This document shows, piece after piece, positions 1 through 64,000 of a DNA stretch of 64,000 nucleotides. The DNA is from Chthonomonadales bacterium. GTDB lineage: Bacteria > Armatimonadota > Chthonomonadetes > Chthonomonadales > CAJBBX01. Made by a program: the position numbers and the translations under genes. Position 1 is the stretch's first letter. Each line of letters starts with the position of its first letter. The stretch covers positions 1 through 64,000 of the forward strand of contig JADLGO010000031.1 of NCBI GenBank assembly GCA_020849275.1, in the 5' to 3' direction. The notes under the pieces were generated by a model, which was given only the letters and a program-made list of their open reading frames with translations, was not told the DNA's origin and ran no database searches.

Positions 1-74
1 CAAGCTTGCCCAAAACCTCCAAACGCCGCTGTTGTCTGACGCTCAATGTGATTGTCCCCATACCCATTAGCATG

Positions 75-124
75 CGGACAAAGTCCCTGAGCAATAACAC
101 CGGACATATTCCCTGAGCAGTTAC
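75..124. repeat. Imperfect 24-bp tandem direct repeat
   Basis: Two copies, 75-98 and 101-124, share CGGACA and TCCCTGAGCA with a few differences between and after these blocks. They lie just upstream of the lacI-type promoter. They could be binding sites for a regulator or the remains of an insertion-sequence end, because IS21-like elements carry repeated terminal motifs. No transposase gene is visible here, and nothing else is seen in 1-142. Confidence 0.6.
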
Positions 125-142
125 AGCTCAGCGATAACCCCC

Positions 143-171
143 TTGACAGCCACCACGGACCTCGCTATACT
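143..171 (+). promoter_or_regulatory. sigma70-type promoter of LacI-family regulator
   Basis: A perfect -35 TTGACA (143-148), a 17-bp spacer and TATACT (166-171) place the transcription start near 178, about 30 nt before the ATG at 207. Confidence 0.8.
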
Positions 172-182
172 GACGCTGTCAA
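143..182. promoter_or_regulatory. Inverted repeat bracketing the promoter
   Basis: TTGACAGC (143-150) recurs as its reverse complement GCTGTCAA (175-182). One arm covers the -35 box and the other covers the predicted transcription start. A nested palindrome TGAC-GCT-GTCA lies at 171-181. This arrangement would suit autorepression by the downstream LacI-family protein, but LacI-family sites usually carry a central CG, which this lacks. Confidence 0.4.
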
Positions 183-206
183 AGGGTTTTGGCTGAGGTG
201 GACGCC

Positions 207-1247
207 ATGCGAATCAAGGAGTTCGCCCGCACAATCGGCCTCTCTCCCACCACCGTTTCCCAGGCCATCAGCGGGACCGGGCGCGTCAGCCCGCAGACGC
301 GCGCGCTGGTTCTGCGGCGAATGCGCGAGCTGGGGTACGTGCCCAACCCGCACGCGCAGCAACTGGTCACCGGCCGGAGCCGCATCGTCGTCCTGCACCA
401 CACCGACCAGGACATCTTCGCCGACCTCTACCTGATCGAGCTGGCCCACCAGGTTCAGCACGCCCTGCGCGCGCGCGGCTGCGGGCTGCTGCTGGATACG
501 GCCAACGACTTCCAGGATGAGGACTACCCGCTGCGTGATTGGCTGGACTCCGCCGCGGTGGACGGCGTCATGCTGGTGCGAGGCTGGAGCGAGGTGCACG
601 GGTGGATGCGGCGCTTCGCCTCCGCGCGCACGCCGGTCGTGCTCTTCGGTGACGACGACTACCCGGACCTGCCGCACGTCGGCAACGTCCGGTTCGACAA
701 CTCCCGAGCGCTCCGGCAGGCCGTGGATCTCCTGGCCGCACACGGGCACCGGCGCATCGGCTACCTGGGTCTGCGCGCGCCCGACACCACGGAGGAGTTG
801 CTGCGGCGGTGCCTGGCCGAGCACGGCCTGTCGCTGCCGAGCCCGCTGGCTGTCTGCGCGGGCTTCACGATGGCCGACGGCGTAGCGGCAGCCCGGCACC
901 TGCTCTCGCTGCCGACCCCGCCTACCGCGGTCGTCTGCCGCAAGGACGACCTGGCCATCGGCGCCCTCAACGCCGCCGCGCAGATGGGCGTGCGCGTGCC
1001 AAGAGAGCTTGCCGTGATCGGCCACGACGACGTGCCGATGGCGGCGATCACCGACCCACCCCTCACCACGCTGCGCATCCACTGCGATCGGCTGGGAGCG
1101 GAGGCGGTGGACCTGCTGTTCACGTTGCTGGAGAACCCCGACGCCCGCCCGGGGCCCAGGACGGTCGAGGCGGACTTGATCGTACGGGACAGCGTCGCCG
1201 GAACGCCGTCCCGCCGGCGCCGACCGGTGCCGGCCTTGCGCGAATAA
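207..1247 (+). CDS. LacI-family transcriptional regulator
   Basis: A typical LacI/GalR repressor of 346 residues. The N-terminal helix-turn-helix ([20 protein letters not shown]) and hinge region fill about residues 1-60. A periplasmic-binding-protein-like sensor domain follows, with the usual end pattern ([18 protein letters not shown]). The ATG at 207 is preceded by GAGGTGG at a good distance, so an upstream TTG at 189 is less likely. It heads a run of same-strand genes: a one-TM mini-protein, a pseudopilin and a secreted TIM-barrel protein. The effector is probably a sugar or nucleoside, judged only from the family. Confidence 0.93.
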
Positions 1248-1258
1248 GAGGAGGAGGG

Positions 1259-1423
1259 ATGGTCGGCAAGGTCTCTCCGAAGATCGGCATCGTGCTCGTT
1301 CTGGTGCTGCTGGTTCTCGCCGGGCTCATCTGGCGCATCCAGCAACCACCGCAGATTCGGAAGCCACCCTGGCTGCCGCCGCTCGGCAACACCGAGGGTT
1401 CGCCGCTGCCCATGAAACGGTAG
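1259..1423 (+). CDS. Small single-pass membrane protein (54 aa)
   Basis: The ATG follows AAGAGGAGGAGGG directly after the LacI stop codon. The product has one hydrophobic helix (about residues 9-25, [16 protein letters not shown]) and a short Pro/Arg-rich tail. No family is recognised. Its length, topology and position beside a LacI regulator and an H-X9-DG pseudopilin match the 65-residue protein at 46910-47107, which argues that it is a real gene belonging to this cassette. Confidence 0.7.
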
Positions 1424-1473
1424 ACGGTGACAACTCGTGCGCGCTGACATCCAGCAACGGGAGGACTGGAACC

Positions 1474-2217
1474 ATGCGAAAACGAGGCTTCACCCTGATC
1501 GAGCTTCTCGTCGTGATCGCGATCATCGCGATCCTCGCCGCCATCCTCTTCCCCGTCTTCGCTCGGGCCCGCGAGCAAGCGAGGAAGACTTCCTGCCTGT
1601 CCAACGTCAAGCAGATCAGCCTGGCCCTGCTGATGTACACCCAGGACGCCGATGAGTGCTTGCCGATGACCAACTACTGGCCTCCGACCGGCGTCAACAG
1701 CGCCTGGGGCCCGGTGGTGCCGGTCTGGTATGACCTGACGCTGCCCTACGTGAAGAACTTCCAGATCTACGCGTGCCCCTCCCGGCCGAATGAGGCGGTC
1801 GGTCGCGTGGGAGGCTGGGGACCGGTGACGCGCGCAAAGGGCTATGCGCTCAACGTCTACATGGCCGGTTGGACGCGCGGCAGCGGCCAGGACGCCTACA
1901 GCATCGCGGCCATCACGGAACCGGCGGGCAAGATCCTCATCCCCGAGATGCCGCTGGAGATCATGGACGCCGGAATCTGGTACATTGGCTACCAGTACAT
2001 GGTGATGCAGGTGCACGGCTCCACCATCAACTGGGGCTTCGCGGACGGTCACTCCAAGGCCCTCAGGCCGAGTCAGACGATCAAGCCGCGCCTGATGTGG
2101 AACCTCAACGATGAGTATCCCCTGCTGGTTAACCCGTGGGACGGCTGGTACATGGCGCCGAACGAGCAGGCCGCGCAGGACTACATCATGACGCACCTGC
2201 TCAGCCCGGACATGTAG
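1474..2217 (+). CDS. Type II secretion/type IV-like pseudopilin, H-X9-DG type
   Basis: A 247-residue protein with a prepilin-type cleavage/methylation N-terminus ([15 protein letters not shown]) and a long hydrophobic helix, then a DUF1559-like C-terminal domain. The H-X9-DG motif is [13 protein letters not shown] near residue 190. Prepilin peptidase would cut before the Phe, leaving Glu at +5. Such proteins are usually placed at the cell surface, but their job is unknown. The gene sits 50 nt after the mini-protein and is followed by a strong hairpin. Confidence 0.92.
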
Positions 2218-2224
2218 AACCGGT

Positions 2225-2282
2225 GTGAGGGGGCGAGGCGCACGGCGTCATGCGCCGGGCTGTTCGCGCCTCGCCCCCTCAC
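2225..2282 (+). terminator. Strong intergenic hairpin after pseudopilin gene
   Basis: A perfect 17-bp stem (2225-2241 with 2266-2282) closes a loop that itself folds (GGCG/CGCC). It has no clear T tract, so it may end transcription or protect the 3' end of the upstream message. The next gene starts 20 nt later. Confidence 0.65.
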
Positions 2283-2301
2283 GCTCCTTCCTGGAGTTGC
2301 C

Positions 2302-4014
2302 ATGCTCGCGATCCTCTCCGTGTTGCCGCTCCTCGCCGTCGCTCAGGTCCCGCAACCGGCCCTCGCCGCGCGTGAGTACGCCTTCGACCTGTGGGACTGG
2401 ACGCCGCCCTGCCACGACCTGGGCAAGTTCCGCCAGTGGGCCGACGACCTCAAACGCATCGGCTTCACGCACCTGGAGATATCGGCCCCCTGGAATCGGC
2501 TGGAGCCGCGTCCCGGCGAGTACGACCTTTCCTTCATCGCCGACCGGTTGGCGGTGGCGCGCGAGCACGGTCTGGGCCTGCGCGTGCGTATTAACAGTTA
2601 CTACGCGGGCGCGACACCGGCCTGGCTGGAGTGCGACCGCTGGCGCGACGCGCAGGGCGCCGAGCCCTTCCGCATCCCCTCGATCAACGACGAGCGGTTC
2701 TGGGCGCGATTCGGGCCGCTCTGCACGGCGATCGCCGGGAGATTCCGCGGTCTGGGCATCCTCTACAGTCCGTTCATCGGCGTGCATGCCGAGCTGAAGT
2801 GGTCGGAGTGGTGGAGCTACGACCCGTCGAGCATGGCGCTCTGGCGCAGGAGCATCGTCGGGCCCCGACCGCAGTGGCTGCGGCGGATCGTGGGCGACTC
2901 GCCACTGCCGGAGACACCGCCGTCGCCGCCGCCGGACACGCATGGCCGGCCTGATACATCGGCGCAAAGCATCGCCCTCATCGCGTTCCGCGAGCAGAGC
3001 TGGCGCGAGGCGGTGCGCCGCTTCGCTCGCGCGATCCATGACGGCGACGCGGGGGCGTGCGTCAGCGCGCCGCTCGGCGAGAGCTACCGCAGGCAGAGCG
3101 CGCAGATGTCCAATCTCGACTATTGGGGCCTGACGCGCGGCGCGGGGCAGGTGGTGCACAGCTACGACTTCTTCTGGCACGCCGGGCAGGACCCGTGGTA
3201 CGCCGGCGCATCGGTCGCGGCCTTCCGGGGAATCACGGGCCTGCCAGTCAGCTTTGAGTTCGACGGACCGAACTTGCTTGACCCGCTCGGCTACACGGAG
3301 AGCGACCTGCTCGCGATCGGCGACGCGGCCCTCGCCGCGGGCGCGGGCATCAAGATCGCCAACTACAGCTACTCGGAGCGCTTGCCGTCGTCGTGGCCGT
3401 TCCTCGTGGAGATGGGCAAGCGCGTTGCGGCGGCGAACGCCCGCCCCGTGGACGACGCGCCGAAGGGCCGCACGGTGCTACTCTTCGTCTCGAAGTGGGC
3501 GAACTATAGCTACCGTGAGCCGGCTGAATGGCTGCACGACGCGCAGTTCGGGGCGTGGAAGATGCTGCGGGAGCGCGGATTCCCGGTGCGGACCATCTGT
3601 GAGGACAACCTGACCGAGGATCTGCGCGGCTATCGCGGCCTCTACGCGGCGTTCTCTCCGCCGGACCTGATGCCCGAGGAGGACCGGCAGCGACTGAAGG
3701 CACTGGGATCGGAGTTGCCCTCGATCGTAGAGGTTTCGGGCGCTCCGCCGCTGGCCCAGGATGGGCCGCTGCCCGATGCGCGCGGACCCGACGGCGCCTT
3801 CCCGGTGACGGCGCCCGGCCTGCCGGTGGCGCCGTGCCCCCCGCAGCCGTCCGACTGGGACGTTGAGGCCCGGTGGAACGGTCAGCCGCTCCTCTGGTCC
3901 AGGGGCCCGCACGTCCTCGCCGGCTTTCCGCTTGCCTACGTGTGGCTGCGCGGCGCAGACCGGCCGGCGATAGATCGACTGCTCGACCGGGTGCTGAAGG
4001 TCCTGGGTCCGTGA
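2302..4014 (+). CDS. Secreted TIM-barrel glycosidase-like protein (GH42-like)
   Basis: A 570-residue protein with an N-terminal signal peptide (MLAILSVLPLLAVAQ). The first ~300 residues look like a (beta/alpha)8 barrel of the beta-galactosidase clan, for example FTHLEISAPWNRLEPRPGEY, a pattern common where the first strands of GH42/GH5 proteins begin. The last part resembles a glutamine-amidotransferase-like or trimerisation-type domain (residues ~390-500). I cannot place the two catalytic glutamates with certainty, so the substrate and the activity itself are unproven. It is probably exported and used on plant or microbial glycans. Confidence 0.7.
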   Translation: MLAILSVLPLLAVAQVPQPALAAREYAFDLWDWTPPCHDLGKFRQWADDLKRIGFTHLEISAPWNRLEPRPGEYDLSFIADRLAVAREHGLGLRVRINSYYAGATPAWLECDRWRDAQGAEPFRIPSINDERFWARFGPLCTAIAGRFRGLGILYSPFIGVHAELKWSEWWSYDPSSMALWRRSIVGPRPQWLRRIVGDSPLPETPPSPPPDTHGRPDTSAQSIALIAFREQSWREAVRRFARAIHDGDAGACVSAPLGESYRRQSAQMSNLDYWGLTRGAGQVVHSYDFFWHAGQDPWYAGASVAAFRGITGLPVSFEFDGPNLLDPLGYTESDLLAIGDAALAAGAGIKIANYSYSERLPSSWPFLVEMGKRVAAANARPVDDAPKGRTVLLFVSKWANYSYREPAEWLHDAQFGAWKMLRERGFPVRTICEDNLTEDLRGYRGLYAAFSPPDLMPEEDRQRLKALGSELPSIVEVSGAPPLAQDGPLPDARGPDGAFPVTAPGLPVAPCPPQPSDWDVEARWNGQPLLWSRGPHVLAGFPLAYVWLRGADRPAIDRLLDRVLKVLGP

Positions 4015-4020
4015 CGCGCG

Positions 4021-4061
4021 CGTTCGCCTCCTCCGCCCCGCGTCGGCGAAGGAGGCGAACG
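4021..4061 (+). terminator. Hairpin terminator after glycosidase-like gene
   Basis: A 17-bp stem (4021-4037 with 4045-4061) with one C/A mismatch and a 7-nt loop lies immediately after the stop codon at 4014. There is no T tract. Confidence 0.65.
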
Positions 4062-4078
4062 CGGCGGAGGTGTGGCCG

Positions 4079-4705
4079 ATGGTGCGAAGAGGGATCGTGC
4101 TCGTTCTGGTGGTGGTGGTCGCCCTGGCGGTCGCCTACGCGACGCGCGCGGGCCAGGGGAGCCCCCGCCGGGCGCTCCCGGCCGGCGAGCCGGCGGCCGA
4201 CGCTGGCTCGCTCGTCAGCGCGGAGGACCTCCAGGACCTGGGGCCCGCGCCGGACATCGCCATCAAGACACCCTCCGGCGTCCGGCGCCTCTCCAGCCTG
4301 CGCGGCAAGGTGGTGCTCGTGGACTTCTGGGGGACCTGGTGCGGGCCCTGCATCGAGTCGATCCCGATCGTGCAGCGCACGTACGAGAGGTTCAGCCAAC
4401 AGGGCCTCGAGGTTCTGGGCGTCGCCCTCGAGCACGACGACGGCCGCCAGGTGCCGCGCTTCGTGAAGGCCATGCATATGACCTACCCGGCCGGCGTGCC
4501 CGTCTCGCCGGCGCCCGTCAAGCTCTACGTTCAGCGCAACGGCATCCCCTTCATGGCGCTGATCGACCGCGGCGGGACCATCCGCTGGACGGAGGGCGGC
4601 TACAACCCGACGATCGCCGAGCGCCTGCCGGCCCTCGTGGGGATGCTCGTGCGCGAGCCGGCGCCGCCGAGCTCGGCGAGCTTAGTCGAGCCGCGCTCGG
4701 GATGA
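4079..4705 (+). CDS. TlpA/ResA-like membrane-anchored thioredoxin
   Basis: A 208-residue protein with an N-terminal membrane anchor (about residues 4-22) followed by a TlpA-type thioredoxin domain. The active site WCGPC falls at residues 87-91, and the usual cis-Pro segment is GIPFMALIDRGG. It should act outside the cytoplasmic membrane as a thiol-disulfide reductase, for example in cytochrome c maturation or protein repair. The ATG at 4079 has CGGAGG eight bases upstream; the GTG at 4070 is less likely. It stands ahead of a two-component system without an obvious link. Confidence 0.88.
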   Translation: MVRRGIVLVLVVVVALAVAYATRAGQGSPRRALPAGEPAADAGSLVSAEDLQDLGPAPDIAIKTPSGVRRLSSLRGKVVLVDFWGTWCGPCIESIPIVQRTYERFSQQGLEVLGVALEHDDGRQVPRFVKAMHMTYPAGVPVSPAPVKLYVQRNGIPFMALIDRGGTIRWTEGGYNPTIAERLPALVGMLVREPAPPSSASLVEPRSG

Positions 4706-4744
4706 GCACCCTCCCGCGCGCCGGCCGTCGCTCGGCTCACCGCC

Positions 4745-6802
4745 ATGGACCCCGCGCGCCGCGCCGATAGCCCGCGGGCCTCCGCGCGCTCCGCCACGGC
4801 CGCGGGCGTCGCCGCCTATGGCGTGGCCCTCGCGTCCACCGCGGCCGCCTTCGCCGTCTCGCTCCTGCTGCGCCGCTTCCTGGGCGACACGCCCTCGCTT
4901 CTCTTCGTCGTCGCTGTCCTGCTCAGCGCCTGGCACGGGGGCCTGCTGCCAGCGCTGGCGGCCACCGCCCTCTCGGCGCTGGCCATCAACGTCAGTTTCG
5001 CCGCGCCGCACGACGCCATCGACCTGAGCGCCGAGGGCCTGGTGCGCCTCGCCGCGTTCGTGGTGGTGGCCGTGGCGGTCAGCTCGCTGACGGCGGCGCG
5101 CCGGCGCGCCGCCGACGCGCTCGCGAGCATGAACGAACGGCTGGAGACGCGCGTCGCCGAGCGCACGGAGGAGATCGAGCGTGCCCGCCAGGCGCTGGAG
5201 CGCCACGCCGCGCGGCAGGCCGCCGTCGCGCGGCTCGGGCAGAGCGGGCTTGCCGGGGAGGAGCCGGGCGAACTGGCGCGCGCGGCCGCGGAGGAGGCGA
5301 CCACTGGCCTGCGCGCCGACGGGGCCGAGGCGCTCTTCGTCGATCCGCGCACGGGCCGAGTGGTCCTCGGCGCGCAGGCGGGGCGCCCCCGTCGACCCGA
5401 CGGGCTCGACACCCCGGAGGCTGCGGAGGCGCTCGCCGCCCTCGGCGAGGGCGCGGCCGCGCGAGCACCCGGGGACGCAGCGCTGCCGGGATGGCTCGAC
5501 GAGGCCGGCATGGGCACGGGCCTGTGGGTGCCGCTGCGCGGCGCGCGCGTACACGGCTGCCTGGGCGTCTACCGCGCGGACGCCGCGCCCCTGGACGACG
5601 CCGAGACCGCGTTTCTGGAGGCCCTCGCCAACGTGGTGGCCACCGCCGCCGACCGCCTGGCCGCCGACGCGGCGATCCGGGGCCAGGCCATCGCCCTCGT
5701 GGAGACGACGACCGCGCTCGCCGCCGAACCCGACCTGGAGGGCTACCTGGGCACGGCGCTGGACGCCTGCGCTGCGCAACTGGAGCCCTGTTCCGCCACG
5801 CTCTGGCTGGCGGAGGGCGGCGCGCTCGCGGAGGCCCCGGCCGCGGCCCGCGTCGCCGCGGCCGGCGACCGCCAGGCACCCCACGGAGCTGGCGACCGCG
5901 GAGCGGAGGTGGCCCGGCAACGCGCGCTGCTCCTGGCCGCGTGGGGCCGTGCACGGGAGGCGGACCGCCCCTTCGCCCTCACCGCTGACGATGTGGGCGA
6001 GGGCGGCCTGGTGGTGCCGATGCGCATCGGTGAGAACCTGCTCGGGGCCATCTGTGTGGCGCCGGCGCCCGGCCGCACGTACCGGCGCGAGGAGACGGAC
6101 CTGGCGCAGGCGCTCGCGCAGCAGGCGACGCTGGCCGTGCACATGGCGCGACTGAACCGTCGCGGGCGCGAGGCCGCCGTGCTGGAGGAGCGCAACCGCA
6201 TGGCCCGCGAGATCCACGACACGCTCGCACAGGGCCTCACCGGGATCCTGCTCCAGCTCGAAGCCGCCGAGGAGGCCGTGGCGGACGACCCTCGGGAGAC
6301 CGGGCGCAGGATCGGGCGCGCGCGGGAGCTCGCCCGCGAGAGCCTCGCCGGCGCGCGGCGCTCGGTGTGGGCGCTGCGGCCCCGGGCGCTGGAGCGATCC
6401 GGGCTTGCGGAGGCGCTGGCGCGGCTGGTCGCCACGGCGAGCCACGGCGCGCGCTTGCGCGTCACCTTCGCGGAGAGCGGCTCCCGCCGGGAGCTGCCGC
6501 CGGACGTGGAGGACGACCTGCTGCGCATCGCGCAAGAGGCGTTGAGCAATGCGCTGCGCCATGCCGGGGCCACCACCGTGCGGTTGGAGCTTCGCTATGA
6601 GACGGCCGGAACGGTGCTGCGCGTGCGCGACGACGGCCGCGGTTTCGACGCCGAGCGAGCGGGCGGCGGCTCGCGCTTCGGCCTGGTGGGAATGCGCGAG
6701 CGGGCGCGCCGAATCGGCGCAGACTTCCAGCTCCGCACGGCGCCGGGCAACGGCGCCGAGATCGCGGTGCGCGTCCCGCTCGCGCGCGAGCGGGAGGGCT
6801 AG
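4745..6802 (+). CDS. Sensor histidine kinase, NarL-type (HisKA_3), with GAF domains
   Basis: A 685-residue kinase. Residues ~15-115 form a DUF4118-like bundle of membrane helices, followed by a coiled coil (about 120-160) and two GAF-like regions (about 165-310 and 320-475). The dimerisation/phosphoacceptor segment EERNRMAREIHDTLAQG has its histidine at residue 491. The HATPase domain carries the N box (EALSNALRHAG) and the G1 box (DDGRGFD). The response-regulator gene starts 4 nt after its stop codon, so they are a cotranscribed pair. The signal is not known. Confidence 0.93.
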   Translation: MDPARRADSPRASARSATAAGVAAYGVALASTAAAFAVSLLLRRFLGDTPSLLFVVAVLLSAWHGGLLPALAATALSALAINVSFAAPHDAIDLSAEGLVRLAAFVVVAVAVSSLTAARRRAADALASMNERLETRVAERTEEIERARQALERHAARQAAVARLGQSGLAGEEPGELARAAAEEATTGLRADGAEALFVDPRTGRVVLGAQAGRPRRPDGLDTPEAAEALAALGEGAAARAPGDAALPGWLDEAGMGTGLWVPLRGARVHGCLGVYRADAAPLDDAETAFLEALANVVATAADRLAADAAIRGQAIALVETTTALAAEPDLEGYLGTALDACAAQLEPCSATLWLAEGGALAEAPAAARVAAAGDRQAPHGAGDRGAEVARQRALLLAAWGRAREADRPFALTADDVGEGGLVVPMRIGENLLGAICVAPAPGRTYRREETDLAQALAQQATLAVHMARLNRRGREAAVLEERNRMAREIHDTLAQGLTGILLQLEAAEEAVADDPRETGRRIGRARELARESLAGARRSVWALRPRALERSGLAEALARLVATASHGARLRVTFAESGSRRELPPDVEDDLLRIAQEALSNALRHAGATTVRLELRYETAGTVLRVRDDGRGFDAERAGGGSRFGLVGMRERARRIGADFQLRTAPGNGAEIAVRVPLAREREG

Positions 6803-6806
6803 AGCG

Positions 6807-7439
6807 ATGGAGAAGGACGACGCGATCCGCGTGCTCGTGGTGGACGACCACCCGGTGGTGCGGGAGGGGCTGGCCGCGCTGGTCATGCGGCGGCCGGACC
6901 TGACGGTGGTGGGCGAGGCGGCCGACGGCGCCGAGGCCCTCGAGATGTACGGCCGCCTCGCCCCGGACGTGACCCTCATGGACCTGCGAATGCCGCGCAT
7001 GGACGGCGTGGAGGCCACCATGGCGATCCGTAGCGAGCATCCGGACGCGCGGATCCTGGTTCTCACCACCTACGACGGCGACGCGGACGTCTTCCGCGCG
7101 CTCCAGGCCGGCGCCATGGGCTACCTGCTCAAGGACGCCGGGCGCGACGAGCTCGTCTCGGCCATCCGCGCCCTGAGCGAGGGCCGCCGCGTCGTGCCGC
7201 CCGAGGTCGCCGCCCGCCTGGCCGAGCACGTGAGCCGGCCGCGGCTCACGGAGCGTGAGCTGACGGTGCTGCGGCTGGTTGCCGAGGGCAAGAGCAACCG
7301 GGCCATCGCCCAGGAGCTGTTCGTGGCCGAAGGCACCGTCAAGAGCCACGTCAACAGCATCCTTCTGAAGCTCTCGGTCAGCGACCGCACCCAGGCCGCC
7401 ACCGAGGCTATCCGCCGCGGCATCATCCACGCGGACTGA
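6807..7439 (+). CDS. Response regulator, NarL/FixJ family
   Basis: A 210-residue regulator. The receiver domain has the acidic pair D13/D14, phosphoacceptor D59 (LMDLRMP) and the conserved K109. The C-terminal LuxR-type helix-turn-helix follows (LTERELTVLRLVAEGKSN, then GTVKSHVNSIL). The ATG at 6807 lies 4 nt after the kinase stop, so it is translationally coupled to its kinase. Its target promoters are not evident. Confidence 0.95.
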   Translation: MEKDDAIRVLVVDDHPVVREGLAALVMRRPDLTVVGEAADGAEALEMYGRLAPDVTLMDLRMPRMDGVEATMAIRSEHPDARILVLTTYDGDADVFRALQAGAMGYLLKDAGRDELVSAIRALSEGRRVVPPEVAARLAEHVSRPRLTERELTVLRLVAEGKSNRAIAQELFVAEGTVKSHVNSILLKLSVSDRTQAATEAIRRGIIHAD

Positions 7440-7592
7440 CCCCCGCGCCCTCCGCCGCCGGGACGAGGCCCGCCTCTGTCGAAAGGTGGAGACGTGCCCC
7501 CCCGAATCCGCCGACGCCAGAACCCGCCCGTCGGGCGATGGCGCGGCCTCCCCTCGTGGCGCACAATGGGTTATCGCAAACGCACCGATTGC

Positions 7593-7632
7593 GCCTCGGC
7601 GCCAGACCGGCCTCTCCGGTCGGCGCCGAGGC
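7593..7632 (+). terminator. Long hairpin between response regulator and opine-type operon
   Basis: Stem 7593-7603 pairs with 7622-7632, and the inner stem 7605-7610 pairs with 7616-7621, leaving a 5-nt loop and one bulged A. It may be a terminator for the two-component genes or a structured leader for the next operon. The rest of 7440-7687 shows no gene. Confidence 0.6.
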
Positions 7633-7687
7633 CGGCCCGGGCGCCGCGAGCGTGGCGCACAGGCCACGAGCGAAGGAGCGAACCTGC

Positions 7688-8890
7688 GTGCAACCGACCC
7701 TGACCGAGAAGCCCGTGTTCGCCGTGCTGGGCGCTGGCAACGGCGGCATGGCGATGGCCGGACACCTCGCCCTGATGGGCTTCGAGGTCCGGCTGTTCAA
7801 CCGCAGCCCGGAGCGCCTGATCCCGGTACGCCAGCGCGGCGGCGTGCAGATCGTCGCGGCGGAGGGCTGCTCGGTGCCGAGCGGCGAGGCGGACATCCCC
7901 CTCACCACCACCGACATCCGCGAAGCGCTGGACGGGGCCGACATCGTGATGGTCGTCGTCCCGGCGCCCGGGCACGCCTTCATGGCCGAGCAGTGCGCGC
8001 CGCACGTGCGGCCCGGCCAGTGCATCGTGCTGCATCCCGGACGCACGGGGGGCGCCCTGGAGTTTCACCACGTCCTTGGCGAGCACGGCGTGCGCGACGT
8101 GGTGGTGGCCGAGGCGCAGACGCTGCTCTACGCCTGCCGCGTGACGAACCCGGCCCAGGTGCGCGTCTTCGGCTTCAAGAACAGCGTCCCGCTGGCCGCC
8201 ATTCCCGCCCACCGCACGCCGGAGGTGGTGCGGGCGCTCCAGCCAGCCTACCGCGAGTTCGTGCCGGGCGACAACGTGATGAAGACGAGCCTGGACAACA
8301 TCGGCGCCATCTTCCACCCGGCCGTCAGCGTCCTCAACAGCGCGCGAATCGAGAGCACCCGCGGCGACTTCGAGTACTACATCGACGGCATCACGCGCTC
8401 GACCTCGCTAATCCTGGAGGCGCTGGACGCCGAGCGCGTGGCGGTCGGCGCGGCCATGGGCTTCCACTGCATGACGGCGCGCGAGTGGCTGTACGTGGCC
8501 TACGGCGCCGTCGGCAAGACCCTGTTCGAGGCCATCCGGGCCAACCAGGGATACTACGGGATCCGCGCGCCCAACCACGTGGACCATCGGTACATCTGGG
8601 AGGACGTGCCGATGAGCCTGGTGCCGATCGCCTCGCTCGGAGAGATGTTCGGCGTGGCCTGTCCCACCATGCGGGGCATCATCCACATGGCCAGCCTGCT
8701 GCACGAGCGCGACTACTGGCGCGAGGGCCGCACCGTCGACCGAATGGGCCTTGCCGGCATGTCTCTCTCGCGCATCCGCATGCTGGTGCTGGAGGGCGGA
8801 CGTGAAGAGCCCGGCGCCTCGGGCGAGCCGGCGCAGGGCGCCGGGGCGGAGAGGAGGACCGTCGATGGCCTTACCACTGCGTCCGCATGA
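7688..8890 (+). CDS. Opine/octopine-dehydrogenase-like NAD(P) oxidoreductase
   Basis: A 400-residue protein with an N-terminal Rossmann fold (VFAVLGAGNGGMAMAGHLAL) and an Octopine_DH-type C-terminal domain. The latter has the family pattern of a His-Pro pair followed by Asn and Glu (IFHPAVSVLNSARIE). Family members reductively join a keto acid to an amino acid, or run the reverse reaction. The GTG start at 7688 is chosen because AGGAG lies 9 nt upstream and the Rossmann fold starts right after it. Its end overlaps the next gene by 26 nt, so it is the first gene of a three-gene operon. The substrate is unknown. Confidence 0.8.
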   Translation: MQPTLTEKPVFAVLGAGNGGMAMAGHLALMGFEVRLFNRSPERLIPVRQRGGVQIVAAEGCSVPSGEADIPLTTTDIREALDGADIVMVVVPAPGHAFMAEQCAPHVRPGQCIVLHPGRTGGALEFHHVLGEHGVRDVVVAEAQTLLYACRVTNPAQVRVFGFKNSVPLAAIPAHRTPEVVRALQPAYREFVPGDNVMKTSLDNIGAIFHPAVSVLNSARIESTRGDFEYYIDGITRSTSLILEALDAERVAVGAAMGFHCMTAREWLYVAYGAVGKTLFEAIRANQGYYGIRAPNHVDHRYIWEDVPMSLVPIASLGEMFGVACPTMRGIIHMASLLHERDYWREGRTVDRMGLAGMSLSRIRMLVLEGGREEPGASGEPAQGAGAERRTVDGLTTASA

Positions 8891-10769
8891 GGTCTTCGGC
8901 CTGGTGAAGCCCGCCGTCGACGCCCACACGCTGGGCGTACGCGCCGCTCAACAGCTTCTCGAGGAGTGCGGCTACCGCGCCGTCGTGGGCGGCGAGCGCG
9001 TGGCCGAGGCGGCCGACGAGCCGTCACTGCCCGGCAGCGCCGAGACGCTGGAGCGCTGGGTGCGCTCCGAGCGCATCACGCGTCTGGGCTTCAGCTACCG
9101 GCTGGATCCGGACGAAGGGGCCGAGAAGCTCGGGCGAGTTCTGCACGGACTGGCCGAGCGCGGGCTCCTGGCGGAGCAGGGCGGCCCGGTGGGCGCCGTC
9201 TTCTTCGCCGGACTGCCGCCGGCCTGCGAGCGGGTGGCGCGCGAGCACGCCGGGCGCGTGGAGGTGTTCGCCGGCGACGAGACGCCGGGGGAGACCCTGC
9301 GCAAGCTGGGCGTGCCGGCCGAGCGCGTGCCCGCCGACATGGCGGAGCATGTGGCCTACGACGAGGACCGGATGGCCTTCGCGCGGGGCCTTCTGGCCGC
9401 CGAGAAGCCGCACGCCGCGCGGCCTGTCGACCGCGCCGGCTACCCGGAGTTCGGCACGGGCCGCGACTCGGCCGTCGCCCGCATTGCGGACGCCGCGGAG
9501 CGCGGCCTGCCTCCGCTGATGCGCGCCCACGTGGGGCCCTATCTGCCGGACCGCGAGGCCGCCGTCGCCCTCTTCCTGGACTGGACGCGGCGCCTGGCCG
9601 AGAGCGGCTACCTGGACGTGCTCTCCATCGGGAGCTCGCAGCTCACCCAGTCGAGCTTCGGCGAGGAATGGGGCGAGCGCCCGAACGGCGGCGGCGTGCC
9701 CATCAACTCGGAGGCCGAGTACGCCGCCGTGCGCGAGGCCGCGCGGCCGATGCTGACGCGGACCTACGCCGGCACTCGCGACGTGCCCGGCCTGGCCCGG
9801 GTGCACGAGCGCGCGCTCAACATCGCCTGGCACGCGCTCTCGCTCTGGTGGTTCTCGCGCATCGACGGCCGCGGCCCCAACGACGTGCGCCGCAACCTGA
9901 CGGAGCACCTGGAGACGCTGCGCTTCATTGCGCGGACCGGCAAGCCGTTCGAGCCGAACATCCCGCACCACTTCGCCTTTCGCGGGGCCGATGATGTGAC
10001 GTATGTGGTCTCGGCCGTGCTGGCCGCGCGCGCTGCGAAGGCGGCCGGCGTGCGCCACATGTTCCTGCAGAACATGCTCAACACCCCACGGCCGACCTGG
10101 GGCGTTCAGGACCTGGCCCGGTCGCGGGCCATGCTACGCCTGACGCGCGAGCTGGAGGATGGCGCCTTCCGCGTCTACCTGGAGACCCGCGCCGGCCTGG
10201 ACTACCTATCGCACGACCTGGACCTGGCGCGCGCGCAGCTCGCCGCCGTGAGCGCGATGATGGACGACATCGAGCCAGACAACCCGGCCAGCCCCGCCAT
10301 CGTGCACGTGGTCAGCTACTCAGAGGGTTCCCGTCTCGCGGACCCGGCCGTCGTGGACGAGAGTGTGCGTATCACCCGTGCGGCCATCGACGAGTACCGC
10401 CGCCTACGCGCGGCCGGCCAGATGCCGCACATGGGCCGTCATCCGGAGGTCATGGCGCGCACCGAGACGCTGGTCCGCGACGCTCGGGCTGTGCTGCGCG
10501 AGATCGATTCATCGATCGCCGCGCCGGCCAGCGCGGCGGGGCTCTACATGATCTTCGCCGCCGGCTTCCTGCCGGTGCCGGACCTCTGGGCCTGTCGCGG
10601 GGAGTTCCCGCACGCCGTGGCCTGGCGCACGCGCTTCTCGCGCGGCGGAGTCCGCGTGGTGGACGAGCGCGGGGAGCCGGTCGGCGCCGCCGAGCGTGCC
10701 GCCGCCGCGGGCGAGATCGCCCGCGGTGAGCGGAGCGCCCTGGGCGCGGCCGGCGGCGGGCGCAGGTAG
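8865..10769 (+). CDS. Cobalamin-binding, methylaspartate-mutase-like protein
   Basis: A 634-residue protein. Near the N-terminus it has D19-A-H21-T-L-G24, matching the DxHxxG signature by which B12 mutases bind cobalamin through His. A possible SxL equivalent is GFSYRL around residue 77. The rest resembles the glutamate mutase E (epsilon) subunit barrel. A B12-binding segment and a catalytic barrel in one chain would make it a single-chain mutase-like enzyme acting on an amino acid carbon skeleton. It lies between an opine-type dehydrogenase and asparagine synthase, so the product may be an unusual amino acid. The ATG at 8865 follows GAGGAGG. Confidence 0.7.
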   Translation: MALPLRPHEVFGLVKPAVDAHTLGVRAAQQLLEECGYRAVVGGERVAEAADEPSLPGSAETLERWVRSERITRLGFSYRLDPDEGAEKLGRVLHGLAERGLLAEQGGPVGAVFFAGLPPACERVAREHAGRVEVFAGDETPGETLRKLGVPAERVPADMAEHVAYDEDRMAFARGLLAAEKPHAARPVDRAGYPEFGTGRDSAVARIADAAERGLPPLMRAHVGPYLPDREAAVALFLDWTRRLAESGYLDVLSIGSSQLTQSSFGEEWGERPNGGGVPINSEAEYAAVREAARPMLTRTYAGTRDVPGLARVHERALNIAWHALSLWWFSRIDGRGPNDVRRNLTEHLETLRFIARTGKPFEPNIPHHFAFRGADDVTYVVSAVLAARAAKAAGVRHMFLQNMLNTPRPTWGVQDLARSRAMLRLTRELEDGAFRVYLETRAGLDYLSHDLDLARAQLAAVSAMMDDIEPDNPASPAIVHVVSYSEGSRLADPAVVDESVRITRAAIDEYRRLRAAGQMPHMGRHPEVMARTETLVRDARAVLREIDSSIAAPASAAGLYMIFAAGFLPVPDLWACRGEFPHAVAWRTRFSRGGVRVVDERGEPVGAAERAAAAGEIARGERSALGAAGGGRR

Positions 10770-10786
10770 CGAAAGGAGCAGCCTGC

Positions 10787-12274
10787 ATGTGTGGGATCGT
10801 GGGAGCGTGCGGAACCGACGGCATGAAGGCCGTCGAGGAGATGCTCGACGCCGTGGGACACCGGGGCCCCGATGGACGCGGGACCTGCATCAACGGCCGC
10901 TACGCTCTCGGGCACACTCGCCTGGCGATCGTCGACATCGCGGGCGGGGCACAGCCGATGCACGACGACCGAACGAACGCCGACATCGCCTACAACGGCG
11001 AGATCTACAACCACCGGGGCCTGCGCAGACTCCTGCCGTGCCATGAGTTCCGCACCAACAGCGACACGGAGACGCTGCTGGCGCTCGAGGGCTCCGGACT
11101 GGAGCGGGCCGCGTGGCTACGCGGGATCGAGGGTATGTTCGCGTTCGCCATCGCCTCGCCGAAGGGCATCCTGCTGGCACGCGACCCGCTGGGCATCAAG
11201 CCGCTCTACATCGGGCGGCGGGGCAAGCGGCTGGTCTTCGCGTCGGAGATCAAGGCGATCGCGCGCGCGGCCGACACCATCGCGGCGTTCCCGCCGGGCC
11301 ACGTCTACAGCAGCGGGCAGGGCGCGCAGCCCTACTTCGAGCTGGCGCCGGGGCCGCCGGAGGTTCGCTCGCCGGAGGCGGCGCGCCGGGGCGTGCTACG
11401 GCGTCTGGTCCGATCGGTGCGAGCCAGCATGACGGCGGACGTGCCGGTGGGAGCGTTTCTGAGCGGCGGGCTGGACAGCAGCCTGATCGCTTCCATCGCC
11501 ACGAAGCTCCAGCGCGGCCTGCACACCTTCGCGGTCGGGGTCGAGGGATCGCGCGACCTGGAGTATGCCCGGCGCATGGCGGGGTTCCTGCACACCCGGC
11601 ACCACGAGCGGACCTTCACGACCGAGGAGGCGCTGCGGGCGCTCCCCGAGGTCATCTATGCGCTCGAGTCGTTCGACTGCGCGCTCGTGCGCAGCGCCGT
11701 GCCGAGCTACTTCCTGGCAGGCCTGGCGAGCCGGTTCGTGAAGGTTGCGCTCTCCGGCGAGGGCGCCGACGAGCTCTTCGCGGGTTACGACTACCTGCGC
11801 CCCATGCCGCCGCGTGAGTTGGGCCAGGAGCTGGCGCACATCACGCGGGAACTGCACAACACGAACCTGCAGCGCTGCGACCGCATGGGAATGGCGCACG
11901 GGCTCGAGGTCCGCGTGCCGTTCCTGGACGACCCGGAGCTGCTGCGCTTCGCCTTCAGTCTCTCCACCGACGTGAAGATGCGCGGCTCGCGGCGCATCAG
12001 CAAGTGGGTACTGCGCCTGGCGGCGCGGGGCCTGGTGCCGCGCGAGATCGCGTGCCGGCCGAAGGAGAAGTTTGCGCTGGGCGCCGGCATCGCCGAGCAT
12101 CTTGCGCGCCACGCCGAGTCGAGCATCGGCGACACGGCCTTCGAGGCCGAGCGCGAGGTCGGCGATGGGTTCGTGCTGCGCTCCAAGGAGGAGCTGCTCT
12201 ACTACCGCATCTTCCGGCGCCAGTTCCCGACCGAGAAGGTGCTGCCTTTGATCGGCCGCAGCCGCAGCCTGTGA
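10787..12274 (+). CDS. asnB: Asparagine synthase (glutamine-hydrolysing)
   Basis: A 495-residue class II amidotransferase. Cys2 (MCGIVGACG) is the N-terminal nucleophile that releases ammonia from glutamine. The synthetase domain carries the PPi loop SGGLDSS at residues 226-232 and the later GEGADELFAGYDYL segment. It normally amidates aspartate using ATP. It starts 17 nt after the cobalamin-type gene, as part of the same operon. It is shorter than E. coli AsnB (about 550 residues) and could act on a modified amino acid made by its partners. Confidence 0.9.
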   Translation: MCGIVGACGTDGMKAVEEMLDAVGHRGPDGRGTCINGRYALGHTRLAIVDIAGGAQPMHDDRTNADIAYNGEIYNHRGLRRLLPCHEFRTNSDTETLLALEGSGLERAAWLRGIEGMFAFAIASPKGILLARDPLGIKPLYIGRRGKRLVFASEIKAIARAADTIAAFPPGHVYSSGQGAQPYFELAPGPPEVRSPEAARRGVLRRLVRSVRASMTADVPVGAFLSGGLDSSLIASIATKLQRGLHTFAVGVEGSRDLEYARRMAGFLHTRHHERTFTTEEALRALPEVIYALESFDCALVRSAVPSYFLAGLASRFVKVALSGEGADELFAGYDYLRPMPPRELGQELAHITRELHNTNLQRCDRMGMAHGLEVRVPFLDDPELLRFAFSLSTDVKMRGSRRISKWVLRLAARGLVPREIACRPKEKFALGAGIAEHLARHAESSIGDTAFEAEREVGDGFVLRSKEELLYYRIFRRQFPTEKVLPLIGRSRSL

Positions 12275-12341
12275 GCGCAAGGGCGCCCCGGCGCCCGCCG
12301 CGAGGAGCCGCCTCGGGGCGGCTCCAGGGAGAGGGTCGGCG

Positions 12342-12746
12342 ATGAACTCCGTTCTGAACGAGATCGAGGCGGGCGCGAACGGGCTGCTCTACACCTCCGA
12401 GACCGACAGCCCGGTGGAGCCGTTTCTGTGGCCGCAAGCGCAGGTGGGCGACGGCCAGTTGACCGCCGCCCGCCTGCTGAAGCTATCCGGGCAGCCGGCC
12501 GACACGCGCGTGGAGCGGCTGGACTTCGCGCGCTTCTTCGAGCCGCTCGGGCGCATCGAGGAATGGTACGGCGCCGAGGAGCGCGCGGTCGCCCTCCGCT
12601 ATGCCGTCCTTCGCGAGCTGCTCCAGGCCCGCCTCACCGACCTGGCCGTCTTCGCCGTTGGCGACACCCGCCGCCACCTCTACGTCGTCGGACGGACGCC
12701 GGCCGGCGATCTGGCCGGTCTGCACACCGTCGCGGTGGAGACCTGA
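12342..12746 (+). CDS. nuiA: NuiA-type nuclease inhibitor
   Basis: A 134-residue protein that aligns by eye along its whole length with the Anabaena nuclease inhibitor NuiA: GLLYTSETDSPVEPFLW near the start, a central DFARFF...WYGAEE segment and the end VGRTPAGDLAGLHTVAVET. The C-terminal Val-Glu-Thr is kept; from memory the last Thr of NuiA reaches into the nuclease active site. The protein has no signal peptide and would protect the cytosol from a NucA-type nuclease. Such a nuclease is encoded 1.2 kb away (13985-14836). Confidence 0.85.
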   Translation: MNSVLNEIEAGANGLLYTSETDSPVEPFLWPQAQVGDGQLTAARLLKLSGQPADTRVERLDFARFFEPLGRIEEWYGAEERAVALRYAVLRELLQARLTDLAVFAVGDTRRHLYVVGRTPAGDLAGLHTVAVET

Positions 12747-12759
12747 CCCCGCGCGCCGC

Positions 12760-13944
12760 TCAGGCGGCGGGCTCGGCCAGCAGGCGATCGAGGGCGGCAC
12801 GGAAAACGGCGTACTCCCGCTCGCCCTCCCAGCGGTAGCGCACGCCTCCCCGGCCGTCGATCAGCACCGAAACCGGCACGTCGTGGATGTCGCCGAACGC
12901 CTTCAGCAGGCGCCTCGTGGCAAGAGCTTGCCGATAGTTCAGCCCGCGCTGCTGGCACCATGCGATGAGCTCCGCCGGCCGCCGGCTCTCCGCGACGGCG
13001 ACGCCCACGATCTCCACTCCCATCGCGCCGTACTCACGGCTCAGTCGCGCCAGGTCCGCCGTCTCCGCCACGCACGGGCCGCACCAGGTCCCCCAGAAGT
13101 TGAGCAGTAGCAGCGCGCCACCGCGATCGCGCGCCTCGACGATCTGCCCGCGCACATCCCGGAACGCGACGTCGGGCGCGGAGTCGACGCGCTGGGGCCG
13201 CACCGGCGACCGGTTGGAATAGCGCTCGGACACGCGCCACTTCGGCGCCTCGCCCGCCCACCAGGCGCGCCAGCGGTTGAGCGCGGCGCGTCGCCTGGCG
13301 GGCGGGTCGGCCCGGCGCGACCGCCAGGGGTTGCCGGTCAGTTCGCGCAGCGCCGACATCGCCATCGTAGGCACCACGATGTCCGGGTCATCCAGCGCGC
13401 GGATCAGCGCGGGCACGGCCCGGCGGTCGACGACCTTGCGGCCTCGGCCGGCTCGCATCGCGAGCTGGGTCGCGGCGGCCTCGCGGATCCAGGTGTCCTC
13501 GTCGCGCAGGGCGGTCAGAAGCAGCAGCAGACCGCGCTCCTGGTCGACCTCCGGCAGCACCTCGACGGCGCGCTGCCGTACGATCGAGGCGTTGTCGGCG
13601 AAGGCCGCCTCCAGGGCCGCGGCCGCCGCCGACCCCTTCTGACGGCCGAGCGCGTCGACCGCGGCGTAGCGCAGTCCCGGGCTGGGATCAAGCGCGTAGC
13701 GCGCCAGCAGCGGCGTCCACTCGCCGGGCGGCGTGCGATCCAGCACCTCCTGGAGGGCGGCCGGCGCCTCCTCGTGGTTGCCGCGCAGCGCCGGCTCTCT
13801 TTCGTCCTCCGCTATGTGGTAGCGGACCGCGGCGGCGAGCGCGACGAGGACGACGGCGGCCGTCAGCAGCCAGGGCGTCCGAGACGATCGAGCAGCGGCC
13901 GCCGGTTCGGGAGGGGTCTCGGCGGGCGGAGGGGTCCCGGTCAT
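12760..13944 (-). CDS. HEAT-repeat / TlpA-like thioredoxin fusion
   Basis: A 394-residue protein. It has one membrane helix near residues 25-42, then HEAT/PBS-type helical repeats to about residue 210 (for example GLRYAAVDALG, VRQRAVEVLPE, WIREAAATQLA). It ends in a TlpA-type thioredoxin domain with WCGPC (FWGTWCGPCVAE). It should be anchored with both domains outside the membrane; the repeats may bind client proteins for the redox domain. It is the last gene of a minus-strand group behind the DUF1080 and NucA-type genes. The ATG is preceded by AAGGAG. Confidence 0.85.
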   Translation of the reverse strand: MTGTPPPAETPPEPAAAARSSRTPWLLTAAVVLVALAAAVRYHIAEDEREPALRGNHEEAPAALQEVLDRTPPGEWTPLLARYALDPSPGLRYAAVDALGRQKGSAAAAALEAAFADNASIVRQRAVEVLPEVDQERGLLLLLTALRDEDTWIREAAATQLAMRAGRGRKVVDRRAVPALIRALDDPDIVVPTMAMSALRELTGNPWRSRRADPPARRRAALNRWRAWWAGEAPKWRVSERYSNRSPVRPQRVDSAPDVAFRDVRGQIVEARDRGGALLLLNFWGTWCGPCVAETADLARLSREYGAMGVEIVGVAVAESRRPAELIAWCQQRGLNYRQALATRRLLKAFGDIHDVPVSVLIDGRGGVRYRWEGEREYAVFRAALDRLLAEPAA

Positions 13945-13984
13945 GGCGGTTCGTCTCCTTCCGCCGCGCGGCGGACCGCGGCGC

Positions 13985-14836
13985 TCAGCCGCGGTCCACG
14001 CGGCGCTTCAGGGCAGACCGGGTGGGCTCCGGCACGGCGGTGAGCAGGTGAAGCCCGGTGCCGCGCTCCACCGCGCCGACGCTCACGCGGAAGGAGCGCC
14101 ACCCCTCGCCCTCGATGGAGCTCTCGTTGGGCATCCACACGGCGATCACGCGCGTTCGAGCGTCGATGGCGGCCGGCGCCTCGACGCCGCGGTCCGGCAG
14201 GGCCACAACCACCTTCCAGAAGGCCTCCGGCACCGTGACGCGCCCACCCGCGATGGCGCCGGACTCTCCGGCGGTCCCGGCAACGATGAAGAGCACCTGG
14301 CCTCGCGCGACGAGCTCGCGGCAGTACTCCTCGAGGTCGCGCCAAGGCCCCTGATTGTTGCCGGGCGCCTGCGGGGCGATGTTGGTCATGTAGAAGGTGG
14401 CGCGGTTGTCCTCCTCGCTCGCGGTGCGGTCGCCGGAAGGGCAGAGGTGGCCGCGGTCGTAGCCGCTACCGGTGTAGTCGCGGGGCACGATGCGAGTGAA
14501 GCCCTCTGGCAGGTCCGGGTCGGGCTGAAAACGGCCGCGCTCCACGTCGCCCAGGTCCTCTCGCGCCAGCCGCCAGCTCGCCCAGTTGGGCCGGCCGAGC
14601 GCGTCGTTGTAGGAGACGGTGTACTGCGTGCGCTCGATGAGGAACCGCCGCCGGTCGGAACCGTCGGGCTCCGCCGGGCCAGGCATGCCGAGGGGCGCCC
14701 CGGCCACGAGCTCGGTCGACGCCGCCGGTCCGGCCTCAACCGGAGGGGCGGGCGCCGTGGCGGGGCGCGGCGCGCAGCCACCCGACAGCCAGAGGACGGC
14801 GGCCAGCAGAGCGAGCAGGCGAGGCGGCAGGCGCAT
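13985..14836 (-). CDS. nucA: Secreted DNA/RNA non-specific endonuclease, NucA type
   Basis: A 283-residue nuclease of the beta-beta-alpha metal family. The signature is GYDRGHLCPSGDRT with H130 as general base, followed by N161 (GNNQGPW) as metal ligand and E169. Both spacings match Anabaena NucA. The N-terminus is a signal sequence ending in LSGGC, a weak lipobox, so the enzyme is probably exported and perhaps lipid-anchored. It may degrade extracellular DNA as nutrient. It lies between DUF1080 and the HEAT-thioredoxin gene, and its likely inhibitor is encoded at 12342. Confidence 0.9.
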   Translation of the reverse strand: MRLPPRLLALLAAVLWLSGGCAPRPATAPAPPVEAGPAASTELVAGAPLGMPGPAEPDGSDRRRFLIERTQYTVSYNDALGRPNWASWRLAREDLGDVERGRFQPDPDLPEGFTRIVPRDYTGSGYDRGHLCPSGDRTASEEDNRATFYMTNIAPQAPGNNQGPWRDLEEYCRELVARGQVLFIVAGTAGESGAIAGGRVTVPEAFWKVVVALPDRGVEAPAAIDARTRVIAVWMPNESSIEGEGWRSFRVSVGAVERGTGLHLLTAVPEPTRSALKRRVDRG

Positions 14837-14868
14837 GACGTTCCCTCTCGCGAACGGTGGCGCCGCGC

Positions 14869-15552
14869 CTACTTGCGCGGCACGAGCGGGATCAGGCGGA
14901 TGCTGCGGAAGTGGATCTCGGCGCCCTCCGATTGCAGCGCGATCTTGCCGGGGACGACCTCCGCCCCGTCGCCCGCATTGAGCGCCACCCCGTTCACCTT
15001 GAGGGTGACCTCGGGGCCGTCGCAGACGATCTCATAGTCGTTCCACTCACCGATCGGCCTCTCGTTGGCGCGAATGTGCAGGCGGTGGCGCGGCACGTTC
15101 GGGTCGACGCGCTCCGGAGGCGTGTTCAGGGGCGCCTCGTCGATCAGCCAGATGTCGCCAGCGCCGCCGCTCTGAAGCTGCGCCTCAATGCTTCGCGGCC
15201 ACACCTTGTCGGGTCCGGTGACGCGCAGCAGCACGCCGCCATTGCCGGCCTGCTTCGTGATCGGGCTGAAGCGCCACTGCAGCCGCAGGATGAAGCTCGT
15301 GTAGTCCTTCGTCGTTCGGATGTAGCCGATGGGATAGCCGCGACAGATGAGGACGGGCTCACGGGGATCGACCCGCCAGACGTCCTGCATCCGCGCGGCA
15401 GGGTCGCTCAGATGGAAGGTCCATCCCGTCAGGTCCCTGCCGTTGAACAGGCGGACCTCCTTGCCGGGCTTGCCGGAACGGTAGGGTTGTGCGGCGGCCG
15501 CGAGCGCCAGACATAGGAGCACGGCGGCCAACGCGCCGGCTTGCGGACGCAT
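14869..15552 (-). CDS. DUF1080 (3-keto-disaccharide hydrolase-like) secreted protein
   Basis: A 227-residue protein with a signal peptide (LAAVLLCLALAAAAQ). A concanavalin-like jelly-roll domain of the DUF1080 family follows: LFNGRDLTGW at the start, GNGGVLLR and EAQLQ in the middle, IALQSEGAEIHFRSIRL at the end. Some family members hydrolyse 3-keto sugars, others only bind glycans. It is probably the first gene of the group with the nuclease and the HEAT-thioredoxin protein (gaps of 32 and 40 nt). Confidence 0.85.
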   Translation of the reverse strand: MRPQAGALAAVLLCLALAAAAQPYRSGKPGKEVRLFNGRDLTGWTFHLSDPAARMQDVWRVDPREPVLICRGYPIGYIRTTKDYTSFILRLQWRFSPITKQAGNGGVLLRVTGPDKVWPRSIEAQLQSGGAGDIWLIDEAPLNTPPERVDPNVPRHRLHIRANERPIGEWNDYEIVCDGPEVTLKVNGVALNAGDGAEVVPGKIALQSEGAEIHFRSIRLIPLVPRK

Positions 15553-15673
15553 TGGTTCCTCCCGGTGCTACGCCGGGCGGCTCGGCCGCCCTCGTTGATG
15601 GCTACGGCGCGGGGGAGGCCGGCGTTCCCCGGTTGCGGGCTGGCGGAGCCGCTCGGTCCGGCCCGGGCCTGGC

Positions 15674-16414
15674 CTACAGACCGGCGCCCCGCGCCACCCG
15701 GGTGGCGGTGGCCTGCGCGAGCGGCTTGACGACGATCTCGTCGATATTGACGTGCGCCGGGCGCGACACCGCCCAGGCGATGCAGTCGGCGATGTCCTCG
15801 GCCGTCAGGGGGGTGATTCCCTCGTACACCTGCCTGGCGCGATCCGCATCGCCGAAGAAGCGCACCACGCTGAACTCCGTCTCCACCAGGCCGGGCGCCA
15901 CGTCGGTCACGCGCACCGGCTGGCCGTTGAGCTCGATGCGCAGCGTCTCGGTCACCGCGCGCGCCGCGTGCTTGGCCGCAGTGTAGCCGCCGCCGCCCGG
16001 GTAGACCTCGCGCCCGGCCACCGAGGTGACGTTGACGATGTGGCCGCGGCCAGCCACCAGGCGGGGCAGCAGGCCGCGCGTCACCCGCATCAAGCCAAGC
16101 ACGTTCGTGGCGTACATCGTCACCCAGTCCGAGTCGCGCGCCTCCGCCACGGGCTCCAGCCCGAGCGCCCCGCCGGCGTTGTTCACGAGCACGTGGACCC
16201 GCGGCGGCAGGCTATCGCAGAACGCCCCCACCGAGACGGGGTCCGTCACGTCCAGCGACTCCGCCGTGCCGCCGATGTCCTCGGCCAGCGCCTGCAGTCG
16301 CTCGATGCGCCGCGAGCCCACGATCACGTGGTAGTCCAGCTCGGCCAGCCGCCGCGCCGTCGCCGCCCCGATCCCGCTGCTAGCGCCGGTGACCACCGCG
16401 CACCTTCCCTCCAT
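15674..16414 (-). CDS. Short-chain dehydrogenase/reductase (SDR)
   Basis: A 246-residue classical SDR. The cofactor motif is TGASSGIG (residues 9-16) and the catalytic pair is YTAAK (YxxxK), with NNAG in between. The start codon at 16414 has AAGGGA upstream and gives the usual SDR N-terminus. A longer reading to 16636 would add a Pro/Arg-rich stretch with no support. The substrate is not known; an alcohol or sugar is usual for the family. The divergent pseudopilin gene starts 213 nt away, and that gap shows no gene. Confidence 0.9.
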
Positions 16415-16627
16415 CGTACCTGTCCCTTTCCGGCTCCGCCCGGTGCCCGGGCCGTCCGCGTGCCGCGCGCGCACACGGCAGGACGTTCCTGCCGAGCCGG
16501 GAGGTTTCCTGCGGCACGCGGCGACTCGCACCGCCCGGCATGGTCCATAGCCCGCCACGGCGCAGGAACGCGGCCTTCGCCCGTAGAACCGGGGGGCGTC
16601 ATCATCCCGCATACCTGGAGGGCGCCC

Positions 16628-17377
16628 ATGTCCCACCGCACGCGCGCGTTCACCCTGATCGAGCTACTCGTTGTCATCGCCATCATCGCGATCCTGGCCG
16701 CCATCCTCTTCCCGGTCTTCGCGCAGGCTCGCGAGAAGGCTCGTCAGACCACCTGCCTTTCGAACATGAAGCAGCTCGGCCTCGGCCTGCAGATGTACAC
16801 CGACGACAGCGACGAGCGCTGCTTCTTCTTCGGCCACAACAGTCAACTGAGCCGGCTTGACCCCCAGAGGCCGCTCGGCGCCACCCGCGACAACCGCTGG
16901 TGGAACCAGATTCTCCCGTACACGCGCACGCGGGGCGCTCTGCTGGTGTGCCCCTCCGACGGCGGGCGCGTGCCGCACGCCCTGGAGGACGGGCGCGACG
17001 GGCGGCCGCTCGTGCCGCGCTCCTACGTGGCGAACCGGGCCGCCGAGTCGCTGCACCTGGCAGCGGTGGACACGCCCGCCGACATCGTGGTCGTCACGGA
17101 GAAGACGTCGGCGCGGTGGGCGGACGATTCGTGGTATGAGCCGCCCAAGAACCTCTACAACAAGATCAGCGGGGGAGTCGACCTCGGCGAGCCCGTGCTC
17201 GCCATGGAGCGTCACTCGCGCGGCGTCAACAACATGTTCTTCGACGGGCACGCCAGGTGGCTCAGCAAGGGCGCGCTGCTCGCCGACCCGTGCGGGGAGC
17301 CCTACGCCGGCGTCGTGCTCATGCGGCGCTACCCCATTCCTGGCGCGGCCCCCTGGTGCGCGCAGTGCCCTCAGTAG
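16628..17377 (+). CDS. Pseudopilin-like protein, H-X9-DG type
   Basis: A 249-residue protein of the same family as the gene at 1474, with prepilin motif [13 protein letters not shown], helix, [13 protein letters not shown] and a C-terminal H-X9-DG motif ([13 protein letters not shown]). GGAG lies upstream of the ATG at 16628. It is followed after 31 nt by a secreted TIM-barrel-like protein, as at the 1474/2302 locus. Several Cys in the C-terminal half (residues ~117 and near the end) may form disulfides. Confidence 0.92.
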
Positions 17378-17408
17378 CGCCCGCACGCCGCTCCGCAGGA
17401 CCGGGACC

Positions 17409-18614
17409 ATGCTCCGCACCCTCCTGTTGGTGACCCTCCTCGGCGCGCTCGGCGCCGCCTCGGCCGGCGCGCTGCCGCGCAGCTACCGGTTCTCGCGCAC
17501 GATCTCGCGCGCGGTGCTGGAGAGCTACCTTTCTCGCGCGGTGACGGCGATGGACCTCTGCACGGGCCGCGGCAACCTCGACGACAACATCCGCATGCTT
17601 CGCTCCATCGGAGCCAAGTTCGCCGGGCGCGCCCTCTATCTCTGGGGCGACGAGAGCGGCCTGGGCTGGCGGCTGGAGCGCGCCGCCGAGATCGCGCGCA
17701 AATTGCACGCCGCCGACCCGGACATGATCCTGCAGGCCGGCATCTTCGAGGTCGTCACCCGCCAGGTGGAGAAGGTGACGATCCCCCCGCGCGTCTTCCA
17801 GGAGTTCGGCCTCGCGCCAGAGGAGCGCTCGTTCCGCTACGCCGACATGCTCTTCCCGAGCGGGCGCTTCAAGGACCACTGGGGGCCGGACGCCTCGGTG
17901 CCCGACATCACGCGCCTGGAGACGCGGATGTGGTTCTTCCACCTGGCCTCCTCCTACATCGACGCCGGCATGGAGGGCATCCACTTCGGGCAGGTGGCGC
18001 TGATCGGCGCCGACGACACGGGCAATGAGCGCTGGTGGGAGCTCCTGACCCGGGTGCGCCGCTACGCCGCCGCGCACGCCCGGCGCCGCATGGTGCTGTG
18101 CGACGCCCACACGCCGGACGGCGGTCCCCGGCATGGCGAGAACTTGCTCTTCGACTTCCACGCGTTCCCGCTGCGAATCAAGGAGGTGCCCGGCGAGCCG
18201 CGGAAGGGCGTGCTGGAGGTGGGGTACCTGGACTCGATCTTTGGGCGCAGCTCGGGGGGCGTCACCCCGAGCGGCTGGCGCTGCGAGAGCCTGCCCTACC
18301 TGGTGGAGCTGGACAACTGGGGCTCGAGCGGCAAGGGCGGGCAGGGAGGACTGTCCTACTGGACCTGGGGCTACGACGAGATCAGCTGGTTCGCCCGCCA
18401 ACCCGCGGCCTATCGCGATTCGTGGCTGCGCTATGCCTGGCGCTGGGTGCGCGAGCACGACCCCAACGGCTACCTCCAGATGCCCATGAGCCGGTGCCTG
18501 GCGGACCCGGTCGACGGAGTGGTCTGGTACCTGGCGAACCGCCGGAGCAACGCGACTCCCGATGGGTTCGGCCAGGAAGACGCGATTGGCGCGATCTGGC
18601 GCGAGGACGACTGA
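17409..18614 (+). CDS. Secreted hypothetical protein, TIM-barrel-like
   Basis: A 401-residue protein with a signal peptide (LLLVTLLGALGAASAGALP). Features such as FAGRALYLWGDESGLGW, MEGIHFGQVALIG and LDNWGSSGKGG suggest a (beta/alpha) barrel of the kind found in glycoside hydrolases. I recognise no exact family and cannot assign catalytic acids. It is probably cotranscribed with the pseudopilin gene just upstream. Confidence 0.65.
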   Translation: MLRTLLLVTLLGALGAASAGALPRSYRFSRTISRAVLESYLSRAVTAMDLCTGRGNLDDNIRMLRSIGAKFAGRALYLWGDESGLGWRLERAAEIARKLHAADPDMILQAGIFEVVTRQVEKVTIPPRVFQEFGLAPEERSFRYADMLFPSGRFKDHWGPDASVPDITRLETRMWFFHLASSYIDAGMEGIHFGQVALIGADDTGNERWWELLTRVRRYAAAHARRRMVLCDAHTPDGGPRHGENLLFDFHAFPLRIKEVPGEPRKGVLEVGYLDSIFGRSSGGVTPSGWRCESLPYLVELDNWGSSGKGGQGGLSYWTWGYDEISWFARQPAAYRDSWLRYAWRWVREHDPNGYLQMPMSRCLADPVDGVVWYLANRRSNATPDGFGQEDAIGAIWREDD

Positions 18615-18644
18615 GCGGGCCGGATCCCGCGGCAACATCGATCC

Positions 18645-18673
18645 TTGCCAAGCGGGGCGAGCCGTGGTATAGT
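18645..18673 (+). promoter_or_regulatory. Promoter of RRM protein gene
   Basis: TTGCCA (18645-18650), 17 bp, TATAGT (18668-18673). Transcription would start near 18680, leaving a leader of about 195 nt before the ATG at 18875. A G-U-containing stem (18827-18835 with 18846-18854) lies just before the ribosome binding site GGAAAGGAA. Confidence 0.7.
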
Positions 18674-18874
18674 GCCCACGAGTACTGTGACAGCCTGGCA
18701 CGCCTGATGCGGAAGGTACGGTCACGCCCGAATGCAGCCTCTGGTTCCGGCGTCGTGTCGCCGCGGGCCAGGGGCTCATTGAGTCCTCGTGGAGCGGTCA
18801 CGGTGCGGTCATGCTGGCTGTGCGCGCGCCTCGCCGGTCCGCGTAGGCGGGGCGGAAAGGAACCCACCGATCTC

Positions 18875-19144
18875 ATGCGGATCTACGTAGGAGGCCTGCC
18901 GTACAGCGTGGACAATGCCGAACTGGAGGCGCTGTTCGCGCGCCACGGCCAGGTGAGCGAGGCGACCGTCATCAGCGATCCCTACTCCGGCCGGTCGAAG
19001 GGTTTCGGCTTCGTGGAGATGCCCGCGGATGCCGAGGCGCGCGACGCCATCCAGAAGCTCAACGGGACGCAACTCGGAGGGCGTACGCTGAGCGTGGATG
19101 AGGCGCGCGAGCGCCCGAGCGGCGGAGGCCGCGGCCAGCGCTGA
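18875..19144 (+). CDS. RRM-type RNA-binding protein
   Basis: An 89-residue, single RNA recognition motif protein. RNP2 is IYVGGLPYSV near the start and RNP1 is KGFGFVEM near residue 50. A short Gly/Arg tail (SGGGRGQR) follows, as in cyanobacterial Rbp proteins, which are often cold-inducible. It is likely an RNA chaperone in the cytoplasm. The long structured leader hints at post-transcriptional control. Confidence 0.92.
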   Translation: MRIYVGGLPYSVDNAELEALFARHGQVSEATVISDPYSGRSKGFGFVEMPADAEARDAIQKLNGTQLGGRTLSVDEARERPSGGGRGQR

Positions 19145-19204
19145 GCCGCCCCTCGGCGAGGAGGCACGCGCGGAAAGGTCGGCGCGGCTGAGCCTGTCGC
19201 TCCG

Positions 19205-19241
19205 CGGCCCGTGCGCGCCCGGTTGACGCGCGCACGGGCCG
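19205..19241. terminator. Bidirectional terminator between RRM and ChaB genes
   Basis: A perfect 14-bp stem (19205-19218 with 19228-19241) and 9-nt loop lie between two converging genes, so it can serve both. Confidence 0.75.
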
Positions 19242-19258
19242 ACCTTCCGTGCGCTCGC

Positions 19259-19465
19259 TCAGGCCGCCTTGCGGCGCCAGTCTCCGTCCTCGCCCTTCTC
19301 GTAGTCGCGCCCGACGGCGCTCCACGCCACTCGGAAGGCGCGCTCCTCGTCGTGCTCGTACTGGTCCCAGGCGCTGTTGTAGGCCGCGCGGAAGATGTCC
19401 TGCGCGTGCTCGGGCAGGTGGTCCTTCACGCGATCCGGAAGGTCGCCGTTACTGCGATAGGGCAT
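19259..19465 (-). CDS. chaB: ChaB-family protein
   Basis: A 68-residue protein matching the ChaB family: PYRSNGDLPDRVKDHLPEHA, then AYNSAWDQY and RVAWSAVGRDYEKG. ChaB was named as a regulator of the ChaA cation antiporter in E. coli, but its action is unclear. No chaA gene is seen nearby. The ATG at 19465 has GGAGGGA upstream; a longer start at 19552 adds sequence not typical of the family. Confidence 0.9.
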   Translation of the reverse strand: MPYRSNGDLPDRVKDHLPEHAQDIFRAAYNSAWDQYEHDEERAFRVAWSAVGRDYEKGEDGDWRRKAA

Positions 19466-19556
19466 CGCCCCGGTCCCTCCATGTTCTGGTGTCCGCACGC
19501 CGAACAAGACGTGGCGGCGACGCACAGTGTTCGCCCGCTCGGCGCGCGGCAAGGCG

Positions 19557-20771
19557 CTAACGGCGCCGCGCGCGCAGATAGTCGGCCGCGAGCGGGTCCA
19601 GGTGGCTCAACGGCGGCAGCGGTGGCTCGGCGAAGCGCCGACCCTGCAGGTCGGCCACAATGCGCAGGTAGCGGTAGGGATCCGGCCAGGTGAGCGCCGG
19701 CTCGAGGATGGTGGTTTCGGGCCACTCGTTGAAGGAGGTGATGCCGACGATGTCGGCGCGGGCCTCCACAGCGGCTCGCCAGAAGGCGCGCAGCGTCGCG
19801 CCGTCGCGACGGGGCATCAGGTAGGTCTCCATCGCGATCCGGCGGTTGTCGTGGCCGGGGTGGACCGGGAGCATGACCTTGCGCCCGGCGGCGTGCACCC
19901 GGGCGGCCCAGCCCCGGTAGACGGGCGCGAGCCGCGCGTAGGTGTCCATCCGCCAGGTCGAGAACATCGCGTAGCCCGAGAAGCAGTCGATGCCGGGCAC
20001 GGCCAGCCAGTCGTCGGGCGTGTAGAGTTCGATGTCGGCTCCGCCGGGCCGGGCGCGCATCCGATCGACGATCCAGTACACCGGGCCCACCGCGCGCTCG
20101 GTCTCCTCCACGAGTTGTCGGCCCTGCTCGGCGGTCAGGCGGCCCTCCCAGAGCTGGTAGACGCCCCAGACCGGCTTTGTGTCTACGCGCAGCCAGGCGG
20201 GGCTGTCCTTAAAGCGGCGCAGGGCGTCGGCCGTCCAGCGGCGCACCTGCTCGAAGTCCTCAACGAACTGGGGCGTCTCGTCGAAGAGGGCTACCTTGAA
20301 GCGCTCCTCCTCTGCGACAGGGAGCACGGTCTTCACGAAGACGTCGTGCGTCCAGCCTTTCGGCGTCTGCCAGGTGGCGGGCCCCCACCAGTCCACGAGG
20401 AAGCCGTCGATTCCGGCGGCCTTCGCCAGGCGCATGTGCCATCGCACCACCTCGCGGTCCATGCTGTCGTAGGGCCCGATGAGCGGGTAAGCGCCCGAAT
20501 TGAGCTGGCGGATGGCGGGAGGGAATACGCAGGTATCGGGGTCGTTTCCGGCGGGGTGCAGAAGGCTCGGCTCCCTGGTGACCCACTTGCCCCAGTCGCC
20601 CGCGGCGCCGCCGGGCCGGCCGTACCAGGTGTAGTAGTAGGCGAGCACGAGCGGCCTCCTCGCCGCCTCACCGCGGTGCGGCGGCGCGCCGAGCGCCGGC
20701 CCCCCAAGGAGCACGGCGGCCATCGCCGCGAGTGCCGCCCGCCGGCCTGCAGCCTGCGCCCCGCTCGGCAT
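19557..20771 (-). CDS. Secreted GH99-like (endo-alpha-mannosidase-type) protein
   Basis: A 404-residue protein with a signal peptide. The mature part opens with PLVLAYYYTWYGRPGG and contains DSMDREVVRWHMRLAKAAGI, GFLVDWWGP and ITSFNEWPETTILEP, all typical of GH99/GH71-related barrels. In GH99 the catalytic acids lie in the region that includes the SFNEW motif. A role in cutting mannose-containing or similar glycans is likely but not proven. The start at 20771 has AGGAG upstream, and the gene diverges from the fucosidase gene with a 120-bp shared control region. Confidence 0.8.
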   Translation of the reverse strand: MPSGAQAAGRRAALAAMAAVLLGGPALGAPPHRGEAARRPLVLAYYYTWYGRPGGAAGDWGKWVTREPSLLHPAGNDPDTCVFPPAIRQLNSGAYPLIGPYDSMDREVVRWHMRLAKAAGIDGFLVDWWGPATWQTPKGWTHDVFVKTVLPVAEEERFKVALFDETPQFVEDFEQVRRWTADALRRFKDSPAWLRVDTKPVWGVYQLWEGRLTAEQGRQLVEETERAVGPVYWIVDRMRARPGGADIELYTPDDWLAVPGIDCFSGYAMFSTWRMDTYARLAPVYRGWAARVHAAGRKVMLPVHPGHDNRRIAMETYLMPRRDGATLRAFWRAAVEARADIVGITSFNEWPETTILEPALTWPDPYRYLRIVADLQGRRFAEPPLPPLSHLDPLAADYLRARRR

Positions 20772-20891
20772 GGCCCTCTCCTCCCTCCGCGCGTAGGATG
20801 CCGCCTTCCCCGGGGCGAAAGTACCCGCAGATCGCGCCGAACGCGCGGCGCCCGCGCGCGCCGGCCGGCACGCCCGGAAGGGGGAGGAGAC

Positions 20892-22181
20892 ATGTCCGAA
20901 ATCCTGCAGACACCCGGCGACACCGCGTGGTTCAGCGACAGCCGGTTCGGTATGTTCATCCATTGGGGGCTTTACGCCCTGCCCGCCCGCCACGAATGGG
21001 TCAAGCACCAGGAGCAGATCCCCGACGAGGTCTACGACCGCTACTTCCGCCATTTCGACCCGGACCTGTACGACCCCGAGCTCTGGGCGCGCCTTGCCGC
21101 CGACGCCGGCATGCGCTACTTCGTGGTGACCACCAAGCACCACGAGGGCTTCTGCCTGTGGGACTCGAAGCTCACCGACTACAAGGCGACCAACACTCCG
21201 GCCGGCCGCGATCTGCTGCGCCCGATGGTCGACGCCTTCCGCGGGCGCGGGATGCGCGTGGGCTTCTACCACTCGCTGATCGACTGGCACCATCCGCAGT
21301 TCGTGATCGACGACATTCACTCGATGCGAAACGACCCGCGCCGCGCCGCCCTGAACGAGGAGCGCGAGCAGATGAAATATGCCGACTACCTGCACGGGCA
21401 GGTGCGCGAGCTGCTCACCGAGTTCGGCCGCATCGACATCCTCTGGTTCGACTTCAGTTACCCCAGCCACGAGGGGCGCGTGGGCAAGGGTCGCCAGGAC
21501 TGGCGCAGCGAGGAGCTCTACAGGACCGTGCGCGAGCTGCAACCCAACGTCATCCTGGACGACCGCCTCGACCTGGATCAGGGATGGGACATCAAGACGC
21601 CCGAGCAGTACCAGCCCCGCGAATGGCTGCGAGTCGGCGATCAGAAGGTGGTGTGGGAGGCCTGCCAGACCTTCTCCGGCTCGTGGGGCTACCACCGCGA
21701 CGAGGCCAGCTGGAAGAGCGTGGAGCAGCTCGTGCAGATGCTCGTCGACACGGTGAGCAAGGGCGGCAACCTGCTGCTGAACGTGGGCCCCACCGGCCGG
21801 GGCGAGTTTGACGCGCGCGCCGTGGAGCGACTGGAGGGCCTGGGGAGCTGGATGAAGCGCCACGGCCGCGCGATCTACGGCTGCACCCAGGCGCCGGAGG
21901 ATCTGACGGCGCCTCAGGACTGCCGACTCACCTACAACCCGGCCACGAACCGACTCTACGTGCACGTGTTCGCCTGGCCGTTCGAGATGCTGCACCTTGA
22001 CGGATTCCGCGGGCGCGTGGAGTACGCCCAACTGCTCAGCGACGCTTCCGAGGTCCGCATGAGCGAGCCGCCGGCGCACCACGCGGGCGGCGGCGACCGG
22101 GGCGACACACTCACTCTGCGCCTGCCCGTCCGCAAGCCGGATGTGACCGTGCCGGTGATCGAGCTGTTCCTCAAGGCGTAG
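20892..22181 (+). CDS. Alpha-L-fucosidase, GH29
   Basis: A 429-residue protein with the GH29 hallmarks: RFGMFIHWGLYALP, KHHEGFCLWDS and IDILWFDFSYP, where D187 is the probable nucleophile. The later LLLNVGPTGRGEFD motif is also typical. It has no signal peptide, so it may act in the cytoplasm on imported fucosides. GAGGAG precedes the ATG. The substrate linkage cannot be told from sequence. Confidence 0.93.
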   Translation: MSEILQTPGDTAWFSDSRFGMFIHWGLYALPARHEWVKHQEQIPDEVYDRYFRHFDPDLYDPELWARLAADAGMRYFVVTTKHHEGFCLWDSKLTDYKATNTPAGRDLLRPMVDAFRGRGMRVGFYHSLIDWHHPQFVIDDIHSMRNDPRRAALNEEREQMKYADYLHGQVRELLTEFGRIDILWFDFSYPSHEGRVGKGRQDWRSEELYRTVRELQPNVILDDRLDLDQGWDIKTPEQYQPREWLRVGDQKVVWEACQTFSGSWGYHRDEASWKSVEQLVQMLVDTVSKGGNLLLNVGPTGRGEFDARAVERLEGLGSWMKRHGRAIYGCTQAPEDLTAPQDCRLTYNPATNRLYVHVFAWPFEMLHLDGFRGRVEYAQLLSDASEVRMSEPPAHHAGGGDRGDTLTLRLPVRKPDVTVPVIELFLKA

Positions 22182-22350
22182 CGAGCGATCCGCGGAGAGA
22201 GCCCGGGCTCGAGCCGTCCCGCGCGATTCCGCCGTGGGCACGGGTCCTCGTGCGCGACACCGCCTTCCCCGCCTATCCGGCTGCGCGGGCTGCTCGGCGG
22301 GCTCCGTGGGGCTCAGTACGTGAGAGGCGAGGCGATACGCGTCTGGGAGA

Positions 22351-22390
22351 CGAGCGCGGAGCCGGACCATCGGGTCCGGCTCCGCGCTCG
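22351..22390 (+). terminator. Very stable hairpin downstream of fucosidase
   Basis: A perfect 18-bp stem (22351-22368 with 22373-22390) with a 4-nt loop. It lies 170 nt after the fucosidase stop and before an orphan promoter. The rest of 22182-22630 shows no gene. Confidence 0.7.
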
Positions 22391-22571
22391 GTCTATGGCA
22401 AGGGCGCAAGAAGAGCGGTAGGCGGCTCACCGCACGTCCCTATTGCGGCTGGCCAGGCCGATGCGAACGTTCCGCCATGCCCCCGGCCCGCCCGAACGGC
22501 CGGTGGGCCCGACGCCTGTTAGACACGGTGCAGCGCCCCGTTGTTCCGCTCCGCCCCGCCCGATCCACACC

Positions 22572-22600
22572 TTGACATACAGACAAAAGTATAGTATAAT
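22572..22600 (+). promoter_or_regulatory. Perfect consensus sigma70 promoter without an obvious gene
   Basis: TTGACA (22572-22577), 17 bp, TATAAT (22595-22600). It points rightward into the 3' end of a minus-strand cupin gene (stop at 22631). No plus-strand gene begins until dnaA at 24653, so it may make an antisense or small RNA. Confidence 0.7.
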
Positions 22601-22630
22601 GGCGGCGTCACGTCTGCCCGGCGCCCGGCG

Positions 22631-22984
22631 CTAGCGGCAGCAGGACTGCGCCACGGGGACCATGCACAGGAACACCAGAGGGTGCTCGCCCGAGCTCACG
22701 AAGGAGTGCGTCTCGCCGGGAGGAACGAGCACGGCATCGCCCGCGGCGATCCGCCGCGGTCCGCCCGCGGTGCGCACGCTGCCCTCGCCGCTCAGCACGA
22801 AGACCTCGTGCTCCCAGGGGTGCTCGTGGAAGGGCGTGTTGCCGCCGGGCGCCACCTCGAACTGGCGCATGGCGAAGGTCGGCGCGCCGTCGGCCGCCGT
22901 CACCAACTCGCGCATACGGCAGCCCACCGCGCCCTCGGAGGTGACCGGCGTGAACGCCACGGAATCGCTGTGCCTCGCCTGCAT
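22631..22984 (-). CDS. Cupin-domain protein
   Basis: A 117-residue single cupin. Motif 1 carries metal-type ligands (HEHPWEHEVFVLSGEG) and motif 2 is PPGETHSF. Small cupins of this kind bind a metal and act as isomerases, dioxygenases or sensors. The start at 22984 has GGGAGG six bases upstream and yields a compact domain. The C-terminus ends in SCCR. It follows the LytR-type gene on the same strand. Confidence 0.88.
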   Translation of the reverse strand: MQARHSDSVAFTPVTSEGAVGCRMRELVTAADGAPTFAMRQFEVAPGGNTPFHEHPWEHEVFVLSGEGSVRTAGGPRRIAAGDAVLVPPGETHSFVSSGEHPLVFLCMVPVAQSCCR

Positions 22985-23033
22985 CGCGCGCCTCCCGGGG
23001 CCGGCCAGCGGCAAGCGCGCCGCCTCGGCCCGC

Positions 23034-24365
23034 CTATTCGCCCGAGCCGTTGCCCTCCACGCTCAGATCGCCCCCGGCCACCCCCCCAACCGGCGCGGGG
23101 TCGGCCGGCGCCGGGCCGGCCGGCATGGGGCCCGGGGCCTCCGCGGGCGGGGCCCCATCCTTGGGGATCTCTTCCACGCTCAGCTCGGTCGCGGGCTCCG
23201 TGCGCTCGCGCCGCGCCTCGGAGCTCTCGGCACGGCGGCGATGGCGGCGCCGCCCGCCGCCCCGCTCGTACCGATTGTTGAGCGCGCGCACCGAGTAGGG
23301 GTCCGGCGCGTCGATGGTGCTCGCCATCACCTGGTTCGGGTAGAAGAGGCGCTGGATGGCCTCCGCCGCCTTGTCGGTATCGACGGTTACGAAGCTTGGC
23401 CCCTCGAACGAGGGCAGCGTCTCCACCGCGATGTTCTCCTTCGGCAGCGAGCGCGCGAAGTTGGCGAGAGCGTACATCTGATCCTTGGTCATCGCGCCGG
23501 TCTTGAAGCTGTCGTTGAGGGCGTCGACGACCCTGGGAAGCGCGAGGAAGGTGGAGGGCCGTTTGAGCTTGACGCGCACGGCCTCCAGGAACTGGTGCTG
23601 GCGCTCGGATCGTTTCAGGTCGCTGTCCGAATGGCGCATTCGCACGTAGCCCATCGCCTGGTAGCCGTTGAGGTGCTGGTACCCGGGATAGAGGTTCACG
23701 TGGAGGCGACCCCAGTTGTCGTCGTACTTGAGGCGCTTCTCGACGTTGATGTCGACCCCGCCGAGCGCGTCGACGATCTTCTGGAACCCCTCGAAGTTGA
23801 CCGATACCCAGGCGTCGGCCGTGATGCCGAAGACGGACTGGATGGTCTGCACGAGCAGGTCCGGCCCGCCGAAGCTGTGGGCGGCGTTCACCTTGTAGAT
23901 GCCGCGGCGACCGGGGATCGAGACGGCCGTGTCACGCGGGATGGTGAGGGCGCTGATGCGCCGGCCGACGAAGTCGACGTGGGCAATCAGAATGGAATCG
24001 CTGCGTCCCGGGGTCGTCTTGACGATCTGCGCGCGGTTGTCGTAGTCGTGGTCGACGCCGAGCACCAACACGTTCATCGACGTAGCCGCTGGGAACTGCT
24101 TCTGCCACGTCCAGTTCTCCATCGGGTTGCCGTGAGCGGCGCCCACGAGCATCGCGCCCATCACGTGGCGGAAGTCGCGCCGGAAAGCGGCGCCCCCTCC
24201 CCAGTAGAGATGGCCCAGCACGACGCCGAGAGCCATGAAGGTCAGGCAGAACCCGACGCCCAGGGTGTAGCCAGCCGCGCGCCACCTGCGGGCGGCGGCG
24301 CTGCGCGGCCTCGCGGCCCGCGTGATGCGCGGCGACGTGCTGTCGGTTCCGGACACGCTCGGCAC
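23034..24365 (-). CDS. LytR/CpsA/Psr (LCP) family protein
   Basis: A 443-residue protein with one N-terminal membrane helix (about residues 33-52). The LCP catalytic domain follows, with SMNVLVLGVD, RSDSILIAHVD, TIPRDTAVSIPG and KVNAAHSFGG, whose Asp and Arg residues bind Mg and polyprenyl phosphate. LCP enzymes attach polymers such as teichoic acid or polysaccharide to peptidoglycan. The last ~90 residues are Arg-rich, then Pro/Ala-rich, and look disordered. It is divergent from dnaA. Confidence 0.9.
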   Translation of the reverse strand: MPSVSGTDSTSPRITRAARPRSAAARRWRAAGYTLGVGFCLTFMALGVVLGHLYWGGGAAFRRDFRHVMGAMLVGAAHGNPMENWTWQKQFPAATSMNVLVLGVDHDYDNRAQIVKTTPGRSDSILIAHVDFVGRRISALTIPRDTAVSIPGRRGIYKVNAAHSFGGPDLLVQTIQSVFGITADAWVSVNFEGFQKIVDALGGVDINVEKRLKYDDNWGRLHVNLYPGYQHLNGYQAMGYVRMRHSDSDLKRSERQHQFLEAVRVKLKRPSTFLALPRVVDALNDSFKTGAMTKDQMYALANFARSLPKENIAVETLPSFEGPSFVTVDTDKAAEAIQRLFYPNQVMASTIDAPDPYSVRALNNRYERGGGRRRHRRRAESSEARRERTEPATELSVEEIPKDGAPPAEAPGPMPAGPAPADPAPVGGVAGGDLSVEGNGSGE

Positions 24366-24437
24366 TCTCCTGGCAACGAGCTTCCCACACGCGGATCGCT
24401 ACGGCACACGACGCCCGGGAGCCCGCTGACCTGCGCT

Positions 24438-24467
24438 AGTATAGCGTTGGCCGTGCGAGCGCGTCAA
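24438..24467 (-). promoter_or_regulatory. Promoter of LCP gene
   Basis: Read on the minus strand: TTGACG (24467-24462), 18 bp, TATACT (24443-24438), about 70 nt before the ATG at 24365. Confidence 0.65.
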
Positions 24468-24600
24468 GCGGACCGCGCGGTTGGGGGTGTGGAGTCGCCA
24501 GACGCTGTTCGATCGGGCTGTGGCGGTCCCAGCGATCCGGCCGTTCCGAGCAGCGCGTTTTGCCGCGACAACAGGGCCCGGTGAGGAGCCTTCCCGGGCG

Positions 24601-24629
24601 TTGTCACCGCGGAGGCGTTCTGCTATAAT
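24601..24629 (+). promoter_or_regulatory. Promoter of dnaA
   Basis: TTGTCA (24601-24606), 17 bp, TATAAT (24624-24629), with the dnaA ATG 24 nt downstream of the -10 box. I find no clear DnaA boxes (TTATCCACA-like) in 24366-24652. Confidence 0.75.
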
Positions 24630-24652
24630 CTGGCCGATGTGGGGGGGACACG

Positions 24653-26122
24653 ATGGGGGGCGCGCAACTCGAATTCGGCGACGACGAGCGGTCGGTGGCC
24701 CTGCGCCGGGCGTGGGATCGCGCGCTCCATCTGCTCGCCACCCGCGTGAGCAAGGTCACGTTCGAGAGCTACATCCGCCCGATCCGCCCCCTCTCCCTCC
24801 ACGACGGCGTGCTCACGCTCGGGGTGTCGAGCGCCTTCGCGCGCGAGTGGCTGGATAAGCGCCACTGCGCCCTGATCCGTTCCGTGATGGAGGGGGTTCT
24901 GGGGTGCGCGCTCGAGGTGCGGCTCCGCGTGCTGGCCGCCGAGGAGCGCCTCGCGCCGACGGCCGAAGCCGCGCAGCCAGCCGCCTCGGGCGCCCCGACG
25001 AAGGGGGCGCCGACTCCGGGGGCTCCGGCCGCGCGCCCCCGGAGAGCTCGCGGGCCGCTTCCGCCGCCTCCTGGCGACGTGCCCACCATCGCGGTCAGCC
25101 CTCGCTTCACGTTCGAGAACTTCGTGGTCGGCCGCAGCAATCGCCTGGCGCACGCGGGCGCCGTCGCGGTTGGCGCCTCACCCGGCTCCGTCTACAACCC
25201 GCTCTTCCTCTACGGTGGCTCGGGTCTGGGCAAAACGCACCTCCTCCACGCCATCGGCAACGAGGCCGTCGAGCGCGATCCGGCCACGCGCGTCGCCTTC
25301 GTGGACGGCGAGACGTTCACCATCCACTTCGTCAGCGCCCTGCGCGACCGCAAGACCGAGGAGTTCCGACGCTACTACCGCAGCGTCGACATCTGGCTCG
25401 TCGACGACATCCAGTTCATCGCCAGCAAGGAGCAGACGAAGGAGGAGTTCTTCCACACCTTCAACGCGCTTCACCAGACCGGTCGCCAGATCGTCATTAC
25501 CAGCGATCGAAGCCCGCGTGAGCTGCGCGCGCTGGACGAGCGGCTGCGCTCCCGCTTCGAGTGCGGCCTGATCGCCGACGTCAGCGCGCCGGAGTTGGAG
25601 ACGCGCATCGCGATCGTCGAGCGTCGCTGCCAGGTGGAAGGGTGGGAGATCCCCCGTCCCGTCGTGGTTCATGTCGCCGAGGCGATCCGCTCCAACATGC
25701 GAGCGCTCGAGGGGGCCATCACCAAGCTCGTGGCGTACGCCTCCATCATGCGCTCCACGATGAGCATCGAGATGGCCCAGAGCGTGCTCGGCGAGTTCTT
25801 TATCGACATTCCCGGCGGCATTTCCGGGCGCAAGGGCGTGCTGCCGGACACCGTCATCCGCGCCGCCGCCGACCGCTTCCACACGAGCGTCGACGCCATC
25901 AAGAGCCCGCGCCGCGACAAGCAGGTGGTGGTCGCGCGGCAGGCCGCCATGTTCCTCTGCCGCCAGCTCAGCGAGATCCCGCTCTCGCAGATCGGCGCCG
26001 CCTTCGGTGGGCGCGACCACACCACGGTCCAGCGGGCCATCGCGCGCATCGAGGCGCTTCTCCCCCAGGACCGCCCCCTGCAGGCCGCCATCCAGGACGT
26101 CCGCGACTCGCTCGAAGACTGA
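24653..26122 (+). CDS. dnaA: Chromosomal replication initiator DnaA
   Basis: A 489-residue protein with the four DnaA domains. Domain I is residues ~8-90 and is followed by a Pro/Ala-rich linker. The AAA+ domain has Walker A GGSGLGKT at residues 188-195 and Walker B IWLVDDIQF. The C-terminal DNA-binding domain carries the signature GGRDHTTVQRAI. It opens oriC by binding DnaA boxes. dnaN does not follow; a Fur-family gene does. recF lies 3.8 kb downstream. Confidence 0.97.
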   Translation: MGGAQLEFGDDERSVALRRAWDRALHLLATRVSKVTFESYIRPIRPLSLHDGVLTLGVSSAFAREWLDKRHCALIRSVMEGVLGCALEVRLRVLAAEERLAPTAEAAQPAASGAPTKGAPTPGAPAARPRRARGPLPPPPGDVPTIAVSPRFTFENFVVGRSNRLAHAGAVAVGASPGSVYNPLFLYGGSGLGKTHLLHAIGNEAVERDPATRVAFVDGETFTIHFVSALRDRKTEEFRRYYRSVDIWLVDDIQFIASKEQTKEEFFHTFNALHQTGRQIVITSDRSPRELRALDERLRSRFECGLIADVSAPELETRIAIVERRCQVEGWEIPRPVVVHVAEAIRSNMRALEGAITKLVAYASIMRSTMSIEMAQSVLGEFFIDIPGGISGRKGVLPDTVIRAAADRFHTSVDAIKSPRRDKQVVVARQAAMFLCRQLSEIPLSQIGAAFGGRDHTTVQRAIARIEALLPQDRPLQAAIQDVRDSLED

Positions 26123-26214
26123 GGCAGGGCGCGCCCTGCGCGGCGCGGGGCGGCGAGGGGATTGGCGCGCGCCCGGCCGGGCAGCAGCCGACGAGGAAAT
26201 CGAGGCGCAGATCG

Positions 26215-26244
26215 TTGACGCGGGCGCCCGGGGCGGGGTATGCT
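26215..26244 (+). promoter_or_regulatory. Promoter of Fur-family gene
   Basis: TTGACG (26215-26220), 18 bp, TATGCT (26239-26244). The predicted start near 26251 is just upstream of the palindromic operator at 26262. Confidence 0.6.
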
Positions 26245-26261
26245 TAGCTATCCCTGCCATA

Positions 26262-26278
26262 TTGCGACAGAGTCGCAA
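26262..26278. promoter_or_regulatory. Palindromic operator, copy 1
   Basis: The perfect 17-bp palindrome TTGCGACAGAGTCGCAA lies between the predicted transcription start and the GTG of the Fur-family gene. The same core recurs at 26750-26764, so it is probably the binding site of the regulator encoded in between. Confidence 0.75.
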
Positions 26279-26295
26279 GAAAGTCGTCCGTTCGC

Positions 26296-26727
26296 GTGGA
26301 AACACCCGCTCTATGCTCGCTGCTCGCCGACCGGGGCGTCCGCATCACCCGGCAGCGACGCATCGTTCTCGACCTGCTTGAGAACACGCCCGGTCACGTC
26401 ACCGCCAGTACGCTCCTGCGGGTGGCCAGCCAGGTTGACCCCGGCATCAACCGCGCGACCGTCTACCGCACCCTCGCGCTCCTCAAGGCGGAAGGGCTCA
26501 TCGATGAGCTCGACTTGATGCACCTGGCCGGAGCGGAGCACTACTACGAGCGCAGGCGCGTGCGTGTCCACGTGCACATTGGATGCACTTCCTGCGGCCG
26601 GATCATCGAGATGGAGACCGACCACGTGGAGCGGTTGCTCGGCGAGGTCCGGCGGAAGACCGGCTTCGCGCCCGAATGGGCGCGCGTCGAGGTGGGCGCG
26701 CTGTGCCCTGCCTGCAGGAAGGCGTAG
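26296..26727 (+). CDS. Fur-family metal-responsive regulator
   Basis: A 143-residue protein. The winged-helix part has GVRITRQRRIVLDLL and NRATVYRTLALLKAEGLI. The dimerisation part has HVHIGCTSCGRIIE and a second Cys pair CPACRKA at the end, which would hold a structural zinc. Members sense iron, zinc, manganese or peroxide; the sequence does not tell which. The start is a GTG without a strong ribosome binding site. It is likely autoregulated through the palindrome at 26262 and also controls the methyltransferase downstream. Confidence 0.9.
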   Translation: METPALCSLLADRGVRITRQRRIVLDLLENTPGHVTASTLLRVASQVDPGINRATVYRTLALLKAEGLIDELDLMHLAGAEHYYERRRVRVHVHIGCTSCGRIIEMETDHVERLLGEVRRKTGFAPEWARVEVGALCPACRKA

Positions 26728-26743
26728 GCGCTTTCTTTTTCGA

Positions 26744-26770
26744 CATATATGCGACAGAGTCGCATATATG
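26744..26770. promoter_or_regulatory. Palindromic operator, copy 2 (27-bp perfect palindrome)
   Basis: A perfect palindrome whose core TGCGACAGAGTCGCA is identical to the one at 26262, with CATATA extensions on both sides. It lies between the Fur-family stop and the methyltransferase start at 26842. A weak -35-like TTCGAC (26739) suggests that it overlaps that gene's promoter. Confidence 0.75.
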
Positions 26771-26841
26771 CCCGTGTTCGAGACGTTTCCTGGTCGAACG
26801 CCCCGGCTACCGAGGAGGCGGGGCGAAGGAGGCATACCGTC

Positions 26842-27639
26842 ATGAAGCTTCCCGGCGATACGCTCGCCATGGAGAAGATGCCCGGTCACTGGGTGCTGGC
26901 GAGGCTCGGCAAGCGGGTCCTGCGCCCGGGCGGCCGGATGCTGACCCGGCAGATGCTGGGCGCCCTCGCCATCGGCTCCGAGGACCGGGTGGTGGAGTTC
27001 GCTCCCGGCCTTGGAAGCACCGCGAGGCTCACGCTGCGCCGGCAACCGGCCGCCTACACCGCCGTGGAGCGAGAGCAGGCCGCGGCGGAACGGCTCCGAG
27101 CGCGCTTCCAGGGCTCGCCATTCCAGTGTCAGACCGGCACCGCCGAAGCGACCGGCCTGCCCGAGTGCTCCGCGACGGTGGTGTATGGCGAGGCCATGCT
27201 CACCATGCAGACCCCGGAGACCAAGCGGCGGATCGTGCGGGAGGCCGCTCGCCTGCTTCAGCCCGGCGGTCGCTACGGAATGCACGAGCTATGTCTGATG
27301 CCCGATGACCTGCCCGCCGCGCTGAAGCAGGCCATCCAGAACGACCTGACGCAGGCCATCCACGTCGGCGCGCGTCCGCTCACGCCCGCGGAGTGGCGCG
27401 CGCTACTGGAGGACGAGGGATTCGCCGTCCAGGCCGAGCGGACGGCCCCGATGCACCTGCTGGAGCCAGCCCGCCTGCTGGCCGACGAAGGCCTGTCGGG
27501 CGCGATGCGCTTCGCCTGGAACGCGATGCGCGAGCCGAAGGCCCGCAAGCGCGTCATCGAGATGCGCGGGGTGTTTCGCAAGTACGCGCCCCACCTCGGG
27601 GCCGTGATGATGGTTGGCGCCCGGACCGAGCGCCCGTAA
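26842..27639 (+). CDS. SAM-dependent methyltransferase, class I
   Basis: A 265-residue protein with a Rossmann-type methyltransferase core: [16 protein letters not shown] (SAM-binding loop), [15 protein letters not shown] and a later [18 protein letters not shown]. The substrate is unknown. GAAGGAGG precedes the ATG at 26842. It carries the Fur-type operator in its promoter region, so it is probably metal- or stress-regulated. A small-molecule methylase is one possibility. Confidence 0.85.
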
Positions 27640-27716
27640 GCGAACGGGCCACCCGACTGCCGTCCCTTCACGAAACTTGCAGGCCGCGGCGATGCCCGCG
27701 GTCGGACAGGAGGAGC

Positions 27717-28535
27717 ATGATGCCTGACCCCAGAAACCCTCTCACCGGGCCGTCGCGCCGGGGTTTCACGCTGATCGAGCTGCTCGTCGTGATCGCCATC
27801 ATCGCCATTCTCGCGGCGATCCTCTTCCCGGTCTTCGCCCAGGCCCGCGAGAAGGCGCGCCAGATCTCCTGCGTCTCCAACGCCCGGCAGATGGGGCTGG
27901 CGCTCGCGATGTACGTGCAGGACCACGAGAACTATCCCATGCACTCGTCGCCGTCGTCCCAGTCACCGCGCACCCGCTGGCCGGACCACATCTTCCCCTA
28001 CGTGAAGAGCGAGGCGCTCTTCATCTGCCCCTCCGTCGCGGCCTCCCCGGGCCTGGCGCCGGCCTTCCGCAGGTGGGCCCACAACCCTGCCCACGTGTAT
28101 GGCGGCTATGGCTACAACTTCCAGTACCTGGGCAACAGCCGCTTCCCCTTCACCGTCCCGGATGCCGCCGTACACGCGCCGGCGGAGACGATCGCCATCG
28201 CCGACACCAACGGCGTGCGGCGTGACGACAACACGAGCGTGGCCGGCGCCTACGCGGTCGACCCGCCGCTCGCCTCCGCACGGGGGAGCCGCCCGAGCGG
28301 GGACCAGCAGGGCTATGGCAGCCCGGGGAACGGTGAGTGCGGCACCGGCGCACCGGGACCGGGGGCCTGGCGCTGTCGCTCAGTGCCGGCGGAGCGACAC
28401 ACCGGCATGGTCGGAGTCACCTTCTGCGACGGGCACTCCCGGGCCATGAAGCTCTCTCGCATGGACGACCACAACGCCGACGGCGCGTTGGACAACGGCT
28501 ACTGGAACGGCCTGGCCGATCCGGGCCAGCGATAG
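27717..28535 (+). CDS. Pseudopilin-like protein, H-X9-DG type
   Basis: A 272-residue member of the same family ([28 protein letters not shown]-terminal [13 protein letters not shown]). The AGGAGGAG ribosome binding site points to the ATG pair at 27717/27720. It is adjacent to a second copy 132 nt downstream, making a tandem pair between dnaA and recF. The C-terminal tail [14 protein letters not shown] is Asp/Asn-rich and could bind calcium. Confidence 0.92.
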
Positions 28536-28667
28536 GACCCGGGCTGCCCGGCCCGATCGTGCGCCCACGGGTGTCGGTGCGCTCAGGGGCCGTCTCGCCC
28601 GCAAGGGCCGAAGTACTTTGGCTGGCGATCACCATCGATCCGTCACATCCTCGCGAAAGGACAAGGA

Positions 28668-29489
28668 ATGTACCCTCGCACCGTCTTAAGCAGGCGTGAG
28701 CCATCGGGGTTCACCCTCATCGAGCTGCTTGTCGTAATCGCCATCATCGCGATTCTCGCGGCGATCCTCTTCCCGGTCTTTGCCCAGGCCCGCGAGAAGG
28801 CGCGCGCCATCTCCTGCCTCTCCAACGCCAAGCAGGTCGGGCTCGCGCTGCGCATGTACATGTCGGACTACGACGAGACGCTCTTCTTCCGCGCCCATCC
28901 CAACCCGGACGCCACCCGCGTGCACGTCTCCATACCGCGCACGGACCCCGCCTACAACGCCCTTCAGTGGTGGAACCTGCTGATGCCGTACATTCGCAAC
29001 CACCAGGTGTTCACCTGCCCGAGCGACGGAACGCCCACGCTCAGCCCGGACGCGGCCGGCAACCTGGTGATCCGCCGATCACTCGTCGCGGACGTCGCCG
29101 CCGAGTCCCTTTCGGATGCCCAGGTCGAGTTCGGCGCCGACACCATCGTGATCACGGAGAAATGGGGCGTCGACGCCGGCGGGCAGGTGATCGACGAGCC
29201 CTGGATGGACATGCTGGACGGCGACATGTCGCCGGACCCGCGGGACCTGGAGAGATACCCGCTGGGGATGATCGCCACCCGCCACAACGGGGGCGCCAAC
29301 TGTGCCTTCTACGATGGGCACGCCAAGTGGCTTCGCCCTTCGGTCATCGGCGCCAGTCGTGACCTGACAGGCTGCCGGCTCGTGCACTACTACCCGACGC
29401 CTCGCATGTGCGACTTCACCTTCCCGGCCTGCACGCGCACCGGCATCACGAACCTCTGCAACAACCCTGCGTTCTTCCCCTATCCCTGA
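28668..29489 (+). CDS. Pseudopilin-like protein, H-X9-DG type
   Basis: A 273-residue member of the family ([27 protein letters not shown]). Apart from the shared N-terminal helix it differs from its neighbour at 27717, so the pair is diverged rather than a fresh duplicate. It ends in a Cys-containing tail ([20 protein letters not shown]) that may be disulfide-bonded. AAGGA precedes the ATG, and a strong terminator follows. Confidence 0.92.
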
Positions 29490-29514
29490 GCCGCGACGGA
29501 TCGCGCGGCCGCAT

Positions 29515-29542
29515 GCGAGCCAGGGCCGAGGCCCTGGCTCGC
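29515..29542 (+). terminator. Terminator after pseudopilin pair
   Basis: A perfect 12-bp stem (29515-29526 with 29531-29542) with the loop CGAG, 25 nt after the stop codon. The region 29490-29878 otherwise holds only the probable recF promoter. Confidence 0.75.
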
Positions 29543-29780
29543 GCGATCGCGACCACCCGTTGGTTTCGCACAGTACGCACAGTGCGGAACCGGTGCGCGG
29601 GGAGTGCGCGGCGGGATCGGCGCGCATCGAGGCGGTTGCGCACATCGCCAACTCCGGCGTACCCTCGCCTTCACGTCACCGGAGCCGAAGCCTTCGCACT
29701 CGTGCCGGAGCGTGGCCGGCCCCGTTCGGGTATGCTCCTAAGGGCGTTCCGCCGCCGCCAGAACGCGATCGCGCACGATC

Positions 29781-29809
29781 TGCACATCTCTACTACAGCA
29801 ACCGATAAT
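29781..29809 (+). promoter_or_regulatory. Probable recF promoter
   Basis: TGCACA (29781-29786), 17 bp, GATAAT (29804-29809), in a locally AT-richer stretch, 69 nt before the recF ATG. Confidence 0.5.
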
Positions 29810-29878
29810 ACAAGATTCTGTGAGTAGGATCAGACCCACGCGGGCAGCGGCGCGGACGACCCCGTCGGAGCGCCCGCG

Positions 29879-31021
29879 ATGCTCGTGAAACATCTCCGCC
29901 TGCGCGACTTCCGCAACTACGTGGAACTCACCATGGCGCCTGGACCGGGCCTGAACATCCTGGTAGGCGCCAACGCGCAGGGGAAGAGCAACCTGCTCGA
30001 GGCGCTCTATGCGCTCGCGACCACGCGAAGCCTTCGCGCCAGCCGCGAGTCCGATCTCGTGAGGCGCTCGGCGGAATCGGCGAGCGTGTGGGCCGAGGTG
30101 GCCCGCGAGTCCGGCGGCGACGCCACGCTGGACCTGTCGGTCTTCCTGACGGACAGGAAGGCGGCGCGCGTGAACGGGGCGCGCCGCGCCCGCGTGCTGG
30201 ACCTGCTCGGCGAGATCAACGCCATCTTCTTCGGCGCGCTCGACCTCTCGATCGTCTCCGGCGAGCCGGCTGTGCGTCGGCGCTATCTCAACGTCGAGAT
30301 CTCTCAGATCAGCCCCAAGTACTGCTTCGACTACGCGGCCTACCGCAAGGCGCTCGATCAGCGCAATCGCCTTCTGCGCGACCTGCGGGATCGGCCATGC
30401 CATGCGAGCGGGCTGGAGGCCTGGGACGAGCAGCTCGTGCGCCGCGGCGCCCCGGTTCTGGAGCGTCGGAGACGCTACGTGGACCGATTGGCGCCGATGG
30501 CGGCGCGCGTGCACAGCGACCTGACCGACGGCGCCGAGGCCCTCGAGGTGCGCTACGTAGCCAACCCGCCCCTCGCGGAGGAGCGCTCCGTGGCCGGCAT
30601 CGAGGAGCTTCTGCGCGGGCACGTCGCGCGCGTGGGACCCGAGGAGCAGCGCCGCGGCACCACGCTCGTGGGCCCGCAGCGCGACGACCTGCTGTTTCTG
30701 ATCGACGGGCTCGACGCCCGGGTGTACGGCTCGCAGGGCCAGCAGCGGACTGCGGTGCTGAGCCTGCGCCTGGCCGAGTACCTGCTGATCGAGGAGGACG
30801 CGGGCGAGCCGCCGATCATGCTGCTGGACGACGTGATGTCCGACCTGGACGATCGCCGCCGTGGCCACCTGATGGAGTGGATGCACCGGCGCTGCCAGAC
30901 CTTCGTCACGTGCACGAACCTGCGCGCCTTCTCGCCGGAGGTGCTCGCGGAGGCCTTCGTGTGGCAGGTGGAGGACGGCGCCGTGGCGCGCATCGCTGCC
31001 GCCGCCGATGTTGGCCTGTAG
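29879..31021 (+). CDS. recF: DNA replication and repair protein RecF
   Basis: A 380-residue RecF. Walker A is GANAQGKSNLLEAL, the SMC-type signature is YGSQGQQRTAVLSLRLAEY, and Walker B is PIMLLDDVMSDLD. It loads RecA at single-strand gaps together with RecO and RecR. In many bacteria it follows dnaN; here it stands after two pseudopilin genes and has its own promoter. DnaA is 3.8 kb upstream. Confidence 0.96.
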   Translation: MLVKHLRLRDFRNYVELTMAPGPGLNILVGANAQGKSNLLEALYALATTRSLRASRESDLVRRSAESASVWAEVARESGGDATLDLSVFLTDRKAARVNGARRARVLDLLGEINAIFFGALDLSIVSGEPAVRRRYLNVEISQISPKYCFDYAAYRKALDQRNRLLRDLRDRPCHASGLEAWDEQLVRRGAPVLERRRRYVDRLAPMAARVHSDLTDGAEALEVRYVANPPLAEERSVAGIEELLRGHVARVGPEEQRRGTTLVGPQRDDLLFLIDGLDARVYGSQGQQRTAVLSLRLAEYLLIEEDAGEPPIMLLDDVMSDLDDRRRGHLMEWMHRRCQTFVTCTNLRAFSPEVLAEAFVWQVEDGAVARIAAAADVGL

Positions 31022-31114
31022 CTCTCCGCGCATGGACGCCGCGCGACCGGCAGGAGAAGGGCCCGCGGCCGTGCAACCCAACGGCGGCGGCTTCGGGCGG
31101 GAGAGGAGGCGACG

Positions 31115-31966
31115 ATGACGACGGTGGCGATCTTCGGCGCGGCGGGCAGCATGGGCACGCGCGCGTGGCGGGCGCTGAAGGAGCGGCCCGGGTACGAGCT
31201 GCTGCTGGTGGAGGCCGGCGACGCCGGCCCGGCGAAGCTGCGAGAGCGAGGCCTGGAGCCGGCCGATTCGCACGAGGCCGCCGCACGGGCCGACGTGGTG
31301 CTGCTGGCGGTGCCGGACGCTCTGCTGGCCGGCATCGCGGCGAACGTCGTGCCGCACATGCGCTCCGGCGCGATGGCGATGTGCCTGGACCCCGCGGCGC
31401 CGTACGCGGGCATCCTGCCTCGGCGCGACGACATCAGCTACTTCGTGACTCACCCAACGCACCCCCCGCTCTTCGGCGACGAGACCGACCCCGACGCACG
31501 GCGCGACTTCTTCGGAAGCGGCCTGGCGAAGCAGTCGATCGTGAGCGCGCTGATGCAGGGCTCGGAGGATGACTACGCGCAGGGCGAAGCGATCGCGCGG
31601 GACCTCTTCGGCCCGATCCTGCGCTCGCACCGCGTCACGGTGGAGCAGATGGCGCTCCTTGAGCCGGCGCTCTCCGAGACCGTGGCCGCGACGTGCGTCA
31701 CGGTCATCCGCGAGGCGATGGACGAGGCGGTGCGGCGGGGCGTGCCGCCGGAGGCCGCGCGCGACTTCCTGCTCGGGCACGTCCGCATCGAGCTGGCCAT
31801 CGTGTTCGGGGAACTGGATTGGCAGTTCTCGGTCGGAGCGAAGCGCGCGATCGAGGAGGCGCGGGGGGTGCTGTTTCGCCCGGACTGGCGCCGTGTGTTC
31901 GATCCGGAGGAGCTTCGCGCCAGCGTGGAGCGCATCGCCGGCGTTCGTTGCGAGCCGGCGCCGTGA
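31115..31966 (+). CDS. Dehydrogenase with phosphogluconate-DH-like C-terminal domain
   Basis: A 283-residue protein. The N-terminal Rossmann fold begins TTVAIFGAAGSMGTR. The C-terminal domain looks like the PGDH_C type found in D-apionate oxidoisomerase and similar sugar-acid enzymes (VEQMALLEPALSETVAATCV; FLLGHVRIELAIVFGE). A role in sugar-acid breakdown is likely, but the substrate is unknown. Its stop codon overlaps the GTG of the next gene, so they are coupled. Confidence 0.75.
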   Translation: MTTVAIFGAAGSMGTRAWRALKERPGYELLLVEAGDAGPAKLRERGLEPADSHEAAARADVVLLAVPDALLAGIAANVVPHMRSGAMAMCLDPAAPYAGILPRRDDISYFVTHPTHPPLFGDETDPDARRDFFGSGLAKQSIVSALMQGSEDDYAQGEAIARDLFGPILRSHRVTVEQMALLEPALSETVAATCVTVIREAMDEAVRRGVPPEAARDFLLGHVRIELAIVFGELDWQFSVGAKRAIEEARGVLFRPDWRRVFDPEELRASVERIAGVRCEPAP

Positions 31967-33294
31967 CACGTCTCCTCCTGGCCGCGGGGGCGGCCCTTCT
32001 GCTCGGCGCCGCGCTGCGCGCGGCGAACCCACCCGTGGAGGAGCTCCGGGCACTCGCGGCTGACACGGCGGCCGACATGGTCGGAGTGAACACGCACCTC
32101 TACTACTACGACCGCATCTACGGCAGCGGGTGGGAGCGCATCGTGCGGCCGCGCCTGCTGGAGCTCGGCGCGCGCCACATCCGCGACGGTCTCAACCCGG
32201 CGGACTCCGCCTACCATGCGAAGCTCAAGGACCTGGCGCGCTCGGGTGTGCGCGCTCTCCTCGTCCACTGGGACCCGAAGAACGCCGGCGTGGAGCGCTC
32301 TCGCGACACCGTGCGCGCGCTGAACGCCGACGCGTCGCATCCCGTGGAGGCCGTTGAGCCGCCCAACGAGCACGACAATGCGGGCGAGGGTTGGGAGGCG
32401 CGGCTGAGCGGGACGATGTCCTCCATGTGGCGGGCCTACCGCGGGGACCCCGCGACGCGCAGCATGGCCATCGTGGGGCCGTCCTTCGCCAACACGCGCG
32501 ACTCCGCGGCGCGCATGGCCGCCGCCGCGCCGGACGCCTGGCGATGGATGGACCTCGGGAACGTGCACGGCTACTCGGGCGGCAACCCGGTGGAGGGGCC
32601 GCTCGGCGGCGGCTGGGGCATCTCCCTTGATGACGCGCTCGCCCGCTATAGGCGCCTGAGCCGCGCCAAGCCGCTCATGGCCACCGAGGCCGGCTTTCAC
32701 AACGCGGTGAGCGGGGGCGTGCCCGGCCACTTCGGTGTGACGGAGCGCGCCGCCTCGAAGTACATGCCGCGCCTCTTCCTCACCTACCTCCGCAAGGGCG
32801 TGCGGCGCGTCTATCTCTACGAGTTGGTGGACGAGGGCTCGGACCCGCGCGACATGGAGCAGAACTTCGGCCTGGTGCGCCTGGACGGCGCCCCCAAGGA
32901 GCAGTTCCACGCCGTGCGGGCCTTCATCCGGCTACTGGCCGACCCCGGACCGGCCTTCCACCCAGGGTCGCTGCGCTTGCGACTGGATGGCGCGGACGGC
33001 GTCGAGGTGACGCTCCTCCAGAAGCGCGACGGGAGCTTCCATCTGGCTCTCTGGCAGCCCGTCGCCAGCTACGATCCCCGGCGGCGCGCCGACGTGGAGC
33101 CGCCCGAGCGGACGGTGACACTGACGCTCGATCGGCCCGCTGGAGGCTTCCGAGTCTTCCGGCCCTCCACGCATGGCGTGGCGCCCGTGGCCGCGTCTGG
33201 CGCCGGGCCCACGCTGCGCGTCACCGTGCCGGACCACGTGGTGCTCGTGGAGATCCGTCCCGCGGGCGGCGGGGGCCACCGGGTGGAGCGATAG
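31963..33294 (+). CDS. Secreted glycosidase-like TIM-barrel protein
   Basis: A 443-residue protein starting at a GTG that overlaps the previous stop (GTGA), with a signal peptide (LLLAAGAALLLGAALRA). The barrel contains EAVEPPNEHDN, whose Asn-Glu fits the acid/base of clan GH-A. LMATEAGFHN carries a second Glu that fits the nucleophile. A small beta domain follows (residues ~330-440). It is likely an exported GH5/GH39-like hydrolase of unknown specificity. Confidence 0.75.
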   Translation: MTRLLLAAGAALLLGAALRAANPPVEELRALAADTAADMVGVNTHLYYYDRIYGSGWERIVRPRLLELGARHIRDGLNPADSAYHAKLKDLARSGVRALLVHWDPKNAGVERSRDTVRALNADASHPVEAVEPPNEHDNAGEGWEARLSGTMSSMWRAYRGDPATRSMAIVGPSFANTRDSAARMAAAAPDAWRWMDLGNVHGYSGGNPVEGPLGGGWGISLDDALARYRRLSRAKPLMATEAGFHNAVSGGVPGHFGVTERAASKYMPRLFLTYLRKGVRRVYLYELVDEGSDPRDMEQNFGLVRLDGAPKEQFHAVRAFIRLLADPGPAFHPGSLRLRLDGADGVEVTLLQKRDGSFHLALWQPVASYDPRRRADVEPPERTVTLTLDRPAGGFRVFRPSTHGVAPVAASGAGPTLRVTVPDHVVLVEIRPAGGGGHRVER

Positions 33295-33314
33295 CCGCCG
33301 GGCGCGCCCGCGCG

Positions 33315-33968
33315 CTACGCCAGCAACGCCTCGAAGTCCTCCGGTCCCAGGCCGGCCAGGCCCGCCACGATGCGGTCGGCGGCGGCCAGGCGCTCGGCCG
33401 GGTGCGTTGTGGTGACGGCCAGGCAGCGCATTCCGGCGGCGCGGGCCGCCTCCACGCCCACCACGGCGTCCTCCACCACGACGCACCGCTCCGGCGGGAC
33501 CGCGACTCGCGCGGCCGCGGTCAGGAACACCTCCGGGTTCGGCTTGCCGTGCGTCACGTCGTCGGCGGTCACCGTGCCGTCGAAGAGGCACGCCACACCG
33601 AGGGTCTCCAGGATCACGTCCACGTTGGAGCGCGGGGTCGAGGAGCCGAGGGCCAGTCGAAAGCCGCTCTCCTTGAGGCTCCGCAGGAGGTCGATGGCGC
33701 CGGGGAGCGCCTGCAGGCGGCCCCGGGCCAGCGCGCGGAAGAGCTCCTCCTTGCGCTCGGAGAGCGCGCTCGCCTCGGCCTCGGGCAGAGCGCGGCCGAA
33801 CAGCAGGGGAAAGATCTGCCGGTTCGGCATGCCGAACGTCTCCCAGAACACCGCGTCCGTCATCTGGAATCCGATCTCGGATCCGAGTTTCGTCCAGCTT
33901 TCCCGGTGAAACGACGAGGAATCGATGAGGACTCCGTCTAAATCAAAGAGGACCGCCCGTACCTGCAC
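33315..33968 (-). CDS. HAD-family hydrolase, beta-phosphoglucomutase-like
   Basis: A 217-residue protein. The nucleophile motif is FDLDGVLIDSSSFH, the conserved Thr/Ser motif is LGSSTPR, and motifs III/IV include GKPNPEVFL and VVEDAVVGVEAARAAG. Family members are sugar-phosphate phosphatases or beta-phosphoglucomutase. The GTG at 33968 is preceded by GGAAGGAG; an ATG two codons upstream is out of frame. It converges with the glycosidase gene. Confidence 0.88.
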   Translation of the reverse strand: MQVRAVLFDLDGVLIDSSSFHRESWTKLGSEIGFQMTDAVFWETFGMPNRQIFPLLFGRALPEAEASALSERKEELFRALARGRLQALPGAIDLLRSLKESGFRLALGSSTPRSNVDVILETLGVACLFDGTVTADDVTHGKPNPEVFLTAAARVAVPPERCVVVEDAVVGVEAARAAGMRCLAVTTTHPAERLAAADRIVAGLAGLGPEDFEALLA

Positions 33969-34126
33969 CGCATGTCTCCTTCCAGGGTAGATCGTGGCAC
34001 ACAAAGCGGTGTCGCGCAAGAGGGCCATTCCTCTCCCTGGCGATGCAGGTTCTGTACGTGGCGGTGCGGCGCTGCTCGGGCGTGGGGTCGCCGGGCGCCG
34101 TTGTCGTGAAGTAGCCAGGAGTCTGC

Positions 34127-35008
34127 TTGGAAACCGGTCCGTCCCGAACCCCGGGGTGGAGGGGCAGGTGCATCACGACGTCCTTGCTTGCCTTCTCCCT
34201 GCTGGCCGCTGTCCCTTGCGTCACCTCCGCCAACTCCCTGCCGAGTGGCTCCTACATCCAGAGCCCTGTTTCCAGCGTTAAGAGCCTGTTGCGCCAGATC
34301 GACCGCAATCGGGTCGTTCGGGAGCGCTACGGCCGCCTGTTCGGGCTATCGCCCGGCCAGGTACGCGCGGCCTTCGCGCGCCTGCGCATGCGGAGGCTGA
34401 CGAGGCCGCTGGTCTGCCGCGTCTACTACGTGCGCCGCGGGGAGCGGCTGGGCTACCGCGTACGCCGCGTTCCCGCCGGCACGCGCGTCTTCGTGATGCC
34501 CAACGGGCAGCCCGCGCTGATCGTCTCCTGCGGCAACCCGCTGCGACAGGACCTGTCGGCGGCGCTCGTTCCGCCAGAGATGCGTCGCACGGCCCGTGTC
34601 CGCTCGCTTGACGAGACGGAGCCGCCGGAGCCGCCCCTCATGCCGGACGTGGAGCCCCCGCCGGACGCCGTGACGCGGGGCATCGGCCCGCGCACGCTGG
34701 CCACGCAGTGGGTGGAGAGCACGGACGACTTCGTGGAAGAGCGGCAGGCGCTGCCGGCCGGCACGCCTCCGGCTCAGGATCCCCCGCCGCCCGGCGCGCG
34801 CGCGGTCGACAGCACGGCCCTGCTGCTTGCGTGGATCGGCGGGACGACGACGGTCACGGAGCCGACCGGACCCGCCAGCCCACCGGATGACGAGGATCCT
34901 CCGCCCTCTCCCGTCAGCCCGGAGCCCGGCCTGGGCCCGCTGGCGGGCGCGGCGCTCCTGGCGGCGCGGCTCGCGGCGCGACGCCGGCGCGCCACCCCAA
35001 CCACATAG
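34127..35008 (+). CDS. PEP-CTERM-like secreted protein
   Basis: A 293-residue protein, TTG start with AGGAG six bases upstream. After a signal sequence (SLLAFSLLAAVPCVTSA) comes a basic region, then a Pro/Asp/Glu-rich low-complexity stretch. The end is a sorting signal: PEPGLGPLAG, a hydrophobic helix and a basic tail (RLAARRRRATPTT). PEP-CTERM proteins are cut and anchored by an exosortase, which is not in this window. Two more proteins with this tail are encoded at 44312 and 55856. Confidence 0.75.
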   Translation: METGPSRTPGWRGRCITTSLLAFSLLAAVPCVTSANSLPSGSYIQSPVSSVKSLLRQIDRNRVVRERYGRLFGLSPGQVRAAFARLRMRRLTRPLVCRVYYVRRGERLGYRVRRVPAGTRVFVMPNGQPALIVSCGNPLRQDLSAALVPPEMRRTARVRSLDETEPPEPPLMPDVEPPPDAVTRGIGPRTLATQWVESTDDFVEERQALPAGTPPAQDPPPPGARAVDSTALLLAWIGGTTTVTEPTGPASPPDDEDPPPSPVSPEPGLGPLAGAALLAARLAARRRRATPTT

Positions 35009-35211
35009 TCCTCCCGCGCTCGGGCGGGGAAGGCCCCATCCCTGTAGCGGGCCGGACCATGCAGGCGCTGCCTGGCATGACCGCCGGGAGCGGGAGGACG
35101 CCCGCACGCGCGGCGCGAACCTGTGGGCAAGCGCGGGGTCAAGGCGGATCGCGCGGAGCGGCGCCCCGCGGCGCCTGGGGCGAGCGCTCCCGCGCGAATG
35201 GCAAGGTGACC

Positions 35212-38200
35212 ATGCTTCCCACCATCGTCACGATCCTCTCCCTCTCCGCCGTGCCGCTCGGCCCCGGCGCGAGCGGCCCCGCCCCCTGGCTGTCGCGCAC
35301 CGAGCCCTCTCCCTTCGTGCCGGAGGCCGGTCGCTTCATCGTGGGCCCCGGCGCGCCGACCACCGCCTCGGAAGGGCCCTGGAAGAGCAGCGGGTCGGTC
35401 TCCCACGCCCGCGCTACGTGGCATGTCCGCGGCCCGGTGCGCCGCGCCGTCCTCTTCCTTCACAACGACGGGCCGATTCGCGCGTACTTCGACGGACGAC
35501 TCGTGTGGGAGCCGGGCCAGCGCCTCTGGACCGACGTCGGGCCCCGGCTGAAGCCCGGCCCGCTCTTCGTGGCCCTGCGCGCGTACAGCGACTGGACCGC
35601 CATGTTCTACGCCCAGATGCGCGTGGAGTACGTCGACGGCTCGGTGGAGGACTTCGTCACGCGGGCCGAGGGCTGGCGGATCGCCGCGCGGCCGGCCGAG
35701 GACTGGTTCCGCAACCCGGCCGCCGCGGGCGACTGGCAGCCCGCGCGCGACATCGGCGGCTACCATCCGGAGCCTGGCCAGCGCGCCGCGCGGCATCAGG
35801 AGTTCGCCAGCCTGCCGCGCGAGGGCGTGCGCGCCCTGGTGGCGGAGCACAACGCCCGGCTCCAGCGCGAGTGGCCCCGCGACCGGCAAGCCCGCATGGC
35901 CCCCGGCGGGCCGGACGCTCCAGAGCTCCGCGCGTCGCTTGCCGGATTCGCCCGCCTCAACGACCGGGGTGAGCTCGTCGACGGCGCCGGCCAGGTGCGC
36001 CATCTCCTCTTCGCTCTCTACACCAACCACGGCGCCTACTGCCCCATGGCTCCCGAGTTCGACTGGGACCAGTATGAGCGCGACCTGGAGATGATGGAGC
36101 GCGCCGGAGTCCACCTCTACATGCGCGAGGTCGGGCTCACATGGCTCCTCGACCGCGACGCGGGCTGGCAGAAACTGCCCACCGGGTTCAAACCGAAGGG
36201 CAGCGGCGTCCCGCGCTGTGAGCGCGCGGTCGACCTGCTGGACCACTTTGTGCGGCGCGCCCGCGCCCACGGACGGTACATCGTGTTCGAGGGCGACTTC
36301 TACTGGAATGTGCACGACGCGATCCCGTGGGCGTATCGCACGCGCTACCACCTTTACCCGGAGCTCGCCGAGGCCAACGCACTCGCCCATCGCAAAGTGC
36401 TCGCGCGCTACTTGGACTGCACGAACGTGCTGGGGTACATGATCGGCGAGGAGGACATCCTGCTCGCCTACGACCTGGCCAACCCCCACCAGCACGCGCT
36501 CTTCAGCGGCTGGCTGCGGCGCCGGTACGGCACGCTCGATGCCTTTCGCCGCACCCACGCGCTCGCCTACGACTACGCGGACCTCTCCGGCTTCCGGCCG
36601 GGGCTCTCTCCCACCGGCTACTGGGAGTCCAACTGGCGCGGCCTGCCGCCCGAGCCGGTGCTGGTTCCGGCCTACACGCCCAAGGCCGGCGTGCCCGACG
36701 GCATCCGACGCTGGTCGGACATCCCCCTGCCCGGCTGGCCAAACTACCGCAGCCCGGACGAGCCCGCGGTCGAGCTCGGGGGCCATCGCGAGATCGCGAA
36801 CGGGTCCATTCCCCGCGACCCGCTCTGGCCCGACTTCTACGCGTTCCAGCAGGACGACCTCTACTTCGGCTTCGTCAGCCGCTGGGCGCGCATCGTGCGC
36901 GAGGCCGCGCCCCACCAGCTCCTCTTCTTCTCCAACGCGCAGGACTCCGAGTGCAGCTGGCACTGGCCGGAACTCTACCGCCGGTCCGACCTGCCCTTCG
37001 ACGTGATCGGTGTCGGCGACCACGACGCCGGCAGCGACCTGCCCGAGCTGAAGCCCTGGTACACGGTTCGCAAGGCCATCAAGTCGATAGCCGCCTATCG
37101 GCCCTACGTCCGCGTCCCTGGCGCCGCGCCGCGCGGCATCGCCACGGGCGAGGGGGAGATCGGGCGAAAGGAGCACCCGGAGCAGGTCCGCAACGGCTAC
37201 CTCGGTTACCTGTTCGACGAGATCGGCGGCGGGGTCGCCTGGACGCAGACGTACACCTGGGTGCACATGGCCGGCGGCGACACGGGCGCCCCCAATCGCG
37301 GCGATACCCCGTTCCTGGCGTGGTGCGGGCCGTTCCTACGCGCCGCGCAGGGGGTCCCCTTCGCGCTCAAGCGCCCGGTGCGGGTGCTGATCGTGCGCAA
37401 CCTCGCGCTGGCCAACAGCAACATGAGCGGCCTGGACTGCGGCGACATGTACGCCGTCGCCGAGGCCGTGAGCCAGCTTAACCTCGAGTTCGACATCGTG
37501 ATGGGGCGCGACCTGAGCCATGGACCGCGGCGGGGAAAGGTCGACCTGACGCCCTACCAGCTCGTCATCGTGCCGAACGCGGCGGTTGACCAGCCGGCCA
37601 CGGCCTGGGCGGCGCTCGACGCCTGGCTGAAGGACACGCGCCATGCCGGGCGGCGCGCGCTGGCCATCGGGCGCGTCGGCTCGCTGGACGAGCACCTGCA
37701 GCCGATGGTCGGCTTCGCCGCGCCGGTGGCGCGGTGGCTGGGAGCCTCCTCCTATGCTTCCAGCACGCAACTCACCGGCCGGCAGGACGCCGTTCTGCGC
37801 GCCGACGGCGTCGACACGTCGCTATCGCTCGACTTCGGCGCCGTCCCCCCGACCGGCGAACCGCCCGACGGCGAGCCCTTCGTGACGGTCGGCGGCCTGG
37901 CAGTCGCCCGCAGGCGCGCCTACGGCGCTGGGCAGGTCTTCGCCTTCGGCTTCCCGCTGGGTTTCGCCTCCCGTTTCGGCTCGGAGGACGCGCCCGTGCA
38001 GCGCCCGCTCGACGCCATGCTCCCCGTGCTCGAGGCGATGGCGCGGGCGGCGCACGTCGAGCGCCCGGTGCTGGCGCCGCACAACCTGCGCGTCTACGTG
38101 AGCGACGACGGCCGCATGGTCCTGGTCCGTGAGCGGCAGGGGGTGCGCACCGACGCGGAGGTGGCGGTTCGGCTCCCGGAGGGGGTGCGCTACCCCGGCC

Positions 38201-38328
38201 TGCCGATGAGGCGGACGGCGGACGGCTACGCGCGCTTCCGCGTGCGGCTGGAGCCGTGGACGGGGGCCTGGTGGAAGGCGGAGGAGAGGGAGCACGCGGC
38301 GGCCGGCGATTCCGCCCTTGACAAATAA
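35212..38328 (+). CDS. Large GH42-like beta-galactosidase-related protein
   Basis: A 1038-residue protein with a short signal-like start. A beta-sandwich region (about residues 40-180, with AVLFLHNDGPIRAYFDGRLVW) may bind sugar. A TIM barrel occupies about 260-640 (MMERAGVHLYMREVGLTWLL; NVLGYMIGEEDILLAYD, where the Glu pair is a catalytic candidate). A flavodoxin-like trimerisation-type domain covers about 720-880, and a final small beta domain follows. Start at the ATG of 35212, preceded by AAGGTG. The long span with extra domains fits cleavage of complex plant glycans, but the exact activity is open. Confidence 0.75.
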   Translation: MLPTIVTILSLSAVPLGPGASGPAPWLSRTEPSPFVPEAGRFIVGPGAPTTASEGPWKSSGSVSHARATWHVRGPVRRAVLFLHNDGPIRAYFDGRLVWEPGQRLWTDVGPRLKPGPLFVALRAYSDWTAMFYAQMRVEYVDGSVEDFVTRAEGWRIAARPAEDWFRNPAAAGDWQPARDIGGYHPEPGQRAARHQEFASLPREGVRALVAEHNARLQREWPRDRQARMAPGGPDAPELRASLAGFARLNDRGELVDGAGQVRHLLFALYTNHGAYCPMAPEFDWDQYERDLEMMERAGVHLYMREVGLTWLLDRDAGWQKLPTGFKPKGSGVPRCERAVDLLDHFVRRARAHGRYIVFEGDFYWNVHDAIPWAYRTRYHLYPELAEANALAHRKVLARYLDCTNVLGYMIGEEDILLAYDLANPHQHALFSGWLRRRYGTLDAFRRTHALAYDYADLSGFRPGLSPTGYWESNWRGLPPEPVLVPAYTPKAGVPDGIRRWSDIPLPGWPNYRSPDEPAVELGGHREIANGSIPRDPLWPDFYAFQQDDLYFGFVSRWARIVREAAPHQLLFFSNAQDSECSWHWPELYRRSDLPFDVIGVGDHDAGSDLPELKPWYTVRKAIKSIAAYRPYVRVPGAAPRGIATGEGEIGRKEHPEQVRNGYLGYLFDEIGGGVAWTQTYTWVHMAGGDTGAPNRGDTPFLAWCGPFLRAAQGVPFALKRPVRVLIVRNLALANSNMSGLDCGDMYAVAEAVSQLNLEFDIVMGRDLSHGPRRGKVDLTPYQLVIVPNAAVDQPATAWAALDAWLKDTRHAGRRALAIGRVGSLDEHLQPMVGFAAPVARWLGASSYASSTQLTGRQDAVLRADGVDTSLSLDFGAVPPTGEPPDGEPFVTVGGLAVARRRAYGAGQVFAFGFPLGFASRFGSEDAPVQRPLDAMLPVLEAMARAAHVERPVLAPHNLRVYVSDDGRMVLVRERQGVRTDAEVAVRLPEGVRYPGLPMRRTADGYARFRVRLEPWTGAWWKAEEREHAAAGDSALDK

Positions 38329-38346
38329 TGAGCATACGCCCATAAT
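38318..38346 (+). promoter_or_regulatory. Promoter of DUF134 gene with internal operator
   Basis: TTGACA (38318-38323), 17 bp, CATAAT (38341-38346). The -35 box overlaps the end of the upstream glycosidase gene. An imperfect 22-bp palindrome (38325-38346; arms ATAATGAGCAT and ACGCCCATAAT, 8 of 11 matching) fills the spacer and the -10 box, where a bound regulator would block RNA polymerase. Confidence 0.65.
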
Positions 38347-38376
38347 GCCTATGTCACCCACGGAAGGAGGGGCGTG

Positions 38377-38880
38377 ATGCCGAGGCCGGTGCACTGTCGA
38401 CGCGTGGCCCATCAGCCGGGGAGCGCTCGGTTCGAGCCTGCCGATGCTGCAGCGGGGCCCGAGGTGATCCTGGGGCTGGACGAGCTGGAGGCGCTGCGGC
38501 TGGCGGACCTGGAGGGGCTCTACCAGGAGCAGGCCGCCGACGAGATGGGCGTCTCCCGGCCGACGTTCGGACGCATCGTTGCCTCTGCGCGCCGCAAGGT
38601 GGCCGACGCCCTGGTGAACCGCAAGGTCCTGCGGGTGGCAGGAGGGAATGTGCGGATGACAACGGAGCGCGAGTTCGTGTGCGCGGAGTGCGCGCACAGG
38701 TGGGCGCTGCCCTGCGGGACCGGGCGGCCGGCGGAGTGCCCGGCATGTCACGCGGCGACGTTCCACCGCGTGCACGCCGACGGCACGGTCGGGTGCGGGG
38801 GCCGGCAGCACGGCCGTGGCAAGGGGCATGGCCGTGGCCACTGTGGGCGCCCGGCTGCGGAGTCGGCGGGCACCCCCTGA
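38377..38880 (+). CDS. DUF134-family DNA-binding protein with zinc ribbon
   Basis: A 167-residue protein. DUF134 signature parts are MPRPVHCRRV, LGLDELEALRLADLEGLYQEQAA and a sigma-like helix-turn-helix (MGVSRPTFGRIVASARRKVADAL). A CxxC...CxxC zinc ribbon (CAECAH, CPACHA) and a Gly/His-rich metal-binding-like tail follow. AGGAGG stands six bases before the ATG at 38377, better than for the GTG at 38374. It probably represses itself through the palindrome in its promoter. Confidence 0.88.
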   Translation: MPRPVHCRRVAHQPGSARFEPADAAAGPEVILGLDELEALRLADLEGLYQEQAADEMGVSRPTFGRIVASARRKVADALVNRKVLRVAGGNVRMTTEREFVCAECAHRWALPCGTGRPAECPACHAATFHRVHADGTVGCGGRQHGRGKGHGRGHCGRPAAESAGTP

Positions 38881-39029
38881 TCGCGGCGTCGATGCGCAAG
38901 AGCGGGGCCGGGGCGGGGCGCGCTCCGGCCCCGCCCCAGCGCGATGGCGCGCGACGGTGTGGAGCGGACTCTGCGCGCTCTTGTGCTATGATAGTACGCT
39001 ATGTTTAGCGTGCATAAGGAGATGCCGGA

Positions 39030-40064
39030 TTGCCCCTTCAGCCGTCGCCTGCGCCCCGGCAGGCACCACGTCCCGACTGGCGCAGGGAGCTCGCCAGGTT
39101 CGAGAAGCCCGACACACGCAAGGCCGTCTGGCAGCTCGTCGACACGTTCGTTCCGTACGTCGCGCTCTGGGCGGCCATGGTCGTCATGCTCCGGCAGGGG
39201 CTCTCCTACTGGCTGGTGCTCCCACTGGTCGTCGTCGCCTCCGGCTTCCTCGTGCGGATCTTCATCTTCTTCCACGACTGCTGCCACGACTGTTTCCTGC
39301 CCACCCGCCGCGCCAACCGCCTGGTAGGCTACATCACCGGCGTGCTGACCTTCACGCCGTTCGATGACTGGCGTCATCAGCACGCGCTGCACCATGCGGG
39401 CTCCGGCAACCTGGAGCGCCGGGGCGCCGGCGACATCTGGACGCTGACCGTGGCCGAGTACCGGTCCGCCCCCGGCATTCGGCGGCTTGGCTACCGGCTC
39501 TTCCGCAACCCGCTCGTGCTGTTTCTTCTGGGACCCTTCTACATGTTCTTCGTGGCGCAGCGTTTCTGGCACCGGGAGTCCGGCGAGCGCGGCCGCCGGA
39601 GCGTCGCAGTCACCAACGCGGCGCTGCTCGGCCTGGTCGCCGCCGCGTCACTGACCATCGGGCTCAAGACCTATCTGCTCATCCAGATCCCGGTGATGGC
39701 GGTGGCGGGCATGTTCGGCATCTGGCTCTTCTACGTGCAGCACCAGTACGACCCGACCTACTGGGAGCACCAGTCGGGCTGGGACCCGGTTCAAGCGTCT
39801 CTGGAGGGGAGCTCGTACTACAAGCTGCCGAAGGTGCTCCAGTGGTTCAGCGGCAACATCGGGCTGCACCACATCCATCACCTGCGCGCGCGCATCCCGA
39901 ACTACCACCTGCAGGCGTGTTACGACAGCGTGGCGGAGCTGCAGGCGGTCGAGCCGCTCACGCTGCTGGGTAGCCTGCGCTGCCTGTTCCTCAACCTCTG
40001 GGACGAAGGCGAGCGCCGGATGGTGAGCTTCCGGGCGCTGCGGCGGCGTTCGAGCGCGGCCTGA
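39030..40064 (+). CDS. Fatty-acid desaturase, membrane di-iron type
   Basis: A 344-residue membrane enzyme. The three histidine boxes are FFHDCCHD, RHQHALHHAGSG and, near the C-terminus, HHIHHLR; four or more membrane helices lie around them. Such enzymes insert double bonds in acyl-lipid chains using O2 and two electrons, adjusting membrane fluidity. The TTG start has AAGGAG 9 nt upstream; no better ATG is in frame. The promoter is unclear (TATGAT at 38987, poor -35 box). Position of desaturation not determinable; delta12/omega6-type is the best guess. Confidence 0.9.
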   Translation: MPLQPSPAPRQAPRPDWRRELARFEKPDTRKAVWQLVDTFVPYVALWAAMVVMLRQGLSYWLVLPLVVVASGFLVRIFIFFHDCCHDCFLPTRRANRLVGYITGVLTFTPFDDWRHQHALHHAGSGNLERRGAGDIWTLTVAEYRSAPGIRRLGYRLFRNPLVLFLLGPFYMFFVAQRFWHRESGERGRRSVAVTNAALLGLVAAASLTIGLKTYLLIQIPVMAVAGMFGIWLFYVQHQYDPTYWEHQSGWDPVQASLEGSSYYKLPKVLQWFSGNIGLHHIHHLRARIPNYHLQACYDSVAELQAVEPLTLLGSLRCLFLNLWDEGERRMVSFRALRRRSSAA

Positions 40065-40109
40065 GCGCCGGCGGACGCGGCCGGCGGGCCGCGCCCTGGA
40101 GGGTGGGTC

Positions 40110-40142
40110 GGGCGGCGCTCCGGTGAGACCGGGGCGCCGCCC
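40110..40142 (+). terminator. Terminator after desaturase
   Basis: A 15-bp stem with one G-U pair (40110-40124 with 40128-40142), a 3-nt loop and a short T-rich stretch after it (GTTTCGTCT). Confidence 0.75.
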
Positions 40143-40253
40143 GTTTCGTCTGTGTGACGATGGGCCGGCGCGACGAGCGCGGCGCGAGGAGGGGATGGAC
40201 TGACACAGCAGCGACTCGATAGCGAGGCGTCGCGGGCGCCGAGCGAGCCGGCC

Positions 40254-41111
40254 GTGGCGCCGGAGGCTGTCGCGGAGCGGGCCGGCGTTGCCGGGGAGGC
40301 GCTCTCGCCGGCGGCGGCCGAGCAGCTCCGCCAACTCGAGCTGCACGCCCGAGGCTATCGTCGGGTGCGCGCGCTGACCTTCCTCGGCGTCATGCTGCCC
40401 TCCGTGCTGGCGGGCTTCGTGGCCTTCGTTGCGAGCATGGCGTGGCTGGAGGGCGCTCTGGGCGGCGACAGTGCGGCCCTCGTCGGCTTGCTGGGCTACC
40501 TGAGCGTGGCGTTCCCGCTCATGCTCGTGGGGCTGGCCGCCGCGGCGCGGCGACGCACCGCCAACATCGACCGTGCGGTGCGGGGCCTGGGCAAGGAGGC
40601 GGTACCCGCGCTGATGGACATTCTGCGCGCCGAGATGCGCCCGGGCCGCAACCGCTGGCGGCCCGTGCTTGGAACGGTCATCCGGAAGCTCACGGAGCTT
40701 CTGCCGCGCCTGCGCGCCTCCGACGCCGCGCTTCTCGGCGACCGGCATCGGGCCGCGCTCAACGAAGTGCTGGGCCGGTGCGCGCGCTTCTACATCTGGC
40801 CCGGCCTGCGACTGCTCGGCCGTCATCGGTTGCGCTATCATCCGACGGCCTTCGTCGCCGCCATCCTGAAGGCGCTCGAACAGGTGGGCGATGCCCGCGC
40901 CATCCCCTTTGTGGAGCGGTTGTCGCGCCTGCCGGGCAAGTCGGAAGCCGAGCGCACCATCCGCGAGGCGGCCGAGCGGTGCCTGCCGACGCTGCGCGAG
41001 GCCTCCGAGCGCGTCGAGCTGGCGCGAACGCTGCTGCGCCCGGCCCATGGGGCGGGGGAGGCGGACCCGTCGACCTTGCTGCGGCCGGTGGACGAGGAGA
41101 GCCCGGACTGA
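40254..41111 (+). CDS. Membrane protein with C-terminal helical domain, unknown function
   Basis: A 285-residue protein with two membrane helices (about residues 42-65 and 75-98) and a cytoplasmic-looking helical part with HEAT-like repeats. The GTG at 40254 is the first conventional start but has a poor ribosome binding site. A CTG at 40200 in the same frame has GAGGAGG eight bases upstream and would add 18 residues (TQQRLDSEAS...). No family is recognised. It precedes the large glycosidase-like gene by 50 nt. Confidence 0.6.
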   Translation: MAPEAVAERAGVAGEALSPAAAEQLRQLELHARGYRRVRALTFLGVMLPSVLAGFVAFVASMAWLEGALGGDSAALVGLLGYLSVAFPLMLVGLAAAARRRTANIDRAVRGLGKEAVPALMDILRAEMRPGRNRWRPVLGTVIRKLTELLPRLRASDAALLGDRHRAALNEVLGRCARFYIWPGLRLLGRHRLRYHPTAFVAAILKALEQVGDARAIPFVERLSRLPGKSEAERTIREAAERCLPTLREASERVELARTLLRPAHGAGEADPSTLLRPVDEESPD

Positions 41112-41161
41112 GCCATGCGGAGCGCTGGCGCCACGGCCAGGCACGCGGGGAAGGAGCGAAC

Positions 41162-43951
41162 ATGCGCTGGCGATGGATGGCCACGGGGGCGCTTGCGGCG
41201 CTGACGGCCCTGGCGGCAACGGGCGCCTCCCGCACGCAGCCCGGGCCGCTCCGGTTCGGCTACGAGCAGGGAACCGAGGGCTGGCAGGCCGTGCCGCCAC
41301 CTGCAGGCGTGGCGGTCGCCCTCTCGGTCACTCGGCGGGCCGGGCAGGCGAAGGTGGGCGTCCACGCGCTGGAGGCGCGCTACCGCGTGGAGCCGGGCAA
41401 GCTTGCCGGCGTTACGCACGCCGTGACCGGCGTTGCTGAGGGCGGAATCCGCGCCTGGCTGCGCACCGACGTGACCACCACGCTCGTGCTCGGCGCCATC
41501 GAGCGCGATGGCTCCGCCTATCTGCACGCCGTTCCGATGTCGCCGGGCGCCTGGCGGCGCGTCGAGGTCGCGTTCGCCTCCCTGACCCTGAGCGACGACT
41601 CGAAGGACGAGAACGGGAGGCTGGACCCCGATCAAGTGGGCACGCTGGCCATTGGCGACGCGGCCGGCTTCCTGCCGGGGGCTGCCGCCGGGCCGGAGCG
41701 CATACTGTGGATTGACGAGTACGAGGTGGCCGGCGATATCGAGGGGCCGGAGCGCGCTCCCTACGTTCCGCTGCTGCAGACGGGCCCGCCCGCGCCCTCC
41801 GGGGCGCGCGTGACGGTGGGCGTGACCTACCCACCGGGGCGCTTTGGGCGCGGGCTCCTTGCCGACGCGCCCGGCGAGCTGGCGGCCGTGCCGGTGCAGG
41901 GGGCCCGCGGCGACGCCGGCTGGAGCGGCGCGGAGGGCACCGTGGAGATGTGGGTGAGCCTGCGCGCGGACCGCCTCCGGCCGGACGCCTGTTTGCTCGC
42001 CATGCAGTGCGAGCCTTTCATGGTGGGTCTGCGGGGCAGCCTGCAGTTATTCCACACAGGCACGGGCCAGATCGTGCTCCTGATGAACGCCAACCCGCGG
42101 ACGATGGCCGCCAGCCCGCCGATCCGCTGGCGCCGGGGTGAGTGGCACCATGTGGCGGCGTCGTGGGGGCCGGCGGGCATGCGCCTCTACCTGGATGGCC
42201 GAGTCGTGGGGCGCAATGGCTATGCGGGTGGTCCTGGCGCCCTGGCCGCGGACCTGGTGGTGGGCAACCAGGCCTGGACCATCGCCTCCAACCGATTCGC
42301 CGACGCCGTGCTGGACGACCTGCGCCTCTCGCGGCGCGCCCGCGGCGACACGGAGATCGTCGCCTCCGCCTCGGGCGACGCCCCTCTCGAGAGCGACGAG
42401 GCCACGCTGGCGCTGGAGCACTTCGACGCTTCTCCGGTGCCCCCGCTGCGCCTGCGGCCCGCCGCTGCCCCGTGGCACGCCTCGCCGGCGGGTCGGAGCG
42501 TACGCCTGGCGGTGGAGGCTCCGGCCCCGCGCGACGCGGCCGGCCGGCTGACCTACACGGTTCGTACGCCCGCCGGCGCCGTGGTGCGGCGCGGAAGCGC
42601 GAGGTGGCCGGCGCGCGCCGCGAGCGTCTTGCTCCCACTGGCCGCGCTGCGCTCCCCCGGCTTCTACCGGCTGGACCTGCGCCTGGAGGGTGGCGAGGGC
42701 GGGGCTAACCGCGGCGCGGTATGGTTTCGTGTGGGCGGGGCCCCGGCGCGCGCGGCCGGCGCCGCTCCGCTGTTCGGCGCCTCCGCCTGCTACGCCGAGC
42801 CCGAGGACAACGCCGACTTCTTCCGGCAGGCGGCCGCGGCCGGCGTCCGCACGCTGCGCATGCCGTTCGAGTGGGCCGAGATCGAGCCGCGAGAGGGCCA
42901 CTTCGTCTGGGACCGGTACGACCGGATCGTGCGATGGGCGCGGCGCGACGGCATCGAGTTGATCCCCACCTTCATCTGGGAGAACCCGCAACCGGCGTGG
43001 GCCGGTCCCGGAAACGTGGCGAGGCCGCGCGGCTCGGAGCGCTACCCGCCGACCGACCTCAGGAAGTGGAGCGCGTTCGTCTACCGTGTCGTTGGCCGCT
43101 ACAGGGGCTCGGTGCGCTGGTGGATCCCCGCCAACGAGCCCAACCTGCCGCGCTACTGGCACCCGAAGCCGGACGCCACGGCCTACGTGGCGCTGCTCCG
43201 GGCGACCCGGGAGGCCGCTCGGCGCGCCGACCCGCGCGCGAGGCTGCTCGGCTGCAGCGTGGCGGGCATGGACCTGGGCTTCCTGGAGGCCTGCTTCCGC
43301 GCGGGCGCGCTGCGCTACTGCGACGCCGTGGGCGTACATCCCTACATCTGCCCGCGCAGCCCGGACGAGCCGATCCCGGTCAACGTGCTCGATCCCCGCT
43401 CCATGATCGGGACGTTCCAGCAGGGCCTGGAGGCGGCGGGCAGGCTGATCGCGCGCCATGGCGGGCGGCAGAAGCTGTGGCTGGACGAGGTCGGGCAGCC
43501 CTACCGCGACGACTTCGTCCTACCGGACTGGGGAGTGCCGGAGCCGACCGCGGCCGAGTACGTGGCGAAGCTGTATGCCGCGGCGCTCGCGTCGCGGGTG
43601 GTGGATCGGGTCCTCTGGTTCTCCTTCCGGGGCGGGAAGTATGGCTCGTTCGCGCTCGTGCGGCCGGACGGCAGCCCGACGCTCCCGCTGGCCGCCTACG
43701 CGGTCGCCGCCTCGCGGCTGGACGGGGCCGTCTTCGCGGGGAGCGGGGGGCGGGGAGCGAGCCTGCGCTCCGTGAGGGCGCGACGCGACGGGCAAACGGT
43801 GGAGGTCATCTGGTGCCCCACCGGCAAGCGCGAGATCCGGCTGCGCGCGGGCGAGCGCGCCTCCGACCTGTATGGCTTCCCGGTGGCGGGACCGCGGCTG
43901 ACCGTCGGCGCGGCGCCGATCTACGTCGAGTGGACGGGCGCGAGAAGGTAG
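41162..43951 (+). CDS. Large secreted multidomain glycosidase-like protein (GH39-like)
   Basis: A 929-residue protein with a signal peptide. Residues ~30-200 form a carbohydrate-binding-like beta sandwich. A LamG/concanavalin-type domain lies around ~230-400 (EGTVEMWVSLRAD; WHHVAASWGPAGMRLYLDGR), followed by a linking beta domain. A TIM barrel covers ~540-840, with the acid/base pair in WWIPANEPNLPRYW and a nucleophile candidate in KLWLDEVGQPYR, a GH39/GH5-like layout. It is probably exported and acts on polysaccharides. AAGGAG precedes the ATG at 41162. Confidence 0.82.
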   Translation: MRWRWMATGALAALTALAATGASRTQPGPLRFGYEQGTEGWQAVPPPAGVAVALSVTRRAGQAKVGVHALEARYRVEPGKLAGVTHAVTGVAEGGIRAWLRTDVTTTLVLGAIERDGSAYLHAVPMSPGAWRRVEVAFASLTLSDDSKDENGRLDPDQVGTLAIGDAAGFLPGAAAGPERILWIDEYEVAGDIEGPERAPYVPLLQTGPPAPSGARVTVGVTYPPGRFGRGLLADAPGELAAVPVQGARGDAGWSGAEGTVEMWVSLRADRLRPDACLLAMQCEPFMVGLRGSLQLFHTGTGQIVLLMNANPRTMAASPPIRWRRGEWHHVAASWGPAGMRLYLDGRVVGRNGYAGGPGALAADLVVGNQAWTIASNRFADAVLDDLRLSRRARGDTEIVASASGDAPLESDEATLALEHFDASPVPPLRLRPAAAPWHASPAGRSVRLAVEAPAPRDAAGRLTYTVRTPAGAVVRRGSARWPARAASVLLPLAALRSPGFYRLDLRLEGGEGGANRGAVWFRVGGAPARAAGAAPLFGASACYAEPEDNADFFRQAAAAGVRTLRMPFEWAEIEPREGHFVWDRYDRIVRWARRDGIELIPTFIWENPQPAWAGPGNVARPRGSERYPPTDLRKWSAFVYRVVGRYRGSVRWWIPANEPNLPRYWHPKPDATAYVALLRATREAARRADPRARLLGCSVAGMDLGFLEACFRAGALRYCDAVGVHPYICPRSPDEPIPVNVLDPRSMIGTFQQGLEAAGRLIARHGGRQKLWLDEVGQPYRDDFVLPDWGVPEPTAAEYVAKLYAAALASRVVDRVLWFSFRGGKYGSFALVRPDGSPTLPLAAYAVAASRLDGAVFAGSGGRGASLRSVRARRDGQTVEVIWCPTGKREIRLRAGERASDLYGFPVAGPRLTVGAAPIYVEWTGARR

Positions 43952-44153
43952 GGCGATGCCGGCCAGAGGGTTGGGCCATCCCTGGTCTCCCTGAGTCTCC
44001 GAGGCACGGTCGAGGCAGGAACAGGCACTGCGTCCGCACGAGTGTCGATCTGCCGCGCGTGCCTCATCGCCGCGGCGCGCTCCTCCTGGCATCGGCAACG
44101 GCGCCTCCGTGCTCGCGGGCCATCATGTGGGATGGGACCGGACCCGGCCGTGG

Positions 44154-44186
44154 ACGAGGCCCGAGCGCGCTGTGCTCGGGCCTCGT
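44154..44186 (+). terminator. 13-bp hairpin after glycosidase-like gene
   Basis: A perfect stem (44154-44166 with 44174-44186) with a 7-nt loop. It lies 200 nt after the stop codon and probably ends that transcript. The stretch 43952-44311 has no gene. Confidence 0.6.
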
Positions 44187-44221
44187 AGCACGCGTGGCCC
44201 AGACCGGACCGGCGAATCGCC

Positions 44222-44267
44222 GCAAGGAGGCTCCGCCTGGCACGATTCGTGCAGCCAGCCTCCTTGC
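44222..44267 (+). other. Second hairpin, leader of PEP-CTERM gene
   Basis: An 11-bp stem (44222-44232 with 44257-44267) around a 24-nt loop that holds a smaller stem (GCACG/CGTGC). It ends 44 nt before the ATG at 44312. One arm contains AAGGAGG, so it could hide a Shine-Dalgarno-like sequence. Confidence 0.5.
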
Positions 44268-44311
44268 CGGGCTCATCAAGGACCCGACGATCCCTCGATG
44301 GAGGACGGCAC

Positions 44312-44908
44312 ATGCACAGGCTGGTGCTGGCTTTGCTTCTCGCCGTCGTGGCGGCCGCCCCCTCGACCGCGCAGACGGTAACGCTCACCTTCGACGAGCT
44401 TCCCACGCAGCCCGTGGACGGGCTCACCGTCAAGGGAGTGACGTTCGACTTCAAGGTGCTCGGGACCGACTCCCTGGACGCGCGCTATGGCGCGTTCGGC
44501 CCCGGCGCCACCCCGCTGATCCAGGACCCCTCGCTGGAGGGCGACGCGCACGGCATCCTGACCCTCGACTTCGCGCAGCCGGTCAGCCACCTCTCGTTCG
44601 GTGTGGCATTGTTCACGGGCCTGTCCCTGACGCCGGGCTGCACCGTGGACCTCTACGACGAGAGCCTGGCGTTCCTCGGTACGGCCTCGGCCAACATGAC
44701 GCCGTTTATGTTCTTCACCGAAGGCCTGCTATCGGCCGCGGACGGCCCGTACTCGCGCGCCGTGGTCGACTTCTTTGACGCCGGTTCTCGCTTCGCGCTG
44801 GACAACCTCACCTACGCCGTCGCGGTGCCGGAGCCGGGCCCGGTCGCCCTGCTGGCGGGCTTCGCGGCGGCGGGCCTGCACCTCGCTCGCAGGCGCCGCC
44901 GGCGCTGA
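44312..44908 (+). CDS. PEP-CTERM sorting domain protein
   Basis: A 198-residue exported protein with signal peptide (LVLALLLAVVAAAPSTA) and a beta-rich middle (VTLTFDELPTQPVDGL; FDAGSRFALDNLTY), like secreted carbohydrate-binding or surface proteins. The C-terminal sorting signal is VPEPGPVALLAGF, a hydrophobic helix and ARRRRRR. An exosortase/archaeosortase-type enzyme would cut it and tie it to the surface or to exopolysaccharide. GGAGG precedes the ATG, and a strong terminator follows. Confidence 0.88.
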   Translation: MHRLVLALLLAVVAAAPSTAQTVTLTFDELPTQPVDGLTVKGVTFDFKVLGTDSLDARYGAFGPGATPLIQDPSLEGDAHGILTLDFAQPVSHLSFGVALFTGLSLTPGCTVDLYDESLAFLGTASANMTPFMFFTEGLLSAADGPYSRAVVDFFDAGSRFALDNLTYAVAVPEPGPVALLAGFAAAGLHLARRRRRR

Positions 44909-44917
44909 ACGCGGTGC

Positions 44918-44956
44918 GAGCGCGGGCCCCGGCGCCTCGGCCGGGGCCCGCGGCTC
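44918..44956 (+). terminator. Terminator after PEP-CTERM gene
   Basis: An 11-bp GC stem (44922-44932 with 44941-44951) is extended by GAGC/GCTC with one bulged G, and the loop is 8 nt. Confidence 0.75.
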
Positions 44957-44974
44957 AATTCCGCGCGGAATCGC

Positions 44975-45003
44975 TTGACAACCCGGCGGCGTCGGTGTAG
45001 GAT
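44975..45003 (+). promoter_or_regulatory. Promoter of second LacI-type gene
   Basis: TTGACA (44975-44980), 17 bp, TAGGAT (44998-45003). The transcription start would fall inside the palindrome at 45009. Confidence 0.7.
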
Positions 45004-45008
45004 GGGAG

Positions 45009-45021
45009 AACGTTAACGTTA
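45009..45021. promoter_or_regulatory. LacI-type operator
   Basis: AACGTTAACGTTA holds the perfect palindrome AACGTTAACGTT and a TAACGTTA with the central CG typical of LacI/GalR sites. It sits over the predicted transcription start of the LacI-type gene, so autorepression is likely. Confidence 0.7.
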
Positions 45022-45043
45022 TCTCTGCACCTTGGATGGGGCC

Positions 45044-46072
45044 ATGCGCCGGACGCTCAAGCAGATCGCCACCGAGTTGAAAGTATCTCCGATGACCGTC
45101 TCACGCGCGCTGCGCGGAGCGCCCGGGGTCGGCGAGGAGACGGCCGCGCGGATCCGCGAGTACGCCCGCAGCGTCCATTACCGGCCTGACCAGGCCGCGC
45201 GCAGCCTGGTGGCGCGGCGCGCACGGGCCTTCGGCATCATCGTACCCAACCTGCGCCACTCCTTCTGGCTCGACATGGTGATCGGCGTCGAGTGCGTCGC
45301 GCGCGCCGCCGGCTACCAGGTCTTCATCTCCCACGCCGCCGACGACCCCCGCACCGAACGCGAGGAGATCCGCGCGCTCGTCAGCCGTCGGGTCGACGCC
45401 CTCCTGGTGGCCTCGTGCGACCCGGACGCCAACGCCGACCTGATGTGGGAGGCCGAGGCGGGCGGCGTGCCGGTGGTGCTCTTCGACCGACACGGCGAGC
45501 GCATCGCCGCGCCGGGAGTCTACGCCGACGACGCGGGCGGCGCCCGCCAGGCTACCGCGCACCTGGCCGGCATCGGCTACCGCCGCATCGCCCACCTCGC
45601 GGGCGATCTGCGCTACTCCCCCGCCCGCCTGCGCGTCGCCGGCTACGAGGCCACGATGCACGAGCGCGGGCTTACTCCGCTCGTCCGGGAGGCCGGCTTC
45701 GGCGAGCCCAACGGCCATCGGGGCATGCACGCGCTCCTGGAAGCCCGGGCACCGGAGGCCGTCTTCGTCTCCCACGACCCCAGCGCCATCGGCGCGCTGC
45801 ACGCGGCACTGGAGCGGGGCCTGCGCGTGCCGGAGGACGTGGCCATCGTGGGGTTTGGCGACATCGAGTGCGCCGCGCACGTCGCGGTGCCGCTCACGAC
45901 CGTCTCGCAGCCCAAGGTCGAGCTTGGCGAGGCGCTCGGCGCGCTGGCGCTGCGGCGCATCGCCGGGCAGGCCTGCGCCACCGAGCGCGTGGTGCTGCCG
46001 ACCCATCTCGTGGTGCGCCGCTCTTGCGGCGCCCTTCCGCGGTCTGTTCCCCCCGAAGGAGAGAGGCTATGA
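45044..46072 (+). CDS. LacI-family transcriptional regulator
   Basis: A 342-residue repressor. The N-terminal helix-turn-helix is [20 protein letters not shown], with hinge [20 protein letters not shown], then a periplasmic-binding-protein-like effector domain ([20 protein letters not shown] near the end). The ATG at 45044 is preferred over a TTG at 45032. Its stop codon overlaps the next ATG (ATGA), so a pseudopilin is translationally coupled to it. This repeats the LacI/pseudopilin/mini-protein set seen at 207-2217. Confidence 0.93.
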
Positions 46073-46896
46073 GAGGCAACCGTGGCTTCACGCTCATCGA
46101 GCTGCTAGTGGTGATCGCCATCATCGCGATTCTCGCGGCGATCCTGTTCCCCGTCTTCGCGCAGGCACGCACCAAGGCGCGCCAGGCATCCGACCTGAGC
46201 AACCAGAAGCAGATCTCGCTCGGCATCCTGATGTACGTGCAGGACTACGACGAGGTGATGTGCTCGGCCGGAATGTACGCCGGCAATGTCGACTACTACA
46301 CCTGGCAGTACTCGATCTTTCCCTACGTCAAGAGCACACCGATCTACCGATCGCCGCAGTACGCCTTCCGCTGGAAGGACACCGACTTCCCGGGCTGGGC
46401 CTGGGCGCTGATGACGCCGGAGGTGACGGTACAGAACGCCGGCGGCTACTACATGGACGTCTCCTACGGCATCAACAACACCGACGACTGGGCCTGGCAG
46501 AACACCTGCGGCGGGATCCTGCAGGGGTGGGCCGACGGCTCCAACGGCGCCGGCCACGGCGGCCCCGCCAGCCCGCCCTGGAAGACGACCAGCCTGGCGT
46601 CGATCGCCCTGCCGGCGGCCACGGTGCTCACCACCAACGCCAAGTTCCCCGACCTGTGGGCCGCCTCGGACCACGACATCCTGGTGGACGGAGCGCTCCC
46701 ATGCGGCTTCACGCCGGTCGGCTACTTCTCGTGGGACTCGCTCGACCCGAACGTGATCGGCGCGTTCAACGGCCAGGTCAACGTCTCCTACTGCGACGGG
46801 CACGTGAAGTCGCGCCGGATCTCCGCGAGCTGTCCGAGCGACTGGACCGTGGCGGACGACGCCGCGGTCGACCCGCTCCCAGCGTGCCGCAAGTAG
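46069..46896 (+). CDS. Pseudopilin-like protein, variant H-X9-DG motif
   Basis: A 275-residue family member ([27 protein letters not shown]). The C-terminal motif reads [13 protein letters not shown], so the His that usually starts H-X9-DG is Phe here. GAAGGAGAGA precedes the ATG, and its translation is coupled to the LacI gene. The middle part (residues ~100-200) is Gly/Trp/Asp-rich and longer than in the other copies. Confidence 0.9.
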
Positions 46897-46909
46897 AAGG
46901 TTGGGTGCC

Positions 46910-47107
46910 ATGAAAGCGCAGGTGAGCCCGGCCCTCGCGGCGATCTGCATCGTCGTTGTACTGGCCGTCATCGGGTTCGTGATGTACCGGAACCTGGCCG
47001 GCAGCCGGGTGGACAGCGCCGCGACGATGACGCCCGAGTTGCGGGCCAAGATCGGCGCCGCCTACGGCGTGGGCCAGCCCTCGCGCGGCGCCCCGCGCAC
47101 GCGCTGA
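46910..47107 (+). CDS. Small single-pass membrane protein (65 aa)
   Basis: A 65-residue protein, ATG 13 nt after the pseudopilin stop. One hydrophobic helix (about residues 8-26, PALAAICIVVVLAVIGFVM) and a polar, Arg/Ala-rich tail. It resembles the 54-residue protein at 1259 in topology and gene context (LacI, pseudopilin) but not in detailed sequence. Function unknown; perhaps it assists pilin assembly or export. Confidence 0.7.
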   Translation: MKAQVSPALAAICIVVVLAVIGFVMYRNLAGSRVDSAATMTPELRAKIGAAYGVGQPSRGAPRTR

Positions 47108-47120
47108 GAGCCGCCCGGCA

Positions 47121-49163
47121 GTGTCGTGGGCCCTCTACGCGTCGTCTCCCTCCCCGGCCTCCCGGCCGGGGAGGGAGGCGGCCGCCAGCCGGCCGACCCG
47201 GGAGCCCGAGCCCCGCGGCGCCGCCGAAGGGCTCAGCGCGCCGCTTCCGCGCTACGCGCCCCCGTGGCGCGCGATGGCCATCGGCGCGGCCGGCGTGGCC
47301 CTGCTGTGCGCCGTGACCCCCTACAACGACCTGCGCCTGCGGAACACGTTCCTCTACGGCAACCACCTTCCCATCGGCGGGCTCTTCCTGTTCGCCCTGC
47401 TCACCATGATCCTGAACCCGGCGCTGCGGCGCGCATGGCCGCGCCTGGCGCTGCGCCCGGGCGAGCTGTTGCTGGTATGGGCGATGCTCACCACGGGCGC
47501 CGGGCTCGCCTCCTCGGGTCTCTGGCGCTACCTGGCTCCCATGGTGGTGGCGCCCGCCTATTTCGCCGACTCCGGCCGGCGCTGGCTGGACGCCTTCCGC
47601 GACGCTCCCGACTGGCTCCTGCTGACGCGCGATCCGAACAGCCCGCTCGCACGCTGGTTCTACCACGGCGTGCCATCCGGCCAGGCGATCCCGTGGGCCG
47701 CCTGGGGTGCCGTCACGCTGGCCTGGGGCATCGCCTTCGCGCTCACGGTAGCCCTCTCCATCGGCCTGTGCGCCCTCTTCCGCGCGCAGTGGCTCGGCCG
47801 CGAGCGGCTGGCGTTCCCTCTCGCGCAGCTGCCGCTGCACATCGTGCGCGACATGGAGGACGGCACGCCCATCGTGCGTCGCCGCGCGCTGTGGGCCGGC
47901 TGCGCCGTCGTCGTCGCGCTGCACACCATCAGCACCGTGCACCACTTTGTGCCGAGCGTGCCGGACGCCGTGAATCGCTTCGACATGAGCGGGTGGCAGC
48001 AGACGCCGCCATGGGACGCGCTCGGGCTGCCGACGCTCGAGGTCTTCTTCGCCGTGATCGGCGCCATCTTCTTGCTGCCCACCGATGTCTCGCTCACGCT
48101 CTGGCTCACGTTCGTCGTGCTGCACCTGGTGCGCGTCCTTCGCGTGAGGCTGGGCTACGACGCGCTGCTGATCGGCCCGCTGAACCATGAGGGGGCGCTT
48201 GGCGTGGGCGCCATTGTGGTGTGGGCGCCGTGGCTCTGCTGGATCGCGCGCCCCCACTTTCGCGAGTTCCTGAGCGCGGCGCGAAGCGGCCGCGCCGACG
48301 AATCCGAGCCGCTCTCGCCGCGAGTCGCGCTTGCGCTGATCGCGCTGGGCGTCGGCGGCTTGCTCGCGTGGATGCACGCCGCGGGCATCCCGCTGATCCT
48401 CGCCGCCATCGTGTTGGCGCTCTTCTGCGTCATCCTGCTCGTTCTGACGCGCATCGTGGCCGAGTCCGGCCTGCTCTTCGTGCAGACCCCCTTCATACCG
48501 ACCGACATGATGGCGTTCTGGGGTACATCCTATTACACGCCGACGGCTGCGGGGGTCACCATGATGACGCAGGTCGTGCTGATGCACGACCCGCGCGAGC
48601 ACGTGATGCCGGCGATCGCCAACGCCTACGCGCTCACCGGCGAGGCGGGCGTGCGTCCGCGGGCCTTCACGGGCGCCATTGTGGCGGCCATCGCGCTCGG
48701 GTTCGGCGTATCGTTCCTCTCCTCGCTCTGGGTGAACTACCGGTTCGGGGCAATCACGCTCGACGCGTACGGGCCGATCGGGGCGCCCACCTGGTCGCTG
48801 GATCGCGCCCTTCAGTACGTCAACGCGCCTCTCGCGCCCAACGTGGGCGACATGGAGGCGATGGGCCTCGGCGGGGGGCTGGCGGCGCTCTTCGTCTACC
48901 TGAAGGCACGGTTCCTCTGGTGGCCCTTCGGCCCCATCGGGCTGGCGATGGCCTCGACCTACGCGATGGGGCGAATCTGGTTCTCGGTGCTCCTGGGATG
49001 GCTATGCAAGGCGGTGGCGCTGCGCGTCGGCGGCTTGCGGGCCTATCGCGCGGCGCTTCCCTTCTTTCTCGGCCTGCTGCTGGGGGAGGGGCTCTTTGGA
49101 GGTTGCGCCGCCCTGTGGGGCCTGCTGAGCGGGGTCACCGCCCCGCAATTCCTGCCCAACTGA
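47121..49163 (+). CDS. Large polytopic membrane protein, OPT-like (DUF6785-type)
   Basis: A 680-residue protein with about 12-14 membrane helices (first near residue 50). Loops such as FVPSVPDAVNRFDMSGWQ and TPFIPTDMMAFWGTSYYTPT are typical of a family found in Armatimonadota and relatives and linked to the oligopeptide transporter (OPT) fold. It may import a peptide, metal complex or other solute. The GTG at 47121 lacks a strong ribosome binding site and the true start may be further in. It follows the LacI/pseudopilin cassette by 13 nt and may share its operon. Confidence 0.7.
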   Translation: MSWALYASSPSPASRPGREAAASRPTREPEPRGAAEGLSAPLPRYAPPWRAMAIGAAGVALLCAVTPYNDLRLRNTFLYGNHLPIGGLFLFALLTMILNPALRRAWPRLALRPGELLLVWAMLTTGAGLASSGLWRYLAPMVVAPAYFADSGRRWLDAFRDAPDWLLLTRDPNSPLARWFYHGVPSGQAIPWAAWGAVTLAWGIAFALTVALSIGLCALFRAQWLGRERLAFPLAQLPLHIVRDMEDGTPIVRRRALWAGCAVVVALHTISTVHHFVPSVPDAVNRFDMSGWQQTPPWDALGLPTLEVFFAVIGAIFLLPTDVSLTLWLTFVVLHLVRVLRVRLGYDALLIGPLNHEGALGVGAIVVWAPWLCWIARPHFREFLSAARSGRADESEPLSPRVALALIALGVGGLLAWMHAAGIPLILAAIVLALFCVILLVLTRIVAESGLLFVQTPFIPTDMMAFWGTSYYTPTAAGVTMMTQVVLMHDPREHVMPAIANAYALTGEAGVRPRAFTGAIVAAIALGFGVSFLSSLWVNYRFGAITLDAYGPIGAPTWSLDRALQYVNAPLAPNVGDMEAMGLGGGLAALFVYLKARFLWWPFGPIGLAMASTYAMGRIWFSVLLGWLCKAVALRVGGLRAYRAALPFFLGLLLGEGLFGGCAALWGLLSGVTAPQFLPN

Positions 49164-49198
49164 GGCGTGAACGAGACCGTCAGATCGGGGGATCCGGC

Positions 49199-50284
49199 GT
49201 GCGCGGCGGCGAAACACAACCTGCGGGGGGCGGGAGGCGGCTCGCTCCGGGGAGCGGCGCGGCGGCGCTGCTCTGCCTGCTGGGGGCGGCACTCGCCGGC
49301 CCGGCCGCGGGGAGGAAGCCGATGGAGGGGGCACGCTGGGTTCGGCCCGGGCACGGCGCCGAGGCGCCGATCTGGGGCCTGCGAGACGGCATCCAGGTGG
49401 GCATCCATCCGGGCAGCATCGAGGGGCACGGCGACGGCGGGCCGCGCGGCCTGCTGCGCATCGGTTACCCGATCCTCGACGGCGGGGCACGGGCCGGCTT
49501 GGTGAACTTCATCGCCGTGGAGCCCATCGTGCGCGGGCGCCGCGGATTCAGCGAGCTCGAGGTCAGCTCGAGCGACGGCCGGCGCGGGCGCGTCTTCTGG
49601 ACCGGCTCGGCGGAGGCGCCGGGCGGCAAGCCGGGCGCCGGCCGGCTCACGCGAGCGGACGGCGTCGAGCGTCTGGCCGTCACGGTGCGCATGGAGCGCT
49701 TCGACAACGGCGCGCGGCCGATCGTGGGCTTCCAGATCCGCTCCGACCGTCCGGGGGAGGTGCGCCTGACCGTGCGCGCCGCGCCCGAGAGCGTCCCGAT
49801 GGACAGTTGCGTGCTCACCGCGACGATGGGGAACTACATGCGGCTGCGCCGGCTGTGGCTCAAAGGCGGGGCGGTGGAGGCGTCCTCGGTCTGGCCTGAC
49901 TTCGATGGCGACGAGTTCACTCCGGAGGCCTTCTTCCCGATCGGCCGGTTGCCGGTGACCGGCGCGGGCGACGTGCTGGTGGCCGCCACCACCGACGAGA
50001 AGGACCCCGGCGCCGTGCTGGCGGACCCGCGCGCGCCCTGGTGGCGCTACCGGGGCAGCTTCGCGCTTACCCAGTATTGGCGCAAGCCCAGGGGCGCCTG
50101 GCGCGACGACCTGCGAGTGCGCGTGAACGGCCGGCGCGTCTACTGGGCGAGCCACAGCCCGATCCCGGGCGGTCTGGCCTACGAGAACTTCGACCTCGTG
50201 GAGCCCTTTCGCGAGGGGCAGGTCTCCGTGTTCGGCCTGACCCGCGAGACGCCCGCGGCTCTCGGCCTCGCACCGGCGCCGTAG
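49199..50284 (+). CDS. Secreted hypothetical beta-rich protein
   Basis: A 361-residue protein; GTG start with GGGGGA seven bases upstream. A signal peptide (AAALLCLLGAALAGPAAG) is followed by alternating beta segments (FSELEVSSSDGRRGRVFW; VGFQIRSDRPGEVRLTVRA; DGDEFTPEAFFPIGRLPVTG). I recognise no family. It follows the OPT-like membrane protein and converges with the DUF4832-type gene, so it might be part of a glycan- or peptide-use set. Confidence 0.65.
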   Translation: MRGGETQPAGGGRRLAPGSGAAALLCLLGAALAGPAAGRKPMEGARWVRPGHGAEAPIWGLRDGIQVGIHPGSIEGHGDGGPRGLLRIGYPILDGGARAGLVNFIAVEPIVRGRRGFSELEVSSSDGRRGRVFWTGSAEAPGGKPGAGRLTRADGVERLAVTVRMERFDNGARPIVGFQIRSDRPGEVRLTVRAAPESVPMDSCVLTATMGNYMRLRRLWLKGGAVEASSVWPDFDGDEFTPEAFFPIGRLPVTGAGDVLVAATTDEKDPGAVLADPRAPWWRYRGSFALTQYWRKPRGAWRDDLRVRVNGRRVYWASHSPIPGGLAYENFDLVEPFREGQVSVFGLTRETPAALGLAPAP

Positions 50285-50287
50285 CCG

Positions 50288-51727
50288 CTAGCGCCCTGCG
50301 CGGCGCCGAGTCACCCGCAGGTGGCTGACGGGGTACCAGCCATCGGTGGCCCGGCCCTCGATCGCCAGGCGAACCGCCGGAGCGCGCGTGGCCGGGTCGA
50401 CGACGGCGACCTCCAGCGCATACTCGCCGGGATCCAGGTCCGCCCGCAGCGTCAGCCGGTCGCGTTCGGCCACGATCGGCCCGGGCGGCAGGTCCGGCGG
50501 CGACTCGAGGAACTCCGGCGTGAACAGCGCCACCTCGCCCGGCATCCAGCCGCTCACGGCGCGGCCCAGGGCCTGCGCGCGGGTCGCCCCGGCCCGGCGC
50601 AGCCGCCACGCCACGCGATAGGGCCGGTAGCACGGGGCGGAGCCCACGTTCTGCCATCGGCTGGCGACCTCCACCGTCGTCCCGGCCGCCACGGCGGCCG
50701 GGTGGCATACCTGGCGCAGAACGAGCCGGTACCCCAGGCGTCTCAGGAACCGCTCGATCTCCTTGCGGACGTCCGGCCCGTCCGGCAGCGGCGCCGACTT
50801 GTTGTTAAAGTACGAGGCGTGCGTGGCCAGCGCGTAGTTGAAGATGTAGCGCAGCGGCCACTTCTCCTGCACCCACTTGCGCATGTCCCAGCACGACTCG
50901 TAGGCCACTGGCGCGCGCCTCCACGCCTCCCGCAGGCTCGCCTCGCGGAACCACTGAGGGTAGCCCTGGCGCATGTGGCACCAGTTGGCGGAGAAGCCCC
51001 CCATATCGCCCAGGCAGTCCGCGCGCCAGCCCGCGCCGCGCGCGCAAGCGTAGGCGGTCTGCTCGCCTCCGCCGATCAGCATCAGAAGCGGCGTTCGGCG
51101 GAACGCGCTCAGGTAGGCGTCGACGATGCGCCGGCAGGTCTCCTTCCGGGGCATGGGCACGGGCCCGCCGCCGCTCATGTGCCACTCTCCCCACCACCCC
51201 ACGGAGCCGAGGTCCACGTGGTCCAGGTCGGGGCTGCCGTCGTAGCGCGCGCCGAGCCGCCGGATCAGTGAGAGGTGCCGCTCGAGGGTGACCGGGTCAT
51301 CGAGGTCCGGCACCTCCAGGGCGACGCCGTCGTAGGTCGTGCGCGCGATGCGGCCGCCGACCCGCGCCAGCCAGGCCGGCTGGTAGGGCTCGGAGGGCTC
51401 GGAGCTGCAGCACATGATGCGGAACGCGAGCCGCTGCCCGGCCTTGCGCGCGGCGGCCAGTGCGCCGTCGAGCATCGCGGTGTCGATCGCGCCCGGCGTG
51501 GGCTCGACGGTTCCCCAGCCCCAGCGCAGGTAGGTGACGGTCGAGGGGATCCAGGGCGGCAACGCGCGGTCGGTATCGGCCGGCCGATGAAACGTCTCCC
51601 AGCCCATGTGCGGGTTGGGCATGACGGCGTCGATCTCGCGCGGAGTCGCGGTGACGGCCGGCTGGCCGAGGGCCCCTGTGGCCGCAAGCAGCGCCGCGAG
51701 CGCGGCCGACGATGCGAGACCGTGCAT
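50288..51727 (-). CDS. Secreted DUF4832-like TIM-barrel protein
   Basis: A 479-residue protein with a signal peptide. The N-terminal part opens NPHMGWETFHRP and has YLRWGWGTVEPTPG and VDLGSVGWWGEWHMSGGG; the last ~120 residues are a beta domain (WRLRRAG...). This is the pattern of DUF4832/DUF4874-type proteins, found near glycoside hydrolases. Activity unknown. The start at 51727 has GGAGAGG upstream; an ATG at 51787 adds an unlikely basic stretch. Confidence 0.75.
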   Translation of the reverse strand: MHGLASSAALAALLAATGALGQPAVTATPREIDAVMPNPHMGWETFHRPADTDRALPPWIPSTVTYLRWGWGTVEPTPGAIDTAMLDGALAAARKAGQRLAFRIMCCSSEPSEPYQPAWLARVGGRIARTTYDGVALEVPDLDDPVTLERHLSLIRRLGARYDGSPDLDHVDLGSVGWWGEWHMSGGGPVPMPRKETCRRIVDAYLSAFRRTPLLMLIGGGEQTAYACARGAGWRADCLGDMGGFSANWCHMRQGYPQWFREASLREAWRRAPVAYESCWDMRKWVQEKWPLRYIFNYALATHASYFNNKSAPLPDGPDVRKEIERFLRRLGYRLVLRQVCHPAAVAAGTTVEVASRWQNVGSAPCYRPYRVAWRLRRAGATRAQALGRAVSGWMPGEVALFTPEFLESPPDLPPGPIVAERDRLTLRADLDPGEYALEVAVVDPATRAPAVRLAIEGRATDGWYPVSHLRVTRRRAGR

Positions 51728-51880
51728 GTTCCTCTCCTTCCCGGCCAGCGCGCGGCGGGGTCCCCGCAACAATGTGAAGTATTGCACAGTGGCGCAACGA
51801 CCCTGCGCCAGTAAACGCCCTTACCTTTGTAAGCCGCCGCCAACGCCGCGCGTGACCGCGGCCAATGTGAGGATGGATCG

Positions 51881-52504
51881 ATGTACCGCAGTCGGATCGA
51901 GCGCCTTGTCGTGCTGGCCCTCCTGCTCGGGGCCGTCATCGTTCTCTACGCGCCCACGCCCAGGCGCGCCTCCGCCGAGCCCGCGCCAGTAGCGCCGGGG
52001 CCGCCCATCGCACGGGACACGGCGCATCTCTTCCTTGCCCTCTACCCCGACGTGGCGTCCGTCAAGACGTCCGTCAGCCGCTCGGACGCGCCCGGCCTCC
52101 CGACCGCGGCCGTCGCGTGCAGCGGCCCTACCGGCCGCTACCTGGGGGCCGCCGGATGGGACGCGGGCACCGGCCGGCTTCTCTGGATGAGCACGAACCT
52201 GGCGCTCCTGAGGCCAGGGACTGCCAGAACGCCCTTGACGCGCCGTTCGGACGCCGAGCGGACGTCACGCGACTGGCTCGGGATGCTGATGCCCGGCGCG
52301 GCGACGTGGCGCCTGGCGGAGTTGACGCGCGTCGGCCGCTTCGGCTGGTGCGCCGTCCTCCGCTCAGCCACCGTCCGCGCGACCCTGCACCTGGACGCCC
52401 GCACGGGCGTGCTGCGATCCGCGACGCTCTACCGCCCATCGCGCGGTCGCCGACTGGCGCGCGCATCCGCCGTGGAGGCGGCCTCCCTCAGCCCCGGCGT
52501 GTAG
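51881..52504 (+). CDS. Exported hypothetical protein
   Basis: A 207-residue protein with an N-terminal hydrophobic helix (residues ~8-24) and a Pro-rich spacer. The ~140-residue domain looks PepSY-like (LYPDVASVKTSVS; WDAGTGRLLWMS; TLHLDARTGVLRSATL), a fold of small extracytoplasmic inhibitor or sensor domains. That is a guess. It stands alone between divergent and downstream glycosidase-like genes. Confidence 0.6.
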   Translation: MYRSRIERLVVLALLLGAVIVLYAPTPRRASAEPAPVAPGPPIARDTAHLFLALYPDVASVKTSVSRSDAPGLPTAAVACSGPTGRYLGAAGWDAGTGRLLWMSTNLALLRPGTARTPLTRRSDAERTSRDWLGMLMPGAATWRLAELTRVGRFGWCAVLRSATVRATLHLDARTGVLRSATLYRPSRGRRLARASAVEAASLSPGV

Positions 52505-52547
52505 GGCGCGAGGCCGAGTGGCAGCGCGCCCCTGCGCCGCGATGGCC

Positions 52548-52578
52548 GCCTGGACGGCCCTCTTCGCGCCGTCCAGGC
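52548..52578 (+). terminator. Terminator after PepSY-like gene
   Basis: An 11-bp perfect stem (52548-52558 with 52568-52578), 9-nt loop, 44 nt after the stop codon. Confidence 0.65.
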
Positions 52579-52700
52579 AAGATCCGCCCGCCGCCGCGTC
52601 GAATAACGCCACGATAGATCCGTTCCACGGCCGGCGCCCCTCGACCTGTTGCCGCCGCGCCGGCACGTCCCTGACTAAAACCACGCGATCGGAGCGCACG

Positions 52701-54749
52701 ATGAGACTGTGCATGCTGACAGCCCTGCTCGCCGGCCTGATCGGGACGACATGGGCTCAGCGCGGCGCGCTCGCGCAGGAGCGAGGCCCGCGCGACCTCT
52801 TCCAGGATACCTGGGTGGCGACCGACGCCCTCGGGCGCTCCATGCCCGACTACCGGGCCGTCGGTCCCGTCAAGAAGGACCAGCGCCGCGTCGTCGGTAT
52901 CTTCTACATCACCTGGCACAGCGACTCGCTGGCCAACCTCAAGAGCCCCTATTCCGCCGACGTGAGCCGAATCCTCGCGAAGGACCCGGCCGCGCGCCTC
53001 GACGCGCGCCACCCGCTATGGACCGAGGGCTCCTACCACTGGGGCGAGCCGGAGGCCGGCTACTTCCTCAGCAAGGACGAGTGGGTGATCCGCCGCGACA
53101 TGTCGATGCTCGCCGACGCCGGCGTCGACGTGCTCGTGATGGACGTCACCAACGCCGTCCGCTACTGGGACGAGTGGGACACGATCTTCCCGGTGATGGA
53201 GAAGATGAAGGCCGAGGGCAACCGGGTGCCCAGGTTCTGCTTCTGGGCCTTCAACGGCCCCTGCATCACCGTGGTTCAGGACCTCTACGACCGCATCTAC
53301 AAGCCCGGCCGCTTTCGAGACCTGTGGTTCATCTGGGACGGCAAGCCGCTCATGCTCTACAACGGCAACCCGAACGTGGACGCCAACGGTCAGGGCGTCC
53401 AGAACCCGAACCCGCACTTCGACGCGGCCGCCGGGACCGACCCCAACCACCCTCATTTCGGCGACCCGGACTACACCGAGCCCTTTTACAGGGACTACAC
53501 ACGGGAGGTGAAGGACTTCTTCACGCTCCGAACGATGTGGTGGGGCTACTTCGAGTGGGCCGGCAAGCGCTTCGTGGGAACGGAGGACAACTGGAGCTTC
53601 GGGCTCGACATGGGGGACAAGCGCGTGCAGGCGCTCACGCCGGATCAGCTCCTCTCGACCCATGAAGGGCGCAAGGAGGAGGCCGCCGTCACGCCGGCGC
53701 AGCACCCCTCCAGCCTCATCGGCAAGTCCTGGACGCGCGAGCACGGCGAGCCGCCGCTCAACGAGCAAGACCTGCCCGAGCCCACCCTCGTCCCGTGGCT
53801 GGGCAAGACCGTGAGTCATCCAGAGGGCTACGGCATCTACTTTCAGGAGCGCTGGGACGAGGCACTGAAGGCGGACCCGCAGTTCCTCTACATCAACGAC
53901 TGGAACGAATGGACCGCAGGGAAGTACCAGCCGGAGGGTGGCAAGACCACGAGGTTCATGCGGCGCGACAGCCCCTACTTCTTCGTGGACCAGTACAACG
54001 CCGAGTTCAACCGCTGTATCCAGCCCATGAAGGGCGGCTACACCGACAACTACTACATGCAGATGGCGCAGAACATCCGGCGCTACAAGGGCATCCGCCC
54101 CATCCCCGAGGTGCGAGGGATGCGCCGCATCGCCATCGACGGGCGGTTCGGCGACTGGGCGAGCGAGAAGGTGGAGTACCGCGACACGGCGGGCGACACC
54201 TTCCACCGCGACTACAAGGGCTACGGCGGCCTGCGCTATACCAACGACTCCGGCCGCAACGACATCGTGACCTGCAAGGTGGCGCTCGACCGCGACACGG
54301 TTGCCTTCTACGCCCAGACGAGCGCGCCGCTCACGCCCTCGTCCGACCCGAACTGGATGCTGCTGCTGATCGACTCGGATCGAAACGCGAAGACCGGCTG
54401 GCACGGCTACGACTACCTGGTTAACCGTCGCGTCGTCGACTCGCGGACCACGACGCTGATGCGCTACTCGCCGGAGGCCGGCGGCGGCAAGTGGGTGGCG
54501 GTCGCGCGGCTTGCGTATGGGGCGGCAGGCAACGCGCTCGAGGTAGCCGTGCCGCGCAAGCTGCTCGGGCTCAAGGGCGACGCCCTCTCCTTCGACTTCC
54601 ACTGGGCGGACAACCCGGCCGACCTCAACGATGCGATCTCCCTTTGCGTCAACGGCGACAGCGCCCCGAACCGCCGGTTCAACTACCGCTGCATCTGGAG
54701 GAAGTCGCCGAGCGCGCGCGCCGCCCGCGGAGCGGAGGGACCCGCATGA
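52701..54749 (+). CDS. Secreted GH99/GH71-like protein with C-terminal beta domain
   Basis: A 682-residue protein with a signal peptide. The barrel has VVGIFYITWHSDSLANL, DAGVDVLVMDVTNAVRYWDEW, FYRDYTREVKDFF and YINDWNEWTAG, like GH99/GH71-type proteins and the gene at 19557. The last ~170 residues resemble a carbohydrate-binding domain of the kind that follows xylanases (MRRIAIDGRFGDWA; NDIVTCKVALDRDTVAFYAQ). It probably cuts or binds extracellular glycans. GGAG precedes the ATG at 52701. Confidence 0.8.
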   Translation: MRLCMLTALLAGLIGTTWAQRGALAQERGPRDLFQDTWVATDALGRSMPDYRAVGPVKKDQRRVVGIFYITWHSDSLANLKSPYSADVSRILAKDPAARLDARHPLWTEGSYHWGEPEAGYFLSKDEWVIRRDMSMLADAGVDVLVMDVTNAVRYWDEWDTIFPVMEKMKAEGNRVPRFCFWAFNGPCITVVQDLYDRIYKPGRFRDLWFIWDGKPLMLYNGNPNVDANGQGVQNPNPHFDAAAGTDPNHPHFGDPDYTEPFYRDYTREVKDFFTLRTMWWGYFEWAGKRFVGTEDNWSFGLDMGDKRVQALTPDQLLSTHEGRKEEAAVTPAQHPSSLIGKSWTREHGEPPLNEQDLPEPTLVPWLGKTVSHPEGYGIYFQERWDEALKADPQFLYINDWNEWTAGKYQPEGGKTTRFMRRDSPYFFVDQYNAEFNRCIQPMKGGYTDNYYMQMAQNIRRYKGIRPIPEVRGMRRIAIDGRFGDWASEKVEYRDTAGDTFHRDYKGYGGLRYTNDSGRNDIVTCKVALDRDTVAFYAQTSAPLTPSSDPNWMLLLIDSDRNAKTGWHGYDYLVNRRVVDSRTTTLMRYSPEAGGGKWVAVARLAYGAAGNALEVAVPRKLLGLKGDALSFDFHWADNPADLNDAISLCVNGDSAPNRRFNYRCIWRKSPSARAARGAEGPA

Positions 54750-55771
54750 GAGGCTGGATCGTCGCGCTGGCCGCCCTCGCGGCGGCCCTTCTCGCCGCCG
54801 GTGGCTGCGCCCGCAGCTCCGTTCGCACGGAGCTCTTGCCCGACGGCGTCGTCCGCCGCACCGTGGAGCTCCGGGGCACGGCCCCGGCAGAGTCCGGTCA
54901 CGGGACGATCCGGATCGGGCCGCCGGCGAGCATCGAGGACCTCTTCGCGCCGCCAAGCGGGCCCGCATGGAAGGTGACGCGCTCGGTGGAGGGCGACGAG
55001 TCCGTGTACACGGCCGTTCGCACGCTGCCGGCCGGCGAGCCCTGGCGCGGCGACCTGGTGGTGAAGGCCGCGCCGCCGGGAGGCGAGGACGAAGCGGGGA
55101 GAGCGGCGAGGCCGGCCGGCCCCGAGCCGCGCATCGTCAACGAGGCGAGCGTGCGGCGGATCGCGCCCGGCCGCTGGGAGTACAGGGAGAGGCTGCGATG
55201 GGTGGGGAAGCGGCCCGACATGGGCGAGATGGCGCCCGGCAACCCCGAGTTGCTGTCCGCGCTTCGCGCCTCTCTCCCGCCGGCGCTGGCGACCGACGCC
55301 GACCTGAAGGCCGTGGCCGGGCAGCTCATGCTCGCCGCCGTCCACGTGCTTCTGGGGCCGCCGGACCCGCTGATCGACCAGATGCTCCTCAACCGCGGCC
55401 TGGCCGAGGCGCGCCTGTCGCGCCGGCTCGGCGCGGTGGTGCCCGGGGTGCTCGGGCGCGTGTATGGCCAGCGGCTGCCGCCGGCGCAGCGGGTGGAAAC
55501 GGCGCGCCGGTTGGTTGGCCGCATGTTGCCGATGTCCACACGCACGCGCGACACGGTGCGCGGGGGCCTGGAAGGCAAGGCGGGCGACAGCCGGCCGGCG
55601 GGGCCGGCGCCGGTCGCGCTGGCCTTCACGGCGAAGCTGCCTGGCCGTGTGGTGGAGACCAACGGCCAGGTGGACGCGCTCGCGGGAACGGTGGTGTGGG
55701 GGCTCTACAACGTGGCGGTGGCGCCGGAGGACGTGGTGCTGCGCGCGGTGTGTGAGCTGGGGGCTCGCTGA
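54746..55771 (+). CDS. Putative lipoprotein, unknown function
   Basis: A 341-residue protein whose ATG overlaps the previous stop (ATGA), so it is coupled to the GH99-like gene. The signal sequence ends LLAAGGC, a plausible though imperfect lipobox. The rest has no recognised family; it contains an Ala/Leu-rich helical part (residues ~190-270) between two beta-like parts. It might be an outer-surface partner of the upstream hydrolase. Confidence 0.6.
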   Translation: MRGWIVALAALAAALLAAGGCARSSVRTELLPDGVVRRTVELRGTAPAESGHGTIRIGPPASIEDLFAPPSGPAWKVTRSVEGDESVYTAVRTLPAGEPWRGDLVVKAAPPGGEDEAGRAARPAGPEPRIVNEASVRRIAPGRWEYRERLRWVGKRPDMGEMAPGNPELLSALRASLPPALATDADLKAVAGQLMLAAVHVLLGPPDPLIDQMLLNRGLAEARLSRRLGAVVPGVLGRVYGQRLPPAQRVETARRLVGRMLPMSTRTRDTVRGGLEGKAGDSRPAGPAPVALAFTAKLPGRVVETNGQVDALAGTVVWGLYNVAVAPEDVVLRAVCELGAR

Positions 55772-55855
55772 GCGGGGCCACGCGCCGGGCCCGGGCCGCG
55801 TGGACCGCTCCGCCCGGACCCGGTGTATGGGACCCATCCTGGGGGCAGCGGCCTC

Positions 55856-56566
55856 TCAGGCCCGGAGCGAGCGGCGCAGCGCCAGCCCACCGAGCACGAG
55901 GCCGCCGCAGGCCAGCGCGGCCAGGGGGGAGGGCTCGGGCACGGCCGGGGTGGCGGCGCCGCCGCTGACACGCACCGTGAACGAGCCGGAGTTGTTGTAC
56001 CAGCCGTACCCGTCCATGGTGCCCAGGTACAGCCGCGTGGCCCCGGCGGGCACGGTGAACTGCTGCGCCACGCTGCCGCTGGTCACGCCGTCTCCGATGA
56101 AGAACACCTGCTTGAGCAGCGGCGAGAGGCCCACGAAGTCCAGGCCGATCCCGATGAAGTTGAGCGTGGCGGGCGCCGGCGTGAGGTCGGGCTGGCCTGC
56201 GTCCAGGAACACGCCCACGAGCGAGTTGTTCGGCGCGACGACGTTCGCGATGCCGTTCTCATCGCCCGCGCTGTGGCCGACGAAGCCGCCGCCGTCCGGA
56301 GTGAGGCCGGACGGGGACGGGGTATTGCTGACGGAGCCGGTGGCATCGAAGGTCAGCAGGGCGCCCCCGACCAGCGTCAGGCCGAGGACCTCCACCGGCG
56401 ACTGCGCCGGGGCCACGTCGCCCGAGCTGGCCGTCGAGCCCGCCGGCATGCCCGCCAGCCAGGGGTCGGACGTGCCGGGCACGCTCACCGTGACCTGCGC
56501 CCCGGCGCCGCCAGCGACAAGCGCCAGCGCGGCCAGGCCCACCAGTGCTGACAATGGATTCATCAT
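55856..56566 (-). CDS. PEP-CTERM sorting domain protein
   Basis: A 236-residue exported protein; ATG pair at 56566/56563 with AAAGGAG upstream. Signal peptide ending AGGAGA, a beta-sandwich-like middle (GALLTFDATGSVSN; GATRLYLGTMDGYGWYNNSGSF) and the C-terminal signal VPEPSPLAALACGGLVLGG plus ALRRSLRA. DGYGWYNNSGSF looks like a bacterial PEP-CTERM beta domain (like ice-binding or collagen-binding families). Likely surface-anchored by exosortase. Confidence 0.88.
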   Translation of the reverse strand: MMNPLSALVGLAALALVAGGAGAQVTVSVPGTSDPWLAGMPAGSTASSGDVAPAQSPVEVLGLTLVGGALLTFDATGSVSNTPSPSGLTPDGGGFVGHSAGDENGIANVVAPNNSLVGVFLDAGQPDLTPAPATLNFIGIGLDFVGLSPLLKQVFFIGDGVTSGSVAQQFTVPAGATRLYLGTMDGYGWYNNSGSFTVRVSGGAATPAVPEPSPLAALACGGLVLGGLALRRSLRA

Positions 56567-56720
56567 GGCGCGATCTCCTTTCCGTGTTAACGCGGATGCG
56601 CAATATTGTCCGGCGATGCACATTCCATGCCACCGCGCGCTGGCGTGTGCCCCACACGGCCGGCCTTGAGGTCGCGCGGGTGCGGAAGGAACCCCTCCGC
56701 GCGGCGCCGAAAACAGCACC

Positions 56721-56745
56721 GGCCCGGCGCTGGCCGCGCCGGGCC
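56721..56745 (+). other. Hairpin in the leader of the Gfo/Idh/MocA gene
   Basis: A perfect 10-bp GC stem (56721-56730 with 56736-56745) and 5-nt loop, 36 nt before the ATG. It may attenuate or stabilise the transcript. Confidence 0.5.
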
Positions 56746-56781
56746 ATACGGACCGAGCCGCCGGGAGGGGAGGTGCCCACC

Positions 56782-57930
56782 ATGCGCAGGATCAAGGCCG
56801 CCATCATCGGCACGGGCTTCATCGGCCCGGCCCACGTCGAGGCCGCGCGCCGCCTCGGCTTCGTCGAGATGGCGGCCCTCTGTGAGAATGGCCAGGAGCT
56901 GGCCGAGGCCAAGGCGAGCCAGTTGCACATCGATCGGGCCTACGGCAGCGTCGACGCCCTGCTCGCCGACCCCGAGATCGAGGTCGTGCACAACTGCACG
57001 CCCAACCACCTGCACTTCGACATCAGCTCTCGCATCCTCGACGCCGGCAAGGCGGTCATCTCCGAGAAGCCGCTCGCCATGACGACCGGCGAGTCGCGCA
57101 AGCTCGTGGAGAAGGCCGAGAAGGCCGGCATCGTCAACGCGATCGACTTCAACTACCGCTACTACCCGCTCGTGCAGCAGGCCCGGTCGATGGTGGCGCG
57201 CGGTGACCTGGGCGATGTGTTCCACGCCAACGGCAGCTACACGCAGGACTGGCTTTACCTGGCGACCGACTGGAACTGGCGCCTGGTGCCCGAGCTCAGC
57301 GGGGAGTCGCGCGCCGTGGCCGACGTGGGCTCGCACTGGTGCGACTGCATCCAGTTCGTCAGCGGACGCCGGATCACCGACGTCTACGGCCACCTGCACA
57401 CCATTCACAGGGAGCGCATGAAGCCGAAGAAGGAGGTCGAGACCTACTCCGGCAAGCTGCTCACCGCCGCCGACTACGAGCCCGTGCCGATCCACACCGA
57501 GGACTACGCGACGGTCCTGTTCCGGCTCGACAACGGCGCGGTCGGCTCGTTCTCGGTCTCCCAGTGCTTCGCGGGCCGCAAGAACCGGCTCTTCTACGAG
57601 CTGTCCGGCTCCCGGTGCTCGCTGGTGTGGGACCAGGAGCGGCCCAACGAGATGCTGGTGGGCTACCGTGAGAAGCCCAACGAGCTGCTCGTGAAGGATC
57701 CCTCGCTGCTGACGCCGGAGGCGCGCCTGTATGCGCACTTCCCCGGTGGCCACCCGGAGGCCTACCCGGACGGGCTCAAGAACTTCCTCTGGCGCGTCTA
57801 CACCTACATCGCCGAGCCGCGCGAGACGGTCGACTTCAGCACCTTCCGCGACGGCCACAACGAGCTGGCCATCTGCGAGGCGGTTCTGGCGAGCGCGGGG
57901 AGCGGCAAGTGGGAACCGGTGGCCTACTGA
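56782..57930 (+). CDS. Gfo/Idh/MocA-family oxidoreductase
   Basis: A 382-residue protein with an N-terminal Rossmann fold (IGTGFIG, residues 9-15), the EKPLAMT motif with its conserved Lys, and a C-terminal barrel-like domain. Conserved HxxD-type catalytic residues fall in VADVGSHWCDC. Members oxidise sugars or inositol with NAD(P). The CRISPR array begins 12 nt after its stop codon. Confidence 0.92.
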   Translation: MRRIKAAIIGTGFIGPAHVEAARRLGFVEMAALCENGQELAEAKASQLHIDRAYGSVDALLADPEIEVVHNCTPNHLHFDISSRILDAGKAVISEKPLAMTTGESRKLVEKAEKAGIVNAIDFNYRYYPLVQQARSMVARGDLGDVFHANGSYTQDWLYLATDWNWRLVPELSGESRAVADVGSHWCDCIQFVSGRRITDVYGHLHTIHRERMKPKKEVETYSGKLLTAADYEPVPIHTEDYATVLFRLDNGAVGSFSVSQCFAGRKNRLFYELSGSRCSLVWDQERPNEMLVGYREKPNELLVKDPSLLTPEARLYAHFPGGHPEAYPDGLKNFLWRVYTYIAEPRETVDFSTFRDGHNELAICEAVLASAGSGKWEPVAY

Positions 57931-57941
57931 GTTGGGGGGCG

Positions 57942-59176
57942 GTTGGGGGAAGCGGACAGACACCTATCTGACACAGCCTTGGAGCTCGGAGATTCAGTCT
58001 CGATCCAGTTGGGGGAAGCGGACAGACACCTATCTGACACAGCCCCGCCACAATGCGGTTCTGGGCGCGTAGCGTTGGGGGAAGCGGACAGACACCTATC
58101 TGACACAGCCTCACGCGCGCCACGCGTCGCACGGCAGAGGTTGGGGGAAGCGGACAGACACCTATCTGACACAGCCTCAAACACGCGCGACATGTCTCGC
58201 TGGAGGTTGGGGGAAGCGGACAGACACCTATCTGACACAGCCCCCGCGTTCGCGGAGCCCGCCCTCCCCGGTTGGGGGAAGCGGACAGACAACTATCTGA
58301 CACAGCGCGCGCCCGCGCCGGTCCCCGCGCTTCCGGTTGGGGGAAGCGGACAGACACCTATCTGACACAGCCGCTAGAGGCATGACATCCCCGTGCGTAA
58401 TGTTGGGGGAAGCGGACAGACACCTATCTGACACAGCCGGCCACTCTCCAGTAGCCACTCTCCAGTAGCCAAGAAATACAGGTTGGGGGAAGCGGACAGA
58501 CACCTATCTGACACAGCCACGATGTCGTATACTCCACGCTGGGGGAGGTTGGGGGAAGCGGACAGACACCTATCTGACACAGCCGTGGGCGAGCGTGATC
58601 CCCGTGTCACCCGGTTGGGGGAAGCGGACAGACACCTATCTGACACAGCTATCTGCCGGCAAAGGCGGTGCGCGAGGTGGTTGGGGGAAGCGGACAGACA
58701 CCTATCTGACACAGCCGGCACCGGATCCTCCGTCCCGCGACGACAGTTGGGGGAAGCGGACAGACACCTATCTGACACAGCGGCCGGTCTGTCGTGTCCG
58801 TCGTCCTCGCCGTTGGGGGAAGCGGACAGACACCTATCTGACACAGCCAGTCGCGCCAGCTCCTCGTCGCTGTACAGTTGGGGGAAGCGGACAGACACCT
58901 ATCTGACACAGCTCATGGCCTTCGATACATGGAACGAGGTGAGTTGGGGGAAGCGGACAGACACCTATCTGACACAGCCACATGCGCGCGGACTGGATAC
59001 GGTAATCGGTTGGGGGAAGCGGACAGACACCTATCTGACACAGCACTCGGCGCCCGATGCGCTGTTCCCGGCCCGTTGGGGGAAGCGGACAGACACCTAT
59101 CTGACACAGCCTGAACATAGGCGTAGAGGCAGGAGGAAGAGTTGGGGGAAGCGGACAGACACCTATCTGACACAGC
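57942..59176 (+). CRISPR. Type II-C CRISPR array, 19 repeats, 18 spacers
   Basis: Repeat length 36 nt, starting GTTGGGGGAAGC and ending CTATCTGACACAGC. Starts: 57942, 58008, 58074, 58140, 58206, 58271, 58336, 58402, 58482, 58548, 58614, 58680, 58746, 58812, 58877, 58943, 59009, 59075, 59141. Spacers are 30 nt, except spacers 5, 6 and 14 (29 nt) and spacer 8 (44 nt). All repeats are identical except repeat 6 (58271), which has an A for C in the ACCTATC part. The plus-strand reading is supported by a tracrRNA anti-repeat that pairs better with that strand. The array converges with the cas genes and ends 61 nt before the cas2 stop codon. Confidence 0.98.
58441..58468. repeat. 14-bp tandem duplication inside CRISPR spacer 8
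   Basis: The block CCACTCTCCAGTAG occurs twice in a row (58441-58454 and 58455-58468). Removing one copy returns the 44-nt spacer to the standard 30 nt, so it was probably duplicated after acquisition. Confidence 0.95.
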
Positions 59177-59226
59177 CTTCCGCGTCCTTCTCCTTCGTGG
59201 ATCCGCCTCGGCCACGCTCGGCGCTC

Positions 59227-59262
59227 GCCCGAGCAGCTCAGAAGAAACTGAGCTGCTCGGGC
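59227..59262. terminator. Bidirectional terminator of CRISPR array and cas operon
   Basis: A perfect 15-bp stem (59227-59241 with 59248-59262), 6-nt loop AAGAAA. It covers the last codons and the stop of cas2 (minus strand) and follows the array (plus strand), which continues into GGTTTCTC. It can therefore end both converging transcripts. Confidence 0.75.
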
Positions 59263-59579
59263 GGTTTCTCTACTGGCGTCGGCCGCTTTCCGAGGAAGAT
59301 CTGCATCCTCCCGAACTGCAGGTCGGTGATCTGCAGGATGCGCACCTCGCCCGCCGGCGGCAGCGCGCGCGCCACCCGCGCGGCGTGCACCTTCGCGTTC
59401 TCGTCCGAGGGGCAGGGGCGCGCGTAGACGCTGAACTGCAGCATGGTGAAGCCATCATCCCGCAGCGCGTTGCGGAAGCGCGCGTAGCTGCGGCGCGCTT
59501 GCTTCGTGTCCACGGGAAGATCGAACATCGCGATGACCCACACGGCCCGCACTCCTCCGTAGATCATCGGCCGGGGCAC
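59238..59579 (-). CDS. cas2: CRISPR-associated protein Cas2
   Basis: A 113-residue Cas2. The first beta strand is VWVIAMFDLPVDTKQ with the family Asp, followed by RRSYARFRNALRDDGFTMLQFSVY and LQITDLQFGRMQIF. Two Cas1 dimers and one Cas2 dimer form the spacer integrase. The start overlaps the cas1 end by 16 nt, and the last codons lie in the terminator stem. It is the last gene of the cas9-cas1-cas2 operon. Confidence 0.95.
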   Translation of the reverse strand: MPRPMIYGGVRAVWVIAMFDLPVDTKQARRSYARFRNALRDDGFTMLQFSVYARPCPSDENAKVHAARVARALPPAGEVRILQITDLQFGRMQIFLGKRPTPVEKPPEQLSFF

Positions 59580-60448
59580 GCCAGCTTCCTCCCCTCGCCG
59601 AGCAGGCAGGCACGCACCCGCGCGGCATAGAGCTCCAGTGCCGCCATCATCGGGTAGCGCTTCCCATCGAAGGAGACCTCCTCGCCGAGGGCGCCGAGCA
59701 TCGCCCGCTTCGCCTGCGGGGTCAGCTCCTCCGGTGGCTCGTGCTCGCGCCCGTAGGCGTGCGCCCGAGCGTCCACCAGCGGCCGCAGCGGCTCCATCAG
59801 GTCGTCGGCCAGCGAGAACGCGTCGTACTGGTTGTGGTGGTGGATGCCGAGGGCCGGGTGCAGCCCGGCCCCCACGACCGCGCGGGCCACGGCCGCGCGG
59901 ACCACCGCGTACCCGTAGTTGAGCATCGCGTTGAGCCCCGCGGCCGCTCGGTCCCGCACGAACATCTCGCCGAATAGCCGCTCGAAATAGATCCGCGCCG
60001 CCCGGGCCTCCACGTTGTCCGGGTCGCCGCTCCGCACGAACGGCGCCAGGCCGCCCACCCGCCCGTCGTCGCCGAGCAGGTCCCGGAGCAGCCGGCTCTG
60101 CTCGCCGATCTTGGCGACCACGACCGCCTGCCAGAGGCGCTTGCGGCGCGGCTCCCCCACGGCGATCTGCTCGCGGAGGGTTCGCGCGTGCAGGGTGTTC
60201 GCCGCGAAGGGCGCCAGCAGCCCGGCCGGCATGTGCCGTCCGTCACAGACCACCACCGCCACGTTCCCGGCCGCGCAGGCGGCCAGGAGCGGCACGGTGG
60301 CCGTGGCCTGCGCGTAGTCGAGAACGAGCACGCCCAGGTCATCCAGCGGCACGCGCGCCTCGGGCTCGCCCGCCCGCGCGACCACCAGTTGCCGGTCGTG
60401 GTATGAGAGGGCCGCCGGGCTCGACACCTCCACGATCCGGCCGCTCAC
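59564..60448 (-). CDS. cas1: CRISPR integrase Cas1
   Basis: A 294-residue Cas1. Metal-binding residues by alignment with type II Cas1 are E147 (NVEARAARIYF), H204 (LGIHHHN) and E219 (DLMEPLRP). The GTG at 60448 has AGGAG upstream and overlaps the cas9 stop (GTGA); an ATG at 60493 would add a Gly/Ala tail inside cas9. It inserts new spacers together with Cas2. The length suits type II-C, and no csn2 or cas4 is present. Confidence 0.95.
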   Translation of the reverse strand: MSGRIVEVSSPAALSYHDRQLVVARAGEPEARVPLDDLGVLVLDYAQATATVPLLAACAAGNVAVVVCDGRHMPAGLLAPFAANTLHARTLREQIAVGEPRRKRLWQAVVVAKIGEQSRLLRDLLGDDGRVGGLAPFVRSGDPDNVEARAARIYFERLFGEMFVRDRAAAGLNAMLNYGYAVVRAAVARAVVGAGLHPALGIHHHNQYDAFSLADDLMEPLRPLVDARAHAYGREHEPPEELTPQAKRAMLGALGEEVSFDGKRYPMMAALELYAARVRACLLGEGRKLACPGR

Positions 60449-63400
60449 GGCGCCGGCTCCTGCCCCACCTGCTCGCCGAGCGGGTCCAGGCACACGCGGC
60501 GCGCCAGATGCCGCAGGTCTCCCTTGCCTCTGACTCGGACCCGCCTGGCGCCATCGGCGATGGCATCCTCTGGCGGAGCGAGTACGATCTCAAACCCCTG
60601 CTGCGCCACCCGCGAGATCGCCGCGACGCGCTTGAGGCCGGGAGTCTCCCCCGTCCACTCGACCAGGTCGTTCTTGCACAGCGCCATCACGTAGCGCCAG
60701 CCCGCCCGGTGCGCGCGGATCAGCGGCTCGCCGTCGCGCGCGCGCCGCGCCGCCTCGATCATCGGAACGATCTCGACCTCCCTCGCTCGATCGCCGCCCC
60801 GCCCGGCGGTCTCAGCCTCCCAGATCACCGCGTGGTGGTTGCTCTCCAGGTCGTACGCCTTCGTCGGCTGCCCGTTCTCGTCCATCCATACGAGCTGCTT
60901 GTCGACGACGACGCATCGTCGCACGCGCTCCCTCTCGGCGGCCGGAAGCGCCGCGAGCGCGGCCTCCACCTCGGCGCGCGTCGGAGGCTTCCGCGCCGTC
61001 TCCTTGTGCAGCGGTCCGCCGACGCCGCGCGTGGGCTGGTGCACCACGGGGCACGCATTCACCGCGCGCCGCACGTCGTCGCGCAGCGTAGCCCACGGCT
61101 TCGGCCTGGGGATGTCGCGGCGCGGTCTCCCCTCCTCCTGCTCCTTCAGCCAGGCCGAGACGCGCTGGAGCGTGCCGCGGTCCACGAGGGCGGTGATGAT
61201 GGCGTCCACGGCGTGGTGTCGATGGTCGTGGCGCGGCTTCGGCGTCTTCTTGACGGGTCTCTGCCTCCACGCGTCCAGCTTCGCCTGCTCCTGCTCGCGC
61301 ACCGGCACGCACTCGCCGAGCTCCCACGCGCCGCGCAGCAGGTCTGTCAGACGCCCGGTCGAGACCGTCACCTCCACCCCCAGCGCCTTGACGGCGCGGA
61401 GGATGACGCGGGACACGTAGCGCGTGTCGCTGAGGGCGCGGTTGGTGAACTCCTCGTTGCTCCACTCCTTGCGCAGGACGGGCTGGCGCTTGGCGTACGG
61501 CATCGAGCGCAGCCCGTTCACGTACTGCTCGATGGCCCCCCACCCGGCGGTCGCGCCGTAGGCCTCGTAGGGGGTCTGCCTGCCCTTGCGATGGGTGTTC
61601 TCGTCGCGCGGGCAGATCGTGGTGTTCATCCAGGAGTCATCGTAGCAGCGGCTACGGGGCACGATGTGGTCGACGTCGTAGTCGTCCACCAGCTGCTGGA
61701 TGGTGACGATCTGGTCGGGGAGGTAGGGGCAGCGGCATCCCGCCTCCTGCCAGAGCCGCACTTTCCGCACGTTCTGCTCGTTGTGGCCAAGGGGAAGCTG
61801 GTTCTCCTCGAGCAGCCTGCGGGCGGCGTCGCGCTCGCGGGCGTTCCTGTCCTGATCCTGCCACATCCGCTCGCGCTGGGCGTTGGTTCGAGAGACGTCG
61901 CGGGGGAGCTCGATCCGGATGCGGTCGGGCTTGCCGTGGCGGTCGATGACGGCGTTGATGACCCGGCGCGTCGCCTCGACGGCGCGCTGGACCATCGGGT
62001 TGCGCAGGTCCGGCATCGGGGGAAGGCGATCGGTCGCGAAGGCGGAAGGCTCGGTCGACTCGCCCTCCTGGCGGAACCCCGCCTGCACGCACGCCTGCCA
62101 GTAGTCGCAGCCCTGCCGCAGCCAGGGCTCCAGCGCGCGCAGGACGGCCGAGCAGTGGTTGGCATAGCCCTCCGGGAGCTCGGCGGAGGCGAGCGCCGCC
62201 ATCTCGGCATCCGTGAGTCCGAAGTCGCGTCGAAGGCCGGGCGCGACGTCCGCAAGGCTCCGGCACGTCACCAGGCGGGTGACCAGGTCCTCCTGGGCGC
62301 AGGACGAGAGCGCGTCCCACCGGTCCGACAGCGCCTTGCGCAGGACGCTCGCGGTGCGGTTGCCGCGCAGGTTGCGGCGGCCCCGGTTGGCCGAGCCCGA
62401 GCGGCCCTTGCGCCCCTGCGGCTCGCGCGGCTCGTCGCTGAAGCGCGCATCGGCGAGCGCCAGCGCATCGCGGGCCTGGTTCCAGGTCAGGTGGTCGCAG
62501 CGGTCCAGCTTCTCGGCGAGCAGGCACACCTCCGCGCCGGTCAGGCGTCGCGGCGCCGCTCCCGGAGTCTGGACCCAAAGGGTGGCAAGGTACTGCAGGA
62601 TGACGGAGCGCTGCGCCAGGAGCGAGGCGCGGGGAGCGCAGCGGCGGCGAGGGCGAAACTCGCAGCGGCGGACGAGGTGCGCGGCCGAGCGGAGGGGCCG
62701 CTGATCGAACATGCAGGCCCGGATCTCGCTTTGCAGGGCGGGCGTGAGGACCTGCGGATGGTGGGGGGACTGCGCGGCCCAGAGGCGGTCGAACTCCTCC
62801 TCGAACATGGCGCGATCGGCGCGATAGCCGAGGGCGTCACGTTCGATGCCCCTGGCCTTGAGCTTCTTGAGCTTCTCGGCCCCCGCGCCGCGCACGGGCT
62901 CGCGCAGGGCCAGGCGGTCGGCGTAGAACTCGCCGATGGTGCGGGCCTCCCCCGCCTTCAGGCGCTCGCGCACTTCCGAGATGCGCTGCAGCATGCCGCC
63001 CTCATCGGCGCGCCGCTGGCGCTCCGCCGCGCCGACCTCCTCGGCCTCCTCCGGGGCTGGCCTCTCCTCGGGCACGGCGGCGACCACGTCGACGGAGCGC
63101 ATGGGGACGCCGCGCAGCTTGAGCAGGGCCGTGCTGAGGTAGCCGCGGTGGCGGGCGATGTGGAAGAGAGCCCGGCCGAGCTCGTGAAGCGTGAGCGGGT
63201 CGTCGAGTCCGCGCTTTCGGAGCGCGTACGGATGGCGCCCACGGCCGTCGGCGTCCGTGTGGGCGCTGAAGAGGGCCTGGCGGGGGGTCGTGTCGGCGGG
63301 AAGCATCCCGTGGGCGAGCAGCAGGCGCAGGAGCGCGTCGCGCCGCTCCCGGCGCCGCCGCAGGTTCCTCCTCATGCGGCGCTTGTCGCCGCGTTGTCGT

Positions 63401-63549
63401 CGGTGAGACTCGAAGAGCCCGTCCTCCAGGTCTCCGGCCTCCGGGAACACGTACACGCCCGCCCGCAGGCCGGGCAGGTCGGCTTCGACGTCCTCCACGA
63501 GCGCCCATCCGATGCTCTGGGCGCCGAGGTCCAGTCCGAGTGTCTTCAT
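60445..63549 (-). CDS. cas9: CRISPR-associated endonuclease Cas9 (type II-C)
   Basis: A 1034-residue Cas9, short as in type II-C. RuvC-I D7 (LGLDLGAQSIGWAL), Arg-rich bridge helix (residues 49-72), RuvC-II E547 (IRIELPRD), HNH D627-H628 and N651 with the same spacing as NmeCas9 (D587-H588, N611), and RuvC-III H779/D782 (HRHHAVDA). All nuclease residues are present, so it should cut both target strands. The PAM-interacting C-terminal domain (residues ~850-1034) is not predictable. It is first in the operon, with a GGGAGG-like ribosome binding site. Confidence 0.97.
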   Translation of the reverse strand: MKTLGLDLGAQSIGWALVEDVEADLPGLRAGVYVFPEAGDLEDGLFESHRRQRGDKRRMRRNLRRRRERRDALLRLLLAHGMLPADTTPRQALFSAHTDADGRGRHPYALRKRGLDDPLTLHELGRALFHIARHRGYLSTALLKLRGVPMRSVDVVAAVPEERPAPEEAEEVGAAERQRRADEGGMLQRISEVRERLKAGEARTIGEFYADRLALREPVRGAGAEKLKKLKARGIERDALGYRADRAMFEEEFDRLWAAQSPHHPQVLTPALQSEIRACMFDQRPLRSAAHLVRRCEFRPRRRCAPRASLLAQRSVILQYLATLWVQTPGAAPRRLTGAEVCLLAEKLDRCDHLTWNQARDALALADARFSDEPREPQGRKGRSGSANRGRRNLRGNRTASVLRKALSDRWDALSSCAQEDLVTRLVTCRSLADVAPGLRRDFGLTDAEMAALASAELPEGYANHCSAVLRALEPWLRQGCDYWQACVQAGFRQEGESTEPSAFATDRLPPMPDLRNPMVQRAVEATRRVINAVIDRHGKPDRIRIELPRDVSRTNAQRERMWQDQDRNARERDAARRLLEENQLPLGHNEQNVRKVRLWQEAGCRCPYLPDQIVTIQQLVDDYDVDHIVPRSRCYDDSWMNTTICPRDENTHRKGRQTPYEAYGATAGWGAIEQYVNGLRSMPYAKRQPVLRKEWSNEEFTNRALSDTRYVSRVILRAVKALGVEVTVSTGRLTDLLRGAWELGECVPVREQEQAKLDAWRQRPVKKTPKPRHDHRHHAVDAIITALVDRGTLQRVSAWLKEQEEGRPRRDIPRPKPWATLRDDVRRAVNACPVVHQPTRGVGGPLHKETARKPPTRAEVEAALAALPAAERERVRRCVVVDKQLVWMDENGQPTKAYDLESNHHAVIWEAETAGRGGDRAREVEIVPMIEAARRARDGEPLIRAHRAGWRYVMALCKNDLVEWTGETPGLKRVAAISRVAQQGFEIVLAPPEDAIADGARRVRVRGKGDLRHLARRVCLDPLGEQVGQEPAP

Positions 63550-63591
63550 GGGTTCGGTCCCTCCCGTTGCCGAGATTGCGCCGTATGCCCC

Positions 63592-63621
63592 TTGACGGAA
63601 CCGGCTCAGCCGTTGTATAGT
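63592..63621 (+). promoter_or_regulatory. tracrRNA promoter
   Basis: TTGACG (63592-63597), 18 bp, TATAGT (63616-63621), read away from cas9. Transcription should start near 63628, exactly at the anti-repeat. Confidence 0.8.
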
Positions 63622-63627
63622 GACTAT

Positions 63628-63755
63628 CGTCAGATAGGTGCCTGCCCGTTTCCTTTAACAAGGAGGAAACTCCGCAGGTCTGCCCTCACAGGCAGCCATC
63701 AGGCCCCAACACGGTCGCGAGCAGCCCCCGCCATCGCGGGGGCTGCTCGTCTGTG
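63628..63755 (+). ncRNA. tracrRNA
   Basis: The anti-repeat at 63629-63659 can pair with 31 nt of the plus-strand CRISPR repeat: 25 Watson-Crick, 4 G-U and 2 A-C mismatches. It begins GTCAGATAGGTG and ends CTTTAAC. Downstream come a small stem (63680-63684 with 63691-63695) and a 13-bp hairpin. Starting at the anti-repeat, it would need no 5' trimming. The 3' end is estimated. Confidence 0.85.
63719..63748 (+). terminator. tracrRNA terminator-like hairpin
   Basis: A perfect 13-bp stem (63719-63731 with 63736-63748), 4-nt loop CATC. The T tract after it is weak. Confidence 0.7.
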
Positions 63756-63826
63756 CGCGAACGGGTCGCGGCGCTGTATGGCCTCTAGCGAGCGGGACCG
63801 CGACGCCCGCACCCGCCGGCGCGGCC

Positions 63827-63880
63827 GCGCCCTGGCGCTCTCTCGCGCCCTGGCGCTCTCTCGCGCCCTGGCGCTCTCTC
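63827..63880. repeat. 18-bp tandem repeat, three copies
   Basis: The unit GCGCCCTGGCGCTCTCTC occurs three times in exact tandem (63827-63844, 63845-63862, 63863-63880). It lies upstream of the last gene and has no recognised role. Confidence 0.95.
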
Positions 63881-63903
63881 GCGCGGCGCGAACGGGAGGG
63901 AAC

Positions 63904-64000
63904 ATGATCTGGGCGAACCTGCTGCACCTGGGCTTCAACATGTGGGCCGACCGCGACGACGGCGACCCGCGCCACGCCCACATCACCGCGCGGCCCTACC
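63904..64000 (+). CDS. Start of an unidentified gene, cut by the window end
   Basis: ATG at 63904 with GGGAGGG just upstream. The 32 visible residues start MIWANLLHLGFNMWADRDD. The start pattern resembles secreted or glycosidase-like proteins of this group, but the reading is too short to name. Confidence 0.55.
   Translation, partial: MIWANLLHLGFNMWADRDDGDPRHAHITARPY

What the first reader, a model, noticed from the sequence alone, without database searches (positions are those of the whole stretch)
57942..63755. Complete, compact type II-C CRISPR-Cas9 locus with a divergent tracrRNA
All parts are present: 1034-residue Cas9 with every RuvC and HNH catalytic residue, Cas1, Cas2, a 19-repeat array and a tracrRNA gene with its own promoter. 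The tracrRNA sits upstream of cas9, transcribed away from it, and its anti-repeat begins at the predicted start site. The Cas9 is short and from a lineage rarely sampled, so PAM and guide scaffold may be new.
Basis: partly seen in the sequence, partly recalled or inferred. Interest (0 to 1): 0.8.

Follow-up and report, generated by a model that had tools for sequence, protein, structure and literature searches.

The report
Type II-C CRISPR-Cas9, promoterless repeats
This is a real, complete-looking bacterial CRISPR-Cas9 immune system of the common II-C kind, in a little-studied bacterial phylum; its one odd point is that its repeats have lost the tiny promoters that nearly all such arrays use to make their guide RNAs.

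Summary
Confirmed. 57942-63755 holds a II-C CRISPR-Cas9 locus: cas9 (1034 aa, all RuvC/HNH residues), cas1, cas2, a 19-repeat/18-spacer array and a tracrRNA read away from cas9 from a sigma-70-type promoter. The genome is an Armatimonadota MAG. Nearest Cas9s (49-51% identity) belong to the same family and share the tracrRNA layout, so the layout is ordinary. The enzyme is not unusually small for its clade. tracrRNA folding, covariation and cognate repeat:anti-repeat pairing support a working guide scaffold. The PAM could not be inferred: no protospacer was found.

Its array starts 11 bp behind an oxidoreductase gene with no terminator between them, so crRNAs probably come from a read-through precursor cut by RNase III (inferred). 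Solo copies of the repeat, two with the array's right flank, are scattered elsewhere in the genome. One spacer targets the same coding sequence as a spacer in the genome's second (III-A-associated) array; all four differences are synonymous.

Verdict: a new member of a known kind, with one uncommon feature worth a transcript test.

The parts
56782..57930 (+). Gfo/Idh/MocA-family oxidoreductase; ends 11 bp before the first repeat, same strand as the array; proposed source of read-through transcription
   Evidence: Pfam PF01408/PF22725; no terminator between it and the array
57942..59176 (+). CRISPR array: 19 repeats of 36 nt, 18 spacers; crRNA strand is +
   Evidence: strand fixed by pairing with the tracrRNA anti-repeat
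59177..59224 (+). right flank between last repeat and terminator; leader candidate, as II-C arrays grow at this end; similar sequence occurs elsewhere in the genome
   Evidence: 3'-end acquisition from PMC12638026 and PMC12080349
59225..59264 (+). predicted intrinsic terminator (17-bp stem, TTTCTCT) behind the array, overlapping the 3' end of cas2
   Evidence: 1 found, 1.5 expected by chance, so weak alone; similar hairpin and T-run behind the array of G027
59238..59579 (-). cas2
   Evidence: TIGR01573, PF09827, PADLOC Cas2_II
59564..60493 (-). cas1, type II form; likely start 60448
   Evidence: TIGR03639 265 bits, PADLOC Cas1_II
60445..63549 (-). cas9, 1034 aa
   Evidence: TIGR01865 496 bits; HNH_4, RuvC_III, Cas9_a; AlphaFold model matches II-C Cas9 structures
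63592..63621 (+). tracrRNA promoter TTGACG-18-TATAGT
   Evidence: comparable sites before relatives' tracrRNAs
63629..63659 (+). tracrRNA anti-repeat
63662..63697 (+). tracrRNA nexus hairpin (63662-63673) and second hairpin (63677-63697)
   Evidence: fold; both-side changes at 7 of 11 pairs in 4 sequences, 0/500 shuffles
63719..63755 (+). tracrRNA terminal hairpin (stem 63719-63748), weak T-run
   Evidence: relatives have the hairpin, mostly with clear T-runs

Best explanation
It is a type II-C CRISPR-Cas9 adaptive immune system. Cas1-Cas2 add spacers to the array, probably at the cas2-side (3') end. The tracrRNA is made from its own promoter, pairs with the repeat part of array transcripts, and the duplex is cut by RNase III and loaded into Cas9, which then cuts matching phage DNA next to an unknown PAM. 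Shown from sequence: all genes and catalytic residues, the array, the tracrRNA with promoter, a coevolved repeat:anti-repeat duplex and conserved scaffold hairpins, and one spacer whose target is shared with the cell's other CRISPR array. Inferred: expression, processing, cleavage. Because the repeat has lost the embedded -10 box, I think (about 55%) that crRNAs come from a longer precursor, most likely read-through from the oxidoreductase gene 11 bp upstream, rather than from one promoter per repeat.
For: Family matches over cut-offs. Tree: Cas9 in a 4-member clade of its own family (100*), inside a 10-row Armatimonadota clade (99*), among II-C-like Cas9s. Best fold matches Nme1Cas9, ThermoCas9, GeoCas9, HpaCas9. 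tracrRNA fold z = -12, hairpin covariation, each tested repeat pairs best with its own tracrRNA. Repeat survey: TANNNT at the 3' end in 64/68 repeats, absent here; no alternative promoter of 9/12 or better in or before the array. RNase III present. Spacer 15 matches a spacer of another array at 26/30 with all differences synonymous.
Against: No expression data. Only one phylum-level set of relatives was compared closely. Consensus promoter scans say little for GC-rich, uncultured bacteria, so a cryptic repeat promoter is possible; other II-C arrays lacking the canonical -10 exist (F. columnare, PMC8092290). The tracrRNA terminator has a weak T-run. No viral protospacer was found.
Confidence: 0.9

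Rival explanations
1. Ordinary II-C expression: each repeat still starts its own crRNA, from a promoter the consensus does not recognise (another sigma factor, or a degenerate -10).
For: Per-repeat promoters are the norm in studied II-C arrays (PMC3656092, PMC12080349); F. columnare repeats also lack the canonical -10 yet may start within repeats (PMC8092290).
Against: The first and last T of the -10 box are both changed in all 19 repeats, while all nine compared Armatimonadota relatives keep them; this genome's tracrRNA uses a standard sigma-70-like promoter.
Confidence: 0.3
2. The array is silent or decaying: adaptation and Cas9 genes persist, but the guides are not made.
For: Loss of the repeat promoter; no visible promoter before the array.
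Against: 18 of 19 repeats are identical and cas9/cas1/cas2 are intact. The change is in every repeat, so the array has been copied since. The anti-repeat pairs best with the changed repeat: T-A to C-G at repeat position 31.
Confidence: 0.12
3. A different type II subtype (II-A, II-B, II-D) or a new one.
For: Weak similarity to the Cas9d model (122 bits).
Against: Cas9d cut-off is 375 bits; no csn2 or cas4 among the locus ORFs; the genome's only Cas4 is on another contig; tree and fold place it with II-C.
Confidence: 0.02

Closest known systems
Type II-C CRISPR-Cas9 of Neisseria meningitidis (Nme1Cas9) and Campylobacter jejuni
   Same: cas9-cas1-cas2 without csn2/cas4, 36-nt repeats, about 30-nt spacers, tracrRNA with repeat duplex and hairpins, same Cas9 fold
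   Different: Only about 15-22% identity over the structural alignment; repeats lack the -10 box (GGTAAAAT in C. jejuni, PMC3656092); host is Armatimonadota
GeoCas9 / ThermoCas9 (8jtj, 9ar4)
   Same: Best sequence matches among solved structures (E 8e-60 and 2e-59)
   Different: Distant relatives, aligned in separate stretches; PAM-contacting C-terminal part not aligned by sequence
Uncharacterised Cas9 loci of the same Armatimonadota family (G037, G027, G029)
   Same: 49-51% Cas9 identity, same tracrRNA position, orientation and hairpins
   Different: Where a repeat is visible (G027, G029) it ends GATACACT and keeps the -10 box

Membership tests
Type II-C CRISPR-Cas | Cas9 with RuvC and HNH catalytic residues | tested here: met
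Type II-C CRISPR-Cas | Operon of cas9, cas1, cas2 without csn2 or cas4 | tested here: met
   the single Cas4 is on contig C23. csn2 was not searched genome-wide
Type II-C CRISPR-Cas | tracrRNA with anti-repeat to the array's repeat | tested here: met
Type II-C CRISPR-Cas | Cas9 groups with II-C Cas9s | tested here: met
   tree of 119 II-C-like Cas9s (FastTree, no II-A/II-B outgroup); II-C structures rank first
Type II-C CRISPR-Cas | -10 box in each repeat (usual hallmark, not part of the subtype definition) | tested here: not met
   CACAGC in place of TANNNT, which 64 of 68 repeats have
Type II-C CRISPR-Cas | New spacers added at the 3' (cas2-side) end | tested here: inconclusive
   In this array both end repeats are perfect; in two relatives the 5' repeat is the altered one, which fits
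Type II-C CRISPR-Cas | tracrRNA/crRNA-guided DNA cleavage with a PAM | not testable with these tools
   needs biochemistry; no protospacer found
Type II-D (Cas9d) | Score over the Cas9d model cut-off | tested here: not met
   122.5 bits against 375
Type II-B | cas4 in the locus | tested here: not met
   and the locus ORFs

The most novel reading that the evidence does not exclude
A II-C system that has given up one-promoter-per-repeat and depends on read-through from a metabolic gene plus RNase III, while solo copies of the same repeat behind other genes let the tracrRNA turn ordinary mRNA ends into Cas9 guides (a built-in form of the noncanonical crRNAs known from C. jejuni, PMC8224270).
Probability: 0.08. 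Interest if true: 0.65.

Novelty: new member of a known kind. Interest (0 to 1): 0.3.

Why it matters
It adds a Cas9 about 50% identical to its nearest (uncharacterised) relatives, with a matched tracrRNA, usable for a PAM and guide-scaffold survey. The lost repeat promoter is a natural test of whether II-C immunity needs one promoter per repeat, which is the usual explanation for why these arrays can grow at their 3' end and do with little processing.

Tried and rejected
PAM from protospacers: joined spacers against phages gave only E about 9 hits; one degenerate and three exact spacer patterns in viral contigs gave nothing except one 18-nt match that does not extend to the full spacer; across 291 Armatimonadota genomes only weak short hits besides the array itself and the C29 spacer. 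The C29 hit looked like a self-target but is a spacer in another CRISPR array, so it gives no PAM. Single-protein searches of genome and viral collections found nothing; the alignment query worked. Rfam has no match to the tracrRNA. A first anti-repeat search over whole loci was misled by array remnants and was replaced by direct location near cas9. An excess of C as first spacer base (13/18) is not shared by relatives in any clear way and was not used. The idea that the solo repeats always follow stop codons was weakened: clear for two of four.

Full report
Observation. The locus is as described. ORFs for cas9 (60445-63549, -), cas1 and cas2 match the Cas9, type II Cas1 and Cas2 models above their curated cut-offs. 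Cas9 keeps D7, E547, D627/H628/N651 and H778/H779/D782, most of them invariant or nearly invariant in alignments of relatives. The array has 19 repeats at 57942-59176, 18 of them identical. The 44-nt spacer 8 is a normal 30-nt spacer with an internal 14-bp tandem duplication (CCACTCTCCAGTAG twice), read directly from the sequence.

Where it is. The window is part of a 4.8-Mb, 99.9% complete MAG. A relative in its phylum, G146, has a contig of the same length as DKKT01000038.1 (34369 bases), titled Chthonomonas sp. UBA6659, with the same Cas9, so the phylum is Armatimonadota. 31 of 291 genomes searched in the phylum carry a related Cas9; three family members are 49-51% identical and the other compared ones 37% or less in the full-length alignment. 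A FastTree of 119 Cas9s puts the window protein in a family-only clade (100*) inside an Armatimonadota-only clade of 10 (99*). No II-A or II-B outgroup was included. The AlphaFold model (mean pLDDT 78, pTM 0.49, so domain placement is unsure) is closest to Nme1Cas9, ThermoCas9, HpaCas9 and GeoCas9. Relatives in the phylum mostly have open frames of about 1016-1171 aa, so 1034 aa is ordinary.

tracrRNA. The promoter TTGACG-18-TATAGT (10 of 12 positions) is the only sigma-70-like site found in 57800-64000, with 0.3 expected. Shortly behind it, G63629 is the first base that pairs with the repeat. The repeat joined to the tracrRNA folds as a long duplex, a GGAG/CUCC nexus hairpin, a second hairpin and a terminal hairpin, z = -12 against shuffles. 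In four family tracrRNAs the two middle hairpins show both-side changes at 7 of 11 pairs, none of 500 shuffles reaching that, and sliding the partners destroys the pairing. Four sequences is a small set. In a six-by-six test every repeat pairs most strongly with its own tracrRNA (window -48.4 kcal/mol). Relatives carry the tracrRNA in the same divergent position next to cas9.

The odd point. In studied II-C arrays each repeat ends in a -10 box that starts the next crRNA (GGTAAAAT in C. jejuni, PMC3656092; PMC12080349). Among 68 distinct repeats collected here, 64 end in TANNNT; in 36-nt repeats this motif sits at position 31 in 62 of 66 and in no more than 4 at any other position. All nine other Armatimonadota repeats end TACACT or TACAAT. 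The window repeat ends CACAGC, in all 19 copies; it is one of four exceptions, the others being in Flavobacterium (L090) and two viral contigs (L130, L133). Four further repeats could not be oriented by the rule used and were left out. F. columnare repeats are also reported to lack the usual box (PMC8092290), so the state is uncommon, not unique. At repeat position 31 the change T to C comes with A to G in the anti-repeat, which argues against plain decay, though one pair is modest evidence and a G is also a common start nucleotide.

Consequence (inferred). No promoter-like site with 9 or more of 12 matches lies in or just before the array. The array begins 11 bp after the stop of a Gfo/Idh/MocA oxidoreductase on the same strand, with no predicted terminator between. 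In PMC12080349, II-C arrays have on average a 247-nt upstream intergenic region. RNase III is encoded. The simplest model is one read-through precursor cut by RNase III with the tracrRNA. I give this step about 55%, a cryptic repeat promoter 30%, and a silent array 12%.

Evidence of use. Spacer 15 matches, at 26 of 30, the last (leader-distal) spacer of a 74-repeat array on contig C29 of the same genome. All four differences are third-codon changes in one frame (VMAFDTWNEV), so both arrays sampled related coding sequences. That array lies next to Cas2e, Cas1e, Cas6e, a CARF-RelE protein, Csm4 and Csm3, i.e. a III-A system with I-E-like adaptation and processing genes. No protospacer with flanks was found, so the PAM stays unknown.

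Dispersed repeats. The 36-nt repeat occurs elsewhere in the genome: C12 (1 mismatch), C44 (1 mismatch, plus a second copy with 5 mismatches 66 bp on, enclosing a 30-nt spacer), C1 (3) and C54 (3). The C12 and C1 copies are followed by the same sequence as the right flank of the main array (91% over 81 bp, 89% over 71 bp, repeat included), and a piece of that flank stands alone at C12:20731-20782. Other family genomes show no such dispersal; the only clear hits are array copies in G027. Orphan mini-arrays or copies of the repeat-plus-leader unit are the plain reading; how they spread is unexplained.

Conclusion. A genuine, probably functional II-C system from an under-sampled phylum: a new member of a known kind. 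Its value is a test case for promoter loss in a II-C array and a source of an uncharacterised Cas9/tracrRNA pair.

Noticed in passing
G000 contigs C12:31749-31784(-), C44:85264-85365(+), C1 near 85957-85992(-), C54 near 85293-85328(-): Solo or paired copies of the window's CRISPR repeat scattered in the genome; two carry the array's right flank; the C12 and C44 copies start at a gene's stop codon.
   Followed up: partly
L151 (G000:C29:14000-33900), array 9697-14178: Second CRISPR locus: 74 I-E-like repeats beside Cas2e, Cas1e, Cas6e, CARF-RelE, Csm4 and Csm3, i.e. type III-A interference with I-E-type adaptation genes. One spacer shares its target with spacer 15 of the window array.
   Followed up: partly
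window 58438-58481: Spacer 8 is 44 nt long because of a 14-bp tandem duplication inside a 30-nt spacer.
   Followed up: yes
window 63826-63883: Three head-to-tail copies of GCCCTGGCGCTCTCTCGC just downstream of the tracrRNA.
   Followed up: no
L121-L140; L130 on a 309-kb viral contig: Cas9 relatives on contigs classed as viral, several with CRISPR arrays; the L130 repeat also lacks the TANNNT end.
   Followed up: no
L036 (G110), last repeat before the cas2 side: Only the 3'-terminal repeat ends TACAGC while the rest end TACACT: perhaps an early stage of the change that is complete in the window array.
   Followed up: no
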